This document shows, one piece after another, positions 1 to 32,977 of a stretch of 32,977 nt of DNA. The translations under genes were made by a program, and so were the position numbers. The first letter of the stretch is position 1. Every line of letters starts with the position of its first letter. A model generated the notes under the pieces. The model did not search any database, was not told the origin of the DNA, and worked only from the letters and a program-made list of their open reading frames with translations. Source of the DNA: Tissierellales bacterium (GTDB taxonomy: Bacteria > Bacillota > Clostridia > Tissierellales > JAOAQY01); NCBI GenBank assembly GCA_025210965.1, contig JAOAQY010000145.1, forward strand, positions 1 to 32,977, written 5' to 3'.

Positions 1-27
1 GGATTTCCTTCACTAATCGCGAATTGA

Positions 28-66
28 TATAATTGTGTCACAAATTATTTATCAGAAAGGGGAGTT
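28..66 (+). promoter_or_regulatory. Possible -10 box and RBS of first AGCS symporter
   Basis: TATAAT is present at 28-33 and a strong AAAGGGGAG ribosome binding site at about 56-64, just before the ATG at 70. No good -35 box is visible 17 bases upstream of the -10, so the promoter is weak, activator-dependent or misassigned. The window begins too close to judge whether an upstream riboswitch or gene exists. Confidence 0.4.
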
Positions 67-69
67 TTC

Positions 70-1455
70 ATGTCAACATTATTTCACTATATCACTAGCC
101 TATCAGATTTCATTTGGGGTTATCCACTACTAATACTTTTAATTGGTGGAGGAATACTTATGAGTTTCACATTAGGCTTTTTCCAAATACGTTATTTGCC
201 ATTTATATTAAAAGAAACTTTCGGTAAAATTTTTTCTAAGCCCGAAGGTGAAGGGACTATTACTCCTTTCCAAGCCGCGTGTAGTGCTCTTGCATCAACA
301 GTTGGAGCTGCAAATATCGTAGGCGTTCCTGTTGCCATAGCAACAGGCGGCCCTGGAGCAGTTTTTTGGATGTGGTCTGTTGCTCTAATTGGTCAAGCTA
401 CTAAGTTTTCTGAAATAATACTCGGAATCCACTACAGAGAAAAAAATTCAGAAGGTGAATTTGTAGGTGGTCCATATTACTATTTGAAAAAAGGCTTAAA
501 TGCTCCAATTCTAGGTGCTATGTGTTCATTTTTTTTCATGCTAGAAATTATTCCCTCTATATCTACTCAAACCTTATCTGTTTGTCAAACAGCAGAAACA
601 ATAGGTATACCAAAGCATATAACTGGGATTTTAGTCGCTATACTTGTTGGACTTGTAATATTCGGCGGAATAAAGAGAATTGCAAAATTAACAGAAAAAC
701 TAGTACCAATAATGGCTTCACTATTTGTAATTGGTACTCTATTAGTAGTATTAATTAATTTCAAAAACATTCCTCATGCCTTTGCTTTAATATTTAAAGG
801 AGCATTTACACCTACCGCAGCCATTGGTGGTTTTAGTGGCGCTGCAATAGCTGCTACTCTAAAAGCAGGTATGGCTAGAGGAACATATTCTAATGAAGCT
901 GGAATGGGAAGTGCACCTATCGCACACGCTGCTGCGGTAACCGACCATCCTGTAAGACAAGCTTTTTGGGGTGTCTTTGGAATTATAATAGATACCATGA
1001 CAATATGTACTATGACAGCACTATCTGTTTTAACAACAGATGTATGGACTAAGGTTTCTGCAAATAATGCTGCATCAATGCCTGCACTTGTATTTCAAGA
1101 TACATTTGGTCAAATACTTGGTGGTGGCTTTATGAGCCTTAGCATGCTGATGTTTGTATTATCAACAATAATAGTTATAGCATTTTACTGTGAAAAAATG
1201 GCAGAATCTCTATTTGGTCTTAAATTTGCTAAGTTTATAAGATTTATAGCTTTAGCTGCTATAGTTTATGGTTCATTCGGAGAATTAGAGAATTTATTTA
1301 AAATTCTTGATTTCTTCCTAGCATTAGTAATTATTCCAAATATGATTGGGGTTATAGGACTTAGAAAAACTGTAAAATCACTAACTAATGAATTCTTTAG
1401 TGATCCAAAATATTATCCAAAAGCATCTAAAAACAATAAATCAAAATCAGCTTAA
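70..1455 (+). CDS. Sodium:alanine/glycine symporter, AGCS family (paralog 1)
   Basis: This is a 461-residue polytopic membrane protein of the AGCS family (AlsT/AgcS type), which takes up alanine or glycine together with sodium. The family hallmark is seen around residues 70-105, where an ALASTVGAANIVG stretch is followed by a GGPGAVFWMW motif. A second signature, TYSNEAGMGSAPIAHAAA, lies near residue 275. About ten hydrophobic segments are spread along the protein and the length is normal for the family. The start is supported by an AAAGGGGAG site 5-6 bases upstream. The gene stands alone, ends at a terminator shared with the convergent lipoprotein gene, and has a paralog at 20785-22161. Exact substrate (alanine or glycine) cannot be read from the sequence. 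Confidence 0.93.
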   Translation: MSTLFHYITSLSDFIWGYPLLILLIGGGILMSFTLGFFQIRYLPFILKETFGKIFSKPEGEGTITPFQAACSALASTVGAANIVGVPVAIATGGPGAVFWMWSVALIGQATKFSEIILGIHYREKNSEGEFVGGPYYYLKKGLNAPILGAMCSFFFMLEIIPSISTQTLSVCQTAETIGIPKHITGILVAILVGLVIFGGIKRIAKLTEKLVPIMASLFVIGTLLVVLINFKNIPHAFALIFKGAFTPTAAIGGFSGAAIAATLKAGMARGTYSNEAGMGSAPIAHAAAVTDHPVRQAFWGVFGIIIDTMTICTMTALSVLTTDVWTKVSANNAASMPALVFQDTFGQILGGGFMSLSMLMFVLSTIIVIAFYCEKMAESLFGLKFAKFIRFIALAAIVYGSFGELENLFKILDFFLALVIIPNMIGVIGLRKTVKSLTNEFFSDPKYYPKASKNNKSKSA

Positions 1456-1466
1456 AAATAAATAAA

Positions 1467-1496
1467 AAATATGCTCAATATTTGAGCATATTTTTT
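1467..1496. terminator. Bidirectional intrinsic terminator
   Basis: The perfect inverted repeat ATGCTCAA / TTGAGCAT, extended by flanking A and T runs, forms a short-loop hairpin followed by T6 on the plus strand and preceded by A-runs that serve the minus strand. It lies between the convergent stop codons of the AGCS symporter and the first lipoprotein. Confidence 0.85.
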
Positions 1497-2301
1497 ATTT
1501 ATCTTCATTCCATATTTTTTCAAATTTCGGATTAAGCGTTCCTTTAAGTGTTTCTGCTTTTATCAAAAATTCTTGTGGTCCAGATGAATAAGGTGCTATA
1601 GCATATGTATTTAAACATATAACTAGCCCTTCTTTACTTATATAAAATTCTGCATCTTGAGCTAATTCTTCCAACTGCGATAAGTCTTCGTAATAATTTT
1701 CAGGATTCTTTTCAACTTCAGTTCTTATAGTAGCTGTAATAAGCGCTACATACTCATAACCATCAGCAAATAAATCTCTTAACTTTAGTAATTTAGTTTC
1801 ATCAAGGCTATAAGTATAGTTTGCAAAATTTGATCCACCGTGAGCACCACCAGTATACTCAAATAAGAATCCTTTTACGCTAAAAATTTCTTCGTTTTTG
1901 AAACTTAAATTAAATTCCGCACCAGCATAAAGCTTTCTACTTCCTGTAAACTCTTTCGATTCTTCCTCAGTCAATTCATTTGCCAAATCTTCGATCATCT
2001 GACCATAATTAGAAATTTCTTGCTTCACACCTTTATTAATCTCTTCAAATCCATCAGCCTTACTTCCAACTATAGAAGGAATACTTAAATTTATTTCATA
2101 ATTAGTTCCTTCTTTCTTTACTTCATCTATCTTTAAGTAAAAATTTTCTTCTATTTCATTACTACTCTCTTCAATTTCTACATTCTCTAAGACCTTATTT
2201 TCCGCTACCTCTTTTTTATTTTCTAGCAAATCATGCTTTTTTTGACAACCACTAACCATAATAGCTAGAATTAAACTCATAATCAATACTGCTTTTTTCA
2301 T
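1495..2301 (-). CDS. Lipoprotein with PdaC/RsiV-like DUF4163-DUF3298 domains
   Basis: A 268-residue predicted lipoprotein. The N-terminus is Met-Lys-Lys, a hydrophobic stretch and a VSGC lipobox, so the mature protein should be lipid-anchored outside the membrane by that cysteine. A Glu-rich linker follows. The rest resembles the paired DUF4163 and DUF3298 domains of RsiV and the N-terminal part of PdaC: a TGGAHG motif near the middle, then a YTYSLDETKLLKLRDLF stretch typical of DUF3298. RsiV binds lysozyme and PdaC is a peptidoglycan deacetylase. No deacetylase domain is present here, so a binding or sensing role is inferred. The start was placed 11 codons inside the longest frame because TAGGAGG sits seven bases before it. 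A further lipoprotein with a related C-terminus lies directly upstream. Confidence 0.8.
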   Translation of the reverse strand: MKKAVLIMSLILAIMVSGCQKKHDLLENKKEVAENKVLENVEIEESSNEIEENFYLKIDEVKKEGTNYEINLSIPSIVGSKADGFEEINKGVKQEISNYGQMIEDLANELTEEESKEFTGSRKLYAGAEFNLSFKNEEIFSVKGFLFEYTGGAHGGSNFANYTYSLDETKLLKLRDLFADGYEYVALITATIRTEVEKNPENYYEDLSQLEELAQDAEFYISKEGLVICLNTYAIAPYSSGPQEFLIKAETLKGTLNPKFEKIWNEDK

Positions 2302-2324
2302 TAAAAAACCTCCTAACCTTATGA

Positions 2325-2367
2325 AGTATAGCATAATTCAAGCGGCTTTTTATGACTTTTTTATGAC
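2325..2367 (-). promoter_or_regulatory. Candidate activator-type promoter with 11-bp direct repeats
   Basis: Read on the minus strand, TATACT (2325-2330) is a good -10 box, but the -35 position holds ATAAAA, far from consensus. Overlapping and just upstream are two direct copies of GTCATAAAAA exactly 11 bases apart (TATGAC on the plus strand at 2351-2356 and 2362-2367). One-turn direct repeats over a weak -35 are typical of OmpR/PhoP-type response-regulator sites. The site would give the downstream lipoprotein gene its own promoter. Confidence 0.4.
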
Positions 2368-2370
2368 AAA

Positions 2371-3822
2371 TTACATATGCAATCTTAATTTTAGATTATT
2401 GATAATTTCATCTAATTCTTCATAATACAATTGTATAGAACTATTATTACTATCATCATCATTTTCAAATAAAAACACAATCCCATACGAATCTAAGTAA
2501 TATTTTTGATCTCTTGCAATTCCATAAAAATCAATTTTTTGATTAAAATCATTTGCTGCTCTCGCTTTTATTTTATTATCTAATATCCATTTGTATTGCC
2601 TTAAATCATTTTCAAGTATTTCATCCAATGATAGTGGCTCCCCTGAATGTAAATCATAGGTCTTTGACTCTATATACTTTTTGTTCTGTGATTCTTCATT
2701 TAAATATGCTCTATAAACAACGCTCATGTAGTTCTCGTCTACATATGATAGTGCTGTACTTTGATAATATTCTTTGCCTACTAATTGATACCTTTGAAGC
2801 ATTTCATCCATTGTAGATTCTATATCTTCATTGATTCTTATTTCGATATCTTTATTTTTTAAATTTTTTATTTGAATGTAATCACTATTTTCTGCATTTT
2901 TGCTTTCAACTACACCTTTTTCATCGTTTCCAAATGCTTTGTAATAATATAAATAGTTTTCAACATCATAATAAAATCGGTTTTGGCTCATCTCAGAAAA
3001 CTCTAATATTTGATTTGCTATTTCTCCAATCCAATTTTCCATATTTTCATTTTTTAGCACCGTCAACTTCAAAAATTCACTTTCACTTAGTTCACCATCT
3101 CTAAATGAAAAATAATCATATTCTGAATTTAAAAACAATGTATACGCAAAATTTTTGTATATATCCATAAATTTTCTTGAATAATACGTATCCTCATAGG
3201 TTTTTATATAGTTCTCTAATGTATTTAAAAAACCAATTATACTTTCAAAATTTAAAGTTTTACTTCTCATTTTGTTTTGTATATTCTGCACATGCCCCAT
3301 AAGGTCAACATATTCATAACAATCATTCTCTATACCCTCTGTATAATCTGCAAGTTCATTATAATCTACTTCCAAGTTAAAAATTCTTCTATCTCCAATT
3401 CTATCTATCTTGTAAAAGCCGTCTTCAAGTGTATAAAAATAGTACTTAGCTCTTTTGTTCTCCAGTTTAGAAATTTTTTCTCTATCTAATTTCTCGTTCA
3501 AATCTTCAACATAAATTTTCTCATATCCATTTTCAAAAAAAGAGTCTCCAAGCAGCATAATCTTCGATTCTAATATTCTAACTATCTCTGCTAAAGCTTC
3601 TTCTCGCTCTGCTAATTCAATTTCACTATTTTTCAGTTTAGATTTACATGCCTTGAACAAAGCTTTTTCAGTAAACAAATCCTTATCTTCAGAAATTATA
3701 GCTGTCTCCATTGATTCATTAAAAATTTCTACATCATCTTTTTCATTTCTGTGTGCAAGGTCACTTTGACATGCAGTTCCAAGAAATATAATAATCAACA
3801 GTATATATACTAGTTTTTTCAT
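2371..3822 (-). CDS. Lipoprotein with DUF3298/RsiV-like C-terminus
   Basis: A 483-residue predicted lipoprotein of unknown function. The signal sequence (MKKLVYILLIIIFLGTAC) ends at a GTAC lipobox, giving a lipid-anchored exported protein. The middle part is very acidic, rich in Tyr, Glu and Asn, and matches nothing I recognise. The last 120 residues follow the pattern of DUF3298: a YDLHSGEPLSLDEIL strand-turn, a following helix, and a FYGIARDQKYYLDSYGIVF segment. This resembles the C-terminus of the neighbouring lipoprotein, although the TGGAHG loop is missing. The start was placed six codons inside the longest frame because GATGGGG precedes it with good spacing. It precedes the other lipoprotein gene by 69 bases. 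Confidence 0.7.
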   Translation of the reverse strand: MKKLVYILLIIIFLGTACQSDLAHRNEKDDVEIFNESMETAIISEDKDLFTEKALFKACKSKLKNSEIELAEREEALAEIVRILESKIMLLGDSFFENGYEKIYVEDLNEKLDREKISKLENKRAKYYFYTLEDGFYKIDRIGDRRIFNLEVDYNELADYTEGIENDCYEYVDLMGHVQNIQNKMRSKTLNFESIIGFLNTLENYIKTYEDTYYSRKFMDIYKNFAYTLFLNSEYDYFSFRDGELSESEFLKLTVLKNENMENWIGEIANQILEFSEMSQNRFYYDVENYLYYYKAFGNDEKGVVESKNAENSDYIQIKNLKNKDIEIRINEDIESTMDEMLQRYQLVGKEYYQSTALSYVDENYMSVVYRAYLNEESQNKKYIESKTYDLHSGEPLSLDEILENDLRQYKWILDNKIKARAANDFNQKIDFYGIARDQKYYLDSYGIVFLFENDDDSNNSSIQLYYEELDEIINNLKLRLHM

Positions 3823-3938
3823 TTTAATTCCCCATCTCATGCAATTCGCATTATTTAATATTAGCGATATAGTTCCTATAAATTATATCATATTGATTCT
3901 TGATGGGTTATATTTTTTTATTTTAATAAAAACTATAC

Positions 3939-3967
3939 TTGTCCATATTATATGTTTTTTATATAAT
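3939..3967 (+). promoter_or_regulatory. Promoter of add
   Basis: TTGTCC (3939-3944) and TATAAT (3962-3967) are separated by 17 bases, upstream of the adenosine deaminase gene. A TTGGAGTGA ribosome binding site follows at about 4002-4010. Confidence 0.65.
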
Positions 3968-4014
3968 AAATATTAAAAGTGTTTAGGTTTTAATTTTATG
4001 ATTGGAGTGATTTC

Positions 4015-5010
4015 ATGTATAATATTCGTAATTTCCCAAAAATCGAATTACATTGTCACCTAGATGGAAGCGTTCGTCCTTCTACTATTATAGAGCTGGC
4101 AAAAAAAGAAAATTTAGAACTTCCTACTGAAAATTTAAAGGACTTCGAAAAATATGTTCAAGTCAGTAGTGAATGTAAATCATTAAAAGATTATCTTGAA
4201 AAGTTTGATTGGCCAATAAAAATCATGCAAAAAAAAGAAAATCTTAAAAGAGTAGCTTTCGAATTAATCGAAGATGTATCGAAACAAAATGTAAAATATA
4301 TCGAAATAAGATTCGCACCAGTATTTCATTTAGAACAAGGACTCAGCTATGATGATGTTATAGAAAGTGTTCTAGCTGGACTTGCTCTTGGTTTAGAAAA
4401 ATTTGATGTTCATTCAAATTTGATTTTGTCTTGTATGAGACATCTATCTGTAGATAAAAGTATAGAAGTAGTTGAAGCTGGTAAAAAGTATATAGGCAAG
4501 GGTGTTGTAGCTGTGGATTTAGCTGGAAATGAAGCTGATTTCCCACCAGAACTCCACAAAAAGGCATTTGATCTTGCCAAATCTTATGGCTATCATATTA
4601 CAATTCACGCGGGTGAAACCGGCATTAGCAAAAACATAACTACTGCCATTTCAGAGCTTCATGCCGAGCGAATAGGTCATGGTGTAGCTGCTCAAAATGA
4701 CGAGAATGTACTAGATGCTTTAAAAAAGTCAACCGTTTGTGTTGAAGCTTGTCCTACGAGCAATATTCACACATTGGCCGTAGAAAATTATTCTACTCAT
4801 CCTATAAAATCATTTATGAATAGTAAAATATGTACTACCGTCAACACCGATAATATGACCGTATCAAATGTAGACTTGAACAAAGAATATCTTCATCTAC
4901 AAAAGGAGCTTTCATTTTCAGATTCTGAATTAATGGAGTTGTATAAAAATGGAGTTGAACATTCTTTCGCAGATAGTGCGCTAAAAAAACAACTTATGAC
5001 TTTTTTTTAA
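4015..5010 (+). CDS. add: Adenosine deaminase
   Basis: The 331-residue enzyme hydrolyses adenosine or deoxyadenosine to inosine and ammonia in purine salvage, in the cytoplasm. All metal and catalytic residues of the family are visible: H13 and H15 in ELHCHLDGS, H198 and E201 in the HAGET motif, H222 in ERIGHG and D279 in NTDN. The ACPTSN and HPIKSF motifs that favour adenosine deaminase over adenine deaminase are also present, although the latter cannot be fully excluded. Length is normal. It is a single-gene unit with its own promoter and a strong terminator, divergent from the lipoproteins. Confidence 0.92.
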   Translation: MYNIRNFPKIELHCHLDGSVRPSTIIELAKKENLELPTENLKDFEKYVQVSSECKSLKDYLEKFDWPIKIMQKKENLKRVAFELIEDVSKQNVKYIEIRFAPVFHLEQGLSYDDVIESVLAGLALGLEKFDVHSNLILSCMRHLSVDKSIEVVEAGKKYIGKGVVAVDLAGNEADFPPELHKKAFDLAKSYGYHITIHAGETGISKNITTAISELHAERIGHGVAAQNDENVLDALKKSTVCVEACPTSNIHTLAVENYSTHPIKSFMNSKICTTVNTDNMTVSNVDLNKEYLHLQKELSFSDSELMELYKNGVEHSFADSALKKQLMTFF

Positions 5011-5015
5011 TAACA

Positions 5016-5060
5016 AAAACAGCTACTCAAAAATTATATTTTTTTGAGTAGCTATTTTTA
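5016..5060. terminator. Bidirectional intrinsic terminator
   Basis: AGCTACTCAAAAA pairs with TTTTTGAGTAGCT around a short AT loop, with A-runs before and T-runs after. It separates the convergent add and TIGR02206 genes and can serve both. Confidence 0.88.
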
Positions 5061-5076
5061 TAATCTAAATCCAAAT

Positions 5077-5838
5077 TTAATTTCCAATAATTCCTTGCTT
5101 AAAATCATCAATTTTCTCGTGTAATTTAGGGCTAAATGGTGCATAGAATAACCAAAAGCTTCCGATAAATGCTGCTATAAATATTGGCACATAGTAAGGG
5201 TATATTGGTAATATATCCATAGGTGTTGCTGTAGCTGGCTTTGCTCTCAAATATGAATAATTTCCATCTACTAAATAATTTAAAACCCCCACTATTGCAA
5301 AATAAACCAAAGTCCATCTACTGCTCCTGTATATAGATTCTTTGGTAGGCTTATACTCATAAACTAATATCATGAATATAAGCGAAATAATCATTCCACC
5401 ATGACCAACAAAAAATTGGACAAACATTAGATGTGGAAATCCAAAACCAGATGTATCGGGAGTCATTAAAGCCATTATTCCTCCAGCTATCCCCCAAAAA
5501 TAAGCTAATTCAAAACACTTATAGCTTTCACACATCAACATTCCAATACACAAGAAAATAGCTATTCTACATGTATATAATGGCAATGTCTCTCCTAACG
5601 TAAAATTACCACTTGTCACATACCACAAATATAATAATGATTGCTGTAAAATCAAAACAACTCCCAATACCTTTCTAAAACGATTTCTTCTCTTTTCGTT
5701 TTCAAAGGCATCCCTGTTTAAAAAAATGTAAACTAATACTAAAATGATAATTCCTAATGCTAATAAATGGTTTTGTGAAAAAAGTGGAAATGCCGTTTTT
5801 TCAATTTTTGATGCCCAAAACATCTCTTTGATATCCAT
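5077..5838 (-). CDS. TIGR02206 (YwaF-like) integral membrane protein
   Basis: A 253-residue membrane protein of unknown function with about seven hydrophobic helices. The early PLFSQNHLLAL segment, the LPLYTCRIAIFL helix and the HGGMIISLIFMIL helix are the features on which I place it in the conserved TIGR02206/YwaF family of Firmicutes. The helices cover nearly the whole protein and leave no soluble domain. It follows queH by about 100 bases on the same strand. The ribosome binding site is weak (AGGCG), so an internal start at the Met near residue 6 is possible. No catalytic residues can be named. Confidence 0.75.
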   Translation of the reverse strand: MDIKEMFWASKIEKTAFPLFSQNHLLALGIIILVLVYIFLNRDAFENEKRRNRFRKVLGVVLILQQSLLYLWYVTSGNFTLGETLPLYTCRIAIFLCIGMLMCESYKCFELAYFWGIAGGIMALMTPDTSGFGFPHLMFVQFFVGHGGMIISLIFMILVYEYKPTKESIYRSSRWTLVYFAIVGVLNYLVDGNYSYLRAKPATATPMDILPIYPYYVPIFIAAFIGSFWLFYAPFSPKLHEKIDDFKQGIIGN

Positions 5839-5935
5839 CTCAACGCCTACTTTCTAAATAATCTGCCAGCGTCTTATTCTAGTATATTATTTTTTAAGCA
5901 AGATTAAATCAATCTTAAATTTTTCTTAAATTTCA

Positions 5936-6550
5936 CTACTGCTCTCGAACAGAAAAAACACATCCACAATAATCTTGCCTATAAAGTTCCGCTTCATTGC
6001 TAAGCTCTACGGATCTCTTAAAACCATTTTTTTTCTTAAAATCACCATATAAAAAATTAGTTTTGTATGTTTTCCCTAATTCCTTGCCTATTTCATTAAT
6101 CCACTGAGCATTTTTGTGGGGACTTATAGACAGTACTGTGGTAAAATAATCAAATCCCATTTTTTCTGCTAAACTAGCGGTTGCTTCCATTCTTAACTCA
6201 TAGCATGCATAACATCTTTTACCGCCTTCAGCTTCGTTTTCAAGGCCTTTGATTTTATTAAAAAATTCATCAGCAACATACTCTGATTCTATAACCTCTA
6301 TCTCTGAATCCTTATGGTATTCTAATAAATAAGATTTCAATTCCTCTAATCTTTTGTAATACTCGTTCTCTGGATAGGTATTTGGATTATAATAATAAAT
6401 TTTTATATCAAAATTTTCAATCAAACGCTCTAATACCGCTGTGCTACAAGGGGCGCAGCACGAGTGCAATAGTAGTGTTGGTTTCTCTTTGTATTCTTTT
6501 TTTATAGCTTTGATCTGCTCTTCCATTTTTCTTTGATAATTTTCTTTCAT
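5936..6550 (-). CDS. queH: Epoxyqueuosine reductase QueH (DUF208)
   Basis: A 204-residue protein matching QueH, the non-orthologous replacement for QueG that reduces epoxyqueuosine to queuosine in the wobble base of certain tRNAs. The N-terminal HSCCAPCS motif carries C31, C32 and C35, a later GGKRCYACYELR motif carries two more cysteines, and DYCGC near the C-terminus supplies the last pair. In the family these bind an iron-sulfur cluster and an additional metal centre. The YYYNPNTYPENEY segment is also typical. The gene starts five bases after the stop of the rRNA methyltransferase gene, with an AAAGGG site inside that gene's last codons, so the two are translated from one transcript. Confidence 0.92.
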   Translation of the reverse strand: MKENYQRKMEEQIKAIKKEYKEKPTLLLHSCCAPCSTAVLERLIENFDIKIYYYNPNTYPENEYYKRLEELKSYLLEYHKDSEIEVIESEYVADEFFNKIKGLENEAEGGKRCYACYELRMEATASLAEKMGFDYFTTVLSISPHKNAQWINEIGKELGKTYKTNFLYGDFKKKNGFKRSVELSNEAELYRQDYCGCVFSVREQ

Positions 6551-6555
6551 AAATA

Positions 6556-7734
6556 TTACCCTTTCATTTTTACAAATACAACTTTCAAATAATTGCTTCC
6601 CTTCATCATTTCATTACTTACAAAATCACTTGGCAATCTATAAACTTCTAATATCTCATAGTTCCTATTCTGATTTTCAAGCCCTTCTCTTATTTGTTTT
6701 TTAAACTTTCCGATACTCATAGCAGAACAATTAGTTGATGCAACTAGTATTCCTCCGTTTTTCGTTAATTTGGCACTTTTTTCTACCAATTCCCTATAAT
6801 CTTTTTGTACAGAAAAACGGCGTTTCTTTGAATTCGCATAGCTTGGTGGATCTAAAACTACTAAATCATAAGACTCTCCTCTACTCGCTGCTTCATCAAA
6901 ATAATCAAATACATCGCTAACAACAATTGATTGCCTACTTAAATCAATATTGTTTATTAAAAAATTCTCTTTTGTCTTCTCAAGACTCCTATTAGCTAAA
7001 TCTACACTCGTAGTCATCGCTCCACTACTTGCCGCAGCCACAGAAAATGCACCCGTATAAGAAAATAAATTCAAACAAGTCATACCCTCATAGCTAATTT
7101 CCTTTATTTTTTTTCTAACCTCTTTTTGGTCTAAAAATATTCCAACCATAGCTCCATCATCTAAGTAAGTAGCATAATGAATGTTGTTTTCTAAAATAAC
7201 TAAAGGACTTGGTGCTTCTACGCCACACGAAAAGCTCTTTTCTTCTATATATTTACCACTTTTATCAAATCTTCTCTTTTCATAAATCCCATTAAAATAC
7301 ATTACCGACTGTATGGCTTTTAGTATTTCATCTCTAAAAAAATAAATCCCCTCATTGTACCAATTAATCACTCCGTATCCATCAAACCAATCTATCGTAA
7401 TACCGCCGATTCCATCGCCTTCTCCATTAAATATTCTAAATGCTGTAGTTTCCTCAGAACCAAAATAAGGCCCTCGGCGCGTAAGTGCAGCTGAAAATTT
7501 TCTAATAAAAAAATTCATATCTATATCTGTTTCTTTATTAGATAATATCCAACCACAACCCTTGTTTTGAGGACCATAATATGCTTTTGCTAAAAATTCG
7601 CCATCTTCATCAATTAAATCCAATAAATCTCCTGCATCAAAATCTATTTTAGGTAAACTTTCTGATTCCAATAAAGGATTTCCATTTGAATAGTACTCAC
7701 TCCATGCACTACTTACTCTAATTATTTTATTCAT
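6556..7734 (-). CDS. RlmI/YwbD-type class I SAM-dependent rRNA methyltransferase
   Basis: A 392-residue protein with an N-terminal PUA-like RNA-binding domain (about residues 1-75) and a Rossmann methyltransferase domain. Motif I appears as LNLFSYTGAFSVAAA and the catalytic loop as VVLDPPSYANSKKRRF. This arrangement fits the RlmI (23S rRNA m5C1962) group, called YwbD in Bacillus. The exact target base is inferred from the family only. The start was placed 24 codons inside the longest frame because GAGAGG precedes it, and because the upstream codons would lie in an apparent promoter region. It is followed at once by queH, so two RNA-modification genes are linked. Confidence 0.85.
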   Translation of the reverse strand: MNKIIRVSSAWSEYYSNGNPLLESESLPKIDFDAGDLLDLIDEDGEFLAKAYYGPQNKGCGWILSNKETDIDMNFFIRKFSAALTRRGPYFGSEETTAFRIFNGEGDGIGGITIDWFDGYGVINWYNEGIYFFRDEILKAIQSVMYFNGIYEKRRFDKSGKYIEEKSFSCGVEAPSPLVILENNIHYATYLDDGAMVGIFLDQKEVRKKIKEISYEGMTCLNLFSYTGAFSVAAASSGAMTTSVDLANRSLEKTKENFLINNIDLSRQSIVVSDVFDYFDEAASRGESYDLVVLDPPSYANSKKRRFSVQKDYRELVEKSAKLTKNGGILVASTNCSAMSIGKFKKQIREGLENQNRNYEILEVYRLPSDFVSNEMMKGSNYLKVVFVKMKG

Positions 7735-7803
7735 ACAACAACCTCTCTTTAATAAAAATATCATTCTACGGGTTATTATATCATAGCACTTTAAGTTGTT
7801 GTA
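7735..7803 (-). promoter_or_regulatory. Weak promoter and inverted repeat in leader of the rRNA methyltransferase
   Basis: On the minus strand a TATAAT (7775-7780) lies 17 bases after TACAAC, a poor -35. An inverted repeat flanks it: TACAACAACTT (7793-7803) can pair with AGGTTGTTGTA (7735-7745), which covers part of the ribosome binding site. The hairpin can form only in transcripts coming from further upstream, not in those starting at this promoter. Confidence 0.35.
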
Positions 7804-7814
7804 CAAAAATAAAA

Positions 7815-8381
7815 CTACAATCCTAATTGATTTGATATCTCTTGCATTGCTTTAAGCGCCAGTTCTGCAAATTCTGGAAAAGGAAGACCAATTTCTTCTA
7901 TAGCCCTCATTGCATCCCTATTTGCGCCAGCCGCGAAACGTTTTTCTTTCATTCTTTTAGTTATGGATTTGACCTTTACGCTATTTATCTTCTTGTCAGG
8001 ATAAACCAATGTTATTGCTGTTATAAATCCTGTAATAGGATCTGCTGCATAAATTGCTTTTTCTAGAGTGGTTTCTCTATTAGAATTATTTTCAGGGTTG
8101 TGAGCAAGTATTGCTCTATATAATGTTTCATCTCCATAATTGTTTTCTTTCAACAACTCTATAGTTTTGGGACCATGTTTACTCATATCAGTTTCCCAAC
8201 CACATACATCATTGTCTAAATCATGAAGTAACCCAGACATAGCCCAAAGTTCTTCATCTTGCGGCGCATATTTTTTCGCAAGTGATCTCATTACCGCTTC
8301 TACCGCATAAGAATGTGTAATAATATGTTCTGTGGTAACATATTTATTTAATAACGCTTCAGCCTTGTCTCTGTTGTACAT
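7815..8381 (-). CDS. HD-domain (HDIG-type) phosphohydrolase
   Basis: A 188-residue cytoplasmic protein of the HD superfamily. The metal-binding pattern is visible: a histidine in HIITHSYAV, the LLHDLDND doublet, a later HGPKT and an AILAHNPEN segment, then a C-terminal aspartate in YAADPITG. Such proteins hydrolyse phosphate esters of nucleotides, but the substrate is unknown. The gene begins 15 bases after the comB stop with GGGGGAG as ribosome binding site, so it belongs to the tetR-comB unit. Confidence 0.8.
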   Translation of the reverse strand: MYNRDKAEALLNKYVTTEHIITHSYAVEAVMRSLAKKYAPQDEELWAMSGLLHDLDNDVCGWETDMSKHGPKTIELLKENNYGDETLYRAILAHNPENNSNRETTLEKAIYAADPITGFITAITLVYPDKKINSVKVKSITKRMKEKRFAAGANRDAMRAIEEIGLPFPEFAELALKAMQEISNQLGL

Positions 8382-8396
8382 TTAAACTCCCCCTAA

Positions 8397-9086
8397 TTAA
8401 CACTTTATTTTTTTCAGGCAAATCCCTGCACTATCTTCTTCTAATTTTAAAATAAAATCAAATTGATCTATTTCTAAACACAGCTCAAAATCTTCTTTTG
8501 GTGACCAGTTTTGACTATTTTCATCAAAAAAACGTGCACCATCACCTTTTTTCAATAATTCTATTTTTTCTGCCATTGAATAATCTTCATCTTCTAACCT
8601 AGCAGCTAAATACTCCGCAAAATACTCGTCTTCCATAGTAATAAGCTCACCAGCATAACCCATCGCTACAAGCGATACTGTTTTCGGTTTTTGCTCTTTT
8701 ATATACCTACATATAGCACCTGCATTCACAAAACTTCCGGTTATTATTTCATCAGCATTTACCGCATTTACTATTCCTTGTGTTCCTGCACTAGTCGTCT
8801 GTATTATAACCTTACCTTTAAAATCAATACCTCTCAATCTATGCGGTGAATTTCCATAGTCAAAACCAGGCAATATATCTCCATCCCGTTCTCCAATTGT
8901 TATGGCATCAGGATATATTTTCTTAGCTTCCCAAACAGATTCTATTTCTCCTCTAGGTATTATTTTGTCTGCTCCTTGACCTATCAAATAACAAGCTGTA
9001 GTAAATGCCCTAAATACATCTATAATAACTACTAATCCTCTTGCATTCTTAGCTCCCTCTATTAAATGAAGTCTTTTGATTTCCAT
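8397..9086 (-). CDS. comB: ComB-like 2-phosphosulfolactate phosphatase
   Basis: A 229-residue protein of the ComB family, whose characterised members remove phosphate from 2-phosphosulfolactate in coenzyme M synthesis. Family features seen are VVIIDVFRAFTTA at the N-terminus, IGERDGD with FDYGNSPH, the TTSAGTQGI loop and VAMGYAGELITMEDEYFAEY in the second half. The length is typical. Its start codon overlaps the stop of the TetR gene by one base (TAATG), indicating translational coupling. Many Clostridia carry ComB without making coenzyme M, and no other sulfonate gene is nearby, so the true substrate is open. Confidence 0.85.
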   Translation of the reverse strand: MEIKRLHLIEGAKNARGLVVIIDVFRAFTTACYLIGQGADKIIPRGEIESVWEAKKIYPDAITIGERDGDILPGFDYGNSPHRLRGIDFKGKVIIQTTSAGTQGIVNAVNADEIITGSFVNAGAICRYIKEQKPKTVSLVAMGYAGELITMEDEYFAEYLAARLEDEDYSMAEKIELLKKGDGARFFDENSQNWSPKEDFELCLEIDQFDFILKLEEDSAGICLKKIKC

Positions 9087-9697
9087 TATTCTGTCACAAT
9101 CCTTTTTATATAGTCTCTGAATATTAAATTAACAAATTGATGACTCATCTCCTCCATTTTTTCAAAATCATCAAATTTAATAATCTCTATAAGACCTTCC
9201 ATAAAAGCATGCACTATTACGTGCGCTATATAAGATTCACCTACTTTATATTTATTAACTTCAGTCAAGTGATCAATAGCTGCTTTCATTCTATTTTCCA
9301 AAAACAAAGTAATTTGTCTCTTGCTTCCTTCAAACCTGCTTCCATTTGCACCTTCTAAAAGAATTATCAATTCACTGCGATATTCTCTAGCAATATCTAT
9401 AAATTTGTCAACCTTTTCCGTCAATACACTTGGATCTTCAAAAACGCTTATATTGCTATTTCTATCGGCAGCAGTCTCTATAGTTTCAACTAACGCAATT
9501 ACCAATTCATATGCTGGTTCAACAATATACTTAAATAGCGCTTCTTTGTTATCAAAATATCTGTATATATTTCCAACCGTTATTTGCGAATCTTTTGCAA
9601 TTTTGCGCATTGAAGCATGTTCATATCCATTTGCTAAAAATTCTTTTTTTGCATTTTCAACTATATTATCATGTACTAATTTCTTTTTTACTTGCAT
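9086..9697 (-). CDS. TetR family transcriptional regulator
   Basis: A 203-residue repressor-type protein. The N-terminal helix-turn-helix is clear over residues 10-55, with the IVENAKKEFLANGYEHASMR opening, the ITVGNIYRYFDNKEALF recognition helix and following helix. The C-terminal 140 residues form a mostly helical ligand domain without recognisable family. It heads the comB-HD unit and is translationally coupled to comB, so it probably controls its own operon. The ligand is unknown. A good sigma-A promoter with a small palindrome over the -10 lies directly upstream. Confidence 0.88.
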   Translation of the reverse strand: MQVKKKLVHDNIVENAKKEFLANGYEHASMRKIAKDSQITVGNIYRYFDNKEALFKYIVEPAYELVIALVETIETAADRNSNISVFEDPSVLTEKVDKFIDIAREYRSELIILLEGANGSRFEGSKRQITLFLENRMKAAIDHLTEVNKYKVGESYIAHVIVHAFMEGLIEIIKFDDFEKMEEMSHQFVNLIFRDYIKRIVTE

Positions 9698-9738
9698 AAT
9701 ACTCTCCCTATCCCATAAGATTTTGTATCTTAACTTTA

Positions 9739-9767
9739 GGTATACTACGTATTCAACAAAATGTCAA
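9739..9767 (-). promoter_or_regulatory. Promoter of the tetR-comB unit
   Basis: On the minus strand TTGACA (9762-9767) and TATACC (9739-9744) are 17 bases apart. The spacer end and -10 form the palindrome ATAC-GTA-GTAT, a possible TetR operator. The operator is an inference; the promoter match is strong. Confidence 0.7.
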
Positions 9768-9783
9768 ATCACAAAATAATTCT

Positions 9784-9827
9784 CAAATAAATACTCTATA
9801 GAGATTACTCTATAGAGTGTTTATTTG
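9784..9827. terminator. Hairpin between HD-GYP gene and tetR promoter
   Basis: CAAATAAA-T-ACTCTATAGAG pairs with CTCTATAGAGT-G-TTTATTTG around an ATTA loop: 19 pairs with one mismatch. It directly follows the HD-GYP stop codon (minus strand). The T-tract is interrupted but U-rich, so it is likely that gene's terminator. Confidence 0.7.
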
Positions 9828-9829
9828 TT

Positions 9830-11398
9830 TTATCTATCTGAATACTTTTCTAAAATCATGACAACCTCGTCTATATTTTCTAGAAGTATATCTACAAGTT
9901 TAGGTTCAAACATGGCTCCTCTTTGTTCTTCAAAGTATTTTAATGTTTCTTCGATTGACCATGCCTTTTTGTAACATCTATCATGCGTCAATGCATCAAA
10001 TACATCAGCCACTGTTGTTACCCTAGCAGCTATGTGGATATCATCCCCTTTCTTTCCGTATGGATAACCAGTTCCATCCCATCTTTCATGATGCTCTAGC
10101 GCTATTGTAGATGCTATTTGCAATATATCCCTTCTAGAATTTTTTAATATATTGTATCCCAGTAATGCATGAGTTTTCATTATTTCAAATTCTTCATCAG
10201 TTAATCGCCCTGGCTTCAAAAGTATGCTGTCTGGTATACCTATTTTCCCTATATCATGCATTGGCACTCCAGTCTTTATAAGTTCAACCATTGTAGAATT
10301 TATTCCATATTTTTTAGCCAATAGTGATGCAATCTCTGATACTCTACGAACATGATGAGCTGTGGATTCGCTTTTTTTCTCCACAATCTCTCCTAACGTA
10401 AAAATCACTTCTTTCTGAGTATCATGAATATCTTTGTTCAACTGATAATTGTCAAACGCTATCGAAAAATTAGTCATAAATATTTTTAGCAAACTCTTAT
10501 CTAAATCGCTTATATCCTCATTGCCTTCCATATATATATAATTATCGATATTATTTACTCCCTTATGATGACCTAAATAACAATTCTTTTTAAATCTCAC
10601 TTCATTTTCGCTCATATTCTCAAATGTACCGACAACATCACTAGGCAAAATCTCTTCCATTTTTTGACCAATGTAATCTTTGTACTTCCCTATCCCTGCA
10701 AATATTACATTTCCATCTTCTTTTTTTAGAGCTATAAAGCCTTCATTTTGATGATTTTCTATGGTCCTAGCAAAAAATGCATCTTTTTCAAAATCGAATA
10801 GTGATGATAATTGGTACAATATTCCACCAACAAATTTATTAAAAGATCTATATTTAAACAAATCTGTCGATGCTTCTATAACTTGCTCTAATCCCTTTTT
10901 ATTGCTCTCAATTATCATCAAATCCCTATATGATCTAAGACCCGAGTATAGAGTAGTATACAGTTTTTGGACTGTCAGTTCTGTTTTTGACTTATAATCA
11001 TTTATATCATACTCTGCTATAATTCTTTCTTCAGGTGCTTTTCCAGGTTGCCCAGTTCTAAGAACTATTCTCACAAAATTATTTTGCAAATCATCTCTGA
11101 TATATTTTACAACTTCAAGACCAGAATGATCATTTTCCATGACAACATCTAAAAAAACCAATGCTATATCATCATTTTCTTTAAATAATTCTATAGTTTC
11201 ACTCCCTGAATAAGCATCGATAAATTCCAAACCCATGCCTTCAAACGTAAAATCTTCTAAAATCATTTTCGTTAATTTATGAACCTCTTCGTCATCATCA
11301 GCTATAACAACCTTAAACTTGTGACTTGGAGCTACATCTTCAATTTCTTCATCATCAATTAAAAAATCTAAATTCAAACCGCTCTTATCCAATTCCAT
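9830..11398 (-). CDS. Response regulator with DUF3369 and HD-GYP output domain
   Basis: A 522-residue protein with a receiver domain (about 28-148), a DUF3369 region (about 150-310) and an HD-GYP domain (about 325-520). The receiver has the acidic pair in IADDDEE, phospho-acceptor D84 in VFLDVVM and lysine K136. The HD-GYP domain has HDIGKIGIPD, EHHERWDGTGYP and VADVFDALTHDR, so it looks catalytically intact for hydrolysis of cyclic-di-GMP. The start was set six codons inside the longest frame at a GGAGGAGC site. No histidine kinase is adjacent, so its partner is elsewhere. It follows the MutS2-like gene by 98 bases on the same strand and may share its transcript. Confidence 0.9.
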   Translation of the reverse strand: MELDKSGLNLDFLIDDEEIEDVAPSHKFKVVIADDDEEVHKLTKMILEDFTFEGMGLEFIDAYSGSETIELFKENDDIALVFLDVVMENDHSGLEVVKYIRDDLQNNFVRIVLRTGQPGKAPEERIIAEYDINDYKSKTELTVQKLYTTLYSGLRSYRDLMIIESNKKGLEQVIEASTDLFKYRSFNKFVGGILYQLSSLFDFEKDAFFARTIENHQNEGFIALKKEDGNVIFAGIGKYKDYIGQKMEEILPSDVVGTFENMSENEVRFKKNCYLGHHKGVNNIDNYIYMEGNEDISDLDKSLLKIFMTNFSIAFDNYQLNKDIHDTQKEVIFTLGEIVEKKSESTAHHVRRVSEIASLLAKKYGINSTMVELIKTGVPMHDIGKIGIPDSILLKPGRLTDEEFEIMKTHALLGYNILKNSRRDILQIASTIALEHHERWDGTGYPYGKKGDDIHIAARVTTVADVFDALTHDRCYKKAWSIEETLKYFEEQRGAMFEPKLVDILLENIDEVVMILEKYSDR

Positions 11399-11496
11399 AA
11401 AAGCTCCTCCATTCATAATGAACTTTTCTAATTGATACCCAATATATAAAAAATCATTCGCCTTTTAATTTTTTAATTGGAAAATCTTTGAAAACG

Positions 11497-13443
11497 CTAC
11501 TTTATATCCTTATTCCATCTCCCGTTTGCCTTTGAATCCTTGAGCTTATCAAACTCCTCTTTAACATTTTTTATTCTTCCTTTTTCAACTCTTCGCTCAA
11601 ACCTTCTCTCTTCCCACGATTCAAAAATTTGATCCATATCATATCCTAATGGATAAAGCATATCTTTTTTAAATTTCAATTTTATTCGGCTTATATGTTC
11701 TTTGTAGTACTTTTTTGTTCTATCATTAAATAATACAACATTACCGTATTCATCTGGTCCATCATAAAAAATTACTTCCCATGATCTTTTTAAATCATTA
11801 ACTCTATCTCCTCTATCAAACTTCTCATATGTTTTTTTAGCTTTATTTTTCTTGTTTTTCTTATTTCTATGCTCAAGCTTTATATCCTCTTCAAATTCAC
11901 TTACCATAACTTTCATGTTTTTACTATACAACTTTGCTTTTTTCAAAACCTTTGGTTCTAATTTTAGCTGCTCTGATATCCAAAAAGCCTGACTTTCTCC
12001 ACTCTTTCCGATTTCCAATTTGTATTTTGGTTTCAATGTTTCAGGATCAAATGACATTCTTGCATTTTCAAATCCTATACACTTTTCACTAAAATCTTTA
12101 ATTTCCCCATAATGTGTTGTAACTAATGTAAGCGCACCCTTCTCATAAAGTCTCTCAAGTATTGCTATTCCAAGAGCAGAACCTTCTTTAGGGTCAGTCC
12201 CTGTTCCTATCTCATCACTCAAAATTAATACTCCTGGCCTAGCTTTATTTACTATTTCTACTAACCTCTTCATATGCCCTGAAAAAGTACTAAGCGATGT
12301 TTGTATATTCTGTGCATCCCCTATATCTACCAATATATCTTCTAACACCGTATATTGACTATTCTTAGAAGATGGTGGCAATAAGCCTGATTGTACCATC
12401 AATTGTAAAAGCCCGACTGTTTTTAACACTACAGTTTTACCACCGGTATTAGGGCCTGTAATAACCAGTGTTCTATATTGATTACCTATACTAAGATTTA
12501 ATGGCACAACACTACCCTCTATAAGCGGATGTTTCCCATCTTCTATCATTATATATTCATTTTCAGTCAATGTAGGTTCTTCTGCCTTTATACTTATAGC
12601 ATACTTAGCTTTAGCATATATAAAATCAAATGTTGCGAATGCTTCTACATTTAACTCTATAGCTTTTACATTTTCAATTACAAAACCTGTTAAAAATGAT
12701 AATATTTGATATACAATTTCCTGTTCTTGTCCCTCTACATTCTCTAATTCTAAATTGTATTTCATTATTGATTTTGGTTCTACAAACAAAGTTGAACCGC
12801 TAGATGACTTTTCTATAACTTCACCTTCTACCTTATTTTTATAAATCGATTTTACTAAAAGCACCCTATGTCCTTTTTTTATTGTAGAATAATGCTCTTG
12901 AAGATATGGCTCCCAGTTTTTATTTGTCAAAAGATTCATCATTTTTTGCTCAATTTTTGAATATAATTGGCTTTTTTGAATTCTTAACTTCTGCAGTTTA
13001 CTATCTGCTTCATCTCTAACTCCTTTACTACAAATCATATCTTCTATCGCTTCTTCTAAATTACTCATTTCAGCTATAGATAAAGCATATTTAGACAAAA
13101 TCGGTGAATAAGTTTCTATTTTCGCCATCTTCTGTTTAAACAATCGAGATCCTCTTATAAAATCAGATATTTTAAGCAATTCATCTGGTAATAGAACACT
13201 TCCTTTTTCAGCTTTTTCTAATAATGGAGATATATCGTATATGCCATATAAATTAGGTGCTAGTCCATTTTCTATTAAATATTTAGCTTCTGAAACCTCA
13301 CTCAGCCTTATTTTTATAGCATCTAATTTCTTGTAAAATCTAATATCCTCAACTCTTTTTTTCCCTAATTTACTTTGGGTATATTCCTTGATATTTTCTT
13401 TAATTTTTTCAAATTCTAATAATTTCTGTACATTTTCATTCAT
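11497..13443 (-). CDS. MutS2-like ABC ATPase lacking the Smr domain
   Basis: A 648-residue protein related to MutS2, the MutS paralog that acts on recombination intermediates and, in Bacillus, on collided ribosomes. The N-terminal helical core is followed by the MutS-type ATPase: Walker A GPNTGGKT at 330-337, the STFSGHM signature at 385-391, Walker B ILSDEIG at 407-413 and the TTHYGE switch near 442. Normal MutS2 proteins are about 780 residues and end with KOW and Smr nuclease domains. Here the ATPase is followed by a Lys-rich linker (525-540), a short FDRGDRV segment that may be a reduced KOW-like fold, and a basic tail, with no Smr. Only 98 bases separate the stop from the next gene, so the missing domain is not simply frameshifted away. 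The start has AGGAGGATTTAGAA before it. Confidence 0.85.
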   Translation of the reverse strand: MNENVQKLLEFEKIKENIKEYTQSKLGKKRVEDIRFYKKLDAIKIRLSEVSEAKYLIENGLAPNLYGIYDISPLLEKAEKGSVLLPDELLKISDFIRGSRLFKQKMAKIETYSPILSKYALSIAEMSNLEEAIEDMICSKGVRDEADSKLQKLRIQKSQLYSKIEQKMMNLLTNKNWEPYLQEHYSTIKKGHRVLLVKSIYKNKVEGEVIEKSSSGSTLFVEPKSIMKYNLELENVEGQEQEIVYQILSFLTGFVIENVKAIELNVEAFATFDFIYAKAKYAISIKAEEPTLTENEYIMIEDGKHPLIEGSVVPLNLSIGNQYRTLVITGPNTGGKTVVLKTVGLLQLMVQSGLLPPSSKNSQYTVLEDILVDIGDAQNIQTSLSTFSGHMKRLVEIVNKARPGVLILSDEIGTGTDPKEGSALGIAILERLYEKGALTLVTTHYGEIKDFSEKCIGFENARMSFDPETLKPKYKLEIGKSGESQAFWISEQLKLEPKVLKKAKLYSKNMKVMVSEFEEDIKLEHRNKKNKKNKAKKTYEKFDRGDRVNDLKRSWEVIFYDGPDEYGNVVLFNDRTKKYYKEHISRIKLKFKKDMLYPLGYDMDQIFESWEERRFERRVEKGRIKNVKEEFDKLKDSKANGRWNKDIK

Positions 13444-13502
13444 TTCTAAATCCTCCTTTTTGAGTTGATTTAAAAACTTTCCAATCAAGATAATCAATAA
13501 AA

Positions 13503-13530
13503 TAAAAAAAGCACCTACATAGGCACTCCA
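13503..13530 (-). terminator. Intrinsic terminator inside the leader of the MutS2-like gene
   Basis: On the minus strand AGTGCCTA-TG-TAGGTGCT forms a stem with two G-U pairs, followed immediately by T7. It lies 60 bases upstream of the MutS2-like start codon and about 220 bases downstream of the leader promoter, with no annotated gene in between, so it is placed as an attenuator. Confidence 0.7.
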
Positions 13531-13723
13531 TCATAAAATTCAGCTCTAAATTATATCGAAATATAATAAACCACAAAGCCGTTCTATAAATGTAAAAAAA
13601 TCGCAACGAGAAAGTTCCTAATCAACCAATAAATGGGCACAAAAAACACACGTCAAAATACATAGTTTCAACTACTGCCCACAAATCATAAACTTTTTTT
13701 GATTATAAAACTATTCCTCGCAT
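13531..13723 (-). promoter_or_regulatory. Structured leader with tiny ORF upstream of the MutS2-like gene
   Basis: This stretch has no ordinary gene. On the minus strand an AAGGAG site precedes ATG at 13721-13723, opening a six-codon frame (MRGIVL, stop at 13703-13705). Downstream are a stem GTGGGCA / TGCCCAT (13676-13682 with 13633-13639) enclosing TAGT-TGAA-ACTA, and a hairpin TTATAT-TTCG-ATATAA (13551-13566), flanked by GGCTTT / AGAGCT. The attenuator hairpin follows. I recognise no known riboswitch or T-box consensus. Leader-peptide attenuation is the inference; structure and reading frame are seen directly. Confidence 0.5.
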
Positions 13724-13754
13724 AAATCTCCTTATTAATTACATTGTTTTTTTC

Positions 13755-13783
13755 ATAGTAACAAAAATTTTTTTATATGTCAA
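13755..13783 (-). promoter_or_regulatory. Promoter of the MutS2-like leader transcript
   Basis: On the minus strand TTGACA (13778-13783) and TACTAT (13755-13760) are 17 bases apart. The predicted start is near 13748, giving a leader of about 300 nt before the MutS2-like gene. The -35 overlaps one arm of the large palindrome. Confidence 0.75.
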
Positions 13784-13824
13784 TTAAGTTCTACAAATTC
13801 CTTTAAATTTGTGGAACTTAATTG
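13781..13824. promoter_or_regulatory. 44-bp near-perfect palindrome between divergent promoters (candidate operator)
   Basis: Two 19-base arms, 13781-13799 and 13806-13824, are reverse complements with one mismatch and are separated by six bases. The arms begin CAATTAAGTT and end AACTTAATTG. The outer ends overlap the -35 boxes of both divergent promoters symmetrically. It lies upstream of both expected transcription starts, so it works as DNA, most likely as the binding site of the adjacent MerR-type protein. That assignment is inferred. Confidence 0.7.
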
Positions 13825-13851
13825 ATTTCTATTATATACTTATACTATAAG
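13822..13851 (+). promoter_or_regulatory. Promoter of the MerR-methyltransferase fusion gene
   Basis: TTGATT (13822-13827) and TATAAG (13846-13851) have an 18-base spacer, slightly long as in many MerR-controlled promoters. A GAGGGGGG ribosome binding site at about 13868-13875 precedes the TTG start. Confidence 0.55.
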
Positions 13852-13881
13852 ATTTTTTAATTTTTACGAGGGGGGATTGCC

Positions 13882-15132
13882 TTGAAAATCGGTAAATTTG
13901 CAGCAAAGCACGGTATTTCTATAGATACTGTTCGACATTATATGAACCTCGGACTTCTCTTTCCAGAAAAAATGGGCGGTTGGTATGAATTCGGAGACAA
14001 TTGTAATGAATCCATAGATGCCATTTTGCATTATAAAGAAATGGGCTTTTCTCTTGATGAAATTCACGAACTACTAAATTTCCAACGTTTTAGTCGTTTG
14101 ACCATAAAAACTGATTTAGAATTTTTCAAAAGTAAATTTCTTTCAAAAACTAAGGATTTAGAAGTTGAAATGGAACATCTAGAACACAAATTACGAGTTA
14201 TTTCAAATCTTCTTGATAAAATAGACCATCTTGAAGAATCAAAATTTCCAACTCATGCAACTGGTGTACCTTTAGATTTTTTAAATGCCCTTCAATGTCC
14301 TATTTGTAAAAAAAACTTTGATCTTACTCAAGCAAATATCGTTCACAATATGATTACTCATGGTGAATTAAAATGTGATTGTGGAAATCATTGGCAAATC
14401 GTGCATGGTATACTAGCAGAAAAACACCTATCTGATAAATTTGTAAATCTTTCTTCTGAAGAAGTCATTGAACGAAACATTCATTTGAAAACAGATTACT
14501 ACAAATCTACAAGTAGTAAATTTCTAGATTTTATATTTCAAGGTGTCGAATGGCAAAGACAAAGATTGATAGATTTATTAACTCCAAATTCTATAATACT
14601 AGAACCTGGAATTGGGCTTGGTATTGCTCTTAGTAATTTCTATGATTATCTACCTGATGATATGAGGTATATTGGAGTAGATGATCAATTTGAAAGATTA
14701 CTTTTTGTAAAAACTCTATTTGATAGGGAATATAATCCTAAAAGGCTAATGTACATATGTTGCTCTTTTGATCACATTCCTTTAAAACCAGATAGTGTTG
14801 ATTTTGTAATGGATTATAAAGGCAGTTTCGATTATAATTCCCAACATGATATTTGGCTTACTGAAAACCTCAAGACATTGTTAAAAGACGGTGCTCACTG
14901 GATTGGAAGTTTCTTATTTTACTCTAAACAAAGTGAACTAATGAATTATCCTGAAAGTATTAGACGAGTGCTAGACTTAAAAAACATCCAAGAAGATTTT
15001 AAAAATCATGCGATGGAAGTCGAACTTCAAAAGATTATAGGGCCTGTTGATGAATCAGGTAAAACCGAAATATTTAAAAATGGATTGTCCTTGTATCAAT
15101 GGCTGATGCTAGGAAAAAATGAAAAAGCATAG
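13882..15132 (+). CDS. MerR regulator fused to zinc-ribbon SAM methyltransferase
   Basis: A 416-residue fusion. Residues 1-70 are a MerR winged-helix domain (KIGKFAAKHGISIDTVRHY opening, a shortened YEFGDN wing and an EMGFSLDEIHELL helix). Residues 75-118 form the usual coiled coil for dimerisation. A zinc ribbon follows with C139, C142, C165 and C167, similar to the one in RlmA or Trm112-like proteins. Residues 195-416 form a Rossmann methyltransferase with the SAM motif LEPGIGLGIAL (240-250) and an acidic GVDD near 267. The start codon is TTG, supported by a strong GAGGGGGG site; no better ATG exists. The methyltransferase part may be an enzyme or a sensor; substrate unknown. It is divergent from the MutS2-like gene and likely controls both through the palindrome. 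Confidence 0.8.
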   Translation: MKIGKFAAKHGISIDTVRHYMNLGLLFPEKMGGWYEFGDNCNESIDAILHYKEMGFSLDEIHELLNFQRFSRLTIKTDLEFFKSKFLSKTKDLEVEMEHLEHKLRVISNLLDKIDHLEESKFPTHATGVPLDFLNALQCPICKKNFDLTQANIVHNMITHGELKCDCGNHWQIVHGILAEKHLSDKFVNLSSEEVIERNIHLKTDYYKSTSSKFLDFIFQGVEWQRQRLIDLLTPNSIILEPGIGLGIALSNFYDYLPDDMRYIGVDDQFERLLFVKTLFDREYNPKRLMYICCSFDHIPLKPDSVDFVMDYKGSFDYNSQHDIWLTENLKTLLKDGAHWIGSFLFYSKQSELMNYPESIRRVLDLKNIQEDFKNHAMEVELQKIIGPVDESGKTEIFKNGLSLYQWLMLGKNEKA

Positions 15133-15153
15133 GGTCTACTCTATGTTTTTTTA
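15128..15153 (+). terminator. Terminator of the MerR-methyltransferase gene
   Basis: CATAGGG-TCTA-CTCTATG, a short imperfect hairpin overlapping the stop codon, is followed by T7. Confidence 0.65.
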
Positions 15154-15244
15154 TTTATCTAAAAAGAAACCCATTTCCTACAAGACTAATAGTGCTTTGA
15201 CCACATTTTACATAATAATTACATTATATTTTTTATTTTATCTA

Positions 15245-15275
15245 TTGATGTTGTGTGCTCTCTATGCTTTATACT
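15245..15275 (+). promoter_or_regulatory. Candidate promoter of the 38-codon ORF
   Basis: TTGATG (15245-15250) is followed by TTTATA at 17 bases or TATACT at 19 bases, and the start codon is 55 bases further on. The rest of 15154-15329 is AT-rich and shows nothing else. Confidence 0.45.
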
Positions 15276-15329
15276 AAAGACAAATAAGAAGTTAATAATT
15301 CTTAGGGTGAAATTGAAAGGAGAATTCTT

Positions 15330-15446
15330 ATGTTTAAAAAATTTAGAAATCTATTATCGGAAGCTGAAATTGAAACTAGTCAAATTGGTCAAAATAAAGA
15401 CTTTGGTCTTGAACAATATCTAAAACTTGAGTATATGCGTAGATAG
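15330..15446 (+). CDS. Small ORF, 38 residues, function unknown
   Basis: An ATG preceded by AAAGGAG at eight bases opens a 38-codon frame ending in TAG. The product starts MFKKFRNLLSEAE, with a basic amphipathic opening, then an acidic-polar middle and a FGLEQYLKLEYMRR end. It has no signal peptide or membrane segment and I do not recognise it. It has its own promoter-like sequence upstream and a strong terminator downstream, so it behaves as an independent short transcript. It could be a small protein, or the frame could lie within a regulatory RNA. Confidence 0.5.
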   Translation: MFKKFRNLLSEAEIETSQIGQNKDFGLEQYLKLEYMRR

Positions 15447-15493
15447 TATGGCGTTTAATACTCATAAACTAATAACATTACATCTAAGAAATA

Positions 15494-15544
15494 AAAAAAC
15501 CTGTAGCTAATTTCTTTTTTAAAGATAATTTCTACAGGTTTTTT
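15494..15544. terminator. Bidirectional terminator between small ORF and GRGE protein
   Basis: AAAAAACCTGTAG pairs with CTACAGGTTTTTT, a perfect 13-base inverted repeat with a further TCTTT/AAAGA pairing inside the 25-base loop. It serves the plus-strand small ORF and the minus-strand gene ending at 15562. Confidence 0.85.
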
Positions 15545-15561
15545 GTTTCTATATTTTATTT

Positions 15562-15804
15562 CTAATTTTTGATTTCTTGAAGTAATATCTCGCAAGCTGC
15601 AATTTGTGCTTTTATCGACAAATCATAGAGTTCTCCTCTTCCTAGCAAATCATTTCCTTCATTTATATAAAGACTTTCAAGCAATGCCTCTAATTGTTCT
15701 ATTCCATAATTCGGGTCTTCCGCAATTTTCTTTTTAGTAAATATATAGGTATTGTCAAATATTTTTTGGTATCTTTCATTCAATACTTCTTCCATCATAA
15801 ACAT
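15562..15804 (-). CDS. Conserved-looking small protein with GRGEL motif, function unknown
   Basis: An 80-residue soluble, mostly helical, acidic protein. An IEQLEALLESLYINEGNDLLGRGEL segment in the middle, a turn with GRGE and a final IAACEILLQEI helix resemble small hypothetical proteins found in other Clostridia, but I know of no function. The start at the first Met is supported by GGGAGG eight bases before it. It is the last gene after the YeiH-type transporter on the same strand, 49 bases downstream, and ends at a strong terminator, so co-transcription is likely. Confidence 0.65.
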   Translation of the reverse strand: MFMMEEVLNERYQKIFDNTYIFTKKKIAEDPNYGIEQLEALLESLYINEGNDLLGRGELYDLSIKAQIAACEILLQEIKN

Positions 15805-15853
15805 CTCTTTTACCTCCCAATGTGATACATTTATACTTTAATATCTTCATAAA

Positions 15854-16813
15854 TTATATCATCATTGTCAATACAAAACCAATACACGATAAAATGCCAA
15901 ATATAATAGCCCCATGAGTTATTGCACTTCCAATTTCATTTTTTATATTTTTAAAATCAACAGATAATCCTAGACCTGTCATAGCTAGCAAAATTAAAAA
16001 ATCACTAATTTTAAGTAATAAATCAACTATATTAGATGGCAAAAATCCACTTAGACCTATTGCTGTAGTTATGCAAAATCCTAGAACATATCCTGGTAAT
16101 TTAGCACTTTTTTCTTTAACACCAAATATTTTTGACAATAGTAAGGAAACAGGAACTAACATCAGCACTCTAATTAATTTTATCATAGTTCCCATCTCTT
16201 TTGCTACAGCTCCTCCTGCTCCAGCAGCTGCAATTGCATGAGCTACTCCATGTAGCGTAAGCCCTGACCAGAGCCCATAATGAATCTGATTCATTGGATA
16301 TAGCTTAAATATGAAAGTATATCCCATAACTCCGATAGCACCAAGTAAACTAACAACTGAAACGGCTACAGCAGTATCCTCTTTCTTAGCTTCTATGCTA
16401 TCTGATAATGCTACAACTGCAGATGCTCCACAAATTGAAGATCCAAGTCCTATTAACATTGCCGTTTTCTTATTAACTTTTAATATTCTTTGAAAAATTA
16501 TTGCTAAACTAGTAGCTAGAATAACATATAGTATTACAATAAATATACTTTTTATTCCCAGCGTTTTTATTCCTTCAGCACTCATTTTAAATCCAAGTAA
16601 TACAATCCCAGTTTTTAGCATTTTCTTTTGACAAAATGCTATACCACAATCATATTTTTTTGAAGTTCCAACTAAATTAACCCAAGCCATACCAATTAAT
16701 ATACCCCAAGTAAGAGTTTCAAGCTTAAAATAATTCGAAGTAATATTTTGAATAATAAAAGCTAATGTAGCTAAAAATAGAACCAATGATAAACCTTTTA
16801 AATATTTTTTCAA
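15854..16813 (-). CDS. YeiH family putative sulfate/anion exporter (UPF0324)
   Basis: A 319-residue membrane protein with about ten hydrophobic helices, of the YeiH/UPF0324 family, often annotated as a putative sulfate exporter, with no firm biochemical proof. Family stretches seen are KTGIVLLGFKMS, the LIGLGSSICGASAVVALS helix and the GLTLHGVAHAIAAAGAGG loop. The start is TTG with AGGAGGTG about eight bases upstream; no nearer ATG fits. The LysR gene lies directly upstream on the same strand. The pairing of YeiH with a LysR regulator is common, and this suggests regulation by it. Confidence 0.85.
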   Translation of the reverse strand: MKKYLKGLSLVLFLATLAFIIQNITSNYFKLETLTWGILIGMAWVNLVGTSKKYDCGIAFCQKKMLKTGIVLLGFKMSAEGIKTLGIKSIFIVILYVILATSLAIIFQRILKVNKKTAMLIGLGSSICGASAVVALSDSIEAKKEDTAVAVSVVSLLGAIGVMGYTFIFKLYPMNQIHYGLWSGLTLHGVAHAIAAAGAGGAVAKEMGTMIKLIRVLMLVPVSLLLSKIFGVKEKSAKLPGYVLGFCITTAIGLSGFLPSNIVDLLLKISDFLILLAMTGLGLSVDFKNIKNEIGSAITHGAIIFGILSCIGFVLTMMI

Positions 16814-16870
16814 ATTAAAACACCTCCTAAAAACATATTATCAGGAAGCGCTTATAATTAAAAATTATAT

Positions 16871-17752
16871 TTAATTATGTTTGTATAACTTATAGTTATG
16901 TTTCAGGAACTTTTCTGCAAACTCACATTCTTCATTTTTTCTCCAAACATAGTATAAATTTCTTTTCAAATTAAAATCTTCAATTTTTTGTTCAATAAGT
17001 TCACCATTTTCAAGCTCTTTAACTACCGCTATTCTAGACAAAAAACTAATTCCCATTCCCCGTGAAACTAAACTTTTGATAGCACTCCAATCTCCAATCT
17101 CCATAGTTGCTCTGAAATCATCTATTGAAACTCCTATGTTTTTTAATGCTCTCTCTATTATATTTCTAGTACCCGAACCTTCTTCTCTAAGTATCAGTAC
17201 TTTTTGTTTCATGTCATCTATATTTATAGTTTTTCTAGCATCAGAATAACTTGTAATACAAATTAATTCATCTTCTCTTAATACCCTCCAATCATATTTA
17301 TCCAAATCGATTATCCCCTCTACAAGCGCTAAATCTATATCCCCATTATCTAATTTATTCAATATATGCTTAGTATTATCAACAGTAAGCAAAAGTCTAT
17401 CATTTTCAAATCGACTATAATTTTCCATCAACTCTGGGGCTAAAAATGAACCTATAGTTTTAGTTGCACCAATATATTGATTTTTAACAGGCTTAGAAAA
17501 AATCTCTAAGCTCTGCTTTATATTTTTTTCACAAACAATCAACTTTTCCACTTCATCTCTCAATAACTTTCCGGCAGCTGTAATCTCTAAATTCCTACCA
17601 TTTTTCCTAAATACTTTAATTCCATAATATAGTTCTAATTGTTTTATTTGTTTTGATACTCCAGGTTGTGTCATATTAAGATATTTTGCGGTTTTTGTCA
17701 TATTCTTAAATCTAGTAAGTTCATAAAATGTCTTAAGTTTTTGATTTATCAT
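16871..17752 (-). CDS. LysR family transcriptional regulator
   Basis: A 293-residue LysR-type regulator. Residues 1-60 form the winged helix-turn-helix with FYELTRFKNMTKTAKYLNMT and QPGVSKQIKQLE, and the rest is the periplasmic-binding-like effector domain, with LREEGSGTRNIIE and SLVSRGMGISFLS matching the CysL/YeiE-like group. The gene starts seven bases after the DUF1295 stop and has no strong ribosome binding site, which suggests translational coupling to it. It precedes the YeiH-type gene by 57 bases. Unusually for LysR systems, regulator and target are in the same direction. Confidence 0.9.
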   Translation of the reverse strand: MINQKLKTFYELTRFKNMTKTAKYLNMTQPGVSKQIKQLELYYGIKVFRKNGRNLEITAAGKLLRDEVEKLIVCEKNIKQSLEIFSKPVKNQYIGATKTIGSFLAPELMENYSRFENDRLLLTVDNTKHILNKLDNGDIDLALVEGIIDLDKYDWRVLREDELICITSYSDARKTINIDDMKQKVLILREEGSGTRNIIERALKNIGVSIDDFRATMEIGDWSAIKSLVSRGMGISFLSRIAVVKELENGELIEQKIEDFNLKRNLYYVWRKNEECEFAEKFLKHNYKLYKHN

Positions 17753-17759
17753 TTAATCA

Positions 17760-18527
17760 CTACTTTCTTCTAGGTCCTGGTATAAATTTATTTGTCTTTT
17801 CAGAATACAGTCTATAGTCTTCTCTATCTTTATATTTTCTTTCAAGAAGCGGAACCCCACTGACAAATAGCAACAATAATGTAATTGCAACTGGGCTAAA
17901 TATACCATATATACCCATTCCCTGTGAAGCACTTATTATAAAAATCCCCCACCACATCGCGGATTCACCAAAGTAATTCGGATGCCTAGTGTATTTCCAT
18001 AACCCACTTTGCATTATCTTCCCTTTATTACTTATGTCTCTTTTAAACTTCCTAAGCTGCATATCTCCTATAGATTCAAATAAATATCCAATAAACCATA
18101 CCAAGACTCCAATTATGAGTAATAAATTAAAACTTGCATCTCCTTTTTCGATAGTCCATACAACCGGATAAATTATAACTATCATAAAAATTGCTTGAAG
18201 ATAATACACCTGAAATAAACTTCTTATCAAAACATTTTTACCCCATTCTTTTCTCCACTTCGCATATCTAAAATCTTCCGGTTTATTAATATTTCTTCTA
18301 AATATATGGTAGAACAGCCTCGTACCCCAAATTACAACTAATAACAAAATTATCATCCTCAAGTCGAAAACCGCTCCAGTTTTAATCCATTGCCAAATTG
18401 ATATTAATACAAATCCCATCCCCCAGCCAACGTCTACTATTCCATTGTTCTTTAGAATGGTTCCAATTATAAAAAATACGGTAAAATAGATTAATATAGC
18501 AATACTAGTTTCTATTAATACATTCAT
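17760..18527 (-). CDS. DUF1295 membrane protein (steroid 5-alpha-reductase-like)
   Basis: A 255-residue protein with about six membrane helices in the DUF1295 family, related to steroid 5-alpha-reductase and isoprenylcysteine methyltransferase folds. The signature [10 protein letters not shown] sits near residue 180, with an arginine-rich [10 protein letters not shown] region earlier and a C-terminal [13 protein letters not shown]. The bacterial substrate is unknown; a lipid or quinone-type molecule in the membrane is inferred. Its start overlaps the end of the DAK2-DegV gene by 23 bases, using a GAGGAGG site inside that gene, so the two are coupled. Confidence 0.82.
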
Positions 18528-20298
18528 TTCTATCCTCCTCTACATAACTTACAGCTATAGCACCTTCTCCTGCACTCGAAGCAACAATAGGTGATATTTG
18601 CTCAACAAACAATGTCTTTTTTCCCAACAAAATTTCAAGTTTATCTGCTAATTTAAGAGCTTCTTCTTTTGAACCAAAATAGCTTATTCCATATTCACTT
18701 ATTCCTATATTCTGATTAATTTTTATCATTTCCTTAACTATTTTATCTAAACATCGTCCTGATGTTCTGCTCATCTTACAAAGCTTCCCCGCGCCATTTT
18801 TATCTATGGTAACTATTGGAAAGACTTTAAACTTCCTTGCCATACGACCTGTTTTTTCACTAAGCCTGCCATTTTGAACCATTGCATCAAAGCTTTTGAC
18901 ACTTACAAATATATTTGTTCTATCAATGTAGCTATCTATACTATTGACCAATTTTTCATAATCAATTCCAGCCTCTAATGCTTTAGCTATTTTCATTATT
19001 AGAAGTCCCTGCGCTCCACTATTTCTCTTGGTATCAATTATATTCACATCACATTCGGATTTTGAATACAATTTAGCCTCATCTTTTATATTTTCGTATA
19101 TACCGCTCATTTTACTGGATACAAATAATCCTATAACTTTTTTATAATTTTTTGTCAAAAACTCAAGCTGTTTGCGTATCTGCTCTTTATTTGGCTGCGA
19201 ACTTATGAGTCTTCCCTTATTGTTTTTAAGTTTATTTAAATAAGATTTTCCGTCCAATGTAACACCATCTAAATATGTATCCTCCCCTATTTGAATCTGC
19301 ATTGGAATTATATATATATTGTGTTTTTTTATAAATATCTCAGGTAGATCGGCTATGCTATCAGTCCAAATAGCAACTTCATTTGATGGTTTTAGATTAA
19401 CTTGATATTTAAAATCATCAACTTTTGTATATATTATTGTTCCACTTTTTTCAGCTAATTCAACAACTCTAGCTGGATTACTAGTATGTATGTGTACTCT
19501 TGCAAATTTTTCCTCCTGAGCATAAACTAATGAATCTCCTATATTCTCAATTTTCTTTTTCAAATCAATTGATTCATGACTACTCTTATCCAAATAAATT
19601 TCTAAACAATATCTATACCTACTCTCTTCCTTAATTTCGATTTGACTGTTTTGATTCAAAGTTTCATAATTTTTGTGAGCTATATCATTTTTTAATTTGC
19701 TTGAGTTTTCACTCATTGATATTCCTTGCAAAAAATACATAAATCCTATAGCTCCAGAATCGTTAGCTATGATATTTTTTGACTTTTTTTTGTAGCTTTC
19801 TATAAACTTAGTTTCTGTTTTTTCTAATGCTTTTTTGTACAACTCCTTAAATTTTATTTCGTCTGATTGAAAACATTCCAAGCTCTCTCCCCAAATTTTC
19901 ATCATAGTAAGCATTGTTCCTTCAACAGGTTTTTTTACTGCTTTATAAGCATATTCAGTCCCTTTCTTTGAGGCTTTAACGAAATTCTTCGTACTAATAA
20001 CATCTCTATCTGCAATTGATTCTGACAATCCAATCAAATATTCTGCAAATATTATTCCTGAATTGCCCCTTGCAGTCTTTAATGCTTTTTTAGCAATATT
20101 TTTAATGATAGCTCCTATATTGTGATCAAGTTCTATTTCTATTAGAACTTGTTGCATCATTGTAGAAAGATTGTCTCCAGTATCCTTATCTGGTACTGGA
20201 AATCGATTAAGTTCATTTAATTCTGCTCTTGCTTCTATGATACTTCTAGCCCCCAATATAAATGCAATATAACATTGTTTGCCATCTATATAATCCAT
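18505..20298 (-). CDS. DAK2-DegV fusion protein (fatty-acid kinase-like)
   Basis: A 597-residue cytoplasmic protein joining two parts that are usually separate. Residues 1-195 are a DhaL/DAK2 kinase domain with the nucleotide and metal site [11 protein letters not shown] (D37, D39, D42) and [13 protein letters not shown]. Residues 225-290 resemble the middle domain of FakA ([25 protein letters not shown]). Residues 305-597 are a DegV domain, the FakB-type fatty acid binder, with [12 protein letters not shown], the ISSQPN loop and [13 protein letters not shown]. In Firmicutes FakA phosphorylates a fatty acid held by FakB, so this chain may contain kinase and carrier together; this is inference. 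AGGGAGG precedes the start. Confidence 0.88.
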
Positions 20299-20451
20299 AT
20301 AAATACCTCCCTAATTATGACAAATCATTTGTACCCTCTAATAAATTTAACTAAACAAAATTTATGAAATTTAGAATTTATTATAAATTTCATCTTGCTT
20401 TTTTTTATTTCTTTTGTTATTCTATTATCATTACTTTATCAAAACGAAGTA

Positions 20452-20480
20452 TTGACACATACTTCAACACAATATTATAT
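20452..20480 (+). promoter_or_regulatory. Promoter of the glycine riboswitch transcript
   Basis: TTGACA (20452-20457) and TTATAT (20475-20480) are 17 bases apart. The inverted repeat GAAGTAT-TGACAC-ATACTTC (20446-20465) covers the -35. The upstream stretch 20299-20445, between this and the minus-strand DAK2-DegV gene, is AT-rich and shows only weak promoter-like sequence. Confidence 0.7.
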
Positions 20481-20483
20481 TTC

Positions 20484-20652
20484 GGATGAAAATAGCGGGA
20501 GAGTGACAACTGTCCACCGAAGAAGCAAATCTTTCAGGTACGCCGTTTAGGCTAGGGACCGCTATTGGACGAACCTCTGGAGAGACTTTTTAAAGCACCG
20601 ACGGGGCAAGGCTTAGGCTGAAACTCTCAGGTAAAAGGACAGAGTGACCAAA
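20484..20652 (+). promoter_or_regulatory. Tandem glycine riboswitch
   Basis: Two glycine aptamers are recognisable. The first is closed by AATAGCGG (20491-20498) and CCGCTATT (20559-20566) and holds GGGAGAG, CACCGAAGAAGCAA and TTTCAGGTA. The second is closed by CTCTG / CAGAG and holds GGAGAG, GCACCGACGGGGCAAG, GAAACTCTCAGG and AAAAGGACAGAG (to about 20645). These are the conserved elements of the glycine riboswitch, here controlling an amino-acid symporter. No intrinsic terminator follows before the start codon, which points to control of translation. Confidence 0.95.
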
Positions 20653-20784
20653 TTTAAAGTTCTATAGTCATGTTTTTTTATGCTATCATTTATTTGTTTT
20701 GAATCGTGACATTAATTTATTTTTGTGCGCTAATCTTCTTTTAATTGCTCATACTCTCTAGAGTTATTAAGAGGAGGTTTTTTT
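20653..20784 (+). promoter_or_regulatory. Expression platform and RBS between riboswitch and symporter
   Basis: This 132-base stretch has no ORF and no good terminator. It contains a palindrome ACTCTCTAGAGTT (20752-20764) and the ribosome binding site GAGGAGG (20771-20777). GGAGGTT of the ribosome binding site (20773-20779) can pair with AACCTCT (20572-20578) in the closing stem of aptamer 2, a possible switch. Confidence 0.4.
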
Positions 20785-22161
20785 ATGGAAAATTTAGTAA
20801 CATTCTTGGACAAATTAGACGGATTGGTATGGGGACCACCACTACTATTACTTTTAGTTGGAACAGGTCTTTATCTCACAATTCGCCTCAAATGCATTCA
20901 AATCACCAAATTACCCTTTGCTCTAAAAGCACTTTTTTCCAAAGACAATGATGGATCTGGTGATGTTTCTAGTTTCGCTGCACTTTGCACTGCACTAGCT
21001 GCAACCATTGGTACTGGAAACATAGTTGGTGTAGCAACTGCCATAAAAGCTGGTGGACCTGGAGCTCTATTTTGGATGTGGATTGCTGCATTTTTCGGCA
21101 TGGCTACAAAATACGGCGAATCACTTCTTGCTGTAAAATATAGGGTAACTGACGAAAATGGTGAAATGTCTGGTGGACCAATGTACTATATCGAAAGAGG
21201 TCTTGGAAATAAATGGTTGGCAAAAACATTTGCTTTTTTTGGAGTTGGTGTAGCTTTTTTTGGAATTGGTACTTTTGCACAAGTAAATGCCATATCAGCA
21301 GCAACTCAAATTAGCTTTGGTATAAAACCTACTATTACAATAATTGCTATTACAGTGTTGGTAGCACTTGTGACTTTTGGTGGTATAAAAAGCATTTCAA
21401 AAGTTGCTGAAACTTTAGTTCCTTTTATGGCTACATTTTACTTTATTGGAGCTCTTATAATATTGGTTCTGAACTATGATAGAATACTGGACACTTTTGC
21501 ACTGATTTTCCAAAGTGCTTTTTCGCCAACATCTGCGATGGGTGGATTTCTTGGAGCAACAGTCTCAATGGCCATTAGAAACGGTATTGCTCGAGGTGTT
21601 TTTTCAAATGAATCTGGTCTTGGTAGCGCTCCTATTGCCGCTGCAGCTGCGAAAACAAATTCTTGTGTAAAGCAAGGACTAGTATCTATGACTGGAACAT
21701 TTTTTGATACTATAATAATATGTACGATGACCGGACTAGTATTATTGCTATCTGGTGTATGGACGGATGCCTCTCTACAAGGTGCAGCTCTTACAAATGC
21801 TGCCTTTAATTCTGGATTGGACTTCCACAATATTGGACAATATATAGTCACTATAGGTCTTATATTTTTCGCTTTTACCACTATACTCGGTTGGAATTAT
21901 TACGGTGAAAAATGCTGTGAATATCTATTCGGTATAAAAAGTATAACTCTCTATAAATGGATATTTATAATACTTATTTTTAGTAATTTAGTGGTGCAAC
22001 ATTTTGATTTAAGTGTAATATGGATAACTGCTGATATAGTAAATGGACTTATGGCTATTCCAAATCTAATCGGTATTTTGGGACTTAGTTCTGTCATTAT
22101 ATCTGAAACAAAAATGTATTTTGATTCTTTATATAATAACTCTAACACCAAAATATCTTAG
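20785..22161 (+). CDS. Sodium:alanine/glycine symporter, AGCS family (paralog 2, riboswitch-controlled)
   Basis: A 458-residue AGCS transporter with about ten membrane helices. Signatures are LAATIGTGNIVGVATAI followed by GGPGALFWMW, and VFSNESGLGSAPIAAAAA near residue 280. It is clearly paralogous to the protein at 70-1455, and of the same length. Control by a tandem glycine riboswitch makes glycine, or alanine with glycine as signal, the likely substrate. AGGAGG precedes the ATG by eight bases. The gene is alone on its transcript and ends at a long terminator. Confidence 0.95.
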   Translation: MENLVTFLDKLDGLVWGPPLLLLLVGTGLYLTIRLKCIQITKLPFALKALFSKDNDGSGDVSSFAALCTALAATIGTGNIVGVATAIKAGGPGALFWMWIAAFFGMATKYGESLLAVKYRVTDENGEMSGGPMYYIERGLGNKWLAKTFAFFGVGVAFFGIGTFAQVNAISAATQISFGIKPTITIIAITVLVALVTFGGIKSISKVAETLVPFMATFYFIGALIILVLNYDRILDTFALIFQSAFSPTSAMGGFLGATVSMAIRNGIARGVFSNESGLGSAPIAAAAAKTNSCVKQGLVSMTGTFFDTIIICTMTGLVLLLSGVWTDASLQGAALTNAAFNSGLDFHNIGQYIVTIGLIFFAFTTILGWNYYGEKCCEYLFGIKSITLYKWIFIILIFSNLVVQHFDLSVIWITADIVNGLMAIPNLIGILGLSSVIISETKMYFDSLYNNSNTKIS

Positions 22162-22253
22162 CACTTTTATGCTGATTAATTTCAATCTGTCAATGGCTAT
22201 GCTGCGGTTATTAACCCCTTAAAAATAACTATTATCGATTTCTAAATTAAAGT

Positions 22254-22318
22254 AAAAAATCTTCAAGAACAGATTAGAGCGATACTATTTCTCTAATTCA
22301 TATTCTTGAAGATTTTTT
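22254..22318. terminator. Long bidirectional terminator
   Basis: AAAAAATCTTCAAGAA pairs with TTCTTGAAGATTTTTT, a perfect 16-base repeat, with an inner GATTAGAG / CTCTAATT stem. It terminates the symporter gene and the convergent diguanylate cyclase gene. The 92 bases before it (22162-22253) show nothing. Confidence 0.9.
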
Positions 22319-25236
22319 TACAATTCTAGCTCTACCCTATTTCTACCATTATTTTTCGCTCTATACAAAGCTTCATCGACTCTAGTTAATAATGTTTTTT
22401 CATCACCTTTTCCTCTATATTCAGCTACACCAAACGAACAAGTTATATGTCCCACTATAGAAAATTCTTCCTTCTCTATCTCTTCTCTTAATTTTTGAGC
22501 TAATTTTGAAGCCCCATCTAAATCTGTAGCTTTAACCAATATCATAAATTCTTCTCCGCCCCATCTAGCAACTATATCTGTCTCTCTAACATAATTTTTA
22601 ACTAAATTAGCTAATTTTATCAAAACTTCATCTCCAACAGGGTGTCCAAAATTATCGTTAACCTGCTTAAATCGATCAATATCAAACATTATAAGCGATA
22701 TATTCGAAATTTCACGTCTCATCCTTTTAACCTCATCATTTAGAACTTCATTAAACTTAACTCTGTTGTATAAACCAGTTAAGTGATCTGTTATGGATGC
22801 TTTTTTCAATTGCTCTTGTATCTTTTTATAATCCGAAATGTCCACAATTACTCCAACAATTCCCTCTACTTGACCTAACAAATCATAATATGCTGCTTTG
22901 GAAAATATAACGTTGTGTATTTCACCATATCTGTCTTCTAGCTCACCTTCATATACCTGTTTCCCGCCTCTTTCTAATATTATATCATCCTTTGATTTGT
23001 ACAATTTGCCAAACTCATTACTTATCAAGTCATAAACATTGCTTCCTATTATTTCTTCTTTTGTCAAATCAAAAAACGATGCAAATGCTTGATTACATCC
23101 TATATACTCCCCTTCGCGATTCTTATAAAATATTGGATGAGGTATGGTATCTATTAGTACCTGTAAAAAATTTAAATTATGCTTTATTTCAAATTCTCGT
23201 TCTTTTTGTTCAGTAATATCTATTATGACTCCCATAATTTTTTCATGCTGATCTAAATCATCTTTCATATAGCGCGACTCTATTCTAAACCACCTAGCCT
23301 TTCCGTAAATTGGCTTAGTTCTAAAAACACTGCTATCGTCACACTTTTCTTCTAGCAATCTCCTGAAATTACCAAGTGCTATTTGCTGCTCATTTTTAGG
23401 TAAGAATCTATTAATCATAATCTGTATTATATTTCTGTCGTCATTTTCAAGCTCTTCTTCTCCAATATCAAGTAAGTGCCTTAAACCATCAGACATATAT
23501 ATTTTATTCGTTTTGATATCAAATTCAAAACTTCCAAGTTTAGCTATTTTCTGAGCCTGTTTTAGACTTTCTCTTATCTTTTCTAATCTCTTTTCATTTA
23601 AAATTCTTTCGCTTATATCTCTAACTGCTCCTACTTTTACGATTTTGCCATAATAATCAAATGCCCTTGACAAAACCTCTATAGGATACTCTCTACCTGT
23701 TTTAGTTACCAAATTCATTATATATTTTTGCTCACCAAATGTATGAATATTTTTTATCAGCATACTATGATATTTTTCTGGAAAAAACATCAATATATTT
23801 CTTCCTATAAGTTCTTCTCTCAAATATCCCGACATTCTACATAGTTCTTCATTTACATCTATTATTTCAGCCTCATCTACTATTATCAATCCTTCAAATG
23901 TAGCATCTACAAAATGTCTATATCTACTTTCACTAGCTTCTAACTCTTCTGTCCTAGCTTTTATTTTAATCTCCATATCTTCATTCACCGAAAGCAATTC
24001 TAAATTCTTATTTTTCAAAGATTCCGACAAATCTTCAATCTCTTCAAATGCCATAGAATACTTCATAAAAATAGTTATCATCTGAGAAATCAAAAATAAA
24101 ACAAAACCAATTGATAATAAATAAGGTGGTTGTATAACATTTAAGTCTATAAGCAGATCATACACCCCCGTAAATCCTATCCAACTAAAACCAAACATTA
24201 TAAGTCCTGCACTATAATCTTTTTGAATAATAGCTCGTATTAATAATACATAAATATATACTATAAAAACTACTATTACTATCTCCGCCATTCTCCAAAG
24301 AATATAGTAATTAGTAAATGGTGTTATCCAGTTAAATAAGATTAGAACTGCGACAACTACTCTGATTCCTCTATTTGTATTTCTTTGATTAAGTTTAAGG
24401 ATTTTCTGTACATAAAGAGTAAAAACATATAGCATTGCTAATATTGTCATCGTCTGTAATCTTTCCTCTGTATAATATGATATGTTTTGAGCGTATTGAC
24501 TAAACAGCAACTCTCCTTCAAATAAATTTTCAAAAAATGCTAAAATTGCAAATATACCAAAATAAAGATTTTCAATTTCTTTTTTTCTATAAATGTATCG
24601 AAGTATATGATATATCGCCATTATACCAATTACTCCCGCTAAAAAAATGTCCTTGAAAACTCTTTGATGATAAATACTATGAACAGCATTAGATTTTCCT
24701 AAAATAATTGAATCTAATATACCACCCTTATAGTATCCATAGTTGTAATGTTCTATCTTTATATTAGTATTTTGATTTTTAGCCTGAAATTCTATTATTC
24801 TAGTATTAAGTTTTCCCTCTTTTAACTCTTCACTTGTTCCCTGTTCGTATACTAATTCATCATCTATATACAATTTATATGATGTCAATACTCTAGTGAT
24901 TTTTAGAGCATAATAGCCTTCTTTCAAGTTTTTAAGCGTTAGTTCATAAATTCCAGAATTCATTTCTTGATTGTATTTTTTTATATTTCCAGGCACCTCA
25001 ACGTAATCTTCAAATGCAGTCTCGTCTGAAAAATTCCCAGAAAATCTCCATTTCCCGTCCAAACTGAATAACTCACTCTCTATGTTGCTTAAATCAGCTA
25101 TTCCGTTTTCAATATTCAAATTTAATAGTGTATACTTAGACATAGATTCATATCCAAAATACAACCCAAGTATAATAATTGTCATAAATACAGAAACTAA
25201 AATATTTTTTTTGAGTATGCTTTGCTCTTTTTTCAT
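22318..25236 (-). CDS. 7TM-DISM sensor with three PAS domains and GGDEF (diguanylate cyclase)
   Basis: A 972-residue membrane sensor. After one N-terminal helix (residues 12-30) comes an external domain of about 150 residues with LFSLDGKWRFSG and VEVPGN, resembling the jelly-roll sensor of 7TMR-DISM proteins. Seven hydrophobic helices follow (about 195-400), then a coiled coil (405-440), three PAS domains (about 445-560, 575-690, 700-800) and a C-terminal GGDEF domain. The active-site loop is RWGGEEF and an RETD inhibitory site lies five residues upstream, so it should make cyclic-di-GMP with product feedback. It is the counterpart of the HD-GYP regulator at 9830-11398. The external ligand is unknown. 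Confidence 0.93.
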   Translation of the reverse strand: MKKEQSILKKNILVSVFMTIIILGLYFGYESMSKYTLLNLNIENGIADLSNIESELFSLDGKWRFSGNFSDETAFEDYVEVPGNIKKYNQEMNSGIYELTLKNLKEGYYALKITRVLTSYKLYIDDELVYEQGTSEELKEGKLNTRIIEFQAKNQNTNIKIEHYNYGYYKGGILDSIILGKSNAVHSIYHQRVFKDIFLAGVIGIMAIYHILRYIYRKKEIENLYFGIFAILAFFENLFEGELLFSQYAQNISYYTEERLQTMTILAMLYVFTLYVQKILKLNQRNTNRGIRVVVAVLILFNWITPFTNYYILWRMAEIVIVVFIVYIYVLLIRAIIQKDYSAGLIMFGFSWIGFTGVYDLLIDLNVIQPPYLLSIGFVLFLISQMITIFMKYSMAFEEIEDLSESLKNKNLELLSVNEDMEIKIKARTEELEASESRYRHFVDATFEGLIIVDEAEIIDVNEELCRMSGYLREELIGRNILMFFPEKYHSMLIKNIHTFGEQKYIMNLVTKTGREYPIEVLSRAFDYYGKIVKVGAVRDISERILNEKRLEKIRESLKQAQKIAKLGSFEFDIKTNKIYMSDGLRHLLDIGEEELENDDRNIIQIMINRFLPKNEQQIALGNFRRLLEEKCDDSSVFRTKPIYGKARWFRIESRYMKDDLDQHEKIMGVIIDITEQKEREFEIKHNLNFLQVLIDTIPHPIFYKNREGEYIGCNQAFASFFDLTKEEIIGSNVYDLISNEFGKLYKSKDDIILERGGKQVYEGELEDRYGEIHNVIFSKAAYYDLLGQVEGIVGVIVDISDYKKIQEQLKKASITDHLTGLYNRVKFNEVLNDEVKRMRREISNISLIMFDIDRFKQVNDNFGHPVGDEVLIKLANLVKNYVRETDIVARWGGEEFMILVKATDLDGASKLAQKLREEIEKEEFSIVGHITCSFGVAEYRGKGDEKTLLTRVDEALYRAKNNGRNRVELEL

Positions 25237-25341
25237 AATGTTCTCTCCTTAACTGCACACAGATATTATATAGTTTATACCCTAAATCTAGATATTTATA
25301 GAACAAGTACTTTATTAATTATTAGTTTTTTGTATTTTTTG

Positions 25342-25370
25342 TTGACAAATCAAGTCTAAAGTATTATACT
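25342..25370 (+). promoter_or_regulatory. Promoter of rubrerythrin
   Basis: TTGACA (25342-25347) and TATACT (25365-25370) with a 17-base spacer, a near-consensus sigma-A promoter. Confidence 0.85.
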
Positions 25371-25375
25371 CTTAT

Positions 25376-25390
25376 TTGTAATCATTACAA
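25376..25390 (+). promoter_or_regulatory. PerR-like box
   Basis: TTGTAATCATTACAA is a perfect palindrome around its central base and matches 13 of 15 positions of the PerR consensus TTATAATNATTATAA. It covers the transcription start just after the -10 box, where a bound repressor would block initiation. Control by PerR or a close Fur-family relative is inferred. Confidence 0.7.
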
Positions 25391-25424
25391 AAAAGAAACC
25401 AGACAAATTAGGAGGCTATTTATT

Positions 25425-25970
25425 ATGGAAAAATTTATTTGTAAAGTATGTGGATACGTTCATGAAGGAAGTGAAGCGCCAGAGGTCTGTCCTCAATGTA
25501 AGGCTCCTGCTTCTCAATTTATAAAACAATCAGAAACAGAATTAACTTGGGCTGATGAACATTTCGTAGGTGTTGCAAAAGATGTTGACCCAGAAGTAGT
25601 TGAAGGTTTAAAGCAAAATTTCATGGGAGAATGTACTGAAGTTGGAATGTACTTAGCTATGAGCAGACAAGCTGATAGAGAAGGATATCCAGAAATCGCT
25701 GAAGCTTACAAAAGAATTGCTTTTGAAGAGGCTGAGCATGCTGCAAAATTTGCTGAATTATTAGGAGAAGTTGTAACTGACTCTACTAAAAAGAATCTTC
25801 AAATGAGAGTTGATGCAGAGCACGGTGCTTGCATGGGTAAAAAAGAACTTGCTACACTTGCTAAAAAACTAAACCTAGATGCTGTTCACGATACAGTTCA
25901 TGAAATGTGCAAAGATGAAGCTAGACACGGTATGGCTTTTAAAGGTCTTTTAGAAAGATATTTCGGATAA
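25425..25970 (+). CDS. Reverse rubrerythrin (peroxidase)
   Basis: A 181-residue protein with an N-terminal rubredoxin domain (C7, C10, C22, C25, binding one iron) followed by a ferritin-like four-helix domain carrying a diiron site ([23 protein letters not shown]). In ordinary rubrerythrin the order is reversed. The family reduces hydrogen peroxide and protects anaerobes from oxygen. A strong promoter, a PerR-like box over the start and AGGAGG before the ATG suggest high, peroxide-inducible expression. Monocistronic. Confidence 0.93.
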
Positions 25971-26003
25971 GAATTCTTTAGTATTTAAACTATACTATAG
26001 AAA

Positions 26004-26059
26004 TTAAAAAGGTCTTGTTTTCAAATTCCAATAAAATTTGATAGCAAGACCTTTTTTAA
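26004..26059. terminator. Bidirectional terminator after rubrerythrin
   Basis: TTAAAAAGGTCTTG pairs with CAAGACCTTTTTTAA, with an inner TCAAATT / AATTTGA stem. It lies between rubrerythrin and the convergent GNAT gene. Confidence 0.88.
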
Positions 26060-26106
26060 TCCCAATATTTCCAAAAATCCAATTTCAATCTAGTACTCTA
26101 TCAGCA

Positions 26107-26694
26107 CTAAATCTTCTTCACTAGATGATTATAGCTGTGTCCACCAATAACCAGTATGCAATCGTCTTTGAATCCCAAATATCTATAGAGCGAGCATGCT
26201 CTATTATTGTTTTCCTCAGCTAGAATAGCTAATTTATCATAGTTTTTCTCTCTTGCCATTTCTTCGGCATATTTTATTAAATGAGTACCTATCTTTTTGC
26301 CTTGATATTCCTTATCAACTGCTAAGCTATCTATATAGTACTCATCATCAAATGTTTCTTTTGCCTCTATAACTGGAATTACAAACTCTTCATAGCCTGG
26401 AGTTCCTTTGGGATGTTCTATCTTCAGACGCTCTATAATTTTTTTGTCTAGTTCTTTCATCTCACAGCCAGGATATGTTATCATAGCCCCTATAACTTTA
26501 TCTTTATCTTCCACAACCGTACAAATTTCATAGCTCATTCTATTATAAGAAACCTTAAATAGTTCTTGCAATCTTTTACTTATCTTTGCAGGGTCATTAC
26601 TTCCTGCAAATGCATTAGCACACTGCTCTATGGCCGTCCATATTAGTTCCGTCGCTTTTTCAGCGTCCTCGACCCGAGCCTTTCTAATTTTCAT
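26107..26694 (-). CDS. GNAT family N-acetyltransferase
   Basis: A 195-residue acetyltransferase. The acetyl-CoA binding motif A is visible as SLAVDKEYQGKKIGTHLIKY, preceded by a DDEYYID strand and followed by AEENNNRACSLYRYLGF (motif B), as in the GNAT fold. The substrate cannot be named. The start was moved nine codons inside the longest frame to the Met preceded by GGAGGAG. It is 56 bases after the pulA stop and may be the last gene of the glycogen transcript, but no link with glycogen is evident. Confidence 0.85.
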   Translation of the reverse strand: MKIRKARVEDAEKATELIWTAIEQCANAFAGSNDPAKISKRLQELFKVSYNRMSYEICTVVEDKDKVIGAMITYPGCEMKELDKKIIERLKIEHPKGTPGYEEFVIPVIEAKETFDDEYYIDSLAVDKEYQGKKIGTHLIKYAEEMAREKNYDKLAILAEENNNRACSLYRYLGFKDDCILVIGGHSYNHLVKKI

Positions 26695-26750
26695 TTTGCT
26701 CTCCTCCAAACAAATTCTCAAAAATAATCTTGTTTAATATTATATAAGTT

Positions 26751-28628
26751 TTAACTATCTTTTGCAACCTCTTTTAGTATTGTAAGCATAAGCGGTTGTG
26801 CTTTGTATGAAGTATTTTTTTCAATATAAGTGGGTGATTTCAATGGTTTCCCTTCAAATAGAACCTCATATTCAGTTGTGCTCTTTAATTCAAAATATTC
26901 ACTTTCACAATTGTGAATAAATCTAAAACAATCGCCTATATCATTTGATATTGTGTAACTTATGATTCCTTTTCGATCATCAATTATCTGAAAATCAAAT
27001 AACCTTTTTATGTCTTTGTCATCGCTTTTCAAGAACAACCTACTTTCCTGTCTAAATTGTATAAGCCATTTTACACTCTCAAAAAAGGCTTCATGTGATT
27101 TTTTGTCTTTCCAATTAATTCCATTGATTTCATTTCCTCTATTATAGGAATTTCTCACGTACTTTTTGCTTCGCATAAACTCAGTTCCAGCATGTAAAAA
27201 TGGAGTCCCAAATGAAGTCAATAAAAGCCCAAGTGCAAGAAGATTAATCCTTATTAAACTTTCCTTTTCATCACAATGCCTGTTTACAGATAATCTATCA
27301 GCTAATATCAAATCATCATGGCAACTTATATAATTTATACTCTCCGTCGACTTCTTTGTAAACCCATGTATTTTACCACTATAAAAAATACCTCCAACTA
27401 CACCTTCTAAAACTCCATACACCTGTTTGTAGTTACCACAAACGAAACCATTGTGATTTTCATCATTATCTCCTCGTACAGCATTTCTAAAGTGATCATT
27501 AAATATTCCTATCCCTACTCCTTTTTGATCCCCTCTTAAAAACCTTTTCTCATATGGAAGGGCGCTTTCTGAACCAGTCCAAGGTTCTCCATATAGAACT
27601 ATATCTGATTTTTTCGCTTTAAGCACCTGGCAAATTTTCATTACAGTAACCTTGTCATAAAGAGCTAGTAAATCAAATCTAAATCCATCGACTTTATACT
27701 CTTCTAACCAGTAAACCAATGAATCTATTATATATTTTCTAACCATTTTTCTCTCAGTTGCTATCTCATTTCCAACTCCCGACCCATTTGAAAAATTACC
27801 GTTTTCATCTTGCCTATAATAGTAATTTGGAACTAACCTATTAAAATTAGATGTTTTCGAATAATATGTGTGATTATAAACTACATCTAATATCACTCTT
27901 ATTCCATTTTCATGATAGGTTTTAATCATTTTTTTGAGCTCTAGCACTCTTTTGTATCCATCAATAGGATGTGTAACATATGACCCTTCAGGGACATTGT
28001 ACAAGAACGGATCATACCCCCAGTTGTATTCTTCAGTTCTTTCATCGACTGTTGCGAAATCAGCTATTGGAAGAAGGTGTATATGTGTTATTCCTAATTC
28101 TTTAAGATGATCTATACCAGTAGAAATTCCTTCAAAACTAGTACCTTTTTCTGCCATTCCCAAATATTTACCTTTTTCTTTTATACCTGATGTTTCATGT
28201 GCGGTAAAATCTCTGACATGAGTTTCATATATAATAACCTCTTCATCTTTTATGCTCTTTGGTTTTTCATGATCTATCCACCATTTTGGATTTAGTTTTT
28301 CACTATCAACAATCATAGCTCGCAAACTATTTATGCTAGTTGTTTTAGCATATGGATCAACTATTTCATAGCGTTTATCTTCATAGAAAACTATATAGTT
28401 GTAGAATTTATTTTCATAATTTCCATCCAACTCTATAGTCCACACTCCATAGCTATCTCGCTTCATAGCATGTACTTGCCGCCTTATATCCTCTCCATTT
28501 TCATATATCGCAACTTCAAGTCTATCACAATCTGGTGCCCAAACTTTAAAATCAACTTTTTCTTTGCAGAACTTACACCCAAAATCTTCTATCTCCAGCA
28601 ATTGATCTTCGTAATCATATTGATTCAT
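26751..28628 (-). CDS. pulA: Type I pullulanase (glycogen debranching)
   Basis: A 625-residue glycoside hydrolase family 13 enzyme that cleaves alpha-1,6 branches. The N-terminal CBM48-like domain (about 15-110) has VWAPDCDRLEV. The pullulanase signature YNWGYDP lies near residue 200. GH13 regions follow: DVVYNHTY, DGFRFDLL (nucleophile Asp), YGEPW (acid Glu) and SCHDD (transition-state Asp). The last is usually SHDN in pullulanases, so the residue after the catalytic Asp is changed. There is no signal peptide, so it acts in the cytoplasm on glycogen. The start at the Met with GAGGTGA upstream, five bases after the glgP stop, implies coupling. Confidence 0.9.
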   Translation of the reverse strand: MNQYDYEDQLLEIEDFGCKFCKEKVDFKVWAPDCDRLEVAIYENGEDIRRQVHAMKRDSYGVWTIELDGNYENKFYNYIVFYEDKRYEIVDPYAKTTSINSLRAMIVDSEKLNPKWWIDHEKPKSIKDEEVIIYETHVRDFTAHETSGIKEKGKYLGMAEKGTSFEGISTGIDHLKELGITHIHLLPIADFATVDERTEEYNWGYDPFLYNVPEGSYVTHPIDGYKRVLELKKMIKTYHENGIRVILDVVYNHTYYSKTSNFNRLVPNYYYRQDENGNFSNGSGVGNEIATERKMVRKYIIDSLVYWLEEYKVDGFRFDLLALYDKVTVMKICQVLKAKKSDIVLYGEPWTGSESALPYEKRFLRGDQKGVGIGIFNDHFRNAVRGDNDENHNGFVCGNYKQVYGVLEGVVGGIFYSGKIHGFTKKSTESINYISCHDDLILADRLSVNRHCDEKESLIRINLLALGLLLTSFGTPFLHAGTEFMRSKKYVRNSYNRGNEINGINWKDKKSHEAFFESVKWLIQFRQESRLFLKSDDKDIKRLFDFQIIDDRKGIISYTISNDIGDCFRFIHNCESEYFELKSTTEYEVLFEGKPLKSPTYIEKNTSYKAQPLMLTILKEVAKDS

Positions 28629-28633
28629 ATCTA

Positions 28634-31060
28634 TCACCTCGGTCTCATTTCGACATCCCAAATTCCAGATGCATATTCTAATATAGTTCTATCACTAGAA
28701 AATTTACCAGAGCAAGCAATATTGGTTATAGCCATCCTCGTCCATTCTTGTTTATCCCTATACAATTCGCCAATTTTTGTTTGAGCTTTTACATATGAAT
28801 CAAAATCTTTTAAAACAAAAAACTCATCATTATGTTTCAAAAAACTGTCTCTTATAATCTGGAATTCTTCACTTGAAACATCAAAAAATCCATCAACCAA
28901 TTGATCGAGAACTAACTTAATTCTTTCATCTTCTTCATATAATTTGCGTGAATCATATGTCTGAACCTCATATAAATTGTATACCTCTGGTTCTGTCAAA
29001 CCAAATGTCACTATATTTTCTTGACCTACTTCATTTAATATTTCGACATTTGCTCCATCTAATGTTGCAATAGTAATTGCACCGTTCATCATAAATTTCA
29101 TATTACCAGTTCCTGATGCTTCTTTAGTAGTTGTGGAAATTTGCTCACTGACATCGGCTGCGGGTATTAGCATTTCTGCTAATGAAACCCCATAATTTTC
29201 TAAAAAGACTACTTTTATCTTATTTTTTATCCTCTTGTCGTTGTTCACCTTATCGGCTAGTGTAGTAATCCATTTTATAATTTGCTTTGCTATATGATAA
29301 CCTGGCGCTGCTTTAGCTCCAAATATAAACGTTCTAGGAGGTATGTCCAAATCTGGATTTTCAAGCAATTCATTATACAAATGCATTATATGAAGTACAT
29401 TCAACGTCTGTCTCTTGTATTCGTGAAGCCTTTTAACATGAATATCAAAAATAGAATTTGGATCTACATCTACACCATTTTCTATTTTTATAAATTCTGC
29501 TAATCTCTTTTTATTTCTAAATTTTGCTTCGTCTATTTTATTCTGAAACTCTAAATCATTTTTATAAGATAAAAGTCTTCTTAGCATAGTTGGATTTCTC
29601 TCCCAATCCGAACCAATTTTATCTGTTATGACCTTAGAAAGCTCTTCGTTTGAATTTAGTAACCATCTTCTATGAGTTATTCCATTTGTCTTATTATTAA
29701 ATTTATAAGGGTAGACTTTATAAAAATCATTCAATTCTTTATATTTCAATATCTCAGTGTGAAGATGAGCCACACCATTTACGCTGTGACTTCCTACTAT
29801 TGCAAGGTAAGCCATTCTAATCTGGTTATGGGCGATTATAGCCATTCGCTCTATAGCTTCTAAATCTCCTTCAAATTTTCCCTTCCAAAGTTCACTGCAA
29901 AATCTCTCATTTATTTCTTTAATTATCATATATATTCTAGGTAAAAGCTCTTTAAATGTTTGTTCTGGCCAGCATTCCATAGCTTCATGCATTATCGTAT
30001 GGTTTGTATAGCTCATAACTTGAGTAGTTATATGCCAAGCTTCATCCCAATCTAAATGCTCTTCATCTACTAATATCCTCATAAACTCTGGTATAGCTAG
30101 AGATGGGTGAGTATCATTTATATGAATAGCGACATACTCTGCAATATGCTTTATAGATTTTCCTTTTTTCTTATATGTTCTGAGTATACCTTGTACCCCT
30201 GCTGATACAAAGAAATACTCTTGTTTCAATCTCAAGATTTTTCCCTCTTCATATGTATCATTTGGATACAATACTTGTGATATAGCCTCTACACTGTGCT
30301 TTTGCTCAAAAGCCTTCATGTAGTCTCCTCTACTAAATGTCGAAAAATCAAATTCATTTGTATGAGTTTCTGCACTCCAGAGCCTAAGTGTATTTACCGT
30401 TTTATTTTTATGCCCAACAATAGGCATATCATAAGGTACAGCTAGTATAGACTCATAATTTTTGTGATCAAATACCATTCTTCCATCTTTCCAAACTTCT
30501 TCGATATCGCCTCCAAACTTTACTTCTACAGCTTTATCTGCTTTTCTAACTTCCCAAACATTTCTATTTTCAAGCCATCTATCTGGATACTCTACTTGAT
30601 ATCCATTTACTATTTTTTGCTCAAATAATCCATATTTATATCTTATGCCAATGCCATGACCTGGAATTGACAATGCGGCCATAGAATCCAAAAAGCAAGC
30701 AGCTAATCTTCCAAGACCTCCATTTCCAAGGCCTTGATCCTTCTCTATTTCGTATATTTCTTCAAGGTCGAATCCTAGTTCATCCATAACCTCTTTAGTC
30801 ATATCTTCCATTTGCATAGCAACTAAATTATTTTTCAAAAATTTCCCCGTTAAAAATTCCATTGAAAAATAATATACTTGTTTCAAATCATTATTAAAAT
30901 AGTACTTAGAAGAATCTAACCAATTCTCTGCTAAGTACTCTTTTGTCAAACTTCCCAGGGCATGAAACCTATCCCAAACCGATGTTTCATCCATCGGTTT
31001 GGCACTTTTAGCTTTTAAACGTCTGATATAATCTTCTTTAAACTCTTCTTTATTAATCAT
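28634..31060 (-). CDS. glgP: Glycogen/maltodextrin phosphorylase
   Basis: An 808-residue glycogen phosphorylase that releases glucose-1-phosphate from glycogen chains. Seen are GLGNGGLGRLAACFLDS, INDTHPSLAIPE and the pyridoxal-phosphate lysine motif EASGTGNMKFMMNG in the C-terminal third. Length is normal. The start is uncertain: a further Met lies at 31072, but AAAGGG abuts it directly, so the Met at 31060, twelve bases later, fits the ribosome binding site better. It sits between glgA and pulA with gaps of a few bases to about 20. Confidence 0.93.
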   Translation of the reverse strand: MINKEEFKEDYIRRLKAKSAKPMDETSVWDRFHALGSLTKEYLAENWLDSSKYYFNNDLKQVYYFSMEFLTGKFLKNNLVAMQMEDMTKEVMDELGFDLEEIYEIEKDQGLGNGGLGRLAACFLDSMAALSIPGHGIGIRYKYGLFEQKIVNGYQVEYPDRWLENRNVWEVRKADKAVEVKFGGDIEEVWKDGRMVFDHKNYESILAVPYDMPIVGHKNKTVNTLRLWSAETHTNEFDFSTFSRGDYMKAFEQKHSVEAISQVLYPNDTYEEGKILRLKQEYFFVSAGVQGILRTYKKKGKSIKHIAEYVAIHINDTHPSLAIPEFMRILVDEEHLDWDEAWHITTQVMSYTNHTIMHEAMECWPEQTFKELLPRIYMIIKEINERFCSELWKGKFEGDLEAIERMAIIAHNQIRMAYLAIVGSHSVNGVAHLHTEILKYKELNDFYKVYPYKFNNKTNGITHRRWLLNSNEELSKVITDKIGSDWERNPTMLRRLLSYKNDLEFQNKIDEAKFRNKKRLAEFIKIENGVDVDPNSIFDIHVKRLHEYKRQTLNVLHIMHLYNELLENPDLDIPPRTFIFGAKAAPGYHIAKQIIKWITTLADKVNNDKRIKNKIKVVFLENYGVSLAEMLIPAADVSEQISTTTKEASGTGNMKFMMNGAITIATLDGANVEILNEVGQENIVTFGLTEPEVYNLYEVQTYDSRKLYEEDERIKLVLDQLVDGFFDVSSEEFQIIRDSFLKHNDEFFVLKDFDSYVKAQTKIGELYRDKQEWTRMAITNIACSGKFSSDRTILEYASGIWDVEMRPR

Positions 31061-31083
31061 CACTTGGACCATCCCTTTACAAT

Positions 31084-32526
31084 TTAATCATAATGCTTAA
31101 CTAACCCTTCATATATTTCCTTATATAGTCTAGCCGATTGTGTCCAACTGCTATCTTTTTTCATCGCTTGTCGTATAATTTTTTGCCATTTAATTTGATC
31201 TCTATTGTATAAATTTACTGCTCTTTGAACCGTAAATAGCATGTCATGTGCATTATAAGTTGAAAAACTAAAACCATTTCCCTCTTCTGTATATTGATTG
31301 TATGGAGTTACTGTATCCTTAAGACCTCCAGTTTCTCGAACTATTGGTAAACTTCCATAGCGCATCGCTATCAATTGGCTCAATCCACAAGGTTCAAATT
31401 TCGATGGCATCAAATACAAGTCACTACCAGCATATATCTGATGTGCAAGTTCTGTATCAAATTTTATATTTGCCGAAATAGACTTTGGATATTTCCTAGC
31501 ATAATATCTCAGCATATTCTCATAATAAGGATCTCCCGTACCTAGAAATACAAACTGAGCACCAGTTTCAACTAGTTCTTCAAAAACTCTTTCTATGAGG
31601 TCTAATCCTTTCATATCAACTAATCTACTAACCATAGCTACAAGTGGTATTCTTTCTCCTAGATTAAGCCCTAGTTTTTCCTGCAAATACATTTTATTCA
31701 CTTTTTTACTTCTTAGAGACCTCCTATCAAATTTTTTATGAATTTTAGAATCTTTACCTGGATGATATAAACTATAATCTAATCCATTTGTAATGCCCTG
31801 CAATTTGTAGTTTTGATCTCTTAAAACCCCATCTAAATTTTCTCCAAAGAAAGGATATTGTATCTCCTTAGAATAAGTTTCACTAACAGTCGTCACTTTA
31901 TCTGCATAATAAATTCCACTTTTTATAAAGTTCACATCCCCATAAAAATCGAGCGCCTGATTGTATTTATACCTTTCACCTGCATTTAATAATTCGCCCA
32001 ATACTTCTTTTCCAAAAACTCCTTGATACTTAAGATTGTGTATTGTAAATACAGTTTTGATATCCTTATACTCTGATTGGTTTTGATATTGTTCTTTAAG
32101 CAAAAATGGAATTATAGCTGTATGCCAATCATTAAAGTGTATTACATCTGGTTTAAAATCTAAATGTTTTATAGATTCTAGAACAGCTCTTGAAAAATAA
32201 GCAAAACGCTCACCATCATCATAGTAACCATACAATCCATCCCTTTTGAAATAGTATTCATTGTCAATCAAATAGTATGGCACACTATCGTACGATGTCT
32301 TAAGCAATCCTGTATACTTTTTTCTCCATCCTACTGGTACTTCAAATTCACTCAATCGCTCTGTTTTTTTTCGTATATTATCTGCTAAATCAAAGCTTTT
32401 ACTAATCATTACTCGCGCATCTATATTCTCTTGACGCAGAGCTTTAGGAAGAGATGCCGCAACATCTCCTAGCCCACCAGTTTTTGAAAAAGGCAATGCT
32501 TCAGCAGAAACAAATAAAACCTTCAT
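31084..32526 (-). CDS. glgA: Glycogen synthase (ADP-glucose type)
   Basis: A 480-residue GT5 glycosyltransferase that extends alpha-1,4-glucan from ADP-glucose. The substrate-binding KTGGLGDV is at residues 15-22; IHNLKYQG, SRLVDMKG and MPSKFEPCGLSQLIAM with ETGGLKDTV complete the family pattern. It starts 12 bases after the glgD stop and an AGGAGG site overlaps that gap. Part of the glgD-glgA-glgP-pulA cluster. Confidence 0.95.
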   Translation of the reverse strand: MKVLFVSAEALPFSKTGGLGDVAASLPKALRQENIDARVMISKSFDLADNIRKKTERLSEFEVPVGWRKKYTGLLKTSYDSVPYYLIDNEYYFKRDGLYGYYDDGERFAYFSRAVLESIKHLDFKPDVIHFNDWHTAIIPFLLKEQYQNQSEYKDIKTVFTIHNLKYQGVFGKEVLGELLNAGERYKYNQALDFYGDVNFIKSGIYYADKVTTVSETYSKEIQYPFFGENLDGVLRDQNYKLQGITNGLDYSLYHPGKDSKIHKKFDRRSLRSKKVNKMYLQEKLGLNLGERIPLVAMVSRLVDMKGLDLIERVFEELVETGAQFVFLGTGDPYYENMLRYYARKYPKSISANIKFDTELAHQIYAGSDLYLMPSKFEPCGLSQLIAMRYGSLPIVRETGGLKDTVTPYNQYTEEGNGFSFSTYNAHDMLFTVQRAVNLYNRDQIKWQKIIRQAMKKDSSWTQSARLYKEIYEGLVKHYD

Positions 32527-32538
32527 CTGTATAGCCTC

Positions 32539-32977
32539 CTATAGTACTGAATTCTTCTTAATTACAAATAAACTACTCTCTGCTCCAAATAACATCTTCT
32601 TATCTGTAATTTTTACATTTTTATCAACAATAGCATAATTTAAACTAGTAGTTTCTCCAATTTCAACATTTGGCAACACTACACTATTTCTAATAATCGC
32701 ACCTTTTTTTACATGTACTCCTCTAAATATAACCGAATTTTCTACCGTTCCCTCTATAATGCAACCATTTGCTATTAGCGAATTCATTACGCAGCTTTTA
32801 TCTGTATACTTAGTAGATGGAGCATCCATAACTTTTGTATATATCTTTCCATTTCTCCCAAATAAGTCATTTGCATTCGCTATGCTTAATAAATCCTTAT
32901 TTGTATTGTAATAATTCTCTATAGAATTCACGCAAGATAAATACCCTTTAAATGGATATCCCTTTACTTTTAGCTCA
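32539..32977 (-). CDS. glgD: GlgD, ADP-glucose pyrophosphorylase regulatory subunit (C-terminal part, cut by window end)
   Basis: The frame is open to the end of the window, so about 145 C-terminal residues are visible and the N-terminus is missing. The visible part begins GYPFKGYLSCVNSIENYY, which fits the GlgD pattern better than the DVGT of catalytic GlgC, and continues as a left-handed beta-helix with hexapeptide-like repeats (SLIANGCIIEG, SVIFRGVHVKKGAIIRNSVV). GlgD partners GlgC in making ADP-glucose for glycogen synthesis. A GTG at 32931 is internal and not the start. glgC is expected just outside the window. Confidence 0.88.
   Translation of the reverse strand, partial: ELKVKGYPFKGYLSCVNSIENYYNTNKDLLSIANANDLFGRNGKIYTKVMDAPSTKYTDKSCVMNSLIANGCIIEGTVENSVIFRGVHVKKGAIIRNSVVLPNVEIGETTSLNYAIVDKNVKITDKKMLFGAESSLFVIKKNSVL

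Follow-up and report, generated by a model that had tools for sequence, protein, structure and literature searches.

A probable leader-peptide transcription attenuator upstream of SMR-less MutS2-type ATPase genes in Clostridia and Bacilli

Background

Why should an intrinsic terminator stand between a promoter and the start of a gene for a MutS2-type ATPase? The question is raised by a leader on the minus strand of a Tissierellales bacterium contig (assembly GCA_025210965.1, contig JAOAQY010000145.1, positions 1-32,977 of the forward strand), the whole stretch of which, 32,977 nt, was analyzed and is referred to below as the window. Bacteria resist drugs that target the ribosome by means of rRNA methylases, ABC-F proteins, and HflXr, and the induction of these factors proceeds via attenuators that contain a short upstream open reading frame (uORF). 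Canonical MutS2 is an ATPase-driven splitting factor for stalled ribosomes, to which it is recruited by its KOW and SMR domains, and the loss of mutS2 sensitizes Bacillus subtilis to chloramphenicol, tetracycline, and erythromycin (PMC10897456). In the open-access literature that was searched, uORF attenuators were found on genes of several kinds, among them ABC-F, HflXr, and Erm-type genes, and none was reported on a MutS2-type gene. What appears to be new is not the regulatory principle, which is known, but its deployment on a separate clade of MutS2 proteins.

Results and discussion

Organization of the leader

The leader region (13783-13444, minus strand) contains, in this order, a promoter, a Shine-Dalgarno (SD) sequence, a six-codon ORF, an intrinsic terminator, and the ribosome-binding site (RBS) of the gene. 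The initial annotation had listed these elements together with several possible hairpins, and all of them are present on the minus strand. The promoter TTGACA-N17-TACTAT (13755..13783; 10/12 in a consensus scan) is composed of a -35 box, TTGACA (13783-13778), and a -10 box, TACTAT (13760-13755), which is preceded by TG and separated from the former by a 17-nt spacer; the leader transcript is expected to start near 13748. The promoter alone proves little, since such consensus matches are equally common in shuffled sequence (25 observed vs 24.7).

The SD sequence AAGGAG (13728..13733, minus strand) precedes the leader ORF ATG-CGA-GGA-ATA-GTT-TTA-TAA (13703..13723), which encodes MRGIVL-stop and, together with adjoining bases, constitutes segment 1 (13721-13699). 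Further downstream on the same strand, the minimum-energy fold places a hairpin (13632..13682) in the loop that separates segment 1 from segment 2 (13606..13625), the latter being defined by duplex and constrained folding and by co-variation among relatives. A second hairpin in the folds (13533..13591) forms the apex of the predicted antiterminator and resembles SL-2 of vmlR in its position (PMC9226507). The intrinsic terminator (13504..13529) consists of segment 3 (GGAGTGCCT) and segment 4 (AGGTGCTTT), which form a stem-loop at 13529-13508, followed by a T7 tract at 13510-13504. The SD sequence of the main gene, AGGAGG (13452..13457), and its ATG start at 13443 complete the arrangement. As a whole, the 309-nt leader folds more stably than 100/100 of its dinucleotide shuffles (z = -3.3). 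No Rfam family matches the leader at gathering scores; PhrS, at 13.9 bits against a threshold of 37, was rejected as a chance match.

A distinct clade of MutS2-type ATPases

The gene downstream of the leader (11497..13443, minus strand) encodes a protein of 648 residues, which had been described as a MutS2-like ATPase. That it is of the MutS2 type was upheld by profile, fold, and phylogeny, whereas an assignment to canonical MutS2 was not: the protein belongs to a separate, short clade devoid of the SMR domain. It scores 567 bits against TIGR01069 (mutS2; cut-off 400) and covers only positions 1-548 of the 790 in that profile, and a canonical MutS2 of 790 residues is encoded elsewhere in the same genome (G000:C57). 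A scan of the genome contigs recovered mostly canonical MutS2; members of the short clade (about 625-656 residues) were found in 31/249 genomes of the order and in 18/391 genomes sampled from the class, the genome of the window included. In an unrooted tree of 61 proteins, the short clade and ten canonical MutS2 proteins lie on opposite sides of one branch with a support of 100/100.

Profile comparison aligns the lever, clamp, ATPase, and KOW-like domain with those of canonical MutS2, while the coiled coil is shortened; the identity to clostridial canonical MutS2 is 38% in the profile alignment. The KOW-like domain (residues about 539-587) aligns with canonical residues 641-687, is recovered at 96% by hhalign of the tail only, and appears as a beta domain in the structural model. 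The protein ends approximately 60 residues beyond this domain. No Pfam match to the SMR domain was obtained for the window protein, and the domain is absent from 33/33 aligned members of the clade; the alignment shows a conserved tail LYPxxYD in its place, followed in many members by RGSKKALKK. The AlphaFold2 model (pLDDT 84.5) superimposes on B. subtilis MutS2 bound to collided ribosomes (7qv3) with Z 43.4 and 2.6 A over 503 residues. Predicted fold and sequence thus place the window protein with the ribosome-splitting MutS2 proteins. Compared with canonical B. subtilis MutS2 (PMC10897456; 7qv3, 8qpp), the lever/core, clamp, ABC ATPase, and KOW-like domain are common to both, whereas SMR and most of the coiled coil are missing from the window protein, which carries the LYPxxYD tail and falls into its own clade. 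Since SMR is one of the two parts by which MutS2 is recruited to collisions (PMC10897456), the target of the window protein may differ.

Neighboring features of the window

A near-perfect 20-bp inverted repeat (13779-13826, arms AATTAAGTTCYACAAATT) is located between the divergent promoters and touches the -35 box of the leader. Its exact arms occur nowhere else in the genome, and the repeat looks like a candidate operator. The divergent gene (13882-15132, plus strand) encodes a fusion of a MerR-type HTH domain, a Trm112-like zinc ribbon, and a methyltransferase, possibly an rRNA methylase. Homologs of this fusion were found in 16/100 genomes of the order, on contigs other than that of the MutS2-like gene where both occur (the genomes being drafts), and it was rejected as a conserved partner of that gene. 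An ordinary glycine riboswitch (RF00504, 61 bits; 20567-20652, plus strand) precedes a sodium:amino-acid symporter gene at 20785.

Conservation of the leader among relatives

The initial annotation had proposed a leader-peptide attenuator. A detector was applied to the 500 nt before each gene; it required an SD-led ORF of 3-30 codons and, downstream of this ORF, an intrinsic terminator at a distance of under 200 nt from the gene. The detector fires at 39/48 orthologous loci of the short clade and at 1/30 canonical mutS2 loci, as compared with 3/48 reverse-complemented regions and a mean of 5.7/48 shuffled regions; a stricter version gave 37/48, 1/30, 2/48, and 2.1/48, respectively. The reversed and shuffled controls weigh as much as the canonical genes, because the latter may have a smaller intergenic space. 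By inspection, the leader ORF is kept in the same position at 47/48 loci, the sole exception (L005) being truncated by a contig end; in four of the loci the uORF lies beyond the 500-nt limit (L019 and L020, MIEVVLN; L039, MSVGFLK; L040, MSVGFLQ). The canonical mutS2 genes are devoid of the leader that precedes the window gene.

The encoded peptides are short and variable. Besides MRGIVL in the window, they comprise MSEVVLN, MNEVVLN, MLEVVLNK, MSVKVLN, MSVFVLN, MSGVVLQ, MSESVSNQ, MLESVSNQ, MVRGFIQ, MSGVFSK, MSVVS, MSV, MSVY, MSILLG, and MSVLLVK. A leader ORF is also present in one further relative from Clostridia, Acetoanaerobium noterae (MSVIVLL), and in Bacilli: Paenibacillus sp. IHB B 3084 plasmid pHD01 (MSVNVLN), Cytobacillus spongiae (MLGVVLN), and P. 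cellulosilyticus (MTTGVLN). The exact pattern of the VLN leader, GTTCTTAACTAA ... TTAGTTAAGAAC at the right spacing, was found in 2/391 genomes, both times at a short MutS2-type gene. Within one family of leaders, f19, conservation is concentrated in the uORF core, segment 2, and the terminator arms, and much of the intervening sequence has diverged. The R/K-X-R/K arrest motif is absent from MRGIVL and from most leader peptides of the relatives, and MRGIVL was ruled out as a macrolide leader of the RLR type.

Several loci depart from the common layout. L018, L019, and L020 have double attenuators, in which the uORF and terminator are followed by another terminator and by an additional small ORF that begins with MLSV near the RBS of the gene. 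In L040 and L039, repeats (AATGCCACTCTAAGTTTCGT... and AACTTTCCTAAGCTG...) are located within the leader, in the interval between uORF and gene, 100-500 nt upstream. On the 115-kb Paenibacillus plasmid pHD01, the short MutS2-type gene (L087, 4001-5959) and the VLN leader before it are located close to an integrase gene, and for this reason the gene may travel.

Co-variation and folding of the alternative pairings

Every leader contains a segment complementary to its uORF, usually 55-105 nt past the stop codon of the latter. Duplex z-scores of single loci against shuffled downstream sequence are modest (mostly -0.6 to -2) and singly decide little, so swap tests with one row per distinct peptide were used instead. 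With shared ancestry not fully removed by this sampling, the uORF pairs better with its own segment 2 than with permuted ones (28 distinct peptides; z -8.0, 0/20,000), and segment 2 likewise prefers its own terminator 5' arm (z -4.6, 0/20,000 permutations), the arm of the window ranking first of 27. In the window, the duplex energies are -17.2 kcal/mol for segments 1:2 (the anti-antiterminator) and -11.1 kcal/mol for segments 2:3 (the antiterminator).

The effect of a ribosome on the uORF was modeled by masking: the transcript was ended at the terminator 5' arm, the uORF was made unavailable as it would be under a ribosome, and equal masks placed elsewhere served as control. Masking of the uORF raises the mean sequestration of the arm over 37 loci from 0.45 to 0.66, as compared with 0.46 under control masks, and the increase is seen in 34/36 loci having a control (Wilcoxon 2e-7). 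The results for the arm, by swap and by masking, are likely underestimates, because the strongest terminator was taken per locus; at loci with two terminators (L018, L048, and L059), regulation probably acts on the other one. For the window leader, arm sequestration rises from 0.39 to 0.72, and most of the arm bases 13528-13521 pair with 13612-13619 (p 0.6-0.76) only under masking; blocking the uORF in silico shifts the leader from the anti-antiterminator to the antiterminator. This switch is visible only in the transcript ended at the terminator 5' arm. In equilibrium folds of the complete leader the terminator was not melted by masking of the uORF and is stable in both states, hence the switch must decide during transcription, like that of vmlR.

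Together with the conservation of the leader across the family, the constrained folding and the co-variation that links the uORF, segment 2, and the terminator arm bear out the proposed attenuator. Very probably, the leader controls an inducible MutS2 paralog without SMR by ribosome-mediated attenuation of transcription.

Proposed mechanism and alternative explanations

From the anatomy of the leader and from the vmlR and hflXr systems, we infer the following order of events. In the uninduced state, ribosomes would finish and leave the six-codon uORF fast, the RNA of segment 1 would pair with segment 2 and segment 3 with segment 4, and the polymerase would halt before the gene. A ribosome stalled on the uORF would cover segment 1 and leave segment 2 available for pairing with segment 3 before segment 4 is synthesized; the terminator would then fail, and the gene would be transcribed. 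The MutS2-type product would clear or split the ribosomes whose stalling had induced it. This architecture points most naturally to stalled ribosomes as the putative inducing event, and ribosome clearing or splitting is the most likely activity, because the protein retains the parts with which canonical MutS2 acts on ribosomes, namely lever, clamp, ATPase, and KOW-like domain. We further infer that stalling is the signal, that an antibiotic or a similar translation inhibitor is the inducer, and that the product splits ribosomes.

The second type of leader bears on the level at which control is exerted. At L003, L007, L010, L011, and L054, the leader encodes peptides of 17-19 residues ending in VRxLN(K/R) (e.g., MLNKNYSNLLSVGVRRLNR), the coding end of which pairs with a strand about 25 nt past the stop codon, mostly without a terminator. 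The complement directly after the peptide and the usual lack of a terminator suggest translation attenuation at these five loci, and both layers of control operate in cplR (PMC10201436). Control that is mainly translational, in which stalling on the uORF would expose the RBS of the gene and the terminator would be secondary, is nevertheless unlikely, given that the RBS is preceded by a strong terminator in the window and in most relatives and that the 5' arm of this terminator alternatively pairs with segment 2.

A real switch could also sense a shortage of charged tRNA (e.g., Val, Leu, or Ile), as classical amino-acid attenuators do, and many of the peptides have V, L, or I near the stop codon (MRGIVL, MSEVVLN, MSGVVLQ, and MSVFVLN). 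However, the peptides contain no run of a single codon, no regulatory residue is common to MSESVSNQ, MVRGFIQ, MSV, and MSVY, and the target is an ATPase of a ribosome-acting type rather than a biosynthetic gene; we regard this explanation as very unlikely. As a further alternative, the leader could be an independent small RNA or a 5' remnant with its own terminator, the gene having a separate downstream promoter. This is highly improbable, since the promoter-like matches inside the leader occur at chance frequency, whereas uORF, segment 2, and terminator are retained as a set before the genes of the clade in Clostridia and Bacilli and were not found in combination before canonical mutS2.

A possible on-demand MutS2 paralog and its significance

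With transcription attenuation by a stalled ribosome as the preferred explanation, the likeliest reading of the product, by analogy, is a drug-inducible ribosome-splitting factor comparable to HflXr; it probably serves as an ATPase that is produced when needed and clears ribosomes, the MutS2 counterpart of HflXr. As dozens of distantly related bacteria share the switch before this gene, an unrecognized family induced by blocked protein synthesis (for instance, by antibiotics) is suggested. With moderate confidence, we propose a widespread and hitherto unrecognized family of drug-inducible ribosome-splitting ATPases ('MutS2r', by analogy with HflXr). Its members, which lack SMR and are present in Clostridia and Bacilli, would descend from MutS2 or form its sister group, and they would be governed by uORF attenuators that have a leader code of their own, often VLN-stop. 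What this code reports may be a stalling context that has yet to be described.

If this is true, MutS2-type ATPases would represent a further class of stalled-ribosome factors, the presence of two MutS2-like genes in many Clostridia would be explained, and the family would test whether MutS2 can function without SMR-based collision recognition. The natural leader variants, from MSV to MSESVSNQ, could be used for learning which codon contexts stall the ribosome.

Comparison with known attenuators

The sequence features of the vmlR and hflXr class, namely a short SD-led ORF near the 5' end, a terminator between this ORF and the main one, pairing of the uORF with a downstream segment, and pairing of that segment with a terminator arm, were all found in silico in the window leader. 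The closest comparison is the vmlR leader of B. subtilis, in which the uORF MIN is combined with an anti-antiterminator, an antiterminator, and a terminator, and for which induction by lincomycin and other inhibitors and the order of events were demonstrated experimentally (PMC9226507). Both leaders contain a short SD-led uORF within the anti-antiterminator, an antiterminator enclosing a hairpin, an intrinsic terminator, and an RBS downstream, and the logic predicted for the window is that of vmlR; the vmlR system differs in its ABC-F target, in its uORF, and in its proven induction, whereas the window has a MutS2-type target, the uORF MRGIVL, and a predicted induction.

In Listeria monocytogenes, hflXr (lmo0762) with rli80 is subject to uORF-dependent transcription attenuation, as shown experimentally (PMC6310831). 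The parallel lies in a paralog of a housekeeping ribosome-splitting factor placed under uORF attenuation, as proposed for the window gene; hflXr encodes an HflX-type GTPase and has a 14-residue leader peptide with the RLR macrolide motif, which MRGIVL and most of its relatives lack. The cplR leader of Clostridioides difficile, with the uORF MRI (PMC10201436), shares with the window a clostridial uORF attenuator with a terminator, but its target is an ABC-F gene and its terminator hairpin also hides the SD sequence, which in the window is located about 50 nt past the terminator. The MRI and MIN leaders were argued to suit inhibitors acting just past initiation (PMC10201436), and the short MSV-like uORFs of the present family would fit such inhibitors as well, by way of analogy rather than evidence.
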